A DNA stretch of 64,000 nucleotides from Phycisphaerae bacterium (GTDB lineage: Bacteria; Planctomycetota; Phycisphaerae; Sedimentisphaerales; Anaerobacaceae). The translations under genes were made by a program, and so were the position numbers. Positions 1 to 64,000 of this stretch are shown one piece after another. Within the stretch, counting starts at the first letter, position 1; each line of letters starts with the position of its first letter. The stretch covers positions 186,001 to 250,000 of the forward strand of contig JAQTMR010000001.1 of NCBI GenBank assembly GCA_028714255.1, read 5' to 3'. The notes beneath the pieces are model-generated. The model was given only the letters and a program-made list of their open reading frames with translations. It was not told the origin of the DNA and did no database searches.

Positions 1-1
1 A

Positions 2-2551
2 CTCGAAGTCGTCCGTGATGCGAAGAGCCAAAAGATAACCGTCTGCTTTATCGAAAATGTTGACGCTATGGGCGTACACACCGGCGACTCATACTGCACC
101 GCACCGATGCTTACCATCGACCCGGAACTGCAAAAACGTCTGCAGAAATACTCCTATGATATTGTTGACGCCATCGAGGTCATCGGCGGCACAAATATAC
201 AATTCGCTCACGACCCCAAAACCGACCGCGTAGTCGTAATCGAAATCAACCCAAGAACCTCACGCTCATCGGCGCTCGCCTCAAAAGCTACCGGCTTCCC
301 AATTGCTCTTGTCTCCTCGATGCTCGCCGGCGGCATGACAATGGACGAGATTCCATACTGGAGAGACGGAACCCTTGAGAAATATACACCATCGGGCGAT
401 TATGTGGTTGTCAAATTCGCCAGATGGGCGTTCGAGAAATTCAAAGGCGTCGAGGACAAGCTCGGAACACAGATGCAGGCCGTCGGCGAAGTAATGAGCA
501 TCGGCAAAAATTACAAAGAGGCATTCCAAAAGGCCATCCGCTCGCTTGAGACCGGCAGATACGGATTGGGTTTTGCAAAAAATTTCAATAAACTATCTCT
601 TGATGAGCTGATGAAACTCGTCAGCACCGCAACCAGCGAACGCCAGTTCATTATGTATGAAGCGCTCCGCAAGGGAGCCGATATCGATGCCCTGTGCGAA
701 AAAACGTATATCAAACGATGGTTCATCGAACAAATGGCCGAGCTTGTCCAGCTCGAAGAGGAAATCCTCAAATTTAAGGGAAAACAGTTACCCGACAAGT
801 TGCTAACACAGGCTAAAAAAGACGGCTTCGCAGACCGCTATCTTGCCAAGCTGCTCGGTATTACAGAAGATAAAATCCGCAAACAGCGCACGTCACTTGG
901 TGTTGTCGAGGCATGGGAGCCTGTACCCGTCAGCGGCGTGGAAAATGCAGCTTATTATTTCTCCACTTACAACGCACCTGACAGCGTTAGTGTAAGCAAA
1001 AACCGCAAGATAATGGTTCTGGGAGGCGGGCCGAACCGCATCGGCCAGGGAATCGAATTTGATTACTGCTGTGTACACGCCGCCTTCGCTCTGCGAGATG
1101 AGGGCTTTGAAACGATTATGGTCAATTGCAATCCCGAAACCGTCTCAACCGATTACGATACCTCTGATAAACTCTACTTCGAGCCGCTTACAGTTGAAGA
1201 CGTATTGAGCATCTATGAAAAGGAAAAACCCGAAGGCGTCATCGTCCAGTTCGGAGGTCAAACCCCGCTTAACATAGCAAGCGAACTCGAACAGGCAGGT
1301 GTCAAAATAATCGGCACCTCGCCGGATGCGATAGATTTAGCTGAAGACCGCGACCGATTCCGCAAAATGATGGAAAAGCTCGGTATCCCTATGGCCAAAT
1401 CCGGAATGGCAAGCAACCTTGACGAGGCCCTTGCTATCGCCAAACAGATTGGCTATCCGCTGATGGTTCGGCCATCTTATGTCCTCGGCGGACGCGGCAT
1501 GGAAGTCGTCCACGACAAGGAAATGCTGCAGCAGTACGTCACCGCCGCCGTTGAGATAACGCCGGAAAGACCCATCCTGATTGATAAGTTCCTCGAAAAC
1601 GCCACCGAAGCCGAGGCCGACGCCATTGCCGACGGCACCGATGCCTTTGTACCCGCGGTTATGGAGCACATCGAGCTGGCCGGTATCCATTCCGGCGATT
1701 CAGCCTGCGTGATTCCTCCTGTCAGCATCCCTAAAAAACATCTTGATACCATCCGTGAATACACCAGAAAAATAGCAATAGAACTAAATGTCGTCGGCCT
1801 GATGAATATGCAGTATGCCATTGCCAATGATGTTGTCTATGTCCTCGAAGCCAACCCGCGCGCATCGAGAACAGTGCCGCTGGTCTCCAAGGTCTGCGGA
1901 ATCTCGATGGCTCGGCTGGCTACACAGATTATGCTCGGGAAAAAACTCTCTGACCTCAACATAAAGCAAAGAAAAGTCCCGCACTTCGGCGTAAAAGAAG
2001 CAGTTTTCCCATTTAATATGTTCCACACCGTTGACCCAATCCTCGGTCCGGAAATGCGCTCCACCGGCGAAGTGCTCGGATTGGCCGATTCATACGGACT
2101 GGCTTTCTTCAAAGCACAAGAAGCTACCGGCCTGACGCTGCCTGACAAGGGTACTGTTTTGATAACCGTCGCCGACAATGATAAACCCGCGGTCCTCGAC
2201 ATAGCAAAAGCCTTCTCGCAACTCGGTTTCAAAATAAAGGCTACCGAAGGAACCCACAAGTTCCTCGCAGATAAAGGCATCGAAGCCGAATGTATTCGCA
2301 AAATGCACGAGGGCAGACCAAATATAGCTGATGCGATTAAAAACGCCGAGATTCAGCTAATAATCAACACCCCTGCCGGCAAGCTAAGCAAATACGATGA
2401 TTCTTACATCCGAAAGACAGCCATAAAATACAAAATCCCTTATGTTACAACTACTGCCGCTGCCGCTGCTGCCGTAAAGGGCATCGCTGCCCACCGAACG
2501 GCACCGGGTACCGTAAAGTCATTGCAAAGTTACCATTCAGTCATTAAATAA
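2..2551 (+). CDS. carB: Carbamoyl-phosphate synthase large subunit (5' truncated by window)
   Basis: Open frame continues upstream of the ORF-track Met to base 2 (LEVVRDAKSQKITVCFIENVDAMGVHTGDS); ATP-grasp motifs (MVLGGGPNRIGQGIEFDYCC, VRPSYVLGGRGMEVV) and C-terminal MGS-like domain. Confidence 0.97.
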   Translation, partial: LEVVRDAKSQKITVCFIENVDAMGVHTGDSYCTAPMLTIDPELQKRLQKYSYDIVDAIEVIGGTNIQFAHDPKTDRVVVIEINPRTSRSSALASKATGFPIALVSSMLAGGMTMDEIPYWRDGTLEKYTPSGDYVVVKFARWAFEKFKGVEDKLGTQMQAVGEVMSIGKNYKEAFQKAIRSLETGRYGLGFAKNFNKLSLDELMKLVSTATSERQFIMYEALRKGADIDALCEKTYIKRWFIEQMAELVQLEEEILKFKGKQLPDKLLTQAKKDGFADRYLAKLLGITEDKIRKQRTSLGVVEAWEPVPVSGVENAAYYFSTYNAPDSVSVSKNRKIMVLGGGPNRIGQGIEFDYCCVHAAFALRDEGFETIMVNCNPETVSTDYDTSDKLYFEPLTVEDVLSIYEKEKPEGVIVQFGGQTPLNIASELEQAGVKIIGTSPDAIDLAEDRDRFRKMMEKLGIPMAKSGMASNLDEALAIAKQIGYPLMVRPSYVLGGRGMEVVHDKEMLQQYVTAAVEITPERPILIDKFLENATEAEADAIADGTDAFVPAVMEHIELAGIHSGDSACVIPPVSIPKKHLDTIREYTRKIAIELNVVGLMNMQYAIANDVVYVLEANPRASRTVPLVSKVCGISMARLATQIMLGKKLSDLNIKQRKVPHFGVKEAVFPFNMFHTVDPILGPEMRSTGEVLGLADSYGLAFFKAQEATGLTLPDKGTVLITVADNDKPAVLDIAKAFSQLGFKIKATEGTHKFLADKGIEAECIRKMHEGRPNIADAIKNAEIQLIINTPAGKLSKYDDSYIRKTAIKYKIPYVTTTAAAAAAVKGIAAHRTAPGTVKSLQSYHSVIK

Positions 2552-2705
2552 GACCTGAAATGCCCTTTTTATCGGGCATCAGGGCCGATTGGACTTTACG
2601 CAAAATATTTCTTATACTTTACTCGGTACAGGGAAGCGGCTTAAACTACCTTTGAAATAGGGATGTTTTTGGACCCTGCTTCACAGGTATTTTTTTGGGG
2701 GGGAA

Positions 2706-4436
2706 ATGAAACCCGTAAATAAATTAATCCGCAAGAAACAGCAGGGTGTGGTCCTTATCATATCCATGATATTTGTCCTTATTTTTGCCGCCCTGGCTGT
2801 TTCAATGGCCTCACTGTCCGGCGTCAACTTACAAATCGCAGACAATCAGCATAAGGTAAATTCTGCCCTCTCAGCCGCCCAATCAGGCCTGGAATGCGGT
2901 AAATATCTCATCGCGCAGACATCCCTAACTTTGGCCGATATGCCCGCAATGAACACCAGCCTCAACTATGTAACCACGGAACAGGCGAATACTGTATGGG
3001 CAACCCTTTGCTCACAGGTTCAGGACCAGCCATGGGTAGCTGGTAATGCAACCCAAACTGAAAATGAAATCATAACCCCTGCCATAAGCCTCGGCCAAGC
3101 AAACGCATCCTTTCAGGTCAGATTCTATCGAGATGGCAACTCCATTCAGCTTGAGGGAATAGGAACTGATGGACCGGTTGGAAGACAGGTCGGCATAAAT
3201 GCGACTATCACCAAAGACAACGAGGTTTTAAATTACGCCATTGCCAGCAGAGGCCGAATGTGGCTCACTGGTGACTCGACCGTACACGGTAATATTTACA
3301 GCGCATGGCAGTACCAGAATATCTCGCCCTTCAATATAACCAGTGATTCAACAGTCGAGGGGACCATTAATACCATTCTTAGTAATATTAATCCCAATAC
3401 AGGGGAACCCGGCCCCGACCTGTATGCGGACAAGTTTGATAGTTATGACAATCCCGTTCTCGATGCAGATGGAAATCGTGTTAAAATCAAGATGCCCTAC
3501 GACCTTGAGACACTGGATGCCATCGGTAATCCCGTCTATGACGAACTGGGAAACAAGGTAATCAGCCCTACAGACCAAATACAAGGCCAGTGTGATGGTA
3601 TCAACTATGGCGTCAACTACGGAGACAAGGCCGTCGATATGCCGGGAATGAAAATAAGCGATTACGATACCATCCCGTATAAAAATCAGACGACTGACCT
3701 TTCCACCGCCGGTATTCCCACTGTAACGGAATACTTTCCACATGCTGTAGGTAATTATAGCCTGCCGGCTTCGTATGGAAGCCAAAAGCTAACTCGCTAT
3801 AAATATGAAGGCCAGACATTCGAAAATAAAAGGGTATCTGCTTTCACAGTCTATTATAGCACCTTGAAAGCCACGCTTTTTAAGAACTGCACCTTTAACG
3901 GAATTCTATACTTGGACTGCGGCACGACCGGCACCACCTATAACAACGTGCGGTTTGAGAACTGTGTATTCAACGGCCCAATAATAACAAATACGCCCAG
4001 CTATTCATACGCCGATAGTACTACCTGGTGGAAGAAGAACTGTCTTTATTTTACGGGTGAAGAAACATTTCAAAACAGTACATCAATTCCCGCTACGATA
4101 CTTGCGCCTAATTTCAACGTCAATCTCGGCAATACCAACCCTGACAGCGGCGAAAATAATGTTCTTACCGGCGCAATCGTAGGCGGAATTGTGGATATTC
4201 GCGGCAATGCGGAAATTCAGGGTACGGTCATTTCGATGTATGATACCAGTGACTACTCGAGCGGATATGTCAGCAACATCGGAGCAACAGCAGACGACGG
4301 CGGTTCGGAAACAACCGAACCGGGCGATATTGGGGTCATTAGCATCACGCCGGACCCAGACAAGCTGCTGCCGAGCGGCATTATTAGCCCAATTGTCATT
4401 AAACCTTCGCAGGACACGTATTCAGAAGAAATATGA
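2706..4436 (+). CDS. PilX-N-like / type IV pilus-associated surface protein, 576 aa
   Basis: N-terminal KKQQGVVLIISMIFVLIFAALAVSMASLSGVN resembles a prepilin/PilX-type hydrophobic N-terminus; repetitive NCTFNG/ENCVFNG segments suggest a beta-helical region. Confidence 0.6.
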   Translation: MKPVNKLIRKKQQGVVLIISMIFVLIFAALAVSMASLSGVNLQIADNQHKVNSALSAAQSGLECGKYLIAQTSLTLADMPAMNTSLNYVTTEQANTVWATLCSQVQDQPWVAGNATQTENEIITPAISLGQANASFQVRFYRDGNSIQLEGIGTDGPVGRQVGINATITKDNEVLNYAIASRGRMWLTGDSTVHGNIYSAWQYQNISPFNITSDSTVEGTINTILSNINPNTGEPGPDLYADKFDSYDNPVLDADGNRVKIKMPYDLETLDAIGNPVYDELGNKVISPTDQIQGQCDGINYGVNYGDKAVDMPGMKISDYDTIPYKNQTTDLSTAGIPTVTEYFPHAVGNYSLPASYGSQKLTRYKYEGQTFENKRVSAFTVYYSTLKATLFKNCTFNGILYLDCGTTGTTYNNVRFENCVFNGPIITNTPSYSYADSTTWWKKNCLYFTGEETFQNSTSIPATILAPNFNVNLGNTNPDSGENNVLTGAIVGGIVDIRGNAEIQGTVISMYDTSDYSSGYVSNIGATADDGGSETTEPGDIGVISITPDPDKLLPSGIISPIVIKPSQDTYSEEI

Positions 4437-4498
4437 CCATAATAAATTACAGGTGTAAATAAACCAAGACTTTGAACTATTTCAAAAAGGGGAACAAA

Positions 4499-4750
4499 AT
4501 GAAAAAGCTGACCTTAAACATATTGCTGCTCATACTGATGCTGACAGCAGCTTCGGCAGGCGTACTGCAGGCAGCCGTAGTAAATGTGAGTCTGGCAGAC
4601 AATGGAATGAGTTACTTCGAACAAGACCCAAATGAGCCTGTACCAGAACCTATACCAGAGCCTGAATTTATCAGCAGCTTAATCAGGTGCCTTGACGAAG
4701 ACCCAAACGAGCCTGTGCCTGAGCCTGTACCCGAACCTGAATGTATTTAG
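4499..4750 (+). CDS. Small secreted protein with duplicated DPNEPVPEPxPEPE module
   Basis: ORF track 4472..4750; internal ATG at 4499 gives a signal peptide (MKKLTLNILLLILMLTAASAGVLQAA) followed by two PEPE-rich modules. Confidence 0.55.
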   Translation: MKKLTLNILLLILMLTAASAGVLQAAVVNVSLADNGMSYFEQDPNEPVPEPIPEPEFISSLIRCLDEDPNEPVPEPVPEPECI

Positions 4751-4904
4751 TTAGAGGACATCCTTAAGCTGCGTTGTTTTTCCGGTGAACTTCTACGGAA
4801 GAGCTATGTACCCTTACAGCAAGACTTGATTTCTATCTCCCCTTCCGCACTTAAACTTCCGCCTTAGTTGCTATGCCCTGCTATGGCTTTTTTATTCCAA
4901 AAAC

Positions 4905-6863
4905 TTAATCCGACTTGTTCCAGTTATTTTCACCAATATACCCCGGCACAAGTTCCTTGATTTTACTCGTTATTTCACCGCAATTTTTTGTCTTGGCAAT
5001 ACTCACCAGCTCGTTTATCCCCGCTCTAAGCTTTTCCCGGTCTTTCACAATATTTTTCCATATAGCAATCTTCGGATGTTTCGTCAGCTGCATATCTTCG
5101 CCGGCGATTGAAAGCTCCTCGAAAAGCTTCTCGCCCGGCCGAATCCCCGTAAACTGAATCTCAATGTCTTCTTCAGGGCTGAAACCGCTGAGGGTAATAA
5201 GTTCTTTTGCCAAATCGACAATTTTTACCGGCTCACCCATATCAAGTACAAAAATTTCTCCGCCTTTTCCCATTGTTGCCGCCTGCAAAACAAGCTGGCT
5301 CGCCTCCGGTATGGTCATAAAATACCGCTTCATCTCAGGATGCGTAACTGTCACAGGGCCGCCCTCTGCTATTTGTTTCTTAAATATCGGTACAACTGAA
5401 CCTTCGGAGTCCAGAACGTTGCCGAACCGTACTGTCACAAGCTGTGTTTTGCTTGTTTTGCTCAAATCCTGGACATACATTTCAGCGATTCGTTTGGATG
5501 AGCCCATCATACTGGTGGGGTTAACAGCCTTGTCCGTGCTAATCATTACAAAATTAGTGCTGCCGTGGCGGTCTGCTGCATCAGCAATGTTCCGTGTCCC
5601 CACAACGTTGTTCTTAATAGCTTCTCCGGGATTTAGTTCCATCAGCGGAACATGTTTATGAGCTGCCGCGTGGATAACAACCTCAGGCCGATACTTCTCG
5701 AAAATCTCGTCAACGCGTACCTCGTCGGTGATGTCGCATATAATCGCCTTTATTTCCAGCGTCGGAAATCTATAGCGAAGTTCCCTGTCTATGTAAAACA
5801 GCGGGTTCTCCGCCTGCTCGACAAGCAAAAGCTGCTTAGGCCCAAAATTGCAGACCTGCCTGCACATTTCCGACCCGATTGAACCGCCGGCGCCACTGAC
5901 GAATATCACCTTGTTCTTTAGAAAAACCTCTATCGAATGAAGGTCAAGCTCAACAGCTTCTCTGCCCAACAGGTCGTTTATATCCACATCTCTAATCTGA
6001 GAGACCCGCAGTTTGCCCGAGGCAATATCTGAGATTGACGGCACCGTGTGGAAACGGATTTTAATTCCCTCGCATACCTGAATGACACGCCTTCGCTGAC
6101 GGTGCGTTGCTGACGGCATTGCGATTGCAATCTCTTCGATATTGTGGTCTTTGCATATCTTCGACAGCTCTTCCACTGTCCCCAGCACTGGCAGGCCGAG
6201 GATAAACGTCCCCTGCTTGCGGGCGTCATCGTCAACAAAACCGATTACCTCGTATTCAGTGACTTGCTTCTTGTGGATGTCCCCCAGAAGAGTAACGCCG
6301 GTATTACCTGCACCAACTATAAGAAGTCGTTTTAGCCGACCGCTTTCGACAGTGCGAAATTCCTCGTGGTACAGTCTTATCAGCATTCGCAGCCCCGCCA
6401 GCAGCAGAAACGTGGTGAATAGGTCTATCATGAATACGCTTTGCCCGACGAAAGTTACATTCTGTAATTTTTGGCGGATTGCAGTTGGGGCAAAAATCAA
6501 TGTGGCCCAAAGCGAAACTATCACCAAAGTGCTTACCAGCGAAGCTCGCAGAATTCCAACAAGGTCTGATATGCCGACGTATCGCCACCATCCACGATAC
6601 TGCTTGAAAAGTCCAAATATCACCGATTTGATGATGATAAAGAAAAACAGCAAAAGGGGATACTGCTCTATAAGCCAACTGCGCCTTATCTGCATATTGT
6701 TTGCAACAAGGAAGGAAAGCATCAAAGAAACGGTAAAAACAACTATATGCGCAAACACAATCAGGGTTTTACGATGACGTAACAACACAGTCGGGGGTGT
6801 TGATGACTCCGACGCGTCTTGATTTCCATTTTTAGGCTGTATATCTGCGTTCGAATCAGGCAT
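4905..6863 (-). CDS. Nucleoside-diphosphate-sugar epimerase/dehydratase, CapD/WbpM-like membrane protein
   Basis: N-terminal TM helices, GAGNTG motif, then FVSGAGGSIGSEMCRQ Rossmann motif and SMMGSSKRIAEMY region typical of the polysaccharide biosynthesis protein family. Confidence 0.9.
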   Translation of the reverse strand: MPDSNADIQPKNGNQDASESSTPPTVLLRHRKTLIVFAHIVVFTVSLMLSFLVANNMQIRRSWLIEQYPLLLFFFIIIKSVIFGLFKQYRGWWRYVGISDLVGILRASLVSTLVIVSLWATLIFAPTAIRQKLQNVTFVGQSVFMIDLFTTFLLLAGLRMLIRLYHEEFRTVESGRLKRLLIVGAGNTGVTLLGDIHKKQVTEYEVIGFVDDDARKQGTFILGLPVLGTVEELSKICKDHNIEEIAIAMPSATHRQRRRVIQVCEGIKIRFHTVPSISDIASGKLRVSQIRDVDINDLLGREAVELDLHSIEVFLKNKVIFVSGAGGSIGSEMCRQVCNFGPKQLLLVEQAENPLFYIDRELRYRFPTLEIKAIICDITDEVRVDEIFEKYRPEVVIHAAAHKHVPLMELNPGEAIKNNVVGTRNIADAADRHGSTNFVMISTDKAVNPTSMMGSSKRIAEMYVQDLSKTSKTQLVTVRFGNVLDSEGSVVPIFKKQIAEGGPVTVTHPEMKRYFMTIPEASQLVLQAATMGKGGEIFVLDMGEPVKIVDLAKELITLSGFSPEEDIEIQFTGIRPGEKLFEELSIAGEDMQLTKHPKIAIWKNIVKDREKLRAGINELVSIAKTKNCGEITSKIKELVPGYIGENNWNKSD

Positions 6864-6984
6864 ATCTTACCAGCACTATAGTGCTTTTTTCTGCGACTTC
6901 TTCACAACCCTAAGCTTAACAATAGCTTAAGCGTATGTCAAGAAATTATCACTACACGGCGGAACAGCGTATGGCCTTTTTGTT

Positions 6985-8304
6985 TTATCGCTGTGTTTCC
7001 GGTTTGGGTTGCGCCTGTGATTTTTCAGGCTCAATTTTGGTAGCGTTCGACTCCGTTTTGACACCGGCAGCGGCAGGGGCATAAATGTCCTCTAGGGCGG
7101 TATTGTCAACTCTGTTGCGCATAAGTGCATAGATTATTGTATTGGCGGAAAAATAAAAGCTTATCACAAAGGAAACTAATAAACCAATAACAATCAACAC
7201 TACTAAATAAACCAAAAAGGCAGCCAAAGATTCTGACCAGTTCAGTGTTGCCATGACTGGTGAGCCGCGCAATTCCATAAAACTGGGCTCCGGCCAGATC
7301 GCGGCAAGTTTGTTGACCGATTTATTACTATTGTTGACCCAGATGCCAAGCTGTAAAAACCAGCGAGTAATCCAGAGCAGCAAAAAGCTAAAGAATCGAA
7401 CAAATGTATAGCAAATTGCGCCGTAAATCACAGATGTCATAGTATAAAAACCCATCCGCCACGGTTTCGAATATACATAATTAAATGATCGGCTTATCGC
7501 ATCGAAACTGTCTGAGCCATCGTAGGCAACTGCAGGAAACATCAGGTTAAATCCCACAATCGTACCTGTTAAAATGACCGCTATCAATGTCCCTGCAATA
7601 AAAGCTGGAAGCATAAAAATACTCATTATCAGTTCACCTGCTCTTGGGATGTTAGCTATCAGCCCCAAAAGGAAAATAAAAAGACCGATGAAAATAACTA
7701 TCCCGGCCGGTGTCAAAGGTATCGCGTAAAAACTCAGGAATCTTTTTGAACTAAAGCACAACGCCTCGGCTATACCCGGTTTTTCATCCCGGGCAAATTG
7801 CAGCGCCGCGATTCGGCACAAACCGCCGCCCGCAACAGCAGTCACGGCAAGTGCTATTGCAAAGAATATTGTGCTGTAAATATAATGACACTTTATAGCC
7901 CAGCTTATTGCCCTGAAACCGTCTGAAATATTCTTCGCCACACCTGGCATATCGAACGCGAACAGCGACTCCATTAGTGCGCCGTGGAATCTTTCAGAAC
8001 CAAAATGCCAAAGTGTTGAAAATACCCCCCTGCGCTCACCATGTTCCCTGTAATATTCGATGTGTGATTTTAATCTATCAGGGTTGGATATATAAACTTG
8101 CAACTCCGTAATTCCACCCTGCGCCTTTGGGGATGCAACAACTGTTCTGCTGAAATCCATAATCCAGCCGGCCAGACATATAATCGCCAGTGCCCCGAAA
8201 GAAATTATCAGCTTGCTTGGCTGAATAGCCATACGGAAAGTCTGGAATACCCTGGGAAACGAAAAATTATTCAAAACCTGTGAAGTTCCTTTTACGTCGC
8301 CCAT
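6985..8304 (-). CDS. Hypothetical polytopic membrane protein
   Basis: ORF 6985..8367; likely start at internal Met (MGDVKGTSQ..., 8304); multiple hydrophobic segments; no family recognised with certainty. Confidence 0.65.
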   Translation of the reverse strand: MGDVKGTSQVLNNFSFPRVFQTFRMAIQPSKLIISFGALAIICLAGWIMDFSRTVVASPKAQGGITELQVYISNPDRLKSHIEYYREHGERRGVFSTLWHFGSERFHGALMESLFAFDMPGVAKNISDGFRAISWAIKCHYIYSTIFFAIALAVTAVAGGGLCRIAALQFARDEKPGIAEALCFSSKRFLSFYAIPLTPAGIVIFIGLFIFLLGLIANIPRAGELIMSIFMLPAFIAGTLIAVILTGTIVGFNLMFPAVAYDGSDSFDAISRSFNYVYSKPWRMGFYTMTSVIYGAICYTFVRFFSFLLLWITRWFLQLGIWVNNSNKSVNKLAAIWPEPSFMELRGSPVMATLNWSESLAAFLVYLVVLIVIGLLVSFVISFYFSANTIIYALMRNRVDNTALEDIYAPAAAGVKTESNATKIEPEKSQAQPKPETQR

Positions 8305-8402
8305 TCTGCATCCTTTCAAAAAGCCCGCTGTCATCCACAAATATAATTTATTGCCGGTTGGTTTCAACAGATTTTGTAATATTTATCTTTGATTATTACA
8401 AC

Positions 8403-8597
8403 TTACTGCTCATCGTCAGAAGCATCCGGAGAAGAATCAGAAGATTTTGCAACTATCCTGTACTCGTCATCCAGCCACGCACCCAAATCTACGAACTTAC
8501 ATCGCTGTGAGCAAAAGGGGAAAAATTTCGCTTCTTCGGATTGTCTTTCAGGTGATACGCCGACTACTCTTTTGCAGATTGGACATCTGTGTTTCAT
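8403..8597 (-). CDS. yacG: YacG-like zinc-binding protein (DNA gyrase inhibitor YacG family)
   Basis: MKHRCPICKRVVG...FFPFCSQRCKFVDLGAWLDDEYRI: CxxC...CxxxC layout and 'FCSxRCkxiDLGxWl' signature; start placed at internal Met. Confidence 0.8.
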   Translation of the reverse strand: MKHRCPICKRVVGVSPERQSEEAKFFPFCSQRCKFVDLGAWLDDEYRIVAKSSDSSPDASDDEQ

Positions 8598-8610
8598 ACT
8601 AATCAGAATA

Positions 8611-9072
8611 TCAATCTTGCGTTTGTTGCCCAGGCTCTGCCTGTTCCTGCTTTCGGGCATATTCAACGCAGTATCTCGCCCACGGCTGGGCTTCGAGCCG
8701 AGCCTTGGCTATTCGCCCGCCGGTGCCTTCGCATAAACCGTAAACGCCATTCTCGATGCGCTGCAGCGCATCATCAATTTCTTTCAGCAGTTTCCTTTCA
8801 CTATCCATCAACCCAAGCGTGAATTCCTGGTCGTAGTTATCAGTCCCGAGGTCGGCCATGTGGATTGGCATACTTGATAAATCCCCGGCTGCGTTCAGTC
8901 GGGATTTATTGAGGGTTTCATCTTCCATTTCGTTAACATTTGATAGAATTTCCTCGCGTTTTTCCAGCAGCATTTGTTTGAAATGCTCTATATCCGCTGC
9001 TGCCAAACGGCCTTTCTTCGTCCGATGCTGGCTTATTTCCCCCCTGGACGTCTTTTTGCGTTTCTCTGTCAC
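8611..9072 (-). CDS. DksA/TraR-family protein with degenerate zinc finger
   Basis: Coiled-coil N-terminus and GVYGLCEGTGGRIAKARLEAQPWARYCVEYA aligned by eye to the DksA zinc-finger region. Confidence 0.8.
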   Translation of the reverse strand: MTEKRKKTSRGEISQHRTKKGRLAAADIEHFKQMLLEKREEILSNVNEMEDETLNKSRLNAAGDLSSMPIHMADLGTDNYDQEFTLGLMDSERKLLKEIDDALQRIENGVYGLCEGTGGRIAKARLEAQPWARYCVEYARKQEQAEPGQQTQD

Positions 9073-9190
9073 TTTATACCTCTATTACGACTGACATATC
9101 TACAAGTGGATTATTGTAACATAAAAGCGTGTTATATGTAATATTTCTTTTGCCCTGATTATATACAGAAACAAACTCCTGCGGCTGTTT

Positions 9191-10036
9191 TTACTTGCTA
9201 TCGGCAGGCCTGGGGGTGATGATTTGGTTGTCTGCCGTAAGGCATCCCTCACGGGATTTTGCGAATTTACCTAAAGGGAGGAAAAAGTTTTCCTGTCCGA
9301 CTTTACCCGTGAATGTCCTGACCCCAAAAACTTTTTCAATTTGCTTCAGCGAAAAAACATCGGACGTTTTGCCGATATGATAGTTACCCCCGGCTTCAAG
9401 TAGCAGGGCTTCGTCTGCATACTGGATTGTAAGGTTAATGTCATGTGTCACGGCTACGATTGTTTTGCCGTATTCACGCTGCATTCTTTTGAGCAAATCG
9501 TATATGCCGACCTGATGTTTTATGTCGAGAAAACTCGTAGGCTCATCCAAAAGCAGAATCGGGGTATTTTGCGCAAGTGCCCTTGCGATGAAAACCCGCT
9601 GGCGTTCGCCGCCGCTGAGATGGTTAAGCGTCCGCTCTGCGAACCGGGCAGTATCGGTCATTTCAAGCGCATCAGCTATTGCCTTCTGGTCTGTCTCGCC
9701 CTCGAAGGCAAACGTACCTAAATAAGGGCTTCTCGCCATTGATACAATCTGCATCGCCGAAAATTCAAAGATGGGGACAAACTCCTGACGCACAACCGCG
9801 ACTTTTTTTGCTAAATGCCGAATCGAATATGATTGCAGCAAACAATCATCGATTTTTACCGCCCCTGCCGTCGATTTGAGCAATCCTGAAAGCAGATTAA
9901 GCAGGGTCGTTTTGCCGGAACCATTCGGACCTGCTATCGACAGAAAACTACCCTCATCAAGCCTGAAACTAATGTTCTTTAGTATCTCAGCCTGCGACTT
10001 ATAAGCGAAACAAAGATTTTCAACTTCTATACCCAT
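9191..10036 (-). CDS. ABC transporter ATP-binding protein (iron-siderophore/cobalamin type)
   Basis: Walker A GPNGSGKTTLLN, LSGGERQRVFIARALAQ signature, LLLDEPTSFLD Walker B; adjacent FecCD permease and binding protein. Confidence 0.93.
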   Translation of the reverse strand: MGIEVENLCFAYKSQAEILKNISFRLDEGSFLSIAGPNGSGKTTLLNLLSGLLKSTAGAVKIDDCLLQSYSIRHLAKKVAVVRQEFVPIFEFSAMQIVSMARSPYLGTFAFEGETDQKAIADALEMTDTARFAERTLNHLSGGERQRVFIARALAQNTPILLLDEPTSFLDIKHQVGIYDLLKRMQREYGKTIVAVTHDINLTIQYADEALLLEAGGNYHIGKTSDVFSLKQIEKVFGVRTFTGKVGQENFFLPLGKFAKSREGCLTADNQIITPRPADSK

Positions 10037-11070
10037 CTTTGATACCCGACTTTTTTATTGTATCGCGCCAATAACAAAAGGAACACAGGACCTCCTATCA
10101 CTGCTGTTATAACACCGACCGGAAACTGAGCCGGTGCGATTATCACACGGGCAATCGTGTCGCAGATAACCACAAAAGCCGCTCCGACAAACGCGCTCGC
10201 CGGCAGCAACTGCCGATGGTCCGGCCCCAGAACCAACCGAACAGAATGCGGAACAATCAGGCCGACAAAACCAACCAGCCCGCTTAAGCCCACAGCCACT
10301 GCCGTAATAAATGAAGCCAGTGCAAACGCGGTGAAAGTAACCACGCGGGGATTTACGCCGAGCGATTGCGCATCCTTAGTGCCGAAAGTCAGAACATTCA
10401 GCTTTTGACAAATTGCGAATAATCCCAAAATGCCTGCCACAATAAAAACAGCGCTCGTCAGCAGAGTCGAGAAATCCCTTTCACCGATATTGCCCATAAG
10501 CCAGTATATCGTTGTCCGAAGCTGCTGGCTGTCAATCAGTGAGGTCAGAAGCATTATCACCGCCGAGAAAAACGCGTTTACAACAACGCCGGCCAAAAGC
10601 AGACTGGTTACGCCCGAACCGCCTGCCAAATGCCCAACCAGCCAAACAAGCCAGACTGTCCCCAGCGCAAACAAAAACGCAAAGACCGAGATTGAAGCCC
10701 CCGACCCGAAAACACTCAAACCACCCGCACCGAGCAGAACCGCCGTTATCACGCCCAGCGCAGCTCCGCTGGATATACCCAGAATATAAGGCTCCGCTAA
10801 TGGATTGCGCAAAATCGCCTGAAGCGCGACGCCGCTCGCCGCCAAAGCCGCCCCGACGAGCGCAGCGAGAATTATTCGCGGGATGCGGACCCTGACGTAA
10901 ATATCATAATCAATATTCGTCCCTGCGGCGATACCCGGACCATCTAAAACGGAACCGAGAGAAATTTTCTGCGTCCCGATAAGCGAACATACAAACATTA
11001 CTGCCGCCAGTAAAGCTGCACACAGGATTAGCCGGATTATCAAACGTCTTGGCGTAAGCAATTCCGTCAT
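10027..11070 (-). CDS. FecCD-family ABC transporter permease (BtuC-like)
   Basis: ALVGAALAASGVALQAILRNPLAEPYILGISSGAALG and GFVGLIVPHSVRLVLGPDHRQLLPASAFVGA are FecCD hallmarks. Confidence 0.95.
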   Translation of the reverse strand: MTELLTPRRLIIRLILCAALLAAVMFVCSLIGTQKISLGSVLDGPGIAAGTNIDYDIYVRVRIPRIILAALVGAALAASGVALQAILRNPLAEPYILGISSGAALGVITAVLLGAGGLSVFGSGASISVFAFLFALGTVWLVWLVGHLAGGSGVTSLLLAGVVVNAFFSAVIMLLTSLIDSQQLRTTIYWLMGNIGERDFSTLLTSAVFIVAGILGLFAICQKLNVLTFGTKDAQSLGVNPRVVTFTAFALASFITAVAVGLSGLVGFVGLIVPHSVRLVLGPDHRQLLPASAFVGAAFVVICDTIARVIIAPAQFPVGVITAVIGGPVFLLLLARYNKKVGYQRWV

Positions 11071-11993
11071 TTTGCCAATGGCTCCTGCTCCCCTTTTGAC
11101 CTAAGGCATTGCGCGACAGCCTCTACCCCCTGCCCGACGCGAGGACCAAGGCGAAGCACCGTATCGGGATTGATAACATAAATCCTTTTGTTCTTTACCG
11201 CAGACAGATTTACAAACCTGCCCCAGAATTTCTCCGCTGCTCCCTGCTGTTTTGCCATATCCTCTGTACCCATCGCCGATTGAATTATCACTTCAGCGTT
11301 ACAGCCGATTATTTCCTCGGTCGATATCGAAGGGTACTGGTCGCCCGTAGGAGCTATTGCGTTTTGCCCACCCGCCAGCTCGATTATCTCATTTACGAAG
11401 GTATTCACACCCGCCACCCGAACAGGCTCGGTCTGTATGACCCACAGCACCTTGACTTTTGCGAGCGAAGAGGACGATTCCCTGATTCGGTCAAGTTGTT
11501 CCTTTAGACCATCAGCAAGCTGCTCAGCTTTTTCAGAGCAGCCCGCAGTCTGACCTATCGACCGAATCGCGGCGAAAAGTTCATCGATTGACTCGACCCG
11601 CAGCGAAAGAACGTTTAACCCCGCCCTTTTGAGTACCTGGGCCGTCTCATTTTGCTGAAGGAATGTCTCGCAGACAACTAAATCCGGTTTGGCCGCGATG
11701 ATTACTTCCGTGTTAGGCTGCCAAAATGTCCCCACCTTCGGTTTTGCCTTCGCCTCAATGGGCCAGTCGCAATTATTGGATACCGCCGCCACCCTGTCAC
11801 CAAGCCCCAAAGCAAAGATTATTTCCGTAAGATTGGGCGAGAGCGAAACAATTCTTTGCGGCACGGCCGTTCCGCTTAAATCATCGGCTCGGCCGGGCGT
11901 TGCCTTTGATACCGCCTGCCGATAAAGCCCAAAAACGAGAACCATTAAGCCAATTAAGACGAGCAGTAACAGAATTGTTTTTTTGCGAATCAT
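11067..11993 (-). CDS. ABC transporter substrate-binding protein (BtuF/FepB-like)
   Basis: QRIVSLSPNLTEIIFALGLGDRVAAVSNNCDWPIEAKAKPKVG typical of the cobalamin/iron-complex binding family. Confidence 0.92.
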   Translation of the reverse strand: MIRKKTILLLLVLIGLMVLVFGLYRQAVSKATPGRADDLSGTAVPQRIVSLSPNLTEIIFALGLGDRVAAVSNNCDWPIEAKAKPKVGTFWQPNTEVIIAAKPDLVVCETFLQQNETAQVLKRAGLNVLSLRVESIDELFAAIRSIGQTAGCSEKAEQLADGLKEQLDRIRESSSSLAKVKVLWVIQTEPVRVAGVNTFVNEIIELAGGQNAIAPTGDQYPSISTEEIIGCNAEVIIQSAMGTEDMAKQQGAAEKFWGRFVNLSAVKNKRIYVINPDTVLRLGPRVGQGVEAVAQCLRSKGEQEPLAK

Positions 11994-13771
11994 TTTCTTC
12001 CAAACTGTTTTTCGAGTTCAGCTGAAGTGAATTTTATTACCGTTGGCCTTCCGTGCGGACATCGGCTCACTCTTTCGGTCCTGTCCTTATCCGCAAGGAG
12101 TTGCTCTATTTCATTGTCGGAGAGCTTCTGTCCCGCCTTGATTGCCGCTTTGCACGCCGCCATATTCAACACCTCATCGAGCAGCCCTTCCGCATCGAGA
12201 CCGAGACCTTTATCAGTAAGTAAATCCAATAAATCCCGGACAAAATCCAGCGGCGATGCCTTTGACAATAAGCTCGGAAATGCCTGTATAGCGTAAGTCT
12301 TGGGGCCGAACGGCGTAATCTCTATTCCTAATTTTTCGAGCAGTTCTGTATTGGCACCGAGAGCATTGGCCTGTGCGTCTGTTAATTCGAAACTTTCAGG
12401 TATCAGCAGTTTCTGTGATTCGAGATTGCTTTCCCGCACCCGCCTGCACAATTCCTCATACATTATGCGTTCGTGAAGTGCGTGCTGGTCAACGATAATA
12501 AATCCGTCGTCAGCTTCTGCGATTATGAAGCTGTCGTGTATTTGCAAAAATTCTTTCGCCCCGACATACTGTGACTGCATAGTTTGGCTGTAAGTTTGCC
12601 CGCCTGCTGGATGCAGCAGAACGAATTGGTTTTTAGGTAGCACACCAAATTGCCGCTGCGTCTGAACAGTCTGGTGCTTCCTGAAGAATTCCGCCATCGC
12701 ACCGGCAACTTCCCCGCTTCGGTAGCCGGCAGACGAAACGCCTCCTTCTCCTGATGGCATCCTCGCCTGCATCTGCAGGTCTGTCCCCAAAAGTTTTTCC
12801 CGCAAAGCGCCGAGGACTTGTGAATGAACCAGATTGGCATTATAAAAACGCACCTCAATCTTGGTTGGGTGAACATTGACATCGTAATTTTCATAAGGCA
12901 TCTTAATAAACAAAAAAACAACGGGAAATCTGTTCGGCTCAATGCAGCCGCGATATGCCTCTTTGATTGCGTGCGAGATAAATTTATCGCGTATGAATCT
13001 GCCGTTCAGAAATACATATTGGAATTTGCTGTTCGTCCTCGAAATAGAGGGTTTGCCTAACAGAGCGGAAATATGCAGGTCTTTTTCACTGCTCTCGGTT
13101 TCAATTAAATCTTCGCCGAATTCATAAGAAGAAAACAGCTCAGCTATGCGCCCGCGAACGCCCTGCCCGCCCGACAGCAAATAAATCTCTTTACCGTTAT
13201 GATACAAAGCCATATCCAAACCATCGTTCGCAAGTGCGATGCGGATGAAATGCTCGGTGATATGTTCCATTTCGGTGTTAGCTGTCCGCAAAAATTTTCG
13301 TCTGGCAGGAAGTTTATAAAAGATGTCCCTGACCTGAATCGTTGTGCCGTAATCGGCGCTGGCCGGGCTGACATCGCTTTTGTCACCGCAGTCAACCTCA
13401 ACGCAACTGGCCCCGGGTGAATCTTTCATCCTGCTTACAGCTTTAACTTGCGATATCGAAGCAATGCTTGCCAAAGCCTCGCCCCTGAAACCGAGCGTTG
13501 ATATCCCCTGTAAATCTTCGCTTGTCTTTAGTTTGCTCGTGGCATGAGGCTCGAACGCGGCTGCGAGGTCGCCGCCGTCCATTCCGCAGCCGTCGTCGGT
13601 CACGGATATTAGTTTTCTGCCCCCGTCTTCGATGGATACGGTTATTTTTGTCGCCCCCGCGTCGATGCTGTTTTCCATCAATTCCTTGACCACGCTGGCG
13701 GGCCGCTCTATCACCTCGCCGGCGGCTATCATATTTATCATATTCTGGTCAAGAACCTTTATCTGTCCCAT
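11990..13771 (-). CDS. mutL: DNA mismatch repair protein MutL
   Basis: MGQIKVLDQNMINMIAAGEVIERPASVVKELMENSIDAGA, GFRGEALASIAS, C-terminal ACKAAIKAGQKLS...CPHGRPT. Confidence 0.97.
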   Translation of the reverse strand: MGQIKVLDQNMINMIAAGEVIERPASVVKELMENSIDAGATKITVSIEDGGRKLISVTDDGCGMDGGDLAAAFEPHATSKLKTSEDLQGISTLGFRGEALASIASISQVKAVSRMKDSPGASCVEVDCGDKSDVSPASADYGTTIQVRDIFYKLPARRKFLRTANTEMEHITEHFIRIALANDGLDMALYHNGKEIYLLSGGQGVRGRIAELFSSYEFGEDLIETESSEKDLHISALLGKPSISRTNSKFQYVFLNGRFIRDKFISHAIKEAYRGCIEPNRFPVVFLFIKMPYENYDVNVHPTKIEVRFYNANLVHSQVLGALREKLLGTDLQMQARMPSGEGGVSSAGYRSGEVAGAMAEFFRKHQTVQTQRQFGVLPKNQFVLLHPAGGQTYSQTMQSQYVGAKEFLQIHDSFIIAEADDGFIIVDQHALHERIMYEELCRRVRESNLESQKLLIPESFELTDAQANALGANTELLEKLGIEITPFGPKTYAIQAFPSLLSKASPLDFVRDLLDLLTDKGLGLDAEGLLDEVLNMAACKAAIKAGQKLSDNEIEQLLADKDRTERVSRCPHGRPTVIKFTSAELEKQFGRK

Positions 13772-14057
13772 AATTGTCTCATTGTATTCATTTCTTTGTG
13801 GAATTCCAGCGTTTTAATTAAGACACCGATTAACATAGGATTTACACTGAATTTTTTAAAATTAGTGTCTCCATGCCCTTTCGACCGCAATCAGGGCAGA
13901 CCTGGTGGCTAAAATCGACAGGATTCCATTTGACGTTTTCTAGCAAGCAGAGTAGGATTTCCGCTGGAGTTAAAAGATTTGGACAGAAAAGGATGGCTTG
14001 CGTTGACCAATTTATGCAGGCTGTATAATCGTTGGACGCATCGTAAAAGGGTGAGCT

Positions 14058-14558
14058 ATGGCTTGGGATCAATGGCAATACGAAGGAGACCGAAAAACGC
14101 TTGAGCAGTTTGTCCGCACTATGTTTGTTCGTCCAGAGATGAAGGAATTACTCAAGCAGTACTACTTTACTGAAGACCTTTCTGTTCTCCGGCAACTCGA
14201 TTTGCTCACCGGGGGTGATGGCACACCTACGAGCAATCTACAGATTATCCTTTCTCACAACAGGCGTCTTTTCGTGGATGCCGTACTGAATGTTCAAGAT
14301 TACCCAGACACACTCCGGCAAGAACTGACGCAAAAATATCCGGAGGTGATGCAACAACTTACAACCAGACACTCTGGCGTTGCCTCCAAACCTCCGGTGC
14401 TTCTGTTCGTAATCCTCGGAACTGCCATCGGAGCGACTCTGGCGCATTTTCTTGTCCATTTCATTTCATCACCTTGGAATGCAGTTGCAGGAGGCGTCTT
14501 TGGCGCCGTCTTGCTCGGAATCGGGTGGTCACGTGCATGGTCGCGGAAAATTACTTGA
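14058..14558 (+). CDS. Hypothetical protein with two C-terminal TM segments
   Basis: 166-aa ORF with soluble N-terminus and hydrophobic C-terminus (LLFVILGTAIGATLAHFLVHF; AVAGGVFGAVLLGIGW). Confidence 0.55.
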   Translation: MAWDQWQYEGDRKTLEQFVRTMFVRPEMKELLKQYYFTEDLSVLRQLDLLTGGDGTPTSNLQIILSHNRRLFVDAVLNVQDYPDTLRQELTQKYPEVMQQLTTRHSGVASKPPVLLFVILGTAIGATLAHFLVHFISSPWNAVAGGVFGAVLLGIGWSRAWSRKIT

Positions 14559-14644
14559 TGCGGTCTGATTGCAAAGACATACAAATATTGTGTAACTGCT
14601 TGAAAAAGCTGGTGCAAAAGAATAATTTTCAGTTTACGGTGTAA

Positions 14645-14821
14645 TTATTTGGCTTTAGCCATTTTAAGGGCTTGTTTGGCTGAAACACGGCAGCATTTGC
14701 CATTACGGTTTATAATAACATATTGGCCAAGCAATGTTTTTTTTCTTAGCTCTTCCTGCACAGCTTGTCGGAGACATTTGCCGGCTTCTATCGCCATTTT
14801 ACTTGGTCGCTTTGTAGTCAT
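14645..14821 (-). CDS. Small basic protein, 58 aa (below ORF-track cutoff)
   Basis: Hand translation: MTTKRPSKMAIEAGKCLRQAVQEELRKKTLLGQYVIINRNGKCCRVSAKQALKMAKAK*; protein-like composition, own start and stop. Confidence 0.4.
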   Translation of the reverse strand: MTTKRPSKMAIEAGKCLRQAVQEELRKKTLLGQYVIINRNGKCCRVSAKQALKMAKAK

Positions 14822-14843
14822 CTGACTGCCTTGAAATTACTGG

Positions 14844-14863
14844 ATTCCCGCCTTTGCGGGAAT
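14844..14863. repeat. Palindromic repeat family 3 (ATTCCCGC-loop-GCGGGAAT)
   Basis: Hairpin attcccgc cttt gcgggaat within TGGATTCCCGCCTTTGCGGGAATGACA; reverse complement matches the copy at 52366..52385 including flanks. Confidence 0.8.
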
Positions 14864-14932
14864 GACATTATTCGTGTATGTTCGTGTTAATTCGTGGTTA
14901 ATTTTTTATCTGCGTAATCAGCAATTAAACTT

Positions 14933-16501
14933 TTATTTTTCAAACAGCGACTCGCCGGTCATTTCTTCCGGCTTAGGCAGTTCCATCATTTCCAACAGCG
15001 TAGGCCCGACATCCGCCAGCCTTCCGCCCTGCCGTAACTTTCTGCCCTTATAGCGCTCATCGAATACAATCAAAGGCACATCACCCGTAGAATGACTCGT
15101 GAAAGGCTGGTTGGTTTCGAAATCCCACATTTTTTCGAAGTTGCCGTGGTCGGCGGTGACTATTGCCGCGCCGCCCATACCTTTAACTTTATCCAGGATT
15201 CTGCCTACGCACTGGTCCACCGCCTCGGCTGCTTTGACCGCCGCCGCCAACACGCCTGTATGACCGACCATGTCCGGATTGGCGAAATTTATTACTACTA
15301 CATCATATTTATTCGAATCCAGTCTTTCAAGCACCACATCGGCAACCTCGAAAGCCGACATCTCAGGCTTCAAGTCATAAGTCCGCACCCTCGGCGAAGG
15401 CACTATCTGCCTGTCCTCGCCCTTAAATGGCTTATCCGCATAATCGTTAAAAAAGAATGTAACATGCGCGTATTTTTCCGTCTCCGCACAGCGAAACTGC
15501 TTCAGTCCCAGCGAACCCCAGTATGCGCCTAAGATATTTTTCATCTTCGGCGGCTTCGGAAATGCCACCGGTGCCGGAATTGTTGCGTCGTATTCGGTCA
15601 TACATACGAAATATATATCAGGCTTGGTAGTCCTCGGAAAATCTTTGAAGTCAGGCTCGACAAACGCGCGGGTAATCTCACGAGGCCTGTCGCCGCGGAA
15701 ATTGAAAAATATCACGCCGTCGCCATCCTTGACAGTTGCTATCGGCTCGTTGTCCTCGTTCACAATACAGGTCGGCTCAATGAATTCATCCGTGACATCT
15801 CTCTCATAACTCTTTGCTACCGCCTCGGCCGCACCGCCGGCCTTAAGACCTTTACCTATCCTTATACAATCGTACGCCTTTTGCACACGGTCCCATCGGC
15901 TGTCACGGTCCATCGCGTAGAACCTGCCCATAACGCTCGCGATTTTGCCAGCGCCTATTTCCTGCACCTTCTTTTCTATATCAGCGATATAACCTGCACC
16001 GCTGTCAGGCGGAGAGTCCCGCCCATCGGTAAACGCGTGGATAAAAACTTCTTTTATATCATTCCTTTTCGCCAGTTCGAGCAGCCCGTACAGGTGGTCC
16101 AATAGCGAATGCACGCCGATATCACTGCAAAGTCCCATAACGTGCATCTTGCTGTTATTATCTTTCACGAACTTGATTAGATTCAGAAATTCCTTGTTTT
16201 CGAAGAACGACCCGTCGCGAATCGTCTTGCTTATTCTTACCGATTCCTGCGGTACAATCCTCCCTGCCCCGAGGTTTTGATGCCCCACCTCGCTATTGCC
16301 CATTGTTCCGTTCGGCAGGCCCACATCTTCGCCGCTCGTATGAATAAGTGTATTGGGAAATTCCGCCATCAGCATATCGTCCGTGGGCGTATTGGCCTGC
16401 TTAATGGCATTATATTTGTCCTCGGCACTATCAGGGTTATGGCCCCAGCCGTCACGGATAATCAGCACAAATGGCCTTCTTTTCAGAACTGCCTTCGCCA
16501 T
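14933..16501 (-). CDS. gpmI: 2,3-bisphosphoglycerate-independent phosphoglycerate mutase
   Basis: PFVLIIRDGWGHNP, MGNSEVGHQNLGAGRIVPQ, VMGRFYAMDRDSRWDR, TADHGNFEKM; start placed at internal Met (MAKAVLKRRPF). Confidence 0.95.
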   Translation of the reverse strand: MAKAVLKRRPFVLIIRDGWGHNPDSAEDKYNAIKQANTPTDDMLMAEFPNTLIHTSGEDVGLPNGTMGNSEVGHQNLGAGRIVPQESVRISKTIRDGSFFENKEFLNLIKFVKDNNSKMHVMGLCSDIGVHSLLDHLYGLLELAKRNDIKEVFIHAFTDGRDSPPDSGAGYIADIEKKVQEIGAGKIASVMGRFYAMDRDSRWDRVQKAYDCIRIGKGLKAGGAAEAVAKSYERDVTDEFIEPTCIVNEDNEPIATVKDGDGVIFFNFRGDRPREITRAFVEPDFKDFPRTTKPDIYFVCMTEYDATIPAPVAFPKPPKMKNILGAYWGSLGLKQFRCAETEKYAHVTFFFNDYADKPFKGEDRQIVPSPRVRTYDLKPEMSAFEVADVVLERLDSNKYDVVVINFANPDMVGHTGVLAAAVKAAEAVDQCVGRILDKVKGMGGAAIVTADHGNFEKMWDFETNQPFTSHSTGDVPLIVFDERYKGRKLRQGGRLADVGPTLLEMMELPKPEEMTGESLFEK

Positions 16502-16753
16502 AAACAGCAACCTTTCAATTAAAGCGACAAAAACGAGGCATTGCCTCGTTTGCATTCAGAGCCTGATAGGCCTCGCATTTTGCAGTCTATCACAAAACCG
16601 GGCCCCGTTGAAGTAACCGGATATGATATAACGCAGCGATAAATATGTCAAACATTTAGCAAAAACCCTGAAAAGCAAGAGGGTTTCCGTGCCGATAAAT
16701 CTGTAGTTAATGTGCAGAGTTTTGATTACCGGACAGAAAAAAGGAATGCTCAC

Positions 16754-17767
16754 ATGTCCAATAATATGGATGTCCGCTTTATAATCAAGTCTTATTTGAT
16801 GACTATGGTGGCCTTCTGTATAGGCATAACGGCTTTATTGTTCTCTGCCGGCTGCGGGCAGCAGCAACAATCGGTTGATTTATATGTTGACGCCGTAATG
16901 TACAAAGAGCTTAACCAAAATGAAACAGCCGTCGAAAAACTCAACTCGGCTGTAAAACTAAACAAAAATTTCTCGATGGCTTACTCCATGCTTGGCGAAA
17001 TTTACCAGGAGATGGAAGATTACGAAAAAAGCGCCGCCTCTTATGAAAAAGCTGCGGAACTGAACCCCTGGTCTTTCAAGGACTATTTCAGCCTCGGACA
17101 GGTTTACCAGATAATGAAAAACCCCGCCCAGGCAGCCGGTGCTTATGCCAAGGCCTGTGAAATTAAACCCGATTATCTGGAGGCACATATCAATGCCGCC
17201 AAATCCTACTATGAAATCGAAGATTACAGCAACGCCTTGATTTATGGCCATCGCGCCGAACAGCTCGACCCCAACATAGGCGAAATCCAGAAAATGCTCG
17301 GCAATATTTATGAATCGCGAAAAGATTATAAACAGGCCGCGGTATTTTATAAGCGCGCTCTGGAATTAGACACTAACAATCCCGATATTACCACTTCCCT
17401 CGCGGTCATGTATCTGAAAATCGGCGACAGCAACAGCGCGAAAGACTTGTTAACATCAGTAATACAAATCCAGCCTGACAATAACACTGCTTATAAACAT
17501 CTCGGATTCTGCTACTTACAGCTTAAAGATGTGGACAAAGCAATAGAAAGCTACGAGAAAGCAATCCAGATAAATGATAAGGATTGGGATTCGCATCGGG
17601 GACTCGGAATTGCTTATATATTAAAAGGAAAAAACCAGGACGTGATAACGGATGGCGCACTGAAGACAATGGCTCTCCAGCAGTGGCGCCTGTCTATGGA
17701 AATCAATCCCAAACAGCCCAATAGCGAAAAACTGCTTAACCTGATAGAATATTATTCGCAAAACTAA
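16754..17767 (+). CDS. TPR-repeat lipoprotein
   Basis: Repeated TPR units (SMAYSMLGEIYQEMEDYEKSAASYEKAAELNP...); N-terminal lipobox-like LLFSAGC; start at internal Met. Confidence 0.85.
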   Translation: MSNNMDVRFIIKSYLMTMVAFCIGITALLFSAGCGQQQQSVDLYVDAVMYKELNQNETAVEKLNSAVKLNKNFSMAYSMLGEIYQEMEDYEKSAASYEKAAELNPWSFKDYFSLGQVYQIMKNPAQAAGAYAKACEIKPDYLEAHINAAKSYYEIEDYSNALIYGHRAEQLDPNIGEIQKMLGNIYESRKDYKQAAVFYKRALELDTNNPDITTSLAVMYLKIGDSNSAKDLLTSVIQIQPDNNTAYKHLGFCYLQLKDVDKAIESYEKAIQINDKDWDSHRGLGIAYILKGKNQDVITDGALKTMALQQWRLSMEINPKQPNSEKLLNLIEYYSQN

Positions 17768-17820
17768 GAAAAGCCGCTTTGCAAAAACATTCCCAAATGT
17801 TATAAATGCGAAATGGCAAC

Positions 17821-17870
17821 TATTTACCAATTACCAATTACTATTTACCATTTACCATTTACCAATTTCT
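17821..17870. repeat. AT-rich short direct repeats (TTTACCA / TTACCAA units)
   Basis: tatttaccaattaccaattactatttaccatttaccatttaccaattt read directly. Confidence 0.8.
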
Positions 17871-17888
17871 AAGGATTATGCAGAATTG

Positions 17889-18452
17889 ATGAGGCAAGAA
17901 AATAACGCCCCGCCCGATTCAGCTCGGTCTCTTTTGAAGCATCGGCTTTCACTCCTGCCAGATTTGCCGGCTCAGCTTATTTTCTGGTCTATAGTGGTCC
18001 TCGGCATATCGCTGGACGTCTGGAGTAAGAAAGCCGTGTTTGACTGGCTCGAGAATCGAGACATCGTCCAAATCATACCCGGCGTCTTGCAATTGGTAAG
18101 GGCAGTCAACAATGGCGCAGCTTTTGGAATGTTCGCCGGGCACTCCTTTGGGCTGATTGCAATTTCATTCATAGCTCTAATAGTAATTTTTGCGGTTTTC
18201 CTCTTCGGCGGGGTCAGGCAAAGATTGGTTCACATTGCCCTCGGACTCTTCGCGGCAGGCGTTTGCGGCAATCTCTACGATAGAATATTTAACGATAGCC
18301 ACGTTCGTGATTTTATCGATGTTTATTATCGCGGGCACCATTGGCCCGCATTCAACGTCGCAGACAGTATGCTCTGCATCGCCGTCGGCTTGGGAATTAT
18401 TTCCTGCCTTTGGCCGCCCAAACAATCTTCCCAGCTTACGGAAACAACATAA
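17889..18452 (+). CDS. lspA: Lipoprotein signal peptidase (signal peptidase II)
   Basis: LVRAVNNGAAFGMFAG, CGNLYDRIF...VRDFIDVYYRGHHWPAFNVADS catalytic Asp motifs. Confidence 0.93.
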   Translation: MRQENNAPPDSARSLLKHRLSLLPDLPAQLIFWSIVVLGISLDVWSKKAVFDWLENRDIVQIIPGVLQLVRAVNNGAAFGMFAGHSFGLIAISFIALIVIFAVFLFGGVRQRLVHIALGLFAAGVCGNLYDRIFNDSHVRDFIDVYYRGHHWPAFNVADSMLCIAVGLGIISCLWPPKQSSQLTETT

Positions 18453-18455
18453 ATG

Positions 18456-18510
18456 TTTAGCCCTGCCGCTTGCGGCAGGAGTTTTTTAGCCACCTGCATT
18501 GCAGGGGGTT
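18456..18510. repeat. Two adjacent palindromes (family 2-like REP pair; first may act as terminator)
   Basis: TTTAGCCCTGCCGCTTGCGGCAGGAGTT (8-bp stem cctgccgc/gcggcagg) then TTAGCCACCTGCATTGCAGGGGGTT; both share TTAGCC...GG-TT edges with copies at 52 kb. The first is followed by a T-run. Confidence 0.6.
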
Positions 18511-18520
18511 ACCCAACAGT

Positions 18521-20410
18521 ATGGCAATAATAGGAATGCAGGATGTAAGCGTTGGTTTTGGCGGTCGCCCGTTGCTTGAACATATAAATTTGCAGTTCGA
18601 GGCAGGCGAGCGGATTTGTCTGCTCGGCCGAAATGGCGTGGGCAAATCGACGCTGATGAAGCTCATCACAGGCGAAGTTTCCCCCGAAAAAGGCGAAGTC
18701 TCACTTGTGCCGAAGCTTACGGTGACGTGCCTGACACAGGATGTGCCGGATAATCTAAGCGGAACGGTCTTTGAACTTGTTTCCGAGGGATTGGGCCAAT
18801 GCGGAAAGCTGCTCGCGCAGTATCATCTTGTCACCCATCAGCTTGCACTCGACCACAATAACAACTCGCTGCTGACCAGGCTCGATAAACTCCAGCACGC
18901 CCTCGATACCGAAAACGCCTGGCACATGGACCGCTATGTCGAGAACATCATTGAACACATGGAACTGGATGCCGATACCGAAGTAGCGAGCCTTTCGGCC
19001 GGGATGAAACGCCGCGTATTGCTGGCGCAGGCCATCGTTCGCAATCCGGATGTGCTCCTGCTCGATGAGCCGACGAACCATATCGATATCGATGCGGTGA
19101 CATGGATTGAGGATTTCCTCGCCGGCTATAAAGGAACGCTGATTTTTGTCAGCCATGACCGCGTATTCGTCAAAAAGCTCGCGACCCGTATCGTCGAGCT
19201 TGATAGGGGCCGGGCTGTAAGTTATTTTTGCGACTATGAAACATTCCTCGTTCGCAGGGACATCGCCAACCAGGCACAGGATGTCGAAAATTCCCTGTTC
19301 GATAAAAAGCTGGCCAAGGAAGAGATCTGGATTCGCAAGGGAATAAAGGCACGTCGGACGCGCAACGAGGGTCGCGTACGGGCGCTCAAGAAGATGCGTA
19401 ACGAACGGAGCCGGCGCAGAGAGAAAATCGGAAATGTCCGCATGCGGCTACAGGAAATCCAGCAATCCGGCAGGCTGGTCATCCAGGCAAAAGACATTTC
19501 ATTTGCATACCTGCCCGAAAAACCGATTATTTCGAACTTTTCTACGACCATAATGCGAGGCGACAAGGTCGGCATCGTCGGCCCTAACGGCTCAGGGAAA
19601 ACAACGCTCCTGCGGACGCTGCTCAAGGAACTCTCGGCCCGGCAGGGTACGATACGACATGGCACCAACCTCGAAATCGCGTATTTCGACCAGCTGCACG
19701 CCCAGCTCAATTATGAAAAATCCGTGTATGAAAATATCGCCGACGGCAATCAAACAGTAATGATTAACGGAAAATCCCGGCACGTCATCGGCTATCTTCA
19801 GGACTTCTTGTTTACGCCTGACCAGTCGCGAAGCCCCTTGTCGAATCTTTCAGGCGGAGAACGAAACAGGCTGCTGCTGGCGAAACTTTTTACCAGGCCG
19901 GCCAATATGCTCGTGCTCGATGAGCCGACAAACGACCTTGATATCGAAACGCTCGATTTGCTCGAAGAACTTTTGCTCGAATATCCCGGCACAGTCCTGA
20001 TGGTTAGCCACGACCGCCAATTTCTAAATAACGTAGTCACCAGCATTATAGCGCTCGAAGGTAATGGTGTTGTAAACGAATACGTGGGCGGCTACGATGA
20101 CTGGCTCCGGCAGAGAAAGATAGCTTCAAAACCCCAGCCGCAAAAGTCACCTACTAAAGAATTAAAAGAATCGCAGCCAAAAGAGCAGATGCGAAAATTA
20201 ACCTTCAAGGAAAAGAATGAACTCAAAGAACTGCCCGCCCTTATCGAAAAATTGGAAACCGAGCAGCGGCTGTTGTACGAAACGATGGCTGACCCTGCTT
20301 TTTATAAAAAGGGCCTAGAAGTTGCCGCAGTCACTACCCGGGCCGGGGAATTGAAAAAGCAGCTCGATGAAGTTTACGCCAGATGGCAGGAACTGGAGGC
20401 ACTGCAATAG
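18521..20410 (+). CDS. ABC-F family ATPase (Uup-like)
   Basis: Two ABC domains (LLGRNGVGKSTLMKLI; VGPNGSGKTTLLRTL), two LSAG/LSGG signatures, C-terminal coiled coil; start at MAIIGMQDVSVGFGG. Confidence 0.93.
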   Translation: MAIIGMQDVSVGFGGRPLLEHINLQFEAGERICLLGRNGVGKSTLMKLITGEVSPEKGEVSLVPKLTVTCLTQDVPDNLSGTVFELVSEGLGQCGKLLAQYHLVTHQLALDHNNNSLLTRLDKLQHALDTENAWHMDRYVENIIEHMELDADTEVASLSAGMKRRVLLAQAIVRNPDVLLLDEPTNHIDIDAVTWIEDFLAGYKGTLIFVSHDRVFVKKLATRIVELDRGRAVSYFCDYETFLVRRDIANQAQDVENSLFDKKLAKEEIWIRKGIKARRTRNEGRVRALKKMRNERSRRREKIGNVRMRLQEIQQSGRLVIQAKDISFAYLPEKPIISNFSTTIMRGDKVGIVGPNGSGKTTLLRTLLKELSARQGTIRHGTNLEIAYFDQLHAQLNYEKSVYENIADGNQTVMINGKSRHVIGYLQDFLFTPDQSRSPLSNLSGGERNRLLLAKLFTRPANMLVLDEPTNDLDIETLDLLEELLLEYPGTVLMVSHDRQFLNNVVTSIIALEGNGVVNEYVGGYDDWLRQRKIASKPQPQKSPTKELKESQPKEQMRKLTFKEKNELKELPALIEKLETEQRLLYETMADPAFYKKGLEVAAVTTRAGELKKQLDEVYARWQELEALQ

Positions 20411-20417
20411 AAATTTG

Positions 20418-20813
20418 CTACTGGGATGTCTTCTCGAAAATCTCCTCGGCAACATAAATAGGCGTATTGGATGCAACACCCAGCGCAATCGCATCAGATG
20501 GACGCGAATCTACTTTCACCGTTTGGCCGTTCGACTTTAAGTGTATCATCGCATAAAAAGTGTGGTTGCGAAGTTCATTGATAACTATCTTTTCTATCTT
20601 AACGCCGAGACTTTCAATTACACCGCCCAGTAAGTCGTGTGTCATTGGCCGCGGTGGCTTGATACCTTTTAGTCTGCGGTCGATTGCAAAAATTTCTACT
20701 ATCCCGATAACGATAGGAAAGCTCCGCTCGCCGTGCCGCTCCTTCAGCACAATTACCTGCTGGTCGGATGTCTCGTTAATAATTATTCGTGATAATTCGA
20801 CTTCAACGTCCAT
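20418..20813 (-). CDS. Bifunctional nuclease-domain (DUF151) protein
   Basis: VELSRIIINETSDQQVIVLKERHGERSFPIVIGIVEIFAIDRRLKGIKPPRPMTHDL ... VDSRPSDAIALGV. Confidence 0.9.
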   Translation of the reverse strand: MDVEVELSRIIINETSDQQVIVLKERHGERSFPIVIGIVEIFAIDRRLKGIKPPRPMTHDLLGGVIESLGVKIEKIVINELRNHTFYAMIHLKSNGQTVKVDSRPSDAIALGVASNTPIYVAEEIFEKTSQ

Positions 20814-20950
20814 TTTTGGCAACGCTTTCCTTGCTATTAAACAGAGCCGCGACCGTAAGGGAGCGGTAAATCTATATCCCCTCCTGCACAATCCACGACT
20901 AAAAATTTTTAATCTTAATCAGCACAAATCAGCGATGCCAAGTTTACATC

Positions 20951-23900
20951 TTACAATTCTGAGAGATGTTTTTCAAGCTGTTTTAGCTGCTCCGTCAGCT
21001 CAGCCAGCTTATCTCTTGCCTGTGACACAACTTCCGGCTTGGCCTTGGCAATAAAATTCTCGTTATTTAACCTCGCCTCCGCGCTTCTTTTTGCCTTCTC
21101 TATCTCATCCTTTTGCTTCTGCAGCTTTGCGCGTTCAGCTTCTGGGTCTATTACATCGTGCATATAGAAAGACAATCCCTCTACTACCGCAACCGCCGCC
21201 TTGGCAGGCTTGGCAACATCGATTCCGGGCTCGAATCCCTTAAGACCCGCCATATTGCAAATCAACTCGGCATTCGTCTTTAAGACAGCAAGAACATCCG
21301 CCGATACCGACGCCGAAGCAGACACCATCTTGTTGTTGGCAATATTATATTTATTCTTCATGTCCCTAAACGCCCGAACCGGACTCTGGATAATTTCAAT
21401 CTGTCTTTCAATGTCTTTATTCACCAGAGAATTCAATTGCCCCGGCCATTCAGCAACAACCAATGCCTCTGCCTGTTTCGCTTCAGCAAGTCCCTCAAGA
21501 CCTCTTACGGGAGCTATTTCGTTTAGCTTTTGGAATATCCCCTCGGTAATAAAAGGCATAAATGGATGCAGCAAGCGCAAAACCTGGTCCAGCACAAACG
21601 CCAACACACTTTGAGCTATCGGCTTTTGCTGTTCATCCTGCATTCGAGGCTTTATCCATTCGAGATACCAGTCGCAAAAATCATTCCAGAAAAACTTGTA
21701 AAGCAGCGCTAAAGGCTCACTGTATTTAAAATCATCTAACTGTGCCGTCACATCGCCGGCAGTCTGCGCCAGCCGGGAAAGAATCCACTTATCGGTAATC
21801 GTCAATTTATCTTTGTCGAATTTACCGGCCTCGATACCTTCGAGATTCATCATCGCAAAACGCGATGCGTTCCAGAGCTTATTGCAGAAATTTCTGCCGA
21901 CGTCGAACTTAGGCGATGTATTCACCGTCCTGCCATCCGGCAGCTTCATCTTCTCCACAGGCATCCTGACGTCCTGCGTCTGCGTCGTCATACTTACCAG
22001 CGTAAACCGCATCGCGTCCGCCCCATGGCTGTCAATAGCCACAAACGGGTCAATCCCGTTACCCAGGCTCTTGGACATCTTCCGTCCTTCGCCGTCCTGT
22101 ATCATCGCGTGAATGAAAACGTCCTTAAACGGAATATCGCCCGCACAATATTGCCCCATCATCACCATACGCGATACCCAAAGCGTAATAATCTCACGCG
22201 CTGTGCAAAGCACATCCCCCGGATAGAAAGTCTTAAGTTCAGGTGTTTCGTCAGGCCAACCCATCGTACTAAATGGCCACAACGCCGAACTAAACCACGT
22301 ATCAAGCACGTCTTCATCTTGCTTTAAGGACACCAGTTTAACTTTTAATTTGAGAGCCTTTTTTAAGGCATCTGTAGAAAATTTATTTACAAATGTGCTT
22401 TTTAAATCTTTGTCCTCATCGTGGTTTTTAACTCTTTCCATGCCCAGAGACATTTTAGCAAGGAAATTCAGAGCCTCTTGTGCTTTTGGTGACTGAGCGC
22501 AAATGCGTAAAGCAAAGGAAGAATAATCTAATATTTCACCAAAATCTTCGTGATGTACATCATTTTCAATTTTGCACGATACTAAAAAGTCATCCAAAAG
22601 CTTAAGGTAGTCTTTCTTATAGGCATCGTCTGGTTCATATTCTGATTGAAAATGCGCAGTGTTGAAAGCTAACGACCACATCGGGATACGATGCCCCCAC
22701 CAGAGCTGCCTGCTGATGGGCCAGTCGCGTAAATTTTCCAGCCAGCTTTGATAAGTCTTTCCGTAACGGTCTGGAATGAATCTCAATCGGCCGTCAAGCA
22801 CTGGCTTCAATGCCAAACCGGCTAATGAATTCACCGGCACATCAGTTCCCTCAATCAGCTTTTCTGCGAGCGACGAGTCACAAGCCACAAGCGACGGAAT
22901 TGGTTTCTTAACCGCGATATACCACTGGTCGGATAGATATGGCTCGATAGGTACATGGCTGCGGTAACTGTGCCCGACTTCGTGGGTGTATTCGCGCACT
23001 TCTTCGAGAAGTTTTTCCTGTCTGAACCATTCGACAATCGCCTCTCGTGCCTCGAAACGGTCCATCCCGATTAGATTTTCCACATCTGGATTTTTTATCT
23101 GCTCCCAATCCGTCCAGCCGAACTTATCGCTGATAGAGCCGTCCGGAGCCATCACATTGATAACTTCCAGCCCCTGCCTCTGGCCAATTTCCCAGTCGTC
23201 GGGGTCATGGGCAGGCGTGACCTTCAAAAAGCCGGTAGAAAACTTCGCCTTTTCATCTTCACTTTCAGGATTCGCGAGAACGACATGCTCATCGGCAACA
23301 ATCGGGATAATCCTGCCCACTATTGGCAGCCGAACCTTTTTGCCGACAAGATATTTCGCTCGCCCGTCCGACGGATTCATCGCAACCGCCGTATCGCCGA
23401 GCATAGTTTCGGGCCGGGTCGTCGCCACGGTGACATGTTCTATTCGCTTGCCATCAATCTCAATCGGCTCAACAAGCGGATACCTCATATACCAGAAATG
23501 CCCCGCTACCGTTTCGTGTTCGACCTCATCGTCCGCCAATACCGTCTGCGTAGCCGGGTCCCAGTTAACTAATCGTTTGCCGCGGTAAATCAATCCGTCT
23601 TTGAATAGCTTAAAAAACGCGGCTCGCACGGCCTTGGCGCAAACCTCGTCCATTGTGAATCTCGTCCGCTCCCAGTCGCACGAACAGCCCATCGCCCTAA
23701 GCTGGTTGATAATCGTGGCCTCGTATTCGTCTTTCCACGCCTGTACCCTCGCCACGAATTTATCTCTCGCGAAATCTGTCCGTTTCTTCCCCTCTTCCGC
23801 CAAAATTCGTTTCTCAACGACCGTCTGGGTAGCGATACCTGCGTGGTCTGTCCCCGGCATCCACAGCGTATTGTATTTTTGCATCCGCCGGAACCGAATC

Positions 23901-24097
23901 AAAACGTCCTGCAAAGTGTTATTCAACGCGTGTCCGAGGTGCAAAGGTGCCGTAACGTTAGGAGGCGGAATCACAATCGTATAAGCTTTGCCCTTGCCCC
24001 CTGCTTCAGCGTGAAAATAGGCTCGCGAAAACCAAACTTCATTCGCCTGCTTCTCTATCTCTTTTGGTTCATAAACTTTAGAAAGTTCTTTATCCAT
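20951..24097 (-). CDS. valS: Valyl-tRNA synthetase
   Basis: PPPNVTAPLHLGHALNNTLQD (HIGH), GRKMSKSLGNGIDP (KMSKS), GTDHAGIATQ, C-terminal coiled coil. Confidence 0.97.
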   Translation of the reverse strand: MDKELSKVYEPKEIEKQANEVWFSRAYFHAEAGGKGKAYTIVIPPPNVTAPLHLGHALNNTLQDVLIRFRRMQKYNTLWMPGTDHAGIATQTVVEKRILAEEGKKRTDFARDKFVARVQAWKDEYEATIINQLRAMGCSCDWERTRFTMDEVCAKAVRAAFFKLFKDGLIYRGKRLVNWDPATQTVLADDEVEHETVAGHFWYMRYPLVEPIEIDGKRIEHVTVATTRPETMLGDTAVAMNPSDGRAKYLVGKKVRLPIVGRIIPIVADEHVVLANPESEDEKAKFSTGFLKVTPAHDPDDWEIGQRQGLEVINVMAPDGSISDKFGWTDWEQIKNPDVENLIGMDRFEAREAIVEWFRQEKLLEEVREYTHEVGHSYRSHVPIEPYLSDQWYIAVKKPIPSLVACDSSLAEKLIEGTDVPVNSLAGLALKPVLDGRLRFIPDRYGKTYQSWLENLRDWPISRQLWWGHRIPMWSLAFNTAHFQSEYEPDDAYKKDYLKLLDDFLVSCKIENDVHHEDFGEILDYSSFALRICAQSPKAQEALNFLAKMSLGMERVKNHDEDKDLKSTFVNKFSTDALKKALKLKVKLVSLKQDEDVLDTWFSSALWPFSTMGWPDETPELKTFYPGDVLCTAREIITLWVSRMVMMGQYCAGDIPFKDVFIHAMIQDGEGRKMSKSLGNGIDPFVAIDSHGADAMRFTLVSMTTQTQDVRMPVEKMKLPDGRTVNTSPKFDVGRNFCNKLWNASRFAMMNLEGIEAGKFDKDKLTITDKWILSRLAQTAGDVTAQLDDFKYSEPLALLYKFFWNDFCDWYLEWIKPRMQDEQQKPIAQSVLAFVLDQVLRLLHPFMPFITEGIFQKLNEIAPVRGLEGLAEAKQAEALVVAEWPGQLNSLVNKDIERQIEIIQSPVRAFRDMKNKYNIANNKMVSASASVSADVLAVLKTNAELICNMAGLKGFEPGIDVAKPAKAAVAVVEGLSFYMHDVIDPEAERAKLQKQKDEIEKAKRSAEARLNNENFIAKAKPEVVSQARDKLAELTEQLKQLEKHLSEL

Positions 24098-24249
24098 AAC
24101 TCGCTTGGCTTAGATAACAACTTATAAAAACTCCGACAAGACAATAAGATACCGGGATTTTATCTTAATAAAACCAAATGGATATGTAAAGCAGCAAACC
24201 GCGCATTCTCGCTCACTGCCGCAGCAATTCGTTTTGCACAACATTCAGC

Positions 24250-25728
24250 TTAGTCGATATTCATCGTCATCAGGAACTCTGCGTTGGTTCGGCATTTGGT
24301 AAGTCTGCTCTTGAGCAGTTCTACCCCTTCTACCGGATTCAGCTCGCTAAGCACCCTGCGGAGCCGATATACGAGTCCGAGCTCTTTCTCATCGAGCAGC
24401 AGCTCCTCCCTTCTGGTTCCGCTTCGGCTGATATCTATCGCCGGCCAGGTCCTTCTGTCAACGAGCCGCCTGTCCAGATGCAGTTCCATATTTCCAGTCG
24501 CCTTAAACTCCTCGAAGATAACCTCGTCCATCTTCGAGCCGGTATCAATCAGCGCCGTCGCGAAGATAGTCAGCGAGCCGCCGAATTCGACGTTTCTTGC
24601 CGCACCGAAAAATTTCTTAGGCATCTGCATCGCGCCGGCATCAACGCCGCCGGTCAGAATCTTGCCCGAATGAGGCTGCTCCGTATTATACGCACGGGCA
24701 AGACGTGTTATCGAATCCAAAAGGATAACCACATCCTGGCCGTACTCTACCATTCGCTTTGCCTTTTCAATCACGACCTCAGCCACCTGACAATGACGGG
24801 CGGCTGGCTCATCGAAAGTAGAACTGATAACCTCAACGTCACTGGCGGTTTTACGCTCCATTTCCGTAACTTCTTCGGGCCGTTCATCAATCAGCAACAC
24901 TATCAATTTCACTTCAGGATGATTCGTACTGATGGCGTTCGCAATCTTTTGCAGCAGGACCGTCTTGCCTGTTCGCGGTGCAGCGACAATCAAACCTCGC
25001 TGACCTTTACCCACCGGCGTTACCAAATCGACTATTCGCATATTCAATTCTTCCGGCACCGTCTCGAGTATTAAACGCTGCTCAGGATGCAGAGGCTTCA
25101 AGTCGCTGAACACCACTTTTTCCGCGAGGTTGTCCGGATTCTCGAAGTTAATCGCTTCCACCCGCAACAGGGCAAAATACTTTTCCGAATCCTTCGGAGG
25201 CCTGATTTGTCCCGATACGGTGTTCCCCGTCCGCAGGCCGAAACGCCTGATTTGAGAGGGCGAAACGTAAATATCGTCCGGGCTGGACAGGTAGTTGTAA
25301 CTCGGATTTCGCAAAAATCCGTAACCGTCCGGCAGAACTTCCAATACGCCTTCGCCATACAATAACCCGTTTTGGCGAATACGCTCTTTAAGGATTCTGA
25401 AAATCAAATCCTGCTTCTTTAACGCAGTGTATTCCTGTATATTCTCCTTCTTGGCGATTTCGTGCAGCTCTGAAACATTAAGTTTCTGCAGGTCCGTCAA
25501 ATACAAGCTGCCCTTCTTAATCCGCTCATACTTGGCGTGCGTAGATTCCTCTTCGCTTTGCTTGGACTGCTGTACTTCTTCCTCTGCCGTAGCAGCTTTG
25601 GGGGTGGTGTCGGCTGGTTCCGACCGGTCTGATATGTCCGGGCTGACTTCTTTATCGACAGCCTGGTCTTCGGCTTTTCTCTTTGTGCCTTTATATTTTC
25701 TTGGTTGTCTTGGTGAGGCCTTAGCCAT
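24250..25728 (-). CDS. rho: Transcription termination factor Rho with acidic/basic N-terminal extension
   Basis: [57 protein letters not shown]. Confidence 0.97.
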
Positions 25729-25871
25729 AACTGCTCCTTTTTTTCTTTTGCCAAATACTTATGATTTACTTAAGCAACATTACTGCTGGAGTTCTATAGG
25801 ATTTGGTTTTTGAACATTGAGTAGAAATTAAATTTAATATATTAAATGGGCGTTACTGCAACTATTCTTTA

Positions 25872-26480
25872 TTACCCATTATATAAGAAGAAGATATCAG
25901 TGACTTGCCCGGCCAATGCCGAGAAGCCAGAATTGTTATCAATGGTATTATCGGCGATGCTTTTCTTTTTGTCCAGAGAAATTTGAAATTTTTCTCTATA
26001 TTTTCTGCCCCCCTCCAAACCCGCTTTTTCCCCTCTCTCGGCCCGTATCCGCTCATCGCATTCGACAAAAATAAGCTTGTCGCACCTTTTTGCCCAGCCG
26101 ACCTCCATCAATAGCGGCATATCCAATACCACCGCCTTGACCCTGCCCTGACGCTTCGCCTTCTTTATGAGAACCTCAACACGCGCCAGAACAAGAGGAT
26201 GGATTATACCATTCAGCACCAAGAGCTTGTCCGCGTCAGCGAAGACTATATCAGCTACCTTGCTATGGTCGATTCTGCCCCAGCGGTCCAAAACGCCTTC
26301 GCCAAATGATGCGACTATTTTTTTTATAACTGCTTCCCTGTCAAGCAGTTCGTGCGCGATTTTGTCAGCGTCAACCACGCCGCAGCCGAGCTTGGCAAAC
26401 TCCGCCGCGACGGCGCTTTTGCCTGACCCGACTCCGCCTAAAATTCCTATTATTATTGGCTTCTTCTTCGGCTTGTTCAC
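25872..26480 (-). CDS. coaE: Dephospho-CoA kinase
   Basis: IIIGILGGVGSGKSAVAAEFAKLGCGVVDADKIAHELL. Confidence 0.93.
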   Translation of the reverse strand: MNKPKKKPIIIGILGGVGSGKSAVAAEFAKLGCGVVDADKIAHELLDREAVIKKIVASFGEGVLDRWGRIDHSKVADIVFADADKLLVLNGIIHPLVLARVEVLIKKAKRQGRVKAVVLDMPLLMEVGWAKRCDKLIFVECDERIRAERGEKAGLEGGRKYREKFQISLDKKKSIADNTIDNNSGFSALAGQVTDIFFLYNG

Positions 26481-26526
26481 AGCCCGGCAGTCTAACCGCT
26501 GTTCTAAAAACTGTCAATACCCGTAC

Positions 26527-26552
26527 GTAGGGGCGGACCTATGTGTCCGCCC
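26527..26552 (+). repeat. REP element, family 1 (GTAG + palindrome)
   Basis: GTAGGGGCGGACCTATGTGTCCGCCC; stem gggcggac/gtccgccc, loop ctatgt; 5' of the RAYT gene. Confidence 0.9.
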
Positions 26553-26609
26553 AAATACTTGACGATTAACGACGATTAACAGAAAATAAAGAAAGAAAGG
26601 ATTTAAACA

Positions 26610-27155
26610 TTGAAATATAATCCGGACATCCATCATCGCCGGTCGATTCGATTAACAGGATATGATTATTCACAATCCGGATATTATTTTATTACCATTT
26701 GCACACGACAACGCCGGCTTCTGTTCGGAGAAATTAAAAAAGACCGGATGCTCTTGAATGATGCGGGCCAAATGATTGGTCGCTGGTGGAACGAATTAAA
26801 AAACAAATACCCCAATATCGAAATTGACAAATATGTGGCAATGCCCAATCATTGCCATGGCATCATATCTGTAAATGAAACGGGCGAACACACCGGTTCG
26901 CCCCTACAATCGGCATCCGCAGACAAATTTGTCTGCCCTTCAATATCTAAAATGATTCAGTGGTTTAAAACAATGACAACTAATGAATATACCCAAAATG
27001 TCAAACAAAACCACTGGAAACCTTTCGACGGCAAATTATGGCAACGCAACTATTACGAAGAGATTATCCGAGACGAAACATCGTTACAGCGTATTCGTGA
27101 ATATATCATTAATAACCCTGCCCAATGGCAGCAGGATAAATTATTCACCCCGTAG
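26610..27155 (+). CDS. REP-associated tyrosine transposase (Y1/IS200-like, RAYT)
   Basis: SIRLTGYDYSQSGYYFITICTRQRRLLFGEI...YVAMPNHCHGIISV: HUH-like 'NHCH' motif and RAYT N-terminal motif; flanked by REPs. Start may be TTG (26610). Confidence 0.9.
   Translation: MKYNPDIHHRRSIRLTGYDYSQSGYYFITICTRQRRLLFGEIKKDRMLLNDAGQMIGRWWNELKNKYPNIEIDKYVAMPNHCHGIISVNETGEHTGSPLQSASADKFVCPSISKMIQWFKTMTTNEYTQNVKQNHWKPFDGKLWQRNYYEEIIRDETSLQRIREYIINNPAQWQQDKLFTP
26882..26907 (-). repeat. REP element, family 1, inside the RAYT coding sequence
   Basis: GGGCGAACACACCGGTTCGCCCCTAC; reverse complement begins GTAGGGGCGAAC. Confidence 0.85.
26919..26936. repeat. 18-bp perfect palindrome inside the RAYT coding sequence
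   Basis: gcagacaaatttgtctgc; arms match the gcagac/gtctgc arms of the 3' REPs. Confidence 0.85.
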
Positions 27156-27183
27156 AAACTGACCTTTCTATTGGGACAGACCT

Positions 27184-27209
27184 GTTGGGGCAGACCTATG
27201 TGTCTGCCC
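27184..27209 (+). repeat. REP element, family 1 (GTTG variant)
   Basis: GTTGGGGCAGACCTATGTGTCTGCCC, 3' of the RAYT. Confidence 0.88.
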
Positions 27210-27242
27210 TTGCCATAACCTTAATACACCTACCCAAAACCC

Positions 27243-27268
27243 GTAGGGGCAGACCTATGTGTCTGCCC
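27243..27268 (+). repeat. REP element, family 1
   Basis: GTAGGGGCAGACCTATGTGTCTGCCC, 3' of the RAYT. Confidence 0.9.
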
Positions 27269-27282
27269 GCCTTACTTTACAG

Positions 27283-29070
27283 TTACACCTTTGCACAATC
27301 CGCCAAATTGTTGGATTTGTCGAGCACCTTTTGCAGTGCGGGCAGGAGGTAGATTCGGACAACGGTGTCCCAGCTCATATTTTTAGCCAGGGCATAGCCG
27401 GTCTTAATCATACTCTCTGCCTCGAATTCGTTTTTCGCCAGTCGCGAGCAGACCAGCATCGCAACCTTTTCGCTGATGCTGTGCTCTATATGAGTGCGCA
27501 CGGATTCGTCGATTTTGAGCAGGTCGGCAACGTTTGGCGAGGAATGGCCGTTCAAGCGGGTGTAATCTGCGATGACGAGGTTCCTGACGTCTTCTGCGCC
27601 TGTAATATCGAGTACGAAGCCGGCGCATCCGCAGACGCTGCTTACGACGCATATCCCGCCGAAGGTCAAAGGCTCAAGCTGGGCGATGCCGAACGGCTCA
27701 TAAATGCTCTGGCCGAACTCGACGTCGCTGCCTTTGCGGACATCCATAAACTCCATATCTTCGGGCATTCTCCTGCCGCAGCTGGGCCGGTCGAATCCGA
27801 ACTGGTTGATGAAGACGATTTTTATATTTTTGCTTTTTGCGTTGAAATGCTGAACGCCTGTATAGAAGGCGGCTTCCCCGCCGGACAGGTCCGGCATGCC
27901 TTCGCGATGTGCGACGGGCCAGTTATATTCGGATTCCATATTATAGATATCGCTGCCGCGTCTGCGTGAGACTTCGGTGGCGAGCAGGAACATCACGCCG
28001 GTCTTGTTCTGCGTTCTGAATTCCTGTTCTATCGTTTCGAGCACCTCTAAATCGCGCCAGAGGCCTTTGCTTTTCACCAGCCGGGTAACGTGCGTGAAAA
28101 TGTAATCTGGCTTATAGCCCAGGAGTGTTTCGCAATAGCGCTGCAGTTTTTCTTTGGAGCGCAATTTGTCGGCGAGAGTAATTTGATAAGCTGGTATGCC
28201 GTTATAGACAATATCGATATTCATTTTATCGAATTCAGGCGCCAAGAATCGCAGCTCGTCAACGACGTAATCGCCGACGGCGCATATAGCATCGCAGTGT
28301 TTGGATGCGTCCACGAGTACGTGCTTGAAGTAATGGCTCTGGTCGCCGAAGACATCCGCGATATGGAGGTTGTTTTCGCGTGCCTTTTTCATGGTATTGT
28401 AAAACATCGTGTCATGGCCGGGATTGCCTTCGACGATGCGGCGCATGGTTGCCACTTCGTGCGCGTAGAAAACGGTTTTGAAATCACACGTCGGTTCGAG
28501 CATGGCCGCCAGTGCTGTGGGCATTCCCATAAACTCGTGCGAGATTACGATTGTCGGGTCCTTAGCCGCTCCGATTGCCTTAAGAGCGGCGATTGCCGCC
28601 GGGGCAAGACGAACATACTGCTCGAATTCCCACAGGTTTTCATACATATTACTGCGGATTCCGAAGCGTTCGTACATTCTTCTTTTGAAATCGTTGACCA
28701 TATTTTTGTCGGCCTGCGTTACGTCGATGAGCAGCACTTCGGGCGAACTTTTTACGCCCGTGTGCTTGTCAATGAATGTTCGTCTGCCGTAAACGATGCC
28801 GACGTTATAATGACTTTCGATTTTTTGAAATGCCTCGAGGTATCCGGTTTTTACGAGTCCATCGACCGAGGAATAGAGCACTTCGCTATTTTCGCCGAGG
28901 CGACTGGATACGGGCCCTTCGGTTGAGAACAACGGGCCGACAAGAATTGACCTGCCGACCGATTCAAGATAGGAATTGCAGGTGAAGAAGCCCTGCAGGA
29001 CGGCGCCTATGCCGCCGATTTTGCCGACTATCTCGTGGGTAACGTGCACTACTGTCGTCTCATTAGCCAT
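27283..29070 (-). CDS. Glycosyltransferase, glycogen-synthase-like
   Basis: VVHVTHEIVGKIGGIGAVLQG N-terminus, FVTHVTRLVKSKGL-like region (IFTHVTRLVKSKGLWRDL), QSIYEPFGIAQLEPLTFGGICVVSSVCG donor-binding region. Confidence 0.8.
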   Translation of the reverse strand: MANETTVVHVTHEIVGKIGGIGAVLQGFFTCNSYLESVGRSILVGPLFSTEGPVSSRLGENSEVLYSSVDGLVKTGYLEAFQKIESHYNVGIVYGRRTFIDKHTGVKSSPEVLLIDVTQADKNMVNDFKRRMYERFGIRSNMYENLWEFEQYVRLAPAAIAALKAIGAAKDPTIVISHEFMGMPTALAAMLEPTCDFKTVFYAHEVATMRRIVEGNPGHDTMFYNTMKKARENNLHIADVFGDQSHYFKHVLVDASKHCDAICAVGDYVVDELRFLAPEFDKMNIDIVYNGIPAYQITLADKLRSKEKLQRYCETLLGYKPDYIFTHVTRLVKSKGLWRDLEVLETIEQEFRTQNKTGVMFLLATEVSRRRGSDIYNMESEYNWPVAHREGMPDLSGGEAAFYTGVQHFNAKSKNIKIVFINQFGFDRPSCGRRMPEDMEFMDVRKGSDVEFGQSIYEPFGIAQLEPLTFGGICVVSSVCGCAGFVLDITGAEDVRNLVIADYTRLNGHSSPNVADLLKIDESVRTHIEHSISEKVAMLVCSRLAKNEFEAESMIKTGYALAKNMSWDTVVRIYLLPALQKVLDKSNNLADCAKV

Positions 29071-29265
29071 ATTAAATTTCTCTCCGTGTTGTAGCTGCAG
29101 TATTAATTTTTGTTAAACCGATTCTGTGTAAAATATAGGAAATAGATTCACTGCTGTCAAACTGGAGAAGTTCATCGGGACAGTAAATTTTATGGTCTGA
29201 AAAAAACGGGACGGATTCGCAGTTTAGGGACGTTTTTTTGAGACGCTGGAACCGCCGAGGCCGAT

Positions 29266-29772
29266 TTATTTAATTTTGGCTCTCAGGTCCCTTACCAGGC
29301 CTGCAAGTACATGCGGGGGGATATCAGCCAGTTCCGGCTCGGGTATTTCGCTAAGGGCCACGCCATCGAGAATTTTTAAGGCCCTTTGGCCGCAGTAGAT
29401 TATGGAAGGTTCAAGTCTCGCAGACTGCTCCAGGTCGGCTTCTGCCATCAGTCTTAAATAGTTGACTATGTTTCTCTTGAGCTCGTCATCACCTAACTGG
29501 TATACAGGGACGGCCCTTTCGGGCGAGTCTTCAAGTACCTCATCTTTTTCGCGCAATATTTCCTGTTCAATTCTGCGTGTTTCTGCGAGGAGTCTTTTTT
29601 GTTCTTCCAGCTCGGCTGAATCTACCGGCGCGAGTCTAAGTTCTTCTTCAGTATCGGCAGCGGGTACATATATTTTGCTGCCGCAGCCCGGGCACTTCCC
29701 CCATCTTCCACCGGCGTTGTCCGGGGCCTTTATCTCTTTATCACAATGCTCGCAACGGAAAGTTATAGCCAT
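29266..29772 (-). CDS. Zinc-ribbon domain protein
   Basis: ITFRCEHCDKEIKAPDNAGGRWGKCPGCGSKIYVP; start at internal Met. Confidence 0.75.
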   Translation of the reverse strand: MAITFRCEHCDKEIKAPDNAGGRWGKCPGCGSKIYVPAADTEEELRLAPVDSAELEEQKRLLAETRRIEQEILREKDEVLEDSPERAVPVYQLGDDELKRNIVNYLRLMAEADLEQSARLEPSIIYCGQRALKILDGVALSEIPEPELADIPPHVLAGLVRDLRAKIK

Positions 29773-29811
29773 TTTGTCGCCTCCCAATAATTTATTGCGA
29801 TTGTCTGTCAG

Positions 29812-30165
29812 CTATTTACTTTTTTTGTATTCTGCGGTTACCTCCGTGGTTATTCCGCCACGGGGAGTAAACCGCGAGGTAACTTTCATCTCGCGCGGCC
29901 TGCAGACGCCGGACAAATCATCCAATATGTCATTTGTCAGAGCTTCGTAAAAGATGCCCTTATTGCGGTAGCTTTGCAGGTAGAATTTGAGGCTCTTTAG
30001 CTCGATGCAAAGCTTGGCGGGGCAATACTCGATGAGAATCTCGCCGAAGTCGGGATGGCCAGTTCGAGGGCAGACACTGGTAAATTCGGGACATTTGATT
30101 GTTATCCAATAGCTGCGTTTGGGATTAGGGTTGTCGAATAATTCTATTTTCGGCTTTTTGCCCAT
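29812..30165 (-). CDS. queF: NADPH-dependent 7-cyano-7-deazaguanine reductase
   Basis: [50 protein letters not shown]; start at [10 protein letters not shown]. Confidence 0.95.
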
Positions 30166-30392
30166 AGTGCCTCGCTTATGCAAATCCTTTACTGTCAATA
30201 TAACCCCGATTTCAGTTGGAAACAAGCGAAATCAGACAATATGGGGGAAAATGAGAGTTTTCTAAAAAACGTTGTATTGGACAGGTATTTTGGGTATATT
30301 AGCGGCCGAGGTCCTGGACGATGGGTCCGGGCAGGGTTAAACGGCACAAAGAGTTGTAGTGCACTTGTTATTTTATGAAAGGAAGAGGCACA

Positions 30393-30989
30393 ATGAGTAA
30401 AAGATGGTTTATCGCAGGTTGTATCATCGCGGAACTGGTTTTAGTATTTTCGGGCTGTGGGATACTGCATGCAGAGACAGCAGATGCCAACGCAGCGACG
30501 GCAGCTGCCCCATTCGTTCTTCGAGTAAATTGCGGCGCAGTTGAGCCTTACACTGATGCAGCGGGGAACGTATGGCAGCCTGACCAGCTTCTTGAAGAAG
30601 GCAACACATGGGGAGCTGAAGACGGTATGACCGTTGACCGCGGCGAGTTGAATATCGAAGGAAGTGACGTAGCGAAGGTTTATGAGACAGAACGCTATAT
30701 GGTTTCTTCATACAAATTCCAGGTGCCCAATGGTAAATATACTGTGCGGATGCACTTCGCAGAGACATACGCAGGGATAGGCGGCGAAGAAGAAAGAGTC
30801 TTCTCTGTAAGCATTAACGGGGAAACCGTTGCTAAAGACATCGACCCCTTTAAAGATGGCGGTGGCCTGGAAAAACCCGTAGTCAAGGAAGTCAAAGGCG
30901 TGGCAGTAGCCAATGGCGAACTGGTTATCGGCTTTGAAATGAATATTGAAAATCCTGAGATTAACGGCATTGAAATAATTGCTGAGTAA
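30393..30989 (+). CDS. Malectin-domain (putative) lipoprotein/secreted protein
   Basis: Signal/lipobox LVLVFSGCG; FVLRVNCGAVEPYTDAAGNVWQPDQ...YKFQVPNGKYTVRMHFAETY...FSVSINGE is malectin-like. Confidence 0.8.
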   Translation: MSKRWFIAGCIIAELVLVFSGCGILHAETADANAATAAAPFVLRVNCGAVEPYTDAAGNVWQPDQLLEEGNTWGAEDGMTVDRGELNIEGSDVAKVYETERYMVSSYKFQVPNGKYTVRMHFAETYAGIGGEEERVFSVSINGETVAKDIDPFKDGGGLEKPVVKEVKGVAVANGELVIGFEMNIENPEINGIEIIAE

Positions 30990-31008
30990 TTTCTGATAGG
31001 AAATAGCG

Positions 31009-31716
31009 GTGGCGGAAAAAAGGGCAGTTGTTCTACTAAGCGGCGGCCTTGATTCAGCTACGACTTTGGCCATAGCCCGCAGTGAAGGTTTCTGTTGCTA
31101 TGCCTTGACCTGCGGTTATGGCCAAAGGCACCGCATAGAAATCGAAGCTGCGAAAAGGATAGCTGATTATCTTGGAGTAATCGAGCATCGCCGCATCGAT
31201 ATCGACTTGGCGCAGTTCGGCGGTTCAGCGTTGACCGATTCGGCGATTGAAGTGCCAAAGGACAGAGCCGAGCTGGGCAAATTCGGCCAGATACCGCTGA
31301 CATATGTACCCGCCCGCAATACGATATTTTTGAGCTACGCACTTGCCTGGGCCGAAGTGCTCGGCGCGTTCGATATTTTCATAGGCGTAAACGCAACCGA
31401 TTACAGCGGGTATCCGGACTGCAGGGCGGAATTTATAAAGGCCTTCGAGAAAACAGCCAACCTTGCCACTGCCTCGGCGGTCGAGCATAAGGGCCAATAC
31501 CATATTCGCACGCCGATTATAGAGATGACAAAGGGACAGATTATTTCGACAGGTACAAAGCTCGGCGTCGATTATTCTCTGACGCACAGTTGTTACGACC
31601 CGGACAAGCAAGGCAGAAGCTGCGGGCGGTGCGACTCATGCAGATTAAGATTAAAAGGCTTTGCTGAAGCTGGTCTTAAAGACCCGATTGAATATCAAGT
31701 GACGAGTAACAAATGA
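31009..31716 (+). CDS. queC: 7-cyano-7-deazaguanine synthase
   Basis: [19 protein letters not shown]-terminal [28 protein letters not shown] start at GTG/ATG near 31009. Confidence 0.96.
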
Positions 31717-32384
31717 AAGTGAGCGAAATTTTCTATTCGCTTCAGGGGGAAGGATTCCTAACAGGTGTTCCGAGCGTGTTTATTCGCCTGGCGGGATGTC
31801 CTTTACGCTGCCGATGGTGCGATACGAAATACGCGCAGGATAACAAGGCTGGGAGCGATTACAGCGTTGAAGAAATCGTGCAGAAAGTCGAGCAGCAGGA
31901 GAAAAGTAAATTCATCGTAATCACCGGCGGAGAACCTATGACAAATCCGGATTTGCCGGGGCTGGTGCAAAAATTAAAGGCATCCGGCAGGCATATAACG
32001 ATTGAAACAGCAGGAATTAAATTTGTGCCGGGGCTGGCCTGTGATTTGATGAGCATCAGCCCAAAATTGAGTAATTCCGTTCCGACAGAGGCAAAATTTT
32101 CAGATTCGATGCTGGAAATAACTGTTTTAAACAAGCTGATTGATAATTACAAATATCAATTGAAATTTGTAGTCGATTCACAAAACGACTTGCCGGAGAT
32201 ACAGCAGATAATAGAGAAAATAGGCGGCGTCGATACGGGAAAAGTAATGTTAATGCCGCAGGCAGCCACAAGGGATGAATTTTTAGCCAAATCGCCTATG
32301 GTTGAGGAAATGTGCAAGCATAGCGGATTTACATTTTCGTCACGTCTGCAGGTTCTGCTCTGGAACAACAAAAGAGGCACGTGA
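31713..32384 (+). CDS. queE: 7-carboxy-7-deazaguanine synthase (radical SAM)
   Basis: [37 protein letters not shown]; overlaps queC stop by 4 nt. Confidence 0.96.
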
Positions 32385-32434
32385 ACTTACCGATTGACAG
32401 AAAATCATAAATAGTGAATAATAAACTTTGCTTC

Positions 32435-32517
32435 GCCCGGGTGGCGGAATTGGCAGACGCGCTAGCTTGAGGTGCTAGTGGGAATATCCCTTGCAGGTTC
32501 AAATCCTGTCCCGGGCA
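32435..32517 (+). tRNA. tRNA-Leu (anticodon GAG)
   Basis: Acceptor gcccggg/cccgggc, anticodon arm ctagc-TTGAGGT-gctag, long variable arm, T-loop ggttcaaatcc; CCA not encoded. Confidence 0.95.
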
Positions 32518-32600
32518 ATCGGATTTGTCATTTTTATGATATTATTTTCTTGACTGTATCGGAGGAATAAGTATAGTACCACGATAAGATTTTTGCTTTT

Positions 32601-32654
32601 AAACCCCTGCTTTTTTCCTCTCTCCCCTCCCTCCGCAGAGCAGGGGTTTTTTTT
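32601..32654 (+). terminator. Rho-independent terminator
   Basis: aaacccctgct ... agcaggggttt followed by T-run, 3' of the tRNA. Confidence 0.75.
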
Positions 32655-32976
32655 ATTGCTTAGGGCTCGACACGGCCCGGCGCCCAGGCATAGACGAGTT
32701 TTCGCTATTTGCCTTGGCTGCGGTCGTCTTTTCCCTCTTGATTCGTCTTCTCTTGAGAATATCATCCCGGACTTCCTGGATTGTATCTATATTTTTAGCC
32801 TTAGCCTTTTGGCCTTTGAAGGTATAAATCAAACTGCCTGTTACCAAAGCCACTATGAAGACCCATACAGAGAATCCGTAAGGACAGACAAGTCCGTAGT
32901 TTTCTATTGCGGTAAGACCGGCCAGGGCAATAGCCGCGATTCCACACCACATCGTAATAAGCTGCTTCTGGTTCAT
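32653..32976 (-). CDS. Small membrane protein (two TM segments), unknown
   Basis: MNQKQLITMWCGIAAIALAGLTAIENYGLVCPYGFSVWVFIVALVTGSLIYTF. Confidence 0.6.
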   Translation of the reverse strand: MNQKQLITMWCGIAAIALAGLTAIENYGLVCPYGFSVWVFIVALVTGSLIYTFKGQKAKAKNIDTIQEVRDDILKRRRIKREKTTAAKANSENSSMPGRRAVSSPKQ

Positions 32977-32991
32977 AATCCAAATCTCCTA

Positions 32992-34371
32992 TCAAGTCAG
33001 GCCTAATCGCTCGGCCTCGGCGTCGAGTCCATATTGCTTCATTTTTTTGTATAAAGTTGTGCGGTTTATCTGTAATGCCTTGGCGGTTTCCTGCCTGTTC
33101 CAGTAGTTGGCTTCAAGGGCCTGACGAATGAGGTTTTTCTCCGGCTCAGCCAACGCATCTTTTAAGCTCATTGGTTTATACGCCTTTTGCCCCTGCTGGT
33201 GTTTGACAGAATCGGGCAAATCGAAAGGACCAATGAATTTATCTTTACTAAGCAGAACCGCACGTTCGATTGTGTTTTCGAGTTCGCGTATGTTGCCGGG
33301 CCAGGGATAACGCTCCAGATATTCCATCGCCTCATCGGTGATACCGAGCTTTTCTTTATTGTGCTGCGTACAATAGACCTGCAAAAAATACTTTGCCAGC
33401 AGCCTAATGTCCCCTACCCTATCGCACAGAGGCGGCAGTTCGATTGTTACCACATTTATCCGGTAATATAAATCTTCCCTGAACCTGCCCTGCTTAACTT
33501 CTTCTTTCAGGTCTCTGTTGGAAGCAAGCAATATCCGAGTGTCAACCGTTTCTGTTTTATTACTGCCGACCGCCTCAAACTGCCTTTCCTCGAGTACCCG
33601 CAGCAGTTTTGTCTGAAAGGCCGGTGAGGCGTTTCCGATTTCATCGAGGAAAATCGTGCCGGTATCGGCAGCCAGAAATTTGCCTTCTTTGTTGTTTACG
33701 GCGCCGGTGAACGCTCCTCTGACATGGCCGAACAATTCGCTTTCGAGCAGTGTTTCGGGCAATGCTCCGCAGCCGACCTCTATAAAGGGCTTGTCCTTTC
33801 GGCCCGAACGATGATGTATTGCCCTGGCGAGCATGCTTTTACCTGTACCCGAAGGCCCTGCCATTAGTATTGTCGTTTTGCTGTCGGCAACGGCATCTAC
33901 AAGCTCGAAAATTTTCGCCATTTTGTAATCGTGGCTGATTATATTTTCCAAACTGTATTTTTGTTCGAGCTGCAATCGCAAATTTTCGTTTTCGCTCATA
34001 AGCGATTGCTGTTTAATCGCCCTTTCCACCACCAGCCGGAGCTCATCATCGACTATCGGCTTGGTAAGATAATCGTAGGCTCCGCTTTTTATGGCTCTGA
34101 CGGCACTATCGATGCTGCCATAGCCTGTTATCGTAATTACCACTGTTTGCGGATAATTTTTCGCGACGATATCCAATAATTCGAAGCCGTCCCCATCCGG
34201 CAGATTAACATCCGTTATAACAAGACCATAATTTTGCTTCTCCAGCTCGGCAACCGCGGCCTTTACTGTTTCAGCGCCTTTGGTTTTGAATCCTTCGAGC
34301 GATAAAAATTCGCACAGCGAATCCAGTATGATTCTGTCATCGTCCACGATAAGAATATTTTTTGCTCTCAT
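32992..34371 (-). CDS. Sigma-54-dependent response regulator (NtrC family)
   Basis: Receiver [20 protein letters not shown]+ [15 protein letters not shown] and [13 protein letters not shown] (GAFTGA), C-terminal Fis HTH. Confidence 0.96.
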
Positions 34372-34388
34372 AGTTTTCCTGTCAGCTT

Positions 34389-35147
34389 TTATGAAACGCC
34401 GGCTGTCATTGGCAAATATACGGTGAATATACTTCCGCCTCCGGGTGCGTTTTCAGCGGTCATCCGGCCGTTGTGTCTTTCAATTATGTCTTTGCATATC
34501 GCCAGTCCCAACCCTGTACCCTTGCCTCTGTCTTTCGTTGTGAAGAACGGCTCGAATATGACATTGGCATTTTCGGGAGCGAAGCCGACGCCCGTGTCAC
34601 GAAATTCGGCCACAACGGTATTATCCGCCTCAAGTCGCGTGGAGATGTGAAGCTGCCCGCCATCCGGCATCGCGTCCAAAGCGTTTTTTATGAGGTTGCA
34701 GAATACCTGAAATAAATTGCCGCTTCGGACTTCCGGTGTTTCCGGTGCGCAGCTCGATGATATCCGAACTTTCGAATTTTCCGCTTTTGCTTCCATTGTC
34801 TTTATGGCGTCCGCAATAATCTGCTCTACCCTGACATGTTCGAACGGCGCATAGGTACTGCGGGAGAATTCCAACAGCTCACTTACGATTTGAACCATTC
34901 TCATAAGTCCCTGCCGGCACTGCGTGAGGTATTCTTTGGCCTTTTCGAGATTTTCCTGCTCAACGATTCTCATCGCAAGATTGAGGTATCGCAATATCCC
35001 ATCCATAGGATTATTTAACTCGTGCGCCACTTTAGAAGTGAGCCTGCCGAGGGTAGCCAGTCTTTCAGTGTCCGCCAACCGCTTCTGGGCATTGGATTTT
35101 TTGATGATGTCTGCCTTTTCAGGTGGTATTTTTTCGCGGCCTGGCAT
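34389..35147 (-). CDS. Sensor histidine kinase, short, no obvious sensor domain
   Basis: TLGRLTSKVAHELNNPMDGILR H-box, FCNLIKNALDAMPDGG N-box, GKGTGLGLAICKDIIERHNG G-box. Confidence 0.93.
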   Translation of the reverse strand: MPGREKIPPEKADIIKKSNAQKRLADTERLATLGRLTSKVAHELNNPMDGILRYLNLAMRIVEQENLEKAKEYLTQCRQGLMRMVQIVSELLEFSRSTYAPFEHVRVEQIIADAIKTMEAKAENSKVRISSSCAPETPEVRSGNLFQVFCNLIKNALDAMPDGGQLHISTRLEADNTVVAEFRDTGVGFAPENANVIFEPFFTTKDRGKGTGLGLAICKDIIERHNGRMTAENAPGGGSIFTVYLPMTAGVS

Positions 35148-35516
35148 AGTTCTACATTACCTCTTATGGATGTTGAAAAAAAACAACACGTCTGTTCTTT
35201 TTTCGGATTGAATGGAGTGCCTGTTTAGTAAAAAGCGTAACATTATACAGACTAAGCAACTAACCGGTTTTTTTCGGTCCTTGTGTTCAACTTAGACACC
35301 AAAAACGAACTTTCGGCGTTGTTATTTCACAACACTGCGGATGTCCCGCTGAGCGAATCTGTCATAAACAACAGTGGTGATGCCGTTTAACTTTATGGCT
35401 GGTAAGCAGTTGTAAAAGTAAAAATGGGCTATTTGCTCATCGCTGTTTTGGTATGTACTTTGCTCAACTATGCAAGTTAGTCGCAGAGAATAATCGAAAA
35501 CGGAGCAGAAAGGCAG

Positions 35517-35843
35517 GTGATGGATAGCTCTGAAAAACGAAGGTTCAAGCGATTGCAAATAACGCTTGGTTTATCGTGCCGAAAAGTCGGCTCGACAGCA
35601 GATACGCTCTATAACGGCCGCACGATAAACGTAAGTCCGGGTGGTTTGTATTTCGAGACCACCGATGTTGCTTTTGAAAAAGGGAATCTCTTAAAGGTGG
35701 ATTTGACAATACCGCCTACGCCGGGCCTGCTTGAATTCGGCGGGAGGATTTCAGGTTTCGGCAAGGTCTTGAGAACCTGTTCGCATCACGGAAAGCATGG
35801 CGTTGCTCTCGAATTCTACCGGCCTCCAAAGCTCTGCACATAA
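35517..35843 (+). CDS. PilZ-domain protein
   Basis: RRFKRLQITLGLSCR...TINVSPGGLYFETTD...VDLTIPP: RxxxR and (D/N)xSxxG-like PilZ motifs. Confidence 0.8.
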   Translation: MMDSSEKRRFKRLQITLGLSCRKVGSTADTLYNGRTINVSPGGLYFETTDVAFEKGNLLKVDLTIPPTPGLLEFGGRISGFGKVLRTCSHHGKHGVALEFYRPPKLCT

Positions 35844-36055
35844 CGCTTGGTACAGCATTTTATCAGTCCTTCGACTATTCGCCGCTTAAAACTGCTCTTC
35901 TGGGTACGACAAGGAGTCATTTTTTTCTTGCATTTCTGTTCTTGATATGATATAATTGCATTTTATTTGGGGGTAGGGAAACTAATCGCGATTTCATTTC
36001 GTCTGTTCACCGTTCAGCGGAGTTTCTCTGCAAATTATTTAAGGGGAGGAAAAAA

Positions 36056-37045
36056 ATGAAAAATGCGAAAATAACAATTTGTTTGGCAGTTGTGTGTGTG
36101 ATGACAGCGATAAATTTCGCTTCTGCTGAACTCATACGAGGAATTGACATTGATTTTGTAACTGTTGGTAATCCGGGAAATCCGGGTGATACGAGAACCC
36201 CAACACCGGAATATGGGGCTCCTATGGTAGACCCGTACGGCTGTGGTGCAGTTAGTTACAATTACCGTATCGGCAAATACGAGGTTACCAACGCTCAGTG
36301 GAACGCTTTTACAGCCGCGGCCGGCGCCCCCACGGGCAATCATATCGATGCTTACGACGATAGTGCATATTTCACCGGAGCCCAGCAGCCGACCAATTGT
36401 GTAAGCTGGTATGAAGCAGCCCAGTTCTGCAACTGGCTGACCAGCGGCGATAAGAGCCTTGGTGCCTATCAGTTCAGCGGGGACAATTCAAACCCCGGTG
36501 ATTTTTTAGGTATCGACCGCGCAGCGGCCCAAACGACTTATGGTACGATTTATGTCATCCCAACCGAAACTGAATGGTATAAGGCTGCTTATCACCAGAA
36601 CGACGGAGTTACGAACAATTACTGGTTATATCCAACTCAGGGTCAGTGGGACCATCAGCCGACCAACGACCTGATCAATCCCGACCCAGGCAATAATGCT
36701 AATTTTTATTCGCACGGTTGGACCATTGGCAGTCCGGATTACCTGACTGATGTCGGGGAGTTCGAGAACTCCGGCAGCGCCTATGGCACATTTGATCAGG
36801 GCGGCAATGTCTGGGAATGGAACGAAACTCTTGTTGACGGTTCCTCTCGTGGCCTTCGCGGTGGGGGATATGACAACGACTGGTACGTCCCCTTAGGCAC
36901 TCTTCAGTCGGCCTTCCGGAACTACGCCGACCCGACATACGAGAATAAAAAGGCAGGATTCCGTATTGCCGAAGTTCCTGAACCGTGCAGTTTGGTTTTG
37001 CTGTCCATGGGCGGATTGGCCTTGCTTAGAAAACGCAGGGCATAA
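36056..37045 (+). CDS. SUMF1/formylglycine-generating-enzyme-like protein with PEP-CTERM anchor
   Basis: YRIGKYEVTNAQWNAF, GNVWEWNETLVDGSSRGLRGGGYDN, C-terminal VPEPCSLVLLSMGGLALLRKRRA. Confidence 0.92.
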   Translation: MKNAKITICLAVVCVMTAINFASAELIRGIDIDFVTVGNPGNPGDTRTPTPEYGAPMVDPYGCGAVSYNYRIGKYEVTNAQWNAFTAAAGAPTGNHIDAYDDSAYFTGAQQPTNCVSWYEAAQFCNWLTSGDKSLGAYQFSGDNSNPGDFLGIDRAAAQTTYGTIYVIPTETEWYKAAYHQNDGVTNNYWLYPTQGQWDHQPTNDLINPDPGNNANFYSHGWTIGSPDYLTDVGEFENSGSAYGTFDQGGNVWEWNETLVDGSSRGLRGGGYDNDWYVPLGTLQSAFRNYADPTYENKKAGFRIAEVPEPCSLVLLSMGGLALLRKRRA

Positions 37046-37081
37046 AAGACTCGAAAAAACAACGCCTGTTACAAAACAAAG

Positions 37082-37108
37082 GGCCGTGCGAATAACACGG
37101 CCTTTTTT
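37082..37108. terminator. Terminator between convergent genes
   Basis: ggccgtg cgaataa cacggcc tttttt. Confidence 0.75.
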
Positions 37109-37135
37109 CAATTCAGTATTCAGTAAAACGCCGTA

Positions 37136-38014
37136 CTATTCCTCCGGCCAAACGCCCTCGAAGACCTCGACGGCAGGGCCGGTCATATAGACGCAGTTAT
37201 CTTCCTCGCACCAGTTCAAATCCAGGTCGCCTCCAGGCAGATGCGCGGTGCATACTCTTTCCGTTCGCCCCGTAACCACCGCCGCCACACAGCAGGCGCA
37301 GGCGCCCGTTCCGCAGGCAAGGGTAATTCCGCTGCCCCGTTCCCACGTCCGCATAGTAAATTCCGCGGGGCCATCAACCTGAACAAAATGCACATTAGTA
37401 CGGTTGGGGAAAATACGCTGCTTTTCGATAACGGGGCCGAACTTTTCAAGCTCAATTGAACCGACTTCGTCACAGAAAAATACGGCGTGCGGATTCCCCA
37501 TCGATACGCACGTCATTACAAGCGCATGGTTTAGAAATTGCATCGGCTGTTCGATTACTTCTTTAAGCGGTAAATTGACCGGTATGTCCCCGGCGGCTAA
37601 TACGGGCTGGCCCATATTGACGCATACCCTTTGGACCTTGTTATTATTATCGATTATAAGCCCGACGGCTAAAACTCCGCTGCCGGTTTCTATATTCAGC
37701 GATATTGGACAGGCCGGCTGGCCGGGTACGGTAAAGGGCCCCTTGCCCTCGGCCAATTTGTGCTCGAAGGCATATTTGGCCACGCATCGAATACCGTTTC
37801 CGCACATTTCAGCTTCAGAGCCGTCGGCATTGAAGATACGCATTCGCACATCGGCTTTCTCCGAGGGACCTATCAGAATCAAGCCGTCCGAGCCGATGCC
37901 AAAGTGGCGGTCGCTGACAACCTGGGCCAACTCCACAGGGTCAGCGATTTCCTCCTCGAAGCAGTTGACATAAATATAGTCATTGCCAAGGCCGTGCATT
38001 TTCGTAAATCGCAT
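37136..38014 (-). CDS. dapF: Diaminopimelate epimerase
   Basis: MRFTKMHGLGNDYIYVN, NADGSEAEMCGNGIRCVAKY, ERGSGITLACGTGACA. Confidence 0.97.
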   Translation of the reverse strand: MRFTKMHGLGNDYIYVNCFEEEIADPVELAQVVSDRHFGIGSDGLILIGPSEKADVRMRIFNADGSEAEMCGNGIRCVAKYAFEHKLAEGKGPFTVPGQPACPISLNIETGSGVLAVGLIIDNNNKVQRVCVNMGQPVLAAGDIPVNLPLKEVIEQPMQFLNHALVMTCVSMGNPHAVFFCDEVGSIELEKFGPVIEKQRIFPNRTNVHFVQVDGPAEFTMRTWERGSGITLACGTGACACCVAAVVTGRTERVCTAHLPGGDLDLNWCEEDNCVYMTGPAVEVFEGVWPEE

Positions 38015-38129
38015 ACTTCGCTCCTTGCGTAAAAACCTTATTGTATGCGCAGCCGGGAATAAAATCAAGGTCTGTATGGCATATCGATGGTAAACAGCAA
38101 ACAGCTCAAAGGAAGCTACGAGTTACGAA

Positions 38130-38909
38130 TTACTCGACAGAGAATTCCTTTTTACGGCTGTTCATTTGCGCTTTCAGACGTGAAATAATGGACGAGTGCA
38201 TCTGTGAGACGCGGGACTCGGACAAATCCAGCGTTGCGCCGATTTCCTTCATTGTCATTTCTTCGTAATAATACAAGACGATAATCAGCCGCTCGGCCCG
38301 TGTCAGTCCTTTGGTGAGCAGGCTTTTCAGGTCCCGCTTTTGAGCTTCCGTCAGCGGGTCTTCGCTTCTCTGGTCTTTGATTACATCTATTTCGCGGATG
38401 TCTTTTTCGCCGTCGTTTTCGCTGTAGTTGGTGTTCAGGGAAACCAGACCGACTGCACTTGCATCCTGCCTGAGCCTGGTAAACTCTTCCATATTCATAT
38501 CCATCTCTTCAGCGGTTTCTTTTTCGGTGGGCTTTCTGCCGAGGTGTGTTTCGAGCGAATGCACCGCCTTTGTAAGCTGATGGGCGCGGGCACGAACCAG
38601 CCGAGGCACCCAGTCCATACTCCGTAACTCATCAAGGATTGCGCCTCTTACACGAGGCGAGCAATATGTCTCGAACTTCACGCCCCTTTCGGGGTCGAAG
38701 GCATTGATAGCATCCACCAGCCCAAAAGTGCCGGCACTGATAAGGTCATCCAGCTCTACCTTGTCAGGCAGTTTGCTGCGCAGCCGTTCAGCGGCATATT
38801 TTACCAGCGGCCTGTAGTGCTCCATAAGCAGATTGCGGAATTGGACATCGCCGGTTTTATAGAACTGCTCCCAGATTTGCTCTATCTCGAGTGGCTGCTT
38901 GGTCTTCAT
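38130..38909 (-). CDS. RNA polymerase sigma factor, FliA/WhiG family
   Basis: EQIWEQFYKTGDVQFRNLLMEHYRPLVKYAAERL...LDDLISAGTFGLVDAINAFDPERGVKFETYCSPRVRGAILDELRSMDWVPR. Confidence 0.94.
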   Translation of the reverse strand: MKTKQPLEIEQIWEQFYKTGDVQFRNLLMEHYRPLVKYAAERLRSKLPDKVELDDLISAGTFGLVDAINAFDPERGVKFETYCSPRVRGAILDELRSMDWVPRLVRARAHQLTKAVHSLETHLGRKPTEKETAEEMDMNMEEFTRLRQDASAVGLVSLNTNYSENDGEKDIREIDVIKDQRSEDPLTEAQKRDLKSLLTKGLTRAERLIIVLYYYEEMTMKEIGATLDLSESRVSQMHSSIISRLKAQMNSRKKEFSVE

Positions 38910-39117
38910 AGGATTCCTCCATGAGATTCTATGACCCTGAAAAGTTTTATTAAGCCGGTTTTAAGTCCTATAAATGCCAGCATTCTTTAACCTTCTGATT
39001 ATCCCGCTCTATTTACATAGAAAACGTCCTGTACTTTCTTTATCGACTTTCCAGGCAGCAACTTTAGGAGAACCCATCAGCGAGTTTCTCAGAAAGTCTT
39101 TTCCTGTCTGCTGCACG

Positions 39118-39537
39118 TTATTCGAAGATTGAAATCATTTCCTGTTTTTGCCGGAGCAATACTGTTGCTACTCTTTGATTGAGCGAATTCTCCGAAAGCT
39201 TATTTATTTGAAACTCAAGATACTCGTTTCGATTCTCTTTGAGTAGTTTCTCGGCATAGCTGTCCACGGTCGGCTGGATATCCAGTTTGCCGGAGGCACC
39301 AAATTTGATGTTTCTGGTATCGCGGAACAGAAGACGCCGGCTTTGAATATGCTCACTAAGTGCATTGTTCATCAGGCTGCAAAACTCCTCCACCACCAAA
39401 TCCTTAGGAACAAAACCGGGACTGTTAATGTTGTTTATGTTAAGAGTGAGGATTTTCTGGCGACTCCGTGTGAACTCGATTATCTTAACGAGCAATTCGG
39501 AGATATTATCTGTTATCAACGAAGCTGTATTTTTCAT
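39118..39537 (-). CDS. FlgB-like (flagellar rod-like) orphan protein
   Basis: SRQKILTLNINNINSPGFVPKD near the N-terminus resembles the 'NIAN.NTPGY' rod-protein motif; C-terminal NEYLEFQINKLSENSLNQRVATVLLRQKQEMISIFE resembles the FlgB C-terminal helix. Confidence 0.5.
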   Translation of the reverse strand: MKNTASLITDNISELLVKIIEFTRSRQKILTLNINNINSPGFVPKDLVVEEFCSLMNNALSEHIQSRRLLFRDTRNIKFGASGKLDIQPTVDSYAEKLLKENRNEYLEFQINKLSENSLNQRVATVLLRQKQEMISIFE

Positions 39538-39616
39538 CCTTGAACCCTTTTATCCTTTTTCCTTAAGTTCCAACTTCCAGATATAAGGCTTTACCGGGAA
39601 TCGGCCTGTTCATTAT

Positions 39617-39925
39617 TCAGTTATTTTCAGCACTTGTGCCGTGTTCGGCCATTTTGCCGGCCGGCTCTTCTTTGGTTAAAATCCGTCTTATTTCCCAGAG
39701 AGTCTTTGTTTTCTTAAGTTCAATGATTCTTGATAATCTTTCAAAGACCGACTCGTCATACAATCGATGTCCGCCTTCGGTCCACTGCGACTCACGAATA
39801 AGTCCCATTATCGTGTAGTTATGAATAGTTTGCCGGGAAAAGGGAGTGCAATTAACCAATTCACCAATTCGATATAGCTTGGCGGGTATTTGCAACATTC
39901 GTTTTTTAACTTCTGTCTGCATCAC
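39617..39925 (-). CDS. MerR-family transcriptional regulator
   Basis: KLYRIGELVNCTPFSRQTIHNYTIMGLIRESQWTEGGHRLYDESVFERLSRI: winged HTH of the MerR family. Confidence 0.88.
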   Translation of the reverse strand: MMQTEVKKRMLQIPAKLYRIGELVNCTPFSRQTIHNYTIMGLIRESQWTEGGHRLYDESVFERLSRIIELKKTKTLWEIRRILTKEEPAGKMAEHGTSAENN

Positions 39926-40085
39926 GAGAATTTTTTATTGGCCCATCAAGGTTCCGACGATTAAAAATTCAAAGGCCGAAAAAACAAAAATACAAAACTG
40001 ATGGCTTCCGTTTAAATAACCATCTCAATTCAAATTCAGCTTATTGACTCTTCTTAAATCAGCGGTTGCTAACCTATTTTAACAT

Positions 40086-40127
40086 CAAAATGTATTTTAC
40101 ATTTTGCAAAATGTAAAATACATTTTG
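40086..40127. promoter_or_regulatory. 42-bp perfect palindrome, candidate tandem operator
   Basis: CAAAATGTATTTTACATTTTG|CAAAATGTAAAATACATTTTG; each half is CAAAATGTA-N3-TACATTTTG. Confidence 0.7.
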
Positions 40128-40545
40128 CCTTATGTCAACTTTTTTCCATTTTTTTTGAAAAAAAATTTGACGAATCTCCCACGGAAGACAGTTTTTATCG
40201 GAGTCTGCCTAATTGACGGCAATAAGGTGATATTCCTTTGAAATTTATCGTTATTATCGGTGTTTTTCGTCAAATATTACTATCGCCACTTAAGCATTTA
40301 AAGAAACGTGATACAATAAAGCACCGAAATGGGCAGGCCCGGCCTCGCAGACAACCTTAATGCGGAGCGAACCGCCCCACTGCCAGACCAGCCCGGACAA
40401 TCAATCATCCGATGCGATGGGAAGTTACAAATCCGCCTGAAACAGGCAAGGTTTTTGCCAAATGTCCCTCCTGAAATATCCGATACAAGGTAAGCGGACT
40501 AAATAGTAACTGGTATGAATGAGGTAAAACTGTATCGCTATAATT

Positions 40546-41604
40546 ATGCACCAAGACAATAAGAGTTCCGATAATACCGATACCGCCCCTGCCGGCGGCA
40601 TCTCTTCGCTGGAGCGGATAACCCCACTGGCCCGGCAGATAAACTGCCTTGACATCGAACGGATAGCGAATGTCTGTATCGACAATATCCCCAAATTGAT
40701 TGGCGTGAGGTTCGCTTCGCTGTATATACTCGACGAAGCAAATAATATTCTGCACCTTCAGAAATATAATCATCCGTTTCTTATAAACAAAATAGTTTCA
40801 ATCAATCAAAGCCCGCCTTCGCCTATGGTTGTTGCGGTAAGAAGTAAAATGCTCGTACAGATACGGGACATAGACAGCCATAAAAGGCCTATCATCAGGA
40901 AATCTCAACGCGCTTTTTCTGGAAATTATGAAACCAAGAATTGCATTATCGCACCGCTTATTTGCCATGAAAAGGTAGTCGGCGTGCTTAATCTGGCGGA
41001 CAAAATAGAAGGCGACAGCTTCGATTGTGACGACATCGCACTTGTAGAACTGTTCAGCCAGCTGGTTGGCGCTTCCATAGGCAATATAAAGCTTTTTGAG
41101 AAGATGCAGCATCAAGCCGTAACAGACGGCTTGACGGGACTGGCAAACCACAAAACATTTTATGATATCCTCGAGAAAGAGCTGTGGAGAATGCGGCGAT
41201 ACGGCGGCCAAATTTCGCTGATTATGGTCGATATTGATAATCTCAAGAGGGTAAATGACGCTTACGGCCACCACGCAGGCGATAAAGTCATCAGAGAAAT
41301 CAGCAAAAAAATAAGGGCGTGCATCCGACAAATCGATACGGCAGCACGCTACGGAGGAGATGAATTCGCGGTGATTTTGCCCAATACTTCACTGGCTGAA
41401 GCGATTGTTGCCGCGGAACGTATGGTTGATTCGGTTTCAGGTTCACCGATAACGTGGAAAAAAGAGCAGATAGCCCTGTCTATCAGTGTCGGTGTCGGAG
41501 AATACGGCGCCGAGAACAGTCCCGAGGACATTACAAACCGTTCTGACAAGGCCTTGTATATGGCTAAGCAGGCGGGGAAAAACACAGTGAGAGTTTTTGA
41601 GTAA
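40546..41604 (+). CDS. GAF-GGDEF diguanylate cyclase
   Basis: GAF region (GVRFASLYILDEANNILHLQ...), then DGLTGLANHKTFYDILEKE... AARYGGDEFAVILPNTS. Confidence 0.95.
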   Translation: MHQDNKSSDNTDTAPAGGISSLERITPLARQINCLDIERIANVCIDNIPKLIGVRFASLYILDEANNILHLQKYNHPFLINKIVSINQSPPSPMVVAVRSKMLVQIRDIDSHKRPIIRKSQRAFSGNYETKNCIIAPLICHEKVVGVLNLADKIEGDSFDCDDIALVELFSQLVGASIGNIKLFEKMQHQAVTDGLTGLANHKTFYDILEKELWRMRRYGGQISLIMVDIDNLKRVNDAYGHHAGDKVIREISKKIRACIRQIDTAARYGGDEFAVILPNTSLAEAIVAAERMVDSVSGSPITWKKEQIALSISVGVGEYGAENSPEDITNRSDKALYMAKQAGKNTVRVFE

Positions 41605-41786
41605 ACCCCGGCGGGGTAAAACCTGCAATTACTTTGACAACATACCTTTTCGCAGGAACAACAAATAGCCTTCCGGGCTTTCACATTCATATCGAGATAT
41701 TGACAAGGGGACAAAAATTTGTATATTGCAATGTTCCGGCAAGAGGTACTTTGACGATAGAGTTAAAATAACGAAGGGATGCGATT

Positions 41787-41978
41787 ATGAAAATCGAAGA
41801 AGTAAGAAAAAAAGCGAAAAAGCTGGGAATAACCAGCGGCAAAATGAAAAAAGCGGAACTTATCCACGCCATCCAGAAAGCAGAAGGCAATACGCCTTGT
41901 TTCGGAAGATCAAACAATGGCCAATGCCCCTACATTAGCTGCTGCTTTATAAAAGACTGCCTTAAAATACAACTGTGA
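41787..41978 (+). CDS. Small SAP/Rho-N-like protein with Cys cluster
   Basis: MKIEEVRKKAKKLGITSGKMKKAELIHAIQKAEGNTPCFGRSNNGQCPYISCCFIKDCLKIQL; LEM/SAP-like helix pair followed by conserved-looking Cys pattern. Confidence 0.75.
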   Translation: MKIEEVRKKAKKLGITSGKMKKAELIHAIQKAEGNTPCFGRSNNGQCPYISCCFIKDCLKIQL

Positions 41979-42166
41979 AACAACGGACAGGGCAGAAAAT
42001 TTCAAAAATTAAAAATCAATCCTTATTTGACAAATAACGCAGCAAGTGCCGATAAAACATTCAGGATACTTCTGAATGGAACAATAGGAATATCTGCGTA
42101 GAATTAGATAATAGACAAAAGAGGTATATTGGGAAAATTCGGGATAGGCGAGAAAGGAGCAAATGT

Positions 42167-42739
42167 ATGAAGGTAAAATTAATTGTGGCGGGTTTGTGTT
42201 TGGCGATTGTAATGGCCGGCTGCGCCACGGTTCCGAAAGGACCGGAGGCAAAAGCTGTTTTGTCCGCCGAGGCAAGCGAGGCTATCGCGGTATTCAAAGA
42301 GAGAGACCCCGATATACAGCGATTCTTTGACAAATCCTACGGTTACGCGGTGCTGCCGAAGGTCGCCAAAGGCGCTTTGTGGATAGGCGGAGCTTACGGC
42401 AGAGGCGAAGTCTATGAAAGAGGTGAAGACGGATACAAAATGATTGGCTACTGCAGTATGTCGCAGGCAACGCTGGGTTTCTCGTTTGGCGGCGAATACT
42501 TCCGTGAAATAATCTTTTTCAAAGACAAAAATGACTTGGAAGTATTCAAAACCGATGAGTACACGTTTTCTGTGCAGGTTACCGGCGTAGCCGCCAACGT
42601 CGGCGCGGCAGCGAAGGCTGATTATCAATCCGGCATGGCTGTCTTTATCACAACTGATAAAGGTCTGATGGTCGATGCGTCATTAGGCGGACAGAAATTC
42701 GACTATATGCTGTTTACAAGCGAAGAGATACGGAAATAG
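42167..42739 (+). CDS. SYLF (YSC84-like) domain lipoprotein
   Basis: Lipobox VMAGC; FFDKSYGYAVLPKVAKGALWIGGAYGRGEVYE...SMSQATLGFSFGG...GLMVDASLGGQKFDY. Confidence 0.9.
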   Translation: MKVKLIVAGLCLAIVMAGCATVPKGPEAKAVLSAEASEAIAVFKERDPDIQRFFDKSYGYAVLPKVAKGALWIGGAYGRGEVYERGEDGYKMIGYCSMSQATLGFSFGGEYFREIIFFKDKNDLEVFKTDEYTFSVQVTGVAANVGAAAKADYQSGMAVFITTDKGLMVDASLGGQKFDYMLFTSEEIRK

Positions 42740-42817
42740 CCTGCGAATCCTAAACCGCAAATAAATATCAAACTTGAGTTGTCCCCTGAAAGTTCTGGGA
42801 AACAGATGGGGGCCGTT

Positions 42818-44380
42818 TCATTTCGTATCTTTTTGCAGCTTGTATTCGACAGAATCCACCAGTGCCAGCCAGGATGCCTCGATGACGTTTTCAGAGACGC
42901 CGACCGTACCCCATACAGAGGTTTTGTCTCGTGATTCGATTATTACACGAACACGGGCGGCAGTACCGGCTTTGGCGTTGACCACACGGACTTTATAATC
43001 AATCAAGTGGATATCCCTGATGGCTGGATAGAGGTTTTCAAGGGCTTTGCGCAGAGCGGCATCGAGGGCATCGACAGGACCATCGCCTTCGCCGACAACG
43101 TGCTGAACTTTGTTACCAACCTTGATTTTTACGGTGGCTTCGTTAATCATCTCGCCAGTGGTTCGCCTTTCCACGGTAACATAGTATTTTAGAAGTTCGA
43201 AACAGGGCTTATACGTACCGAGTGTCTTTTTGACAAGCAGGTCGAAGGATGCGTTTGCAGCCTCGAATTGATAACCCTCATTCTCAAGCTCCTGGACACG
43301 GGTGAGAATTTTTTTGGCCAATCCTTTGTCCTGAGCTATTTTTGCTTTTTCCAACTCGGCCAGGACGTTCGATTTGCCGCTCAGTTCGGAAATAAGAAAT
43401 CTCCGTTCGTTTCCGACAAGGGCGGGGTCAATGTGCTCGTAAGAGCGTTTCTCTTTTCGCAGGGCGTCAACGTGCAGGCCCGCCTTGTGCGCGAAGGCGC
43501 TTTCTCCGACATAGGGCATATTCATTACGGGGTTGAGATTACCGAGTTCAAAAATGAAACGCGAGACCTCGGTAAGTGTTTTGATTTTTTCCGGGGCCAG
43601 ACAATCCAACCCCATTTTGAAAACGAGATTGGGGATGACGGTGCAGAGATTCGCGTTTCCGCAGCGTTCGCCGAGGCCGTTGATGGTACCCTGAACGTGT
43701 CCGGCACCGGCACGAACGGCAGCTAAGGTGTTGGCGGTGGCACAATCACAATCATTGTGGGTGTGAATACCGATTGATAGCGTTGGGAATTTTTCGCAGA
43801 CGGCTTTGGTAATTTCATAAATCTGGTCAGGCACCGAACCGCCGTTAGTATCGCAAAGTACAAGGACATCGGCGCCTGCCTCGGCGGCGGAAGCCAAAAC
43901 CTTCATTGCATATTCGCTATTTTCCCTGTAGCCGTCGTAGAAATGCTCCGCGTCGAAAATAGTTTCAACGCCCCGCTTTTTCAGGTATTCGACGGAGTCG
44001 CCGCAGAGCTGCAGGTTCTCATCGAGCGAACAGCCGAGGACGGTTTTTACATGCATATCCCACGTTTTTCCGACCAGGGTGGCTGCCCGCGCCTTGCAGG
44101 CGAGAATGGCCTTGATGGAAAGGTCATCTTCGACTTTAGTATCAGCCCTGCGCGTACTGCCGAAGGCCACAATTTTCGAATTCTTCAGGTCGAGCTTAGC
44201 TGCTTCGATAAAAAACTGCATCTCCTTGGGATTAGAAACAGCGAAACCTCCTTCGATGTAATCGAGACCAAGCTCATCGAGGCACTCGGCGACCGAGAGC
44301 TTATCTTCGAGGGAAAAGCTGACGCCTTCGGCCTGCATACCATCGCGAAGGGTGGTATCGTAAAGCTTTATTTTTCCCAT
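42818..44380 (-). CDS. cimA: (R)-citramalate synthase
   Basis: KIKLYDTTLRDGMQAEGVSFSLEDKLSVAECLDELGLDYIEGGF; LeuA-dimer C-terminal domain; start placed at MGKIKLYDTT. Confidence 0.93.
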   Translation of the reverse strand: MGKIKLYDTTLRDGMQAEGVSFSLEDKLSVAECLDELGLDYIEGGFAVSNPKEMQFFIEAAKLDLKNSKIVAFGSTRRADTKVEDDLSIKAILACKARAATLVGKTWDMHVKTVLGCSLDENLQLCGDSVEYLKKRGVETIFDAEHFYDGYRENSEYAMKVLASAAEAGADVLVLCDTNGGSVPDQIYEITKAVCEKFPTLSIGIHTHNDCDCATANTLAAVRAGAGHVQGTINGLGERCGNANLCTVIPNLVFKMGLDCLAPEKIKTLTEVSRFIFELGNLNPVMNMPYVGESAFAHKAGLHVDALRKEKRSYEHIDPALVGNERRFLISELSGKSNVLAELEKAKIAQDKGLAKKILTRVQELENEGYQFEAANASFDLLVKKTLGTYKPCFELLKYYVTVERRTTGEMINEATVKIKVGNKVQHVVGEGDGPVDALDAALRKALENLYPAIRDIHLIDYKVRVVNAKAGTAARVRVIIESRDKTSVWGTVGVSENVIEASWLALVDSVEYKLQKDTK

Positions 44381-44657
44381 AGTTACGTCTCCAAAGTCGG
44401 CGGCAGCGGTTGGCAACTGATAGTCTATAAACACATCCGCCAGACCGCCGGAGGCAGACAAAATGTCATAAACAGGCTGTCATTTTAGCCGGGCATAACA
44501 GGCAAGTAAAGGGGAAAATGATGCACCCGCAGGGCAGGTTTTTGAGAATGCCGCAATTTTTCTGCCGTAAAGTTGTTGCAATTAAAGCAGCAATCGAATA
44601 TAATTAAAGGTTTGTATAAATACTTAGAAAAGTGCAGTATATTTTACAGTAATCAAA

Positions 44658-45116
44658 ATGACTCTAACGAAAATTCTGCGGCAGAGTTGTGTTAAAGTTC
44701 CGCTCGAAAGCAAAGACAAGAAATCCGCAATAACAGAACTGGTGGATTTGCTTGACGCCAACGACCTGCTTATCGACAAAGAAGCCGTTCTACAAACGGT
44801 TCTGATGCGTGAGCAAACCCGCAGCACTGGAATCGGTTCGAGAATTGCCGTGCCGCACGGAAAGTGCAAAGCCGTCAAAGAACTGGTTATGTCGATTGGA
44901 ATAACGAACGAACCAATTGATTTTGAAAGCGTTGACGGAAATCCGGTAACAATCATTATCCTGCTGGTCTCGCCCGCTAACGAAACCGGCCCGCACATTC
45001 AGGCACTGGCCAAAATAAGCAAACTGATGCTTGATTCAGAATTCAAACAAGAGCTTGAAAAGACAACCTCATCTACAGAGGCTTATGAGCTTCTGTGTAG
45101 TAGAGAGAAGGACTGA
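44658..45116 (+). CDS. PTS EIIA (fructose/nitrogen PtsN-like) domain protein
   Basis: VLMREQTRSTGIGSRIAVPHGKCKAVKELVMSIGI: EIIA-Fru active-site His context. Confidence 0.9.
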   Translation: MTLTKILRQSCVKVPLESKDKKSAITELVDLLDANDLLIDKEAVLQTVLMREQTRSTGIGSRIAVPHGKCKAVKELVMSIGITNEPIDFESVDGNPVTIIILLVSPANETGPHIQALAKISKLMLDSEFKQELEKTTSSTEAYELLCSREKD

Positions 45117-45144
45117 AACAGCGCAATATTTCCGTCCGTCTTTA

Positions 45145-47760
45145 TTAACCGTTTGTGCCGCCTGCTGTTTCCCAGAGAATCAAACCCAACTCATAAGGAT
45201 TAACAAGGTCAGTATTTCTGGGCAAAACTCTCACTGCCACTCCATAACTGCCTGTTTCTGTACAGGAGACCGAGCCAACAAACCGATGTTCGCTGTCCTG
45301 ACCTACAGTTTCCTTGTAAAGCATTCTCACGGCTGAGCCATTTCTGATATTTCCCTGAGAATCCACCAGCCCGTGATAAAGCTCAACTGAAACATCATCC
45401 GGACTAACCTTAGGCAGTCTGACCAGGGCATTGATGGACAACTGCGAACCGACTTTAAGCTGGTGCCGCCTTAGATTGAACGGCACATTACCTTGCCCGT
45501 TGCCGAGCTGTATCTGCACATCTTTAATGGCAAATTCAGACCAGGCCTTTTTCATATTGGATTTCCACATCGAGAGCGCCTTGGCCCTTGTCATGGCCTC
45601 CGCGGTCAAATACTGCCATTTAGCTATAGCAGGGCCATAAAACTTCTGCGTATATTCGGCAACCATTCTGTGGGTGTTAAATTGCGGCGCTATCCGTTTG
45701 ATAGAGTTTTTCGCCCGGTGTATCCATGCCCTCGGCATATCATCTGCTGAACGGGTATAGTATAAAGGGACAACCTCGTTTTCGAGAAGATTATAGATTG
45801 CCTGGGAATCGACACTATCCTGATAATCAGGGTCCTTGTAATTCTGCTCTGCGCCAATGGCCCAGCCCCCATCAGAACTATAACCTTCACACCACCATCC
45901 ATCGAGGCAGCTCATATTCAGAACGCCATTCATTGCCGCTTTCATACCGCTTGTTCCGCTGGCTTCCATAGGCCTTCGAGGGTTATTAAGCCACACATCG
46001 ACGGCATGAACCAACATTCTGGCTACATCGATGTCATAATCCTCAAGAAAAATTATGCGCCGCTGAAGGCCATATTTTGTTGCAAAGCTGATAATCTGCC
46101 GCATTATCTCCTTGCCTGAACTGTCTTTAGGGTGGGCTTTGCCCGCAAAAATAAGCTGAACAGGTCTATCCGGGTTATTAAGCAGCTTCACAAGCCGCTG
46201 CGGGTCACTAAACAGGAGATTGCCTCTTTTATAGCTTACAAACCTTCTGGCAAAACCGATGGTTAATGCCTTAGCATCAAGAACCTCATCGGCCCAGTTC
46301 AATTCGGAATGGTAAGTGCCCCTGCGATTGAACCGCGTTTTAAGCTGGTTACGGACAAAAGCAACCAGCCTGTCCTTACACTGCTGATGTACCCGCCAGA
46401 ATTCCTCATCAGGAATCTGGTCGATGCCGTTCCAAATCGACTCATTAACAGGTTCGTCCGTCCAATCAGGCCCGAGATACCTTTCATATAAAGAATTCAT
46501 CTCATTCGACAGCCAGCTCTTAATGTGAACGCCGTTTGTAACAGAGATTATGGGCACTTCATCGACAGGAAGAGCAGGCCAAAGACTCGACCACATCTCA
46601 CGTGATACCTGCCCGTGCAATTTACTTACGCCATTTACATAACCGCTGAGACGTAATCCCAAAATCGCCATTTTAAACGACTCACTCGCATCATCGGGAA
46701 GAATTCTGCCCAGCGATAAAAACTGTTCTCTGCTTATCCCAAAAGCAGGAATGAAGTTGGTGAAATATTTGTCCATAAGCTCAACTGGAAATTCGTCGAG
46801 ACCTGCTTTAACAGGTGTATGCATAGTAAAAACGTTGCCGGCTCTGGTGGTTTCAACTGCTTCAGCAAAGGTCATATTCGTGCTTTTTTGTAACTCGCGG
46901 ATTCGTTCAAGCGCCATAAAGCCGGCGTGTCCCTCATTCATATGGCAGATGAGAGGCTCAATGCCCAGCGCCGCCAAGGCCCTTAAGCCGCCGATGCCCA
47001 GGATGATTTCCTGGCGTATGCGCATCTCAAGGTCGCCGCCATATAAACTGGTGGTAATCATACAGTCCGTGGATGAATTAGGTGAAATGTTGGTATCCAA
47101 CAGATATAATTTAACCCTGCCTACGGTAATAGACCAAATCTGTGCATACACCGTTCTGTCGGGGAATTCCACACCAATGGTCAACGGCTGGCCGTCACTT
47201 CCACGAATCAGGTCGATAGGCATATTATAGAAATCGTTTTCGAGATATACTTCCTGCTGCCAGCCATCGATGTCCAACTGCTGGCGGAAATAACCTTTTT
47301 GATAGAGAAGACCAACACCAACCAAAGGAATGCTAAGGTCTGATGCGCTTTTCAAATGGTCACCGGCTAAAATTCCCAGGCCTCCCGAATAAAAAGGCAG
47401 ACATTCATGAATACCGAACTCGGCACAAAAGTATGCAATAACAGGCTTGGTATATTTTGAATAATTCTTTTCAAACCAGCCTGACCCTTCAAGATATGAT
47501 TTGAGCTTTTCTTCCGCCCGCTGCAGTTCGGACAAAAACGCCTGGTTCTTGGCTAATTCGTCCAAACGCTGCTGAGGGAGACTGGCGAGAAGTTTGACCG
47601 GATTATGGCCGCAAGCCGACCATAAGTTACTGTCAATACGTTTGAACAACTCTATAAAACTGGTGTTCCAGCACCAGAATAAATTCCGTGCGATACTATC
47701 GAGAGCCTTCAACTTATCCGGCAAGGCGGGCAAAACTGCGAAACTACAAACTTTTGGCAT
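45145..47760 (-). CDS. Alpha-glucan family phosphorylase
   Basis: PVIAYFCAEFGIHECLPFYSGGLGILAGDHLKSASDL, ICHMNEGHAGFMALERIREL, FAGKAHPKDSSGKE, NNPRRPMEASGTSGMKAAMNGVLNMS. Confidence 0.96.
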   Translation of the reverse strand: MPKVCSFAVLPALPDKLKALDSIARNLFWCWNTSFIELFKRIDSNLWSACGHNPVKLLASLPQQRLDELAKNQAFLSELQRAEEKLKSYLEGSGWFEKNYSKYTKPVIAYFCAEFGIHECLPFYSGGLGILAGDHLKSASDLSIPLVGVGLLYQKGYFRQQLDIDGWQQEVYLENDFYNMPIDLIRGSDGQPLTIGVEFPDRTVYAQIWSITVGRVKLYLLDTNISPNSSTDCMITTSLYGGDLEMRIRQEIILGIGGLRALAALGIEPLICHMNEGHAGFMALERIRELQKSTNMTFAEAVETTRAGNVFTMHTPVKAGLDEFPVELMDKYFTNFIPAFGISREQFLSLGRILPDDASESFKMAILGLRLSGYVNGVSKLHGQVSREMWSSLWPALPVDEVPIISVTNGVHIKSWLSNEMNSLYERYLGPDWTDEPVNESIWNGIDQIPDEEFWRVHQQCKDRLVAFVRNQLKTRFNRRGTYHSELNWADEVLDAKALTIGFARRFVSYKRGNLLFSDPQRLVKLLNNPDRPVQLIFAGKAHPKDSSGKEIMRQIISFATKYGLQRRIIFLEDYDIDVARMLVHAVDVWLNNPRRPMEASGTSGMKAAMNGVLNMSCLDGWWCEGYSSDGGWAIGAEQNYKDPDYQDSVDSQAIYNLLENEVVPLYYTRSADDMPRAWIHRAKNSIKRIAPQFNTHRMVAEYTQKFYGPAIAKWQYLTAEAMTRAKALSMWKSNMKKAWSEFAIKDVQIQLGNGQGNVPFNLRRHQLKVGSQLSINALVRLPKVSPDDVSVELYHGLVDSQGNIRNGSAVRMLYKETVGQDSEHRFVGSVSCTETGSYGVAVRVLPRNTDLVNPYELGLILWETAGGTNG

Positions 47761-47977
47761 TTTTACGTCTCCAAATAAAAAAGGCGTGGCATCATAACCA
47801 CTTGTGCCGTAACATCTTACGCTCTTTTATGCCTAATATAATTACATACCGATACTGTTGTTTAATCGACAAATACAACGACCGGCTTAAGGGCAAAAAA
47901 CGCATAGAAATGGCGGGTTTGGTGGATTTTGATGGTCCGATATTTCTGATTTCTGGAGGTTAAAGGGGTTAAAACCA

Positions 47978-48002
47978 AAAAGGCCTGCATAACAGGCCTT
48001 TT
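47978..48002 (-). terminator. Rho-independent terminator (3' end of candidate ncRNA)
   Basis: aaaaggcctg cataa caggcctttt, symmetric U/A runs. Confidence 0.75.
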
Positions 48003-48210
48003 AGTGCAAGGCTTCACTCCGCTGGTGCCGTAAGAAAACTTTTGAAGAAAACCCATTATGTCCACGTGGGTAATCGTTGCTTGCGTCCGAAAGTCCTATC
48101 GAGTAGGCATTTTTCGAGCCGTCAAGACCTGACTTCCCTGAGTAACTGGGTATCGGTTTTTTCAAAATCATATTTTCTACACGCACACCGCAGGGGTCAG
48201 CCTGCAAATA
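48003..48210 (-). ncRNA. Candidate structured ncRNA (long rod-like hairpin, 6S-like architecture)
   Basis: Nested complementary arms: 48006-48013/48199-48205, 48021-48027/48186-48191, 48030-48038/48173-48180, 48039-48046/48161-48168, 48048-48053/48155-48160; ends in terminator. Strand inferred. Confidence 0.45.
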
Positions 48211-48303
48211 TCTTATACTAAATCACGGCCCAAAAGTCAAGAAAATACCGGACAACTGAAACCACAAGACCTTTGCATTATTCGACCATTTACTTGAACG
48301 AAG

Positions 48304-49422
48304 CTATTTAAGGACATCAATCACCCCGTAAGGGTCGGTCGAAATCACACTGTTTGCGTACAGTTCCATAGCGCCGATATCCGCGGTTGCCTTGAAGATA
48401 CTTCCTCTATCTACGACTCTTATTATATAGGGCAGGTCGTCCCCGGCATCCATAGCAGGCATAGAAATGGTAACGTTAAAGCATGTCACTCCGAGCTTAT
48501 CGATAAAACATCTCAGCACATCAAAAATAACTTTTTTAACCTTATCGCTTTTCGAGGGATTGGACGCAATTATCACGGTCTCTTTTTCCTTTACCGGCGT
48601 AAGGCTGACGAAAACTTTTACGCCGCCCCGGCCATAGCCAAGATTGACCATCTTATGCGCTTCGAATAAATCGTCGAAATATTTTCCGCCCTTTCGTTTT
48701 TTCGCGTATTCCAGAGCAGCTCTTTGCAGCATTTCAATCCCTGCGTAATACCTGCCCCTGGCCATTAAAAGCTGCGCGTGGCCGTGCACCTGTGATGCGC
48801 CCGATTTTTCCAGACAATTCCACAGCAGAAAAGGATATTTGGCCCCCGCATCCAGCCGGTGTACCTTTTCAAACCACTTAAATCCTGTTTCAATATAATC
48901 GGAAAGCTCTTTCAGAGTAAATTTCAGGGGATTATGTTTTCCAAAATATATCATGCCGCTCCAGCCGTCGTATTTTGCAACATTGGCCCCGGTAACACAG
49001 TATTTGCCCTTGATTCTGCCGAATAAATCTTCGGGAGTGTATTTCGCAGGTTCGCAAAAATCGCAATTTCTCATCGACTCGCTGATATGCTCATCGACTC
49101 TCTGCCTTTCCTTTTCAATTTCCCCCCTCATAGAGGGCCTGCTCGCCCTGAGCCAGTTAAACAGAGCGCCATCCCCTGTCCATTTATTGAATGTCCTCAC
49201 CACTTTCTGGGTTTCGATTCTATTAACAACTTCGTCCTCGGTTTCTATAATCTCCCCGCCTTTATCTTTCGTGCCGAAATACTGCCTGACCTTGGCCCTG
49301 AACGAAGGTGGAATCTCTAACCTGCCCTCGACGCTGGAAATCTCGAAAATATCACAGAAGAGTTTCTTGTCCCCCTTTTTCAGTTTGCTTACCCTGCTCT
49401 CCAGCCCGACAATAGAATCCAT
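48304..49422 (-). CDS. GalT/HIT-superfamily-like protein (putative nucleotidyltransferase/hydrolase)
   Basis: CDFCEPAKYTPEDLFGRIKGKYCVTGANVAKYDGWSGMIYF and SGASQVHGHAQLLMARG (HxH HIT-like motif). Confidence 0.7.
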   Translation of the reverse strand: MDSIVGLESRVSKLKKGDKKLFCDIFEISSVEGRLEIPPSFRAKVRQYFGTKDKGGEIIETEDEVVNRIETQKVVRTFNKWTGDGALFNWLRASRPSMRGEIEKERQRVDEHISESMRNCDFCEPAKYTPEDLFGRIKGKYCVTGANVAKYDGWSGMIYFGKHNPLKFTLKELSDYIETGFKWFEKVHRLDAGAKYPFLLWNCLEKSGASQVHGHAQLLMARGRYYAGIEMLQRAALEYAKKRKGGKYFDDLFEAHKMVNLGYGRGGVKVFVSLTPVKEKETVIIASNPSKSDKVKKVIFDVLRCFIDKLGVTCFNVTISMPAMDAGDDLPYIIRVVDRGSIFKATADIGAMELYANSVISTDPYGVIDVLK

Positions 49423-49527
49423 TTGTGTTGTCCCTTTAATATTTCGCCTGCGCTTATGTGAATATCAGTATTGCAATTCGAAGCTTGGCGATAACAAAGA
49501 ACCGCCGAGGCTAATTATGATACACAA

Positions 49528-51552
49528 TCATACACTCCGCAGCTCGGCGCCGACGGATTCGGCCAGGCCCCGCAAAATATCCGCCTGGAAGCGGTCAACG
49601 GCCTCGTGGGTCAATGTGCCGTCCTGGTCTCTGAATACGAGCGTAAGCGTAAGGCTCTTTTTGCCGGAGGCAATGCCCTTGCCGCGGTATATACCCACAA
49701 AACGAATATCCTCCAATTCATCAGGAGCTTTTTTGTCCACCGCCACGGCGATATCGGCCCATCGAACCGAGTCATCAATGACAATCGAAAGGTCGCGCAC
49801 TATGGCGGGGAACTTCGGGATGGGTTTGACTTTTACGGGTCCAGCCTGCAAAACTGAAAGCGATTCAAAATCCAACTCTGCCGCGGCTGGTGTCACGTCT
49901 TTGAAATCGAATTTTTCCTTTACCGCCTTGGAAACAACGCCCGCGACGCCAATAACTTTGGAATCGACTAAGATTCGGGCGCCGGTTTGCGCCCAGACAA
50001 ACTCGGCAGGCTCGAAAACAACCTCAGCATCTTTATTGAGATTCTTTATCAGCCCATCTACCGCACCACGCAAAAGCTGGAAGTCATTACTATCACAGCA
50101 AATCGCCAGCTTGGTTTTCTCAATCGGCAGAACAGCTGTTTCGCCCTTTTGTGGATTTGGAATGAAAGTATCGGCGATTTCGAATATCCTGCAGTTGCTA
50201 TTTTTGACGTTAAGGTTAGTTTTAATAACAGAGAGTAAAGATGGCAAAAGCATCTGGCGGAGCAGGTTATCGCTTTTTCTGGTTACATCCTTAACGCTCA
50301 AATGCTCGCCGCCGTTTCCGGCAAACAGCTCGGCGATGGAATTATCGATGAAAGAGACGTTAATCGTCTCGTAGAAACCACAGCCGTTAAGATATGTCCC
50401 TATTGAACTTGTCAGCTTTTGACGGGAATCGACAGGGACAACCTGAATCTTAATTTTCTGTTCCGTGGGTATCCTGTTATAGCCGCAGATGCGTATGACT
50501 TCCTCTATCAGGTCAACTTCGCGGTATATATCGCTTCGCCACGAAGGGACGCAGCAGGTTATCGAATCGCCGTTTTGCTTTGGCTGGTAACTCAATCTCG
50601 ACAGGATTTCTATCGTTTCCTTAGGCGAAATCTCGATGCCGAGCAATTTATTCAAACGGGAAAGTCTAAGTGTCACCTCTTTTTTCGCCGGCTTCTTCGG
50701 GTAGATATCAATCACGCCCTTAACGACTTTTCCGCCTGCGACCTGCGTAATCAATTGAGCCGTCCGTTTCGAGGCCCAGTCCACCATTTCAATATCTACC
50801 GTCCGCTCGAATCTAAAAGAAGCCTCCGAAGCCAGGGCAAGTTTGCGAGCCGTCGGGCGAACACTAAGGGGAGCGAAATAGGCGTCCTCTAAAAGGATTG
50901 TCTTCGTCGTCTCGCTTACCTCGGTATCGGCCCCACCCATAACACCTGCTATCGCTACCGGCCCTTTGGGGTCGGCGATAATTAACATATCAGAAGCCAA
51001 CTTGCACTTAGAGCCGTCGATACTGACAAGCTCCTCGCCGGCTCGGGCGCACCTTACTATTATCTTGCCGTCGTTTATTTTTTTATAATCGAATGCGTGC
51101 GGAGGCTGTCCCGTCTCGAGCATCGCGTAGTTGGTCGCATCGACCACATTATTGACGCTTCGCAGGCCGACCGCTTCGAGTCGGCTCTTGAGCCAGTCAG
51201 GCGAAGGCCCGACTTTTACGCCCTCGATAATTCGGGCGGTATATCGGCCGCACTTATCAGGCTCGGCGACCTCGACGGCCGCGAGCGTGGTAATATCTTT
51301 TGTTGATTCGTCCAGTTCAACTTTTGGGATTTTCAATTCTTTGCCGGTAGCGGCTGCTAATTCGCGGGCGATACCTATTAAACTAAGGCAATCGCCGCGA
51401 TTGCTCGTTACTTCAATATCTATTACGGCATCGTTACCACAGGATTCGACGCCCTCGCAGGGCAGCCCCAGGCCGCTTAAAATCTCTACGATTTTCTCAG
51501 CGGATAAGTCGGTCTCGATATAATCATTTAACCAATTCAGCAAAATTTTCAT
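49528..51552 (-). CDS. pheT: Phenylalanyl-tRNA synthetase beta subunit
   Basis: MKILLNWLNDYIETDLSAEKIVEILSGLGL, VMGGADTEVSETTKTILLEDAYFAPLSVR, C-terminal FDX-ACB domain. Confidence 0.96.
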   Translation of the reverse strand: MKILLNWLNDYIETDLSAEKIVEILSGLGLPCEGVESCGNDAVIDIEVTSNRGDCLSLIGIARELAAATGKELKIPKVELDESTKDITTLAAVEVAEPDKCGRYTARIIEGVKVGPSPDWLKSRLEAVGLRSVNNVVDATNYAMLETGQPPHAFDYKKINDGKIIVRCARAGEELVSIDGSKCKLASDMLIIADPKGPVAIAGVMGGADTEVSETTKTILLEDAYFAPLSVRPTARKLALASEASFRFERTVDIEMVDWASKRTAQLITQVAGGKVVKGVIDIYPKKPAKKEVTLRLSRLNKLLGIEISPKETIEILSRLSYQPKQNGDSITCCVPSWRSDIYREVDLIEEVIRICGYNRIPTEQKIKIQVVPVDSRQKLTSSIGTYLNGCGFYETINVSFIDNSIAELFAGNGGEHLSVKDVTRKSDNLLRQMLLPSLLSVIKTNLNVKNSNCRIFEIADTFIPNPQKGETAVLPIEKTKLAICCDSNDFQLLRGAVDGLIKNLNKDAEVVFEPAEFVWAQTGARILVDSKVIGVAGVVSKAVKEKFDFKDVTPAAAELDFESLSVLQAGPVKVKPIPKFPAIVRDLSIVIDDSVRWADIAVAVDKKAPDELEDIRFVGIYRGKGIASGKKSLTLTLVFRDQDGTLTHEAVDRFQADILRGLAESVGAELRSV

Positions 51553-51612
51553 AAGGATAATACCTTAACTTCCAGACGCCCCGCTGTCAATACTTGATGT
51601 TTAAACAATAAA

Positions 51613-51632
51613 CCCCCAAGCAGGCTTGGGGG
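51613..51632. repeat. REP-like palindrome, family 2
   Basis: cccccaag cagg cttggggg, followed by CTAA (reverse of TTAG); 5' of second RAYT. Confidence 0.82.
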
Positions 51633-51691
51633 CTAACCGGATATGGAGAATTGTTGCGTATCGGTTAACATAGGGGTACTATTATGAAAGT

Positions 51692-52147
51692 ATGGGGAAA
51701 ATGATTGGATATATGGTTACATGGACGACTTACGGAACATGGTTACAGGGAGATAAAAGAAGATACGTACAGGACGGCAAAATACTGCCGGCTGACACCG
51801 AACTCGAAGATGCAAACAAGCGTCTGCAAAAGTGTAATATTGTTCGTCTGACATCCATCCAGAAAAAAGTTGTTAACAATGCCATACTCGAAGAGGCAGA
51901 AAGAATCGGCCAGAAGATATTTGCGCTTGCGGTTTGCTCGAATCATGTACATCTTGTGGCCTGCAGGCAAAACGAGTCAATAGAAAGTGCCGTATCTCGG
52001 TATAAAAATGTTGCTACTGCCGCCTTGAAAAAAACGGGATTATTGAAAAGGGTTTGGACCCGCGGCTTTGACAAACAGTTCTGTTTTGATGATGCGGTGC
52101 TCGAAAAGAAAATCGAATATGTTCTGCGTCACAACAGAACTGTTTAG
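51692..52147 (+). CDS. REP-associated transposase / Y1 transposase-like protein (second RAYT lineage)
   Basis: YMVTWTTYGTWLQGDKR...FALAVCSNHVHLVACRQNESIESAVSRYKNVATAALKKTG...VWTRGFDKQFC: 'NHVHL' HUH motif. Confidence 0.85.
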   Translation: MGKMIGYMVTWTTYGTWLQGDKRRYVQDGKILPADTELEDANKRLQKCNIVRLTSIQKKVVNNAILEEAERIGQKIFALAVCSNHVHLVACRQNESIESAVSRYKNVATAALKKTGLLKRVWTRGFDKQFCFDDAVLEKKIEYVLRHNRTV

Positions 52148-52165
52148 TTTACGCTTTTCGTTTAG

Positions 52166-52185
52166 CCCCAAAGCCTGCTTTGGGG
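52166..52185. repeat. REP-like palindrome, family 2
   Basis: ccccaaagc ct gctttgggg preceded by TTTAG; 3' of second RAYT. Confidence 0.82.
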
Positions 52186-52254
52186 TCCATTCCTGCTTCG
52201 TGGTCTGTTTGTATTCGTTTCGTTTATGCTTCGGGGTCCGTTGTATTCGTTTAG

Positions 52255-52274
52255 CCCCCAGGCCCGCCTGGGGG
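52255..52274. repeat. REP-like palindrome, family 2
   Basis: cccccaggc cc gcctggggg preceded by TTTAG, followed by TT. Confidence 0.82.
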
Positions 52275-52365
52275 TTCTTCAGGCTTTATTCCGGGGTTAC
52301 CCGCGTAAGGAACGCTTTATTTTATTGCCTCTTGCAAATTATTCGGCGAGTTAATGTCTCTTGTC

Positions 52366-52385
52366 ATTCCTGCGAAAGCAGGAAT
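52366..52385. repeat. Palindromic repeat family 3
   Basis: TGTCATTCCTGCGAAAGCAGGAATCCAG; stem attcctgc/gcaggaat. Confidence 0.82.
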
Positions 52386-52400
52386 CCAGAATGTTTAGCA

Positions 52401-52420
52401 GTCGCCGGAACGGCGACTAC
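52401..52420 (-). repeat. GTAG-type palindrome
   Basis: gtcgccg gaa cggcgac tac; reverse complement GTAGTCGCCGTTCCGGCGAC. Confidence 0.7.
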
Positions 52421-52493
52421 CCTTGCCTGCCTTGAGCAAAGTCGAAGGGAAGGCCGCGGCAATCCCAATTCACCAATTCTCTAATTCACTACA

Positions 52494-53159
52494 CTACCGC
52501 CGGTCCTCTGAAATCCCTGTCCTGTGCAAGCGTATCGTAACCTCGACCCTGATTGCCTCGGCTGCACACCACAGAAGCCCATACTCGAATTGGTGAAACT
52601 GATAGGAACTATCCTCAGGCTGGGTGAACTCGAATATATATCTCCAGTCATGGAACAGGTTTTTTGACCGAGCCAGCACATCCGGAAGGGCCGGTGATAC
52701 TTTAGAATCGTCCCATGGTGGTTGCTCTGGCAGCGAACCCTTGGCGATCGTAAAACTCACGCGGCCATATAGTTGGCGCACTTGGTCAGGCAACGCCGTG
52801 TCATAAACGCCTTCGATAAGTTCCCTGATTGGTTGGGGTATCGCGTCATATAGAGTACGGAGATCATGCACTGGTGGCACTTGCGAGTCCAGTTGCGTTA
52901 GGAGGGCTTTAAAGTAGAGTTCGATGGCAAACCCTATATTTGTCGCACAGGCAACCATATCGCCTAATTCATTCGACATAACTTGTGAGGACTTTTCCTT
53001 TATTGCGCCTATCTCGGGAATGAATTCCTTTGCCAATCGCTGGAAAGCCTCGCCGCACACGAGGGCTGCCTGGGGGCCACGTTCCTTCTTTGCCGTAGGC
53101 CTCTTCGGTATCTTTGAATCCTTTTTCCCGTCTGTGCACATCTCGAAGATCAACCCCAT
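52494..53159 (-). CDS. Hypothetical HEPN-like protein
   Basis: NIGFAIELYFKALLTQLDSQVPPVHDLRTLYDAIP resembles the HEPN 'ELxLKaLL...HdLxxLy' pattern. Confidence 0.5.
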   Translation of the reverse strand: MGLIFEMCTDGKKDSKIPKRPTAKKERGPQAALVCGEAFQRLAKEFIPEIGAIKEKSSQVMSNELGDMVACATNIGFAIELYFKALLTQLDSQVPPVHDLRTLYDAIPQPIRELIEGVYDTALPDQVRQLYGRVSFTIAKGSLPEQPPWDDSKVSPALPDVLARSKNLFHDWRYIFEFTQPEDSSYQFHQFEYGLLWCAAEAIRVEVTIRLHRTGISEDRR

Positions 53160-53384
53160 TAAATCTAAATCTGGAATCTACCGAAATTTAGGGGCACCAT
53201 ACCTATTTCCATTACAACATAAAGCCCGCGATTCCCGCTAACCAAAAATACCAAACACTTACCACTAACACTACGATGCTTCTCGTAGCATAAACCTCGG
53301 CGAAGTCCTAAAACGAAGACAAGCCTCCGCCGTTGCTCACCCTATTTTGCCCCATTTTCTAAATTCCTGCAAATCTAAAAAATC

Positions 53385-53610
53385 CGTTTAATCCGCGTAA
53401 TCAGTGATTCAACCAAAACCACACCTACCTGCACACCCAAACCGGCTAATTTTAAAAAATTCTGACTTACCTCTAATTAATAAAAAACAGTGTCAATCTG
53501 TGTAAATCCGTGTCTAATTTCTCTGTGTTCTCTGTGAACTCTGTGGCTAAAAATTGTGTCCATTAGTGTTTATTCGTGGTTAATTTTCTCCGTGTCTTTG
53601 TGGCTATGAA
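53385..53610. repeat. Degenerate GTG-rich interspersed repeats
   Basis: atccgcgtaatcagtg, tgtgtaaatccgtgtc, tctgtgttctctgtgaactctgtggc, gtgtttattcgtggttaatttt; related to 14868..14920. Confidence 0.65.
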
Positions 53611-53727
53611 ATTATGCCAAACAAACCCAAATGCACAGCATGGCTTACGCCATTTTTGGCTTTTGTTTTTCTGGTTTTAGTTTATAATAGGCGTTTAAAC
53701 TGCGGCAAGAATTTAAGGATATTTATT

Positions 53728-54132
53728 ATGGCAAAATGGAATGTTGCAAAACTAACAATCGTCGGCTTATTAATCGCATCTGTCTTTCTCACCGGCTGTG
53801 TGGAACGAAAGCTGACAATCAATACCGAGCCGCAGGGTGCTATCGTGGTATTAAACGATGAGGAAGTAGGCACTTCGCCGGTTACGGTTTCGTTCGAATG
53901 GTATGGCGATTATAATGTGAGAATAACCAAAGAGGGCTTTGAGACCTTAAAAACACATCGAATGCTGAAAGGGCCCTGGTACGACAAGATGCCGTTCGAC
54001 TTCTTCGCTCAATTAGTTAACCCGATGAGAATCGTCGATTCCTACGAATGGACATTTACCCTCGACCCGCAAACACAACCCGATAGAGAGCAACTGCTAA
54101 AGGATGCTCAAGACCTGAAAAACCAGCTTTAG
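53728..54132 (+). CDS. PEGA-domain lipoprotein
   Basis: Lipobox SVFLTGC; RKLTINTEPQGAIVVLNDEEVGTSPVTVSFEWYGDYNVRITKEGFE; start at internal Met. Confidence 0.88.
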   Translation: MAKWNVAKLTIVGLLIASVFLTGCVERKLTINTEPQGAIVVLNDEEVGTSPVTVSFEWYGDYNVRITKEGFETLKTHRMLKGPWYDKMPFDFFAQLVNPMRIVDSYEWTFTLDPQTQPDREQLLKDAQDLKNQL

Positions 54133-55079
54133 GCAGCACGCCAATCGCCCCTGTTGCGATACCAATCAATGGCTTTTTCAAGGCCCTGACGAAAAGACAC
54201 TTTTGGTGTGAAGCCGATTAGTTCTTTGGCAAGCGTAATATCGGCAAGAGAATGTTTTACGTCGCCCTGACGCGTCGGCTCATATATCGGCTTTACGTTT
54301 TTGCCGAGCAACTCATTGATTATGCCGATAACTTCGTTGACAGTTACAGCCGAGCCGCAGGCAATATTTAAAACCTCACCAGCGGTATGCTCGACCCTCG
54401 CAGCGAGCAAGTTAGCTTCAATGACATTATCAACATAAGTGAAGTCCCTGCTTTGCTCACCATCGCCATAAATGGTCGGCGGTTCATTATTCAAAACAGC
54501 AGTTACAAAAGCCGGTATCGCCGCTGCATACTGACTCGCCAAGTCCTGGAATGGACCAAAAACGTTGAAATACCGCAGCGAAATAGTCTCAAGGCCGAAG
54601 ACCTTGTAAAAAACCTGAGCATAATACTCGCCCGCAAGCTTAGCCGCCGCATAAGGCGAAAGCGGCTGAGGTAACATCGATTCGACCTTGGGCAAAGTTG
54701 CCACATCACCATAAACAGAAGAACTTGAGGTATAGACAAAACGTTTTACACCGGCATCGCGAGCGGCTAAAAGAAGTGTGAAAGTCGCGTCAAGGCAATG
54801 CCTGTGCGTGGCGGCAGGGTCATCAACACTGCGAGGCACCGATGGCAAAGCGCCCAGATGTAAGCAGAAATCAATATCCTTCATACAGCTGCGGGCGACC
54901 TCTTCGTCCCCCATATCAGCTTCTATAAACTCAATCTTATCCGAGACAGCGGCAAGATTGCTTTTTTTGCCTGTGAGCAGATTATCAACGACTCTTACGA
55001 AACACCCCTGCGAGACGAGCTTTTTGCAGATATTTGAACCAATAAAACCGGCTCCGCCAGTTACTAAAAACTTCTCCAT
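54129..55079 (-). CDS. NAD-dependent epimerase/dehydratase (UDP-sugar 4-epimerase-like)
   Basis: FLVTGGAGFIGSNICKKL, YTSSSSVYGD, SPYAAAKLAGEYY, RYFNVFGP. Confidence 0.94.
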   Translation of the reverse strand: MEKFLVTGGAGFIGSNICKKLVSQGCFVRVVDNLLTGKKSNLAAVSDKIEFIEADMGDEEVARSCMKDIDFCLHLGALPSVPRSVDDPAATHRHCLDATFTLLLAARDAGVKRFVYTSSSSVYGDVATLPKVESMLPQPLSPYAAAKLAGEYYAQVFYKVFGLETISLRYFNVFGPFQDLASQYAAAIPAFVTAVLNNEPPTIYGDGEQSRDFTYVDNVIEANLLAARVEHTAGEVLNIACGSAVTVNEVIGIINELLGKNVKPIYEPTRQGDVKHSLADITLAKELIGFTPKVSFRQGLEKAIDWYRNRGDWRAA

Positions 55080-55170
55080 TAAAAAATCCTTTCGTAAAGT
55101 ATTAGGCGATTTCTTGCCTCGGGTGATTCAAAACTTGCCTGACGGCAGTCAATGTCCGATTCACAATTCG

Positions 55171-57402
55171 CTAAATTGAGTGAGCAAGCTGCAGCTTCTG
55201 ATATTCCTGATAAGATTTGAATTGCTCCTGGTAATAACCACCTTTCATTATTCTTACACCCAAGAGCACACAACCAACTAACGCAGCATCCATCGCTTTC
55301 AACTCGCTAATAGTCCTCTGAGCAACCCCTCTTCTTGTGGCGGCAGCATTGAATACCAGAACCGTGCCGTCAACAAGTCTGGCCAGTATCTTGGCAGCAC
55401 TTACCAATAATATCGGCGGGCCATCAACTATAATATAATCGTAGTTTTCACGCTGCTGTTCAACGAGCTGTTTCATTTGCGTCCCGCCGAGCAACTCTTC
55501 CGGGTTAGACGGTAACGGCCCTGAATCAATTACTGACAGGCCCTCAATACCACTGTCCCTTACGACCTCATGGTAACTACTACGACCCACAAGCAATGTG
55601 CTCAGTCCAAATTCAGCCTGCTCTGCTCCAACTGTTTCCCTCGGAAATACTGCATATAAAGCCGGCTGCCAAAAATTAGCATCTACAAGCAGGACTTTTT
55701 TGTTCTCAGCAACAAAAGTTGTTGCGAGATTAACAGCTACAGAAGTTTTTCCGTCCCCTGCCGAGCCACTGGCAACAAGCAAAACCTTCAAAGAATCCGC
55801 AGCGCCGGACAGCTTCAAATTGGTACGAAGCCGTCTGTAGGATTCGCTTATAATAGAATAAGGCGCCTGACGAACAACATGACAAAGGTCGATACCCCGA
55901 ACCTGTGCATCTTCGTCCGCATTTGGAATAATACCTAAAAGCGGAATATGTAGATACTTACTTACGTCCTTTGGCATCCGGACGAGGTCATTGAGCATCT
56001 CGATAAGGAAAGTAAGGCCTACGCCAAACATAAAGCCCAATATCGTTCCACCGGGTAAATAAAGCTGCCATTTCGGAGAACTTACGGCCAGCGGTACCGG
56101 AGCAGGCCCGACAAACTGCACTTTTGGCGTCTCCGGGTCCTCGAGTACTATCTTTAATTTTTCAAGCTGTTCTTTGACCGAATCAAGCATTAGTTTTCGT
56201 TCGTCTCTTATGCTTGCTCGCTGTTGGTATTGTATTCGGGCCAAATCAAGCTCTCTTTGTTTTGCAACAGCCTCCTGCCGCAACCTTTCCAACTCTGTAT
56301 ACTTTTGCTGCAATCCAGCTAATATGGTCCGAGCATTTTTGAGATTTGCCTGTCGGGTTTGCTCCGCTATTTCCGCTTTTCTGACTCGTCTTCTTTCTCT
56401 GAATTCGTTTATCAGCTCCTGAGCCTGGCGTACCTCTCGATGGTTTTCTCCAAACTTTGTAAGTCTGGATGCAAGTGACGCCTCCTGCAAAGCAATCTGT
56501 TGAGCAAGCATAGTCATAACAGGGTCGCCTTCTATTTGATTCTCGACCTGTTCATTAATAGGCCCCACTGCCAACTGCTCAAGACTTTCCATATCAGCCT
56601 GACGCTGTTTTATTTCCAGGTCCAACTCATTTTGCGCAAGCTCCAAATCATTCAATCGCAGGGTAATCGTATGCTGGAACCGCTGGTCCTGGGTTCCTTC
56701 AAGGTCAGTCAAATTCCATCTATCACGAACCTCGCCCAACGCCCTTTCGGAGGCATCCAAATCTCGTTGAATATTATCCCGCTGGTCTTGAAGCCTGGCC
56801 AGCTTCTCGGCTACGTCTGCTTTTTTCGTACTCCGCTGGGAAGTTATAAATAAATCCACCATTTCATTTACTATCAGGGCCGACTCTTTTGCATCTCCGC
56901 AAGTCATCGATACCACGATATAATCACCATCCCTTTGAGCACCAGCACGGAGACGCTTTTCCAAATCTCCGACAGCTTTTATAATACTCTTCTCCCTAAC
57001 CTGGCCAAATTGCTTAAACCATTTTGTTTCTTTAACCTTGTCTCTATCAATCAATTTTTGGAGGGTACTCTGCTGGGTCATAAGTGCAGCCATCGACATA
57101 CGATTACCGTATTGAATATCCTTGGCTACCTGACCTCCTACAATAGTCATAGGGTCTTTTTCTATAGGCGGTAACACTCTAATGAAGGTACTGGCTGTAT
57201 ATTTTGGAAAATACTTTTTTAATAAATACCAACCCGCGCCGCCGAAAATAAAACCCAATATAGTCAGAAAAATAATTAACAGCATATGACGACGCAGCAT
57301 CCCCATGATTTCTTTAGGCGTCAATGCAGCGACAGGCAGCATCGGTCTGGCACCAGCCACCCCTGTCATTCTATTTACAGCAGTTTGCTTTTGTTCTACC
57401 AT
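55171..57402 (-). CDS. GumC/Wzz-type chain-length determinant fused to BY-kinase-like ATPase
   Basis: Wzz N-terminus with TM, coiled coil, Walker A SGSAGDGKTSVAVNLA, VLLVDANFWQPAL, YDYIIVDGPPILL, Tyr-containing tail GGYYQEQFKSYQEYQ. Confidence 0.93.
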   Translation of the reverse strand: MVEQKQTAVNRMTGVAGARPMLPVAALTPKEIMGMLRRHMLLIIFLTILGFIFGGAGWYLLKKYFPKYTASTFIRVLPPIEKDPMTIVGGQVAKDIQYGNRMSMAALMTQQSTLQKLIDRDKVKETKWFKQFGQVREKSIIKAVGDLEKRLRAGAQRDGDYIVVSMTCGDAKESALIVNEMVDLFITSQRSTKKADVAEKLARLQDQRDNIQRDLDASERALGEVRDRWNLTDLEGTQDQRFQHTITLRLNDLELAQNELDLEIKQRQADMESLEQLAVGPINEQVENQIEGDPVMTMLAQQIALQEASLASRLTKFGENHREVRQAQELINEFRERRRVRKAEIAEQTRQANLKNARTILAGLQQKYTELERLRQEAVAKQRELDLARIQYQQRASIRDERKLMLDSVKEQLEKLKIVLEDPETPKVQFVGPAPVPLAVSSPKWQLYLPGGTILGFMFGVGLTFLIEMLNDLVRMPKDVSKYLHIPLLGIIPNADEDAQVRGIDLCHVVRQAPYSIISESYRRLRTNLKLSGAADSLKVLLVASGSAGDGKTSVAVNLATTFVAENKKVLLVDANFWQPALYAVFPRETVGAEQAEFGLSTLLVGRSSYHEVVRDSGIEGLSVIDSGPLPSNPEELLGGTQMKQLVEQQRENYDYIIVDGPPILLVSAAKILARLVDGTVLVFNAAATRRGVAQRTISELKAMDAALVGCVLLGVRIMKGGYYQEQFKSYQEYQKLQLAHSI

Positions 57403-57468
57403 TCTAAATTTCTACCTGGCCCGTAGTTTTTCCTGTCTGCCATCTGTTATTTGTTATTTTTCACTTTG

Positions 57469-60400
57469 TTACTCAAGGCGTTCAATTGCCGCCTTTATTC
57501 GCCCAATAACTACTTCCGACGACTTCTCCGCGGTCGCTAATTCCAATGCCTGTCTATAAGCAGCAATGGCCTCATTTATAGAACCAAGCCCTTCTTTTAT
57601 CATACCTAAATGTTCATACACCTCCGACGGAGCAGAAATTCTGTTCTGCTCGTACTGTTGTAAAGCAGACTGCATAGATTCAGCGGCCTCCGACAATTTA
57701 CCGTTTTTATACAATGCATAAGAATAAGTTTCCATAAAACCCGGGTTATTCGGCACTATCTCACAAGCCTTTTTTGAATATTCAACTGCGTCGTCCAAGC
57801 GCACATCTGCTTCAGCCAACATATACGCAAGATTGTTTAATATCTCTGGTTCATTCGGCATTTTATCCAACAAACTTTCGTATTCAGTAATAGCCTTTTC
57901 AAGATAAGTATTATCGGAAGTCTTGCCATAAGCCAAAGTTAAAATTTCCGCTTTTCTCCCTATGTAATCGGCTCTTTCCGGGCTATTAGGTCCTATTATC
58001 TGCAGGCATTTGTCAATATAATCTACCGCATTGTTGTACTCGCCATTCATTTTTTTCAAATTAAATATAGCCATATTGGCAGCAAGTGAATCAGGGTCGG
58101 TTTTAAGTCTCTCTTCGCAATACTTCAGGGTTTCTTCCGCTCCGAGCAACCGGTACATTCTCTGCAAAATATTGTCTATCAAAACTTCGTCCGAACCGGC
58201 TTTGTCAACAGCCTTTCGAAGATATTGTATAGCTGTTCCCCTATCGCCGAGCTTTAGTTTTACCTCAGCCATCTTGACAAAAGTTATGGAAGCAAAATCA
58301 CCGTCAACATATTTCCCGGCCTCTTCAAAGAGCTTATCAAACTTGCCGCCTGCTATTAGTGTCCCCAGGTATCCATCAATCGCCATTGCACCACTGACAC
58401 TATTTCCCTGAACTTTCTGCAAGGCTTGTTTGTACAATTGTTCTGCTCTGTCAGTTTCGCCCATTGTAACAGCAAATGCCCCGGCTCGATTGTACCAGTC
58501 CACACTATCAGGGAATTTTTTAAGTGTCTCATCATAAAAACTTTTTAACGCTTCTTTTTTCTGAAGCTGCCAGTACAACTGCTCAAGCAACACTCTGGCT
58601 TGCATAGGAGCTTGTGGGTTGTCAATCAGCCCTTCAAGTTCGGTTATAGCATCTTCACCGCGGCCTGCTCGCTGATAAGCCCTTGCCAAAGCAAACCTGG
58701 TAAGCGGATCGGGCAACAGGGACTTGCTTCTTTTAAGATCGATAATTGCCTGACCATAATTTGCCGTCAAAAGATTTATTTGTCCTCTCAGCCGCCAAGC
58801 TGATGCATTATTTTGCTCAGCTTCAAGATATCGATTTGCCAACTCTAACGACTTTTCCAGTTGCCCCTGTTTCATGGACAACCATGCCTCAAGCAGCAGC
58901 GCCTTTTGCTCATCGGGGAACTTTTCCTTAAAGCTTTGCAATTTGTACTCGGCATCTTTGGTAAGTCCAACCTCAAGAAAAACCTGGATTTGAAAAAGAC
59001 GATTTTGCAGGCTGTCTTCAAGTGATAAAAGCTCCTCAGAATATCTCTTTACAGCTTCCGCATCGTTTGTTTTTTCTGCAACAAGCAAAAGGCCTTTGAC
59101 CGAGTTACTATCTTTTTGATCAGCCTGATATAGCTGTTCCAAAACATCCTTTGCGGCCTCAAATTGACCACCCTGGAAATAATGTGTCCAGAGCAACTTT
59201 TGGTCTTGCGATTCCTGCAGCAACTGCCTGGCTTTTTCATCCTGTCCGCTGACTCGAAGGTATTCTGCATAGTTAGTAAGCATCAGTCTGCTATTCGGGT
59301 CTATTTTTCTCGCCTGCTCGAAAGACGAAGCCGCAATAGCAAACAACGCATCCTTACGTTCCGCATTGTCATCGTTAGAAGCGAGTTTCGCCGCCATTCG
59401 GCCAAGCAGTACGGCATTCAGCAGACTTGGGTCGGTTTTCTGCAATCTCTGGCGAATCGCCAATGCCGCCAACGGTTGTACCGCAACCATATATTCAGCG
59501 TAAAAACTACGCAATTGCAAATCATCTGTGTTCAATGCCATCGCCCTGTTTAAAGCATCTCTGGCCTCGACTATCTGCTCAGAGGATATGTTATCGCCGA
59601 GTTTTTCATTACGCAGGTACAGTACAAACGCCAATCCTTTGGCAATATTCTTATCCATCGGGTTCAAAGATGCCGCTTTCTTGGCATCCTCGATAGACGC
59701 GTGCTCATTCCCGAGAACAGCATTGGCATTACTTCTCAACATAAAGGCACGGGAAAAGATAGGCTTTTGCTTCAAACACGCATCAAGTCTTGTCAATGCT
59801 TCGCTGTATTTCTTTCTGGCCAGAGCAAGACGGGCTATAAAAAACTGACCGTCACAATCATCGATATTCCCCTGTCGAGCTGCTTCTGTGATTTGCTTAG
59901 CAAGGTCCCAATTTTCCTTCTCAAGCATTATATCAAAAAGATAGTCCACCGCAAGACGCTGCGAGTCTGTTATGTCTCCGGCCAGAACAAAAGCCGGCTT
60001 CTCATCACCTTTCTGCGAAGCTTCTATTTTAAGGACTTTCTTGAATTCTTCTGCTGCTTCGTTTGGCTCGTTATGCTCCTGATAAAAGACTCCAAGTTTC
60101 ATAGACTTTTCTACCGGGTCAGGAATCCCTGATAAAACCTGCTCTTCTATTTCCTTACGCCCCTGTTGTGAAATCTTCCCGGGCTCGGGCTCGGAAAGAA
60201 TCTGTTTGTAAATTAGAATTGTCGTATTAGCAGGGAAATGCTCCAAAAATCGATTAACCAACTCTTTGGCTTGGTCGCTCTTGCCCTGTGCTATGTACCT
60301 ATCACAAGCAGCAGCAACGGAATCTTCCCCAACAGCATCAGGTTTCACCTGCAACAGTTTTCCTATCAATTTAGCTCTGAGCAAGCTATTGGTTTCCAGT

Positions 60401-62379
60401 TCAGCAATTTGTGGTTTATTAACATCTTGTTTTTCTTCGCCTGCGACGCTGGTAAAAATAACACCCAAATCTTTTTCCATCTCTTTTTGCTCGGCAACTC
60501 TTTGAAGCTGCTCGATTTTAGACTCCACCAGTGCCAGGTTAAGTTCAATCGTATTCGGGTCGTCCGGCTGTCTCTTGGCCAATTCTTCTTCAGCCTCGTT
60601 GAACTGCATTGCGGCAATATAAGCTTTGATACGAAGTATCTGGCTTCTCTGGCTGCTCCAGTATTCGTTCTCAAAAAAGTTCACACCACTTAAGGCCGCG
60701 CTGTAACCCCTTAGTTTCAACGCCATCTCCGCATAATCCAAAAGAGCTTCAGGTTTTATTTCGGCAATACCTGTTCTAAGTGCACTGCTCAGGTATTCCC
60801 TGACTGCACCAAGTTCAGAAGTGTCCTCAAAAATCTTTGCAAGAATGTAAGAAAGATGGGCATACGAATACCGCAAAATAGAAGGCGGAGCATCTTCTAT
60901 GCCGGAGGCTTTAAGTTGCTCGTAAGCCGCGTATAGTTTTTTAACAGCTATGCTTCTATTACCCTTGGCAAGCTCGAGCATCCCCTGCCACTGAACAACA
61001 TGCGGGTCCTCGCCACTGCCAAAAATCTGTTCAATTCCATGCACCATTTGCTCGGCATCAGCCAGCCATTTTTTAGTTTCCTCCTCAGTTCTCACCTCAC
61101 AGGGTTCGAGCACCTGCTCGATATAACAATTTGCAAGAAAGAGATACAACGAGATTCTATTCTTTCTATTTACACCTTCTCTCGGCCCAGGCTTGTCCTG
61201 CGCATCCGGCAATGTAAAGGCATTGTTGGCCAATTCTATTGCCCTATAGACGTCCGGCTTTTGCCCGTGGATAGAAAACCTTTGATAATGCAAATTGGCT
61301 GCATATATTGCGTAATCTACATTTTCCCCGTCTAATTCGACCGCTTTTTCAGACGCATCTACAGCCTTATCAAGGTATTCGCGGCCCAGTCTCGAATAGA
61401 ATCCTCTTAACGCCGAAAACGCCCGGGCATCTGAACCAAACTTCTCCACAAGTGATAGGTATTCGGGCTCGAGTAATTTAATTTGCTCTCTGCCGCTCTC
61501 TTGAGCAAGCACAGATTTCATTGCTAAAAGATTAATATGAGCCTCTACATTAGCGCCCGAAACTTCCACTGCCTGCGATAAAAGTTCCGTGGCCTGTTTT
61601 CTATTTTTATCCCTTCCCTCAACATCACCTTTTGAAGCGAGAATTTCTCCTCTCGTGACGAGCGTTTGCGCCAAATTACGATAGGTTTCAACATTTGTTG
61701 GTTCAAACTCCAGCGCCTTTTCCAAATCACTGGTTGCCTCCGACAGCGAAGAATTGGGGTCGGTCACTGCTCCCTGCCCTGCTATTTCGAGAAAAGCCCT
61801 GCCCCTGCACTGATACAAGTACGAACCCAACCGTCCCGCAACAGTTTCGGTTTTCTGCATTAGAGGATATTCCCACTGGGCGGTATCTTCCATAAGCAGG
61901 TTCGCATCATCTGCGATTTCTATAAACTCTGATACCTGCGACTCGACTTCCTGCCACAGCCAAACCTGATTCACGGCGCTATCAGCCATTAAGTAAACAT
62001 ACTGTAGCCGTCCGAATCGAGCACGGATATTCTTTGGCTCTATCTGGATTACAGTGTTCCAGCACCCAAGCACACTGCGCCACTGGTCGGTTTCCATATA
62101 AATATCCACAAGCTTGAAAAGCATTTCTATCTTGAGCGGATCGGTCTTCGACAGAGCGCGTGCCTTATGATAATTGTGTTCAGCCTTTTTGTACTCATCT
62201 TCTTTTATCTGTGCATCTGTCGCCTCACGAGCAGCCATAAGAGCCACATCACCATCTTTGATAAACTTCTCCGGGTCTCGGCTCAAATATAGAAACAGTA
62301 AAATAGCAGCCAGCACTAAAAATACAAAAGCCAGCGACCCGATAAGTGCGACCTTTTTATTCAATCTTTTTCTTGCCAT
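57469..62379 (-). CDS. Very large TPR-repeat membrane-anchored protein (exosortase/EPS-associated)
   Basis: N-terminal TM (KVALIGSLAFVFLVLAAILLFLYL) and many TPR units over about 1600 residues; start placed at MARKRLNKK. Confidence 0.88.
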   Translation of the reverse strand: MARKRLNKKVALIGSLAFVFLVLAAILLFLYLSRDPEKFIKDGDVALMAAREATDAQIKEDEYKKAEHNYHKARALSKTDPLKIEMLFKLVDIYMETDQWRSVLGCWNTVIQIEPKNIRARFGRLQYVYLMADSAVNQVWLWQEVESQVSEFIEIADDANLLMEDTAQWEYPLMQKTETVAGRLGSYLYQCRGRAFLEIAGQGAVTDPNSSLSEATSDLEKALEFEPTNVETYRNLAQTLVTRGEILASKGDVEGRDKNRKQATELLSQAVEVSGANVEAHINLLAMKSVLAQESGREQIKLLEPEYLSLVEKFGSDARAFSALRGFYSRLGREYLDKAVDASEKAVELDGENVDYAIYAANLHYQRFSIHGQKPDVYRAIELANNAFTLPDAQDKPGPREGVNRKNRISLYLFLANCYIEQVLEPCEVRTEEETKKWLADAEQMVHGIEQIFGSGEDPHVVQWQGMLELAKGNRSIAVKKLYAAYEQLKASGIEDAPPSILRYSYAHLSYILAKIFEDTSELGAVREYLSSALRTGIAEIKPEALLDYAEMALKLRGYSAALSGVNFFENEYWSSQRSQILRIKAYIAAMQFNEAEEELAKRQPDDPNTIELNLALVESKIEQLQRVAEQKEMEKDLGVIFTSVAGEEKQDVNKPQIAELETNSLLRAKLIGKLLQVKPDAVGEDSVAAACDRYIAQGKSDQAKELVNRFLEHFPANTTILIYKQILSEPEPGKISQQGRKEIEEQVLSGIPDPVEKSMKLGVFYQEHNEPNEAAEEFKKVLKIEASQKGDEKPAFVLAGDITDSQRLAVDYLFDIMLEKENWDLAKQITEAARQGNIDDCDGQFFIARLALARKKYSEALTRLDACLKQKPIFSRAFMLRSNANAVLGNEHASIEDAKKAASLNPMDKNIAKGLAFVLYLRNEKLGDNISSEQIVEARDALNRAMALNTDDLQLRSFYAEYMVAVQPLAALAIRQRLQKTDPSLLNAVLLGRMAAKLASNDDNAERKDALFAIAASSFEQARKIDPNSRLMLTNYAEYLRVSGQDEKARQLLQESQDQKLLWTHYFQGGQFEAAKDVLEQLYQADQKDSNSVKGLLLVAEKTNDAEAVKRYSEELLSLEDSLQNRLFQIQVFLEVGLTKDAEYKLQSFKEKFPDEQKALLLEAWLSMKQGQLEKSLELANRYLEAEQNNASAWRLRGQINLLTANYGQAIIDLKRSKSLLPDPLTRFALARAYQRAGRGEDAITELEGLIDNPQAPMQARVLLEQLYWQLQKKEALKSFYDETLKKFPDSVDWYNRAGAFAVTMGETDRAEQLYKQALQKVQGNSVSGAMAIDGYLGTLIAGGKFDKLFEEAGKYVDGDFASITFVKMAEVKLKLGDRGTAIQYLRKAVDKAGSDEVLIDNILQRMYRLLGAEETLKYCEERLKTDPDSLAANMAIFNLKKMNGEYNNAVDYIDKCLQIIGPNSPERADYIGRKAEILTLAYGKTSDNTYLEKAITEYESLLDKMPNEPEILNNLAYMLAEADVRLDDAVEYSKKACEIVPNNPGFMETYSYALYKNGKLSEAAESMQSALQQYEQNRISAPSEVYEHLGMIKEGLGSINEAIAAYRQALELATAEKSSEVVIGRIKAAIERLE

Positions 62380-62470
62380 GAATTTCTCCTTTCTTTCATG
62401 AAAAGCTGCAAACACAGTCGATTACGTTGATTAGTGAATTGGTTGACTAAAAAAACGGCCTGTTAATTCA

Positions 62471-63259
62471 CTAATTCTCCGTGTTTCCTGCAGCTCCTTC
62501 CTTTTTCCAAATGGGCCAATGCTCCTTTTCCAAAATCGGCAAGATTATGTCTAAGAGCTTTTGGCTCGCCGTTATTGCCTCTTCTTTGTCGGGGTAAGTA
62601 TTCTCGCTACGTTTTCCTGCACTAAACCCCGTATTAAAAAACTTCCACTCAACTTTACAAAAATACGAATGCTTGCCTCGGATGTTCTTGTTAAGAATGA
62701 GTCTGGCATCTCCTCTGTTGTCAGCATAAATATTGTTAACACTAAAGAAGTACAAAATCGAAAATTTTTTGCTCTTCTGCCAGTAATTAGAATCCGTACC
62801 GGTAAAAACAAGGTATCTCGCCGGAATTTTGTGTGACCGGACTTCAAGTGATACGCTCTCAGATGCCAGTTTTTGAAACCCGCTGCCCATATAGCATTCT
62901 TCCGGCACATGCGGCACTTTATCCGGAAGCTCATAATAAGTGATAAATAAAGAACAATAACGAACAGGGCTGTCAGACGGCACATCAAGGTCCTCAAGTA
63001 CCCATTGAATATAATCCTCTGTACCAAGACTGTCAATAACCTCTCCGCTTTTGATTTTTTCTTTTGATATTACTTTGTAAGAAGGCAGACCTTTCTCGTC
63101 CAAAAGGTCCAAAGATTTTTTTAATGGCCAGGGTTCTTTCTTTAAGTATATACCCAAACTTTTTACCGCGACCGACATACCGCCGCCGGCCACCGCAAGT
63201 ATTGCAGCACATATCAAAAAGGCCGGCTGCATATAGGATTTAATGGATGCGTTACTCAT
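62471..63259 (-). CDS. Exosortase-associated EpsI-like (DUF3485) protein
   Basis: TM N-terminus, SLFITYYELPDKVPHVPEECYMGSGFQ; adjacent to exosortase. Confidence 0.8.
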   Translation of the reverse strand: MSNASIKSYMQPAFLICAAILAVAGGGMSVAVKSLGIYLKKEPWPLKKSLDLLDEKGLPSYKVISKEKIKSGEVIDSLGTEDYIQWVLEDLDVPSDSPVRYCSLFITYYELPDKVPHVPEECYMGSGFQKLASESVSLEVRSHKIPARYLVFTGTDSNYWQKSKKFSILYFFSVNNIYADNRGDARLILNKNIRGKHSYFCKVEWKFFNTGFSAGKRSENTYPDKEEAITASQKLLDIILPILEKEHWPIWKKEGAAGNTEN

Positions 63260-63298
63260 TATTCCTGTCTGCTCTCAATTAACTACTGCAACTATCCG

Positions 63299-64000
63299 CT
63301 ATTTTTGACGACGAATTACAACATCCTCAGTAATACTCTCGTCCTGTTCAACAAACAAACTTGACATAAACCACGCAAGAAGACCATATAAACCAAAAGC
63401 CAACGGCAACATCGCCAAACCAAGCATGTCATGATAAATACCTTGCGCGTATTTGGGATTTACCATAATATAAATAAATCCGGTAGTAGTAACCCGAACG
63501 ATATTACAAAATATAGCTATCGGTATGGTGCTGGCTAACAAAACTATTCGCTGCCACACGGGTCTGTAGTGCAGATATGCCATGGCAACACCCAATGCCA
63601 AAAAGGCCATAAGTAATCGCATCCCGCTGCAAGCCTCGGCCACATTAAGCGGTGGGTCAAGTTTCTGGCCCAAATACTCTCCGGATATAACTACACCGTT
63701 AACCTCGGCTCTCATACCACTAACTATATTCAGCAAAAAAGCCGTGACCTGTGCGGCCAGCCTTTGCATCGGCATAGTCAAACTAAAATAATATCTTGTC
63801 GGCAATGGAACGGCAAAGACCAAATACGTAATCGGAAGCCATGTATATTTAATCAAACCCCAACCGCCCAAAAACAATACAATCGCACCAAGAATTGCTA
63901 TCATGGAAGTGGGACGAAAATATCCGTACCCAGATGGGCTGACTACATTAAAGAAATAAAACAAAATCCCCAAAATCATAAAAAGCAAGCCGAGGTAATT
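63299..64000 (-). CDS. Exosortase (5' end beyond window)
   Basis: AEACSGMRLLMAFLALGVAM (Cys), NIVRVTTTGFIY (Arg), YHDMLGLAMLP (His); reading frame is open to the window edge (NYLGLLFM...). Confidence 0.93.
   Translation of the reverse strand, partial: NYLGLLFMILGILFYFFNVVSPSGYGYFRPTSMIAILGAIVLFLGGWGLIKYTWLPITYLVFAVPLPTRYYFSLTMPMQRLAAQVTAFLLNIVSGMRAEVNGVVISGEYLGQKLDPPLNVAEACSGMRLLMAFLALGVAMAYLHYRPVWQRIVLLASTIPIAIFCNIVRVTTTGFIYIMVNPKYAQGIYHDMLGLAMLPLAFGLYGLLAWFMSSLFVEQDESITEDVVIRRQK

Follow-up and report, generated by a model that had tools for sequence, protein, structure and literature searches.

Why would the gene of a transposase carry, within its own reading frame, the same kind of repeat that surrounds it? 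The question is raised by a 64,000-nucleotide stretch of a Phycisphaerae genome (hereafter the window), which encodes a REP-associated tyrosine transposase (RAYT, also called TnpAREP). The gene has REPs on both sides, and a first-pass annotation had reported two palindromes in its frame; both are present (Table 1), and the flanking REPs are of the same family.

Table 1. Features of the RAYT locus, in window positions
Feature	Positions	Strand	Details
Upstream flanking REP	26527-26552	+	GTAGGGGCGGACCTATGTGTCCGCCC
RAYT / TnpAREP gene	26610-27152	+	181 aa; open frame 26610-27155; TTG start; stop 27153-27155
Hypervariable stretch, HUH motif to helix aC	26859-26951	+	residues 84-114; residues 92-102 pLDDT < 50
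Complete in-frame REP	26882-26907	-	GGGCGAACACACCGGTTCGCCCCTAC as on + strand; GTAGGGGCGAACCGGTGTGTTCGCCC read on - strand; encodes GEHTGSPL
In-frame REP remnant	26917-26938	+	perfect 18-nt palindrome GCAGACAAATTTGTCTGC at 26919-26936; no GTAG foot; encodes SADKFVCP
Downstream flanking REP, GTTG head	27180-27209	+	stem 27188-27209
Downstream flanking REP	27243-27268	+	GTAGGGGCAGACCTATGTGTCTGCCC

The reading frame of the host gene is intact. The 2.41 Mb genome has no second RAYT copy, and the gene, with REPs on both sides, has the setting by which RAYT/TnpAREP genes are recognized (single or few copies, GTAG REP flanks). Its protein carries the HUH motif N80-H81-C82-H83, the pair W144-Q145, and the Y motif Y165-I-I-N-N-P (YIINNP, 165-170). 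A Pfam match to Y1_Tnp (2.6e-10) and Foldseek matches of the AlphaFold model (pLDDT 83) to IS608, ISDra2, and the RAYT-REP complex 4er8 place it in the HUH single-tyrosine fold related to IS200/IS605 transposases. The best NCBIfam family is REP_Tyr_transpos (NF047646; 67.2 bits, E 1.4e-18), at a score under the curated cut-off of 80, possibly because of the loop insert described below. The only PDB sequence match to the protein was dismissed as chance. A coaE-like gene lies on one side and a glycosyltransferase-like gene on the other, both named from reading their translations.

The two palindromes encode residues 92-111 (GEHTGSPLQSASADKFVCPS), starting 8 residues past the HUH motif. The first had been read as a reversed GTAG-headed REP, which proved correct: it is a complete REP on the opposite strand, built like the flanking REPs as GTAGGGGC-stem-6 nt-stem-GCCC. 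The second had also been called a REP, and this holds for its stem and tail (GCAGAC...GTCTGCCC), which match the flanking REPs with 67% identity over 30 nt; lacking the GTAG foot, however, it is REP-like rather than a complete REP. It occurs once in the genome, and a loose pattern (GTAGGGGCN{10,24}GCCC) has seven matches in the 2.41 Mb, three of them at the RAYT gene. When the codons were recoded synonymously with the peptide held fixed, a stem as long arose in 306 of 20,000 trials for the first palindrome (1.5%) and in 172 of 20,000 for the second (0.9%). The RNA of this stretch forms two hairpins with a folding energy of -25.9 kcal/mol, shuffled sequences averaging -14.2 (z = -3.9); an Rfam search of the region matched no family. 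The presence of in-frame REP-derived DNA in the RAYT loop is thus confirmed.

This loop is where the protein is most variable. Among homologues, the stretch that follows the HUH motif ranges from 5 to 72 residues, and in the AlphaFold model of the window protein residues 92-102, with pLDDT below 50, fall between strand b3 (81-88) and helix aC (112-133). The peptide encoded by the REPs is accordingly predicted to form a disordered segment at the surface, between the HUH strand and the helix.

We surveyed 94 homologous entries, in which one gene (L075) appears twice under two loop definitions and phyla are unevenly sampled. Under a strict rule (GTAG-type head and a perfect stem of at least 7), 67 of the 94 entries, spread over many phyla, have an in-loop REP. 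Of the remaining 27 entries, 15 have loops shorter than 24 residues; the 12 whose loops reach that length include several with mismatched REPs. REP density reaches 7.9 per kb in the loop, compared with 0.08 in the N-terminal part, 0.32 in the C-terminal part, and 1.1 in the flanks; the loop value is some 25- to 100-fold that of the remaining coding sequence and 7-fold that of the flanks. Among loops of at least 24 aa, 68 of 79 contain a hairpin that codon shuffles matched in 5% of cases or fewer. The presence of REPs in the loop was not significantly associated with their presence in the flanks (Fisher p = 0.63); 17 of the 27 entries without an in-loop REP have REPs in the flanks, and 20 homologues with in-loop REPs have no others in the surrounding 700 nt or so. 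No forward in-loop REP has its TAG in phase, a bias that we do not use as evidence because the genes were collected as open frames, which makes such frame statistics partly circular. In other genomes, many of the ORFs that cover REPs elsewhere look spurious.

Most REP-free homologues have short loops and the filled loops are longer, which supports the suggestion of the first-pass annotation that the repeat family had inserted into its own gene. The same annotation held that the segment would be ordinary protein if close homologues without REPs carried the same peptide. Homologues with equivalent peptides do exist (VGADQCVCP...GEHTDSPLQ), and they share them because they too hold REPs. Forward, reverse, or double-footed REPs are translated in homologue loops as VGADLCVCP...GEHTGSPL, VGAGPRACP...GQPRGVAPT, VGAPPCGCP...GRPHGAAPT, and RGTLQRAPT. 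The further proposal of the annotation, a decaying copy, suits the footless second palindrome but not the gene, which is intact.

In-loop REPs also resemble the repeats of their own locus. Their identity to their own flanking REPs is 0.86; permuting the flanks lowers it to 0.56 (0 of 5000 permutations), and the difference persists inside the window's clade (0.87 versus 0.69; 0 of 10,000). Their stems are kept by paired changes. An alignment of 38 distinct canonical in-loop REPs has 99% of its stem cells paired, a percentage that is slightly favorable since the REPs were chosen by their heads and rows with evident misregistration were removed by hand; double-sided changes occupy 45 cells as against 11 in shuffles. 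Three stem positions each carry such double-sided changes in 13-18 sequences. Such covariation fits exchange with genomic REPs and selection for the hairpin alike and does not separate them.

The content of the loop probably turns over. Two homologues that are 78% identical outside the loop differ within it: the loop of L029 has 58 residues and includes REP-derived peptide, and that of L025 has 15, with REPs confined to the flanks of the gene. On a tree built without the loop, 33 parsimony changes separate canonical, double-foot, degenerate, and empty states. In L061 and L063, the frame breaks shortly past the in-loop REP; such breaks are expected if some events do not keep the frame, and these two genes are possible failed insertions.

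Where homologue loops hold a paired array, its halves run forward then reverse in 24 of 24 cases, with a span of 59 nt or more. This is the inverted arrangement (GTAG ... CTAC) of REPINs (Bertels and Rainey 2011, PMC3116915), in pairs as short as 59 nt. The window pair as it stands is not a REPIN, with a complete reversed REP followed by a footless forward stem, an order seen in no other pair. In the Geobacter genome of homologue L017 (G484), many genomic REP pairs run forward then reverse and span about 58 nt. That genome has about 207 GTAG REP pattern matches in several families, together with several RAYT genes, and many of its inverted REP pairs have unlike halves (CAGAC with CGAAC stems).

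The nearest relatives of the window gene, L009 and L010, are 79-82% identical to it outside the loop and carry forward-then-reverse pairs. On the simplest reading, the window pair probably arose from an inherited pair that was rearranged or partly replaced, which would have left the complete reversed REP followed by the footless forward remnant. A whole-genome scan of the sister genome G024 found no perfect REPs other than two within its RAYT gene (G024:C27:65521-65581; L069, which covers the same sequence region as L010); this gene carries an in-frame TGA. In G026, the same in-gene pair (G026:C50:19229-19289; L068/L009) is accompanied by a few singles. In the same-genus genomes G009 and G010, we found no RAYT and few REP-like sequences. 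A search of G009 for an empty site located the neighboring glycosyltransferase, with coaE and RAYT not beside it, and gave no clean empty site; no insertion event came to light in closely related strains.

We consider it probable that this RAYT is of the subclass 2.4 kind discussed below and that its b3-aC surface loop has acted as a landing site for REPs of the family that travels with the gene, through insertion and turnover. Local repeats, either REPs or REPINs (inverted pairs of some 60 nt), would be copied into the loop or exchanged there, whether through insertion mediated by the RAYT or through recombination with neighboring repeats. Events that break the frame would destroy the gene and be lost, and those that keep it would survive, being tolerated in a disordered loop that lies away from the fold. 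The protein would be unaffected by such REPs, and no role for the loop peptide is needed. New insertion does not account for every case, since related genes from different phyla share the pair VGADxCVCP...GEHTxSPL, and some loop content has been passed down with the gene. In G024, where intact REPs are found only inside the RAYT gene, the local pool cannot be today's source.

The recurrence of these peptide motifs among homologues is also what would be expected if the segment were ordinary protein sequence whose DNA is palindromic by chance. Synonymous recoding, codon shuffles, and the match to each gene's own flanking REPs contradict this, and the segment is absent from REP-free homologues; we reject it as having virtually no probability. 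Alternatively, the in-gene REPs may be kept for a function, limiting the expression of RAYT itself through hairpins in its mRNA or through DNA sites that the RAYT binds. RAYT binds such hairpins, as in 4er8, and both the stable twin hairpin in the transcript and the covariation that preserves the stems would suit this role. Continual exchange with genomic REPs would yield covariation as well, however, and the region has no Rfam family. The 27 entries without a strict in-loop REP, REP-flanked in most cases, further imply that autoregulation through an mRNA hairpin cannot be essential to the family, and we regard self-limitation as unlikely.

Another possibility is that the in-gene pair is a protected master copy, shielded from loss by the coding frame, traveling horizontally with the gene, and seeding REPs in new hosts. 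If so, each new REP population would be founded by the pair within the gene. The best hint comes from G024 and its two intact REPs, with G026 close to the same state; homologues with REPs in the loop and none near the gene, and the sharing of one loop pair by related genes from different phyla, also point this way. The TGA in the G024 gene, however, means that the other copies there may simply have decayed, no donor event was seen, and genes without in-loop REPs are common. We find this proposal doubtful, and prefer to view the loop as a landing place.

In-frame REP insertions have been described for TnpAREP subclass 2.4 by Quentin et al. 2018 (PMC6006769), a subclass that corresponds to group 4 of Bertels et al. 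There, too, in-frame REPs occupy the b3-aC region between the HuH and Y motifs, the gene is REP-flanked with WQ and YIxNNP motifs, and members are scattered over many phyla. The window RAYT has both motifs, the b3-aC insertion of variable length, and the in-frame REPs. Its HuH motif departs from the NH[IFV]H of the subclass, being NHCH in the window gene, L009, L010, and L012, while other homologues mostly have I, F, or V. The palindromes of the window differ as well in running reverse then forward, with the second one footless. Because in-frame REPs are already published for subclass 2.4, the window case is mostly ordinary, and its RAYT is best read as a new, partly worn example of the habit of this subclass.

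Palindromes of this kind are translated in other proteins as well. Di Nocera et al. 2013 (PMC3733652) described GTAG-tagged palindromes translated in frame in other genes, thought to lie in flexible linkers or loops; their hosts are uvrA, recB, DNA polymerase I, and others, whereas in the window the host is the transposase itself. Rickettsia palindromic elements, as that paper cites them, are likewise palindromic repeats in frame in ORFs; they are other repeats, with host genes unrelated to repeat mobility.

Four points are added here: in-loop REPs match their own flanks, their stems covary, paired arrays run forward then reverse, and in sister genomes the pair inside the gene makes up nearly all the intact REPs. 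We found no earlier statement of these in the open-access main texts searched. The importance of the single locus is modest. Together, however, the homologues give quantitative support, over many phyla, to a published and little-followed remark that a transposase gene repeatedly takes its own target repeats into frame, and they offer a way to test the origin of REP populations and the tolerance of proteins for mobile palindromes.

REP-derived coding sequence takes other forms in some homologues. In L022 (1501-2118), a second REP-encoded insertion (VGADPRVCP) lies between two strands well ahead of the HUH motif, in addition to the usual loop. In the loops of L013 (1325-1957), L016 (1501-2103), and L051, half-REP units form in-frame tandem multiples, as seen in the ADLCVCPEN and GEHIGQ repeats of L013 and the fourfold GPCACPD of L051.

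Follow-up and report, generated by a model that had tools for sequence, protein, structure and literature searches.

Genes and palindrome at the locus

The 64,000-nt stretch of DNA analysed here (the window) contains a perfect palindrome of 42 bp at positions 40086..40127 (assigned to neither strand), in which two abutting 21-bp sites, CAAAATG-N7-CATTTTG, can be read directly. Its letters, CAAAATGTATTTTACATTTTG followed by CAAAATGTAAAATACATTTTG, agree exactly with an earlier note on this DNA, which had also judged a palindrome of this size unlikely to arise by chance. That judgement was upheld: it is the longest perfect palindrome of the window, the runner-up being 18 bp, and no palindrome longer than 22 bp arose when the 620-bp intergenic region was shuffled 2000 times with dinucleotide counts preserved. 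The flanking genes are likewise those described before, a MerR-like gene on the minus strand and a GAF-GGDEF gene on the plus strand.

The MerR-like gene (39617..39922, minus strand) encodes a regulator of 101 AA residues with a winged helix-turn-helix and no sensor domain, as judged from Pfam, alignment, AlphaFold2 and Foldseek. The match to Pfam MerR_1 (E 8.6e-9) lies above the cut-off and identifies the winged helix-turn-helix as MerR-type. The open reading frame was listed from GTG 39925, but orthologues indicate ATG 39922, which is probably the actual start. The AlphaFold2 model (pLDDT 82) has a low-confidence tail after residue 90 and no additional domain, and its Foldseek matches include MtaN, CadR, NmlR and GlnR. 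Neither a C-terminal sensor domain nor a long coiled coil for dimerisation, as in classical MerR activators, was found in this 101-residue protein or its model. Most family genomes have an orthologue, usually with 64-84% identity; in the order as a whole 143 of 162 genomes carry one, and other orders of the class have orthologues at 47-74% identity. Across the order, the helix-turn-helix and wing are nearly invariant in the alignment (SRQT-HNYT-MGLI, GGHRLY), as would be expected of a protein that reads one fixed, near-invariant site.

Two further genes follow on the minus strand. The first (39118..39537) encodes an orphan FlgB-like rod protein, which matches NCBIfam FlgB at E 1e-8, below the cut-off of that model, and matches the flagellar proximal rod by fold. 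FlhA is present in 72 of the 89 family genomes, and the genome under study (2.41 Mb, 98.9% complete) contains neither FlhA nor any Flg_bb_rod or rod-domain match. A role for the FlgB-like protein as an RsiG-like factor was considered and rejected, given that the fold search returned flagellar rod proteins and RsiG only at E 3.9. The second gene (38130..38909) encodes a sigma factor that passes the FliA_WhiG subfamily cut-off (TIGR02479, 263.9 bits vs 189.6). Comparison with its paralogues indicates a second FliA/WhiG-family member, distinct from flagellar FliA: it is about 30% identical to the FliA encoded beside flhA in relatives, and it is not located with flagellar genes, FliA being separate beside flhA in relatives and flhA missing here. 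The divergent neighbour (40546..41604, plus strand) is a diguanylate cyclase gene (Pfam GGDEF, E 5.7e-45), in the translation of which the GGDEF motif and an RxxD I-site can be read. Downstream of it lies a gene for a 63-residue Rho_N-domain protein (41787..41978, plus strand).

Promoter elements and anatomy of the palindrome

The upstream regions of 76 merR orthologues from the family were extracted and aligned. Nearly all of them, read in the merR orientation, display A-tracts, TTGACA, 14 nt and then TTTTACATTTTrYAAAAyGTAAAA, an arrangement conserved across the order and partly in other orders of the class. In the window, a scan placed the -35 hexamer TTGACA at 40133..40138 (minus strand), and scanning together with conservation over the 76 sites placed the -10 hexamer TACATT at 40110..40115 (minus strand), inside the palindrome and separated from the -35 by a spacer of 17 bp. 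TTGAC is kept at fixed spacing in 73-74 of the 76 sites. Two A-tracts about 10 bp apart, resembling an UP element, lie upstream of the -35 (40141..40156, minus strand) and correspond to conserved columns -28..-23 and -38..-33 of the alignment. Among orthologues, anything from 2 to 555 bp separates the palindrome from the merR start, so that the element is conserved as a promoter and not via the adjoining coding sequence. No mirrored -35 was found on the far side of the palindrome, where the columns of the 76 sites carry about 0.05 bits; with the mirror positions unconserved, the palindrome is not a two-way promoter. In many family genomes (L004, with TTGACATCCGATAAAA, is one) the merR promoter also has a CCGATAA directly behind its -35. 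This could be a sigma-28-type -10 that overlaps the promoter; no -35 matching it was seen, and the element is absent in the window.

Conservation within the palindrome is highest in the 24-bp core TTTTACATTTTGCAAAATGTAAAA (40095..40118, neither strand), which comprises the inner half-sites and is nearly invariant, with most columns at 1.5-2.0 bits in the 76 aligned sites. The outer half-sites are less conserved, AAAA being their strongest part. The outer arms of any one genome nevertheless co-vary symmetrically, a degree of symmetry reached at arm positions 1, 4 and 6 by 0 of 1000 shuffles in a comparison that leaves kinship among genomes in; a relative of the same genus (G009), for example, has TAAAAGGTA...TACCTTTTA where the window has CAAAATGTA...TACATTTTG. 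Within each 21-bp unit the half-sites are 13 bp apart from centre to centre, with a 7-bp spacer, while the inner pair is only 8 bp apart, which is tight for a MerR-type dimer. The 21-bp unit shares the 7-7-7 spacing of the HspR operator, CTTGAGT-N7-ACTCAAG, and HspR has been proposed to bind its own promoter cooperatively (PMC6102357). The claim of two abutting operator sites thus gains from this geometry, and given how tight the inner pair alone would be, we favour two dimers on the two abutting units, with the inner halves predicted to be bound most tightly. It is also possible that a single dimer occupies one strong core and makes additional flanking contacts, because many genomes have weak outer half-sites, and the inner half-sites may be read by some different protein.

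The GGDEF gene is preceded by a promoter of its own, a sigma-28-type CCAAAT-N15-TCCGATA at 40458..40485 (plus strand), 330 bp away from the palindrome and conserved across loci. With up to two mismatches, TTTTTnCCAAAT-N15-TCCGATA occurs in 35 of 79 loci as against 0.25% of shuffles, mostly 50 to 95 bp ahead of the GGDEF start; PMC8325347 quotes TAAA / GCCGATAA as the published consensus of the flagellar type. The copy at 40458..40485 is the only exact one in this genome. A broad sigma-28 regulon was rejected here, since two-mismatch occurrences (66) are not clearly above those of the reversed control (49) and one single-mismatch match (L125) overlaps a coding frame. Between the palindrome and the GGDEF gene, a block at 40236..40268, AAATTTATCGTTATTATCGGTGTTTTTCG, is nearly unchanged in both genus relatives (G009, G010).

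Distribution of the site and its neighbours

The earlier note had suggested a genome search for the site as a way of defining a regulon. Such a search returned only the site at merR: no second copy was found in the genome for the 21-mer at up to two mismatches or for the central 24-mer at up to three. A sequence-only profile of 42 nt, built from 44 sites, was run on 89 family genomes and gave one strong locus in each merR-bearing genome, always at merR, as well as two sites in a genome with two merR genes. In one assembly (G020), one short contig has the site and another has a merR fragment. Family genomes lacking merR gave no profile match better than E 0.01. A genome-wide regulon was accordingly rejected. 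In other orders of the class, the core exceeded shuffles in 13 of 20 merR upstream regions (p<=0.01) and the exact 24-mer was present in one; no GGDEF gene was found near any of these 20 merR loci, which implies that the site follows merR and not GGDEF. These shuffle controls ignore kinship among genomes, and many of the assemblies compared are incomplete.

The gene order merR, FlgB-like gene, FliA/WhiG-type sigma gene and often dapF recurs in families f1-f4, f6 and f7. Many of these loci, though not all, also have a divergent GGDEF gene, and some of them are cut off by a contig edge. In family f5 the merR-GGDEF pair and the palindrome are kept and the sigma gene resides elsewhere in the genome. 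Since the sigma gene is unlinked there, and since gaps among merR, flgB-like and sigma genes reach 1.3 kb in several genomes, a single operon is not assured. The GAF-GGDEF gene is absent from 14 of the 15 genomes in which merR was not found, among them three single-contig genomes (98-99% complete) that also lack the sigma gene, and the sigma gene is absent from most of the merR-less genomes tested. In several of these genomes absence counts as weak evidence, as the assemblies are incomplete.

An autorepression model and its alternatives

The site overlaps the promoter of the regulator's own gene and accompanies merR in evolution, as an autoregulatory operator does. The merR-side promoter elements and the single site per genome, at merR, bear out the proposal that the palindrome is a regulatory element of the MerR-like gene, and we consider it likely that it is the promoter-operator of this gene, a grading that applies jointly to the following model. 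Two MerR-like dimers, side by side with one on each 21-bp unit, would lie over both the -10 and the start of transcription, obstructing RNA polymerase, whereby the MerR-like gene would repress itself. The repression would extend to the genes read with merR, those of the FlgB-like protein and the second FliA/WhiG-type sigma, until some signal or partner lifts it and the sigma factor is made. The sigma factor would then transcribe the divergent GAF-GGDEF gene from its sigma-28-type promoter, and c-di-GMP would rise. The model draws on the site, the promoter elements, their conservation, the single site per genome, the joint gene absence and the GGDEF promoter, all read from sequence; it predicts that the MerR-like protein binds the site and represses instead of activating, that the three genes are transcribed together and that the sigma factor controls GGDEF. 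Of its parts, repression by the regulator of itself and of the neighbouring sigma gene is probable, and the second sigma may drive the GGDEF gene. Should merR and sigma share a transcript, the sigma level would be set by the palindrome and the cyclase level in turn by sigma.

The earlier note had seen in the palindrome a candidate operator shared by both genes; on such a reading the MerR-like protein would control merR and GGDEF directly from it. The order-wide retention of the divergent layout, which f5 keeps in spite of its unlinked sigma, and the joint absence of merR and GGDEF are in keeping with such sharing, but conserved promoter elements stand on the merR side only, the mirror-side -35 columns are nearly devoid of information, GGDEF has its own distant, conserved promoter and the palindrome persists at merR loci with no GGDEF nearby. 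We thus hold direct control of both genes to be rather unlikely. The suggested connection between regulator and cyclase survives in another form. The conserved divergent neighbourhood and joint absence speak for a link, and given GGDEF's own sigma-28-type promoter and its absence together with merR and sigma, the connection to c-di-GMP is probably genuine, with the sigma factor as intermediary. Activation of its own gene by the bound protein also deserves weighing, given the MerR-family DNA-binding domain and the longer gaps between TTGACA and palindrome at some loci of other orders. A classical MerR activator untwists a suboptimal promoter from an operator centred within a spacer of 19-20 bp. 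Within the order, by contrast, the spacer is the standard 17 bp, the sites are centred on the -10/+1 and the protein is without a sensor domain, none of which fits and all of which makes activation quite improbable.

The strictest part of the palindrome, an even-centred 24-mer with a half-site distance short for a MerR dimer, would suit an unrelated regulator acting on the merR operon, merR itself being only the regulated gene. Set against this are the single site per genome, doubled with merR and absent without it, and the company of merR and site across the class; a single-target regulator beside another regulator would, moreover, be less economical, and we rate this reading as unlikely. The palindrome could also be a hairpin, either an RNA terminator or a DNA cruciform, whose symmetry would be maintained for structural reasons or through mutational template switching. 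It does fold as a single RNA hairpin (-18.4 kcal/mol), and the symmetric co-variation of the outer arms, unmatched by 1000 shuffles at several positions, would be in line with this. Conservation of the inner sequence is however per base and goes beyond pairing, and the hairpin would be missing from the merR RNA, which is expected to start inside the second arm. The terminator form was rejected, because the stem is AT-rich and the terminator scan did not pick it up, and the hairpin as a whole is very improbable. An Rfam search of the region returned nothing above threshold; a weak RT-6 match (E 0.17) was disregarded.

The proposed autorepression at the palindrome invites comparison with HspR/HAIR, which has the MerR-family helix-turn-helix, the 7-7-7 inverted repeat and the proposed cooperative covering of its own promoter by several dimers (PMC6102357). 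Unlike that system, the present locus has no chaperone genes, different letters in the repeat and a single target per genome. The MerR-like protein scores 25.7 against the NCBIfam HspR cut-off of 105 bits and is thus not assigned to this equivalog, and flgB-like, sigma and dapF genes stand in place of the dnaK/clpB context. GlnR and TnrA offer another parallel as sensor-less MerR-type winged helix-turn-helix proteins of similar fold (TMt 0.7-0.8) that bind a palindrome, as is predicted here; they differ in that there is no regulon of sites here and that the conserved neighbours include no glutamine synthetase gene. In actinobacteria, a WhiG/FliA-family sigma is linked with c-di-GMP in the sigma-WhiG/RsiG switch; in Rubrobacter, cyclase/phosphodiesterase genes are predicted WhiG targets (PMC8325347). 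No RsiG was found here, the FlgB-like protein folding as a flagellar rod protein instead, and a predicted MerR-like autoregulator is placed on top.

What was an isolated palindrome can now be described as a promoter-operator of defined layout, with a likely binding protein that a single short DNA would suffice to test. The MerR-like regulator, FlgB-like protein, second FliA/WhiG-type sigma and diguanylate cyclase form an apparently undescribed module; no description was found in the open-access literature, which is weak evidence of novelty. It is conserved across the order and partly across the class. We tentatively put forward the broader possibility of a class-wide module built on a MerR-like protein that is near-invariant and sensor-less. 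With its own promoter as sole target per genome, this protein would gate a dedicated non-flagellar sigma-28-type factor that activates the divergent diguanylate cyclase, giving a c-di-GMP switch wired differently from WhiG-RsiG and retained after loss of flagella. The sigma factor is about 30% identical to the flagellar FliA of relatives and the genome is without FlhA, yet the sigma-28-type promoter letters and the FlgB-like partner gene recall the flagellar FliA regulon. As the module persists where flagella are lost, one has to ask what purpose a sigma of flagellar type and a rod-like protein serve in a cell that has no flagellum.
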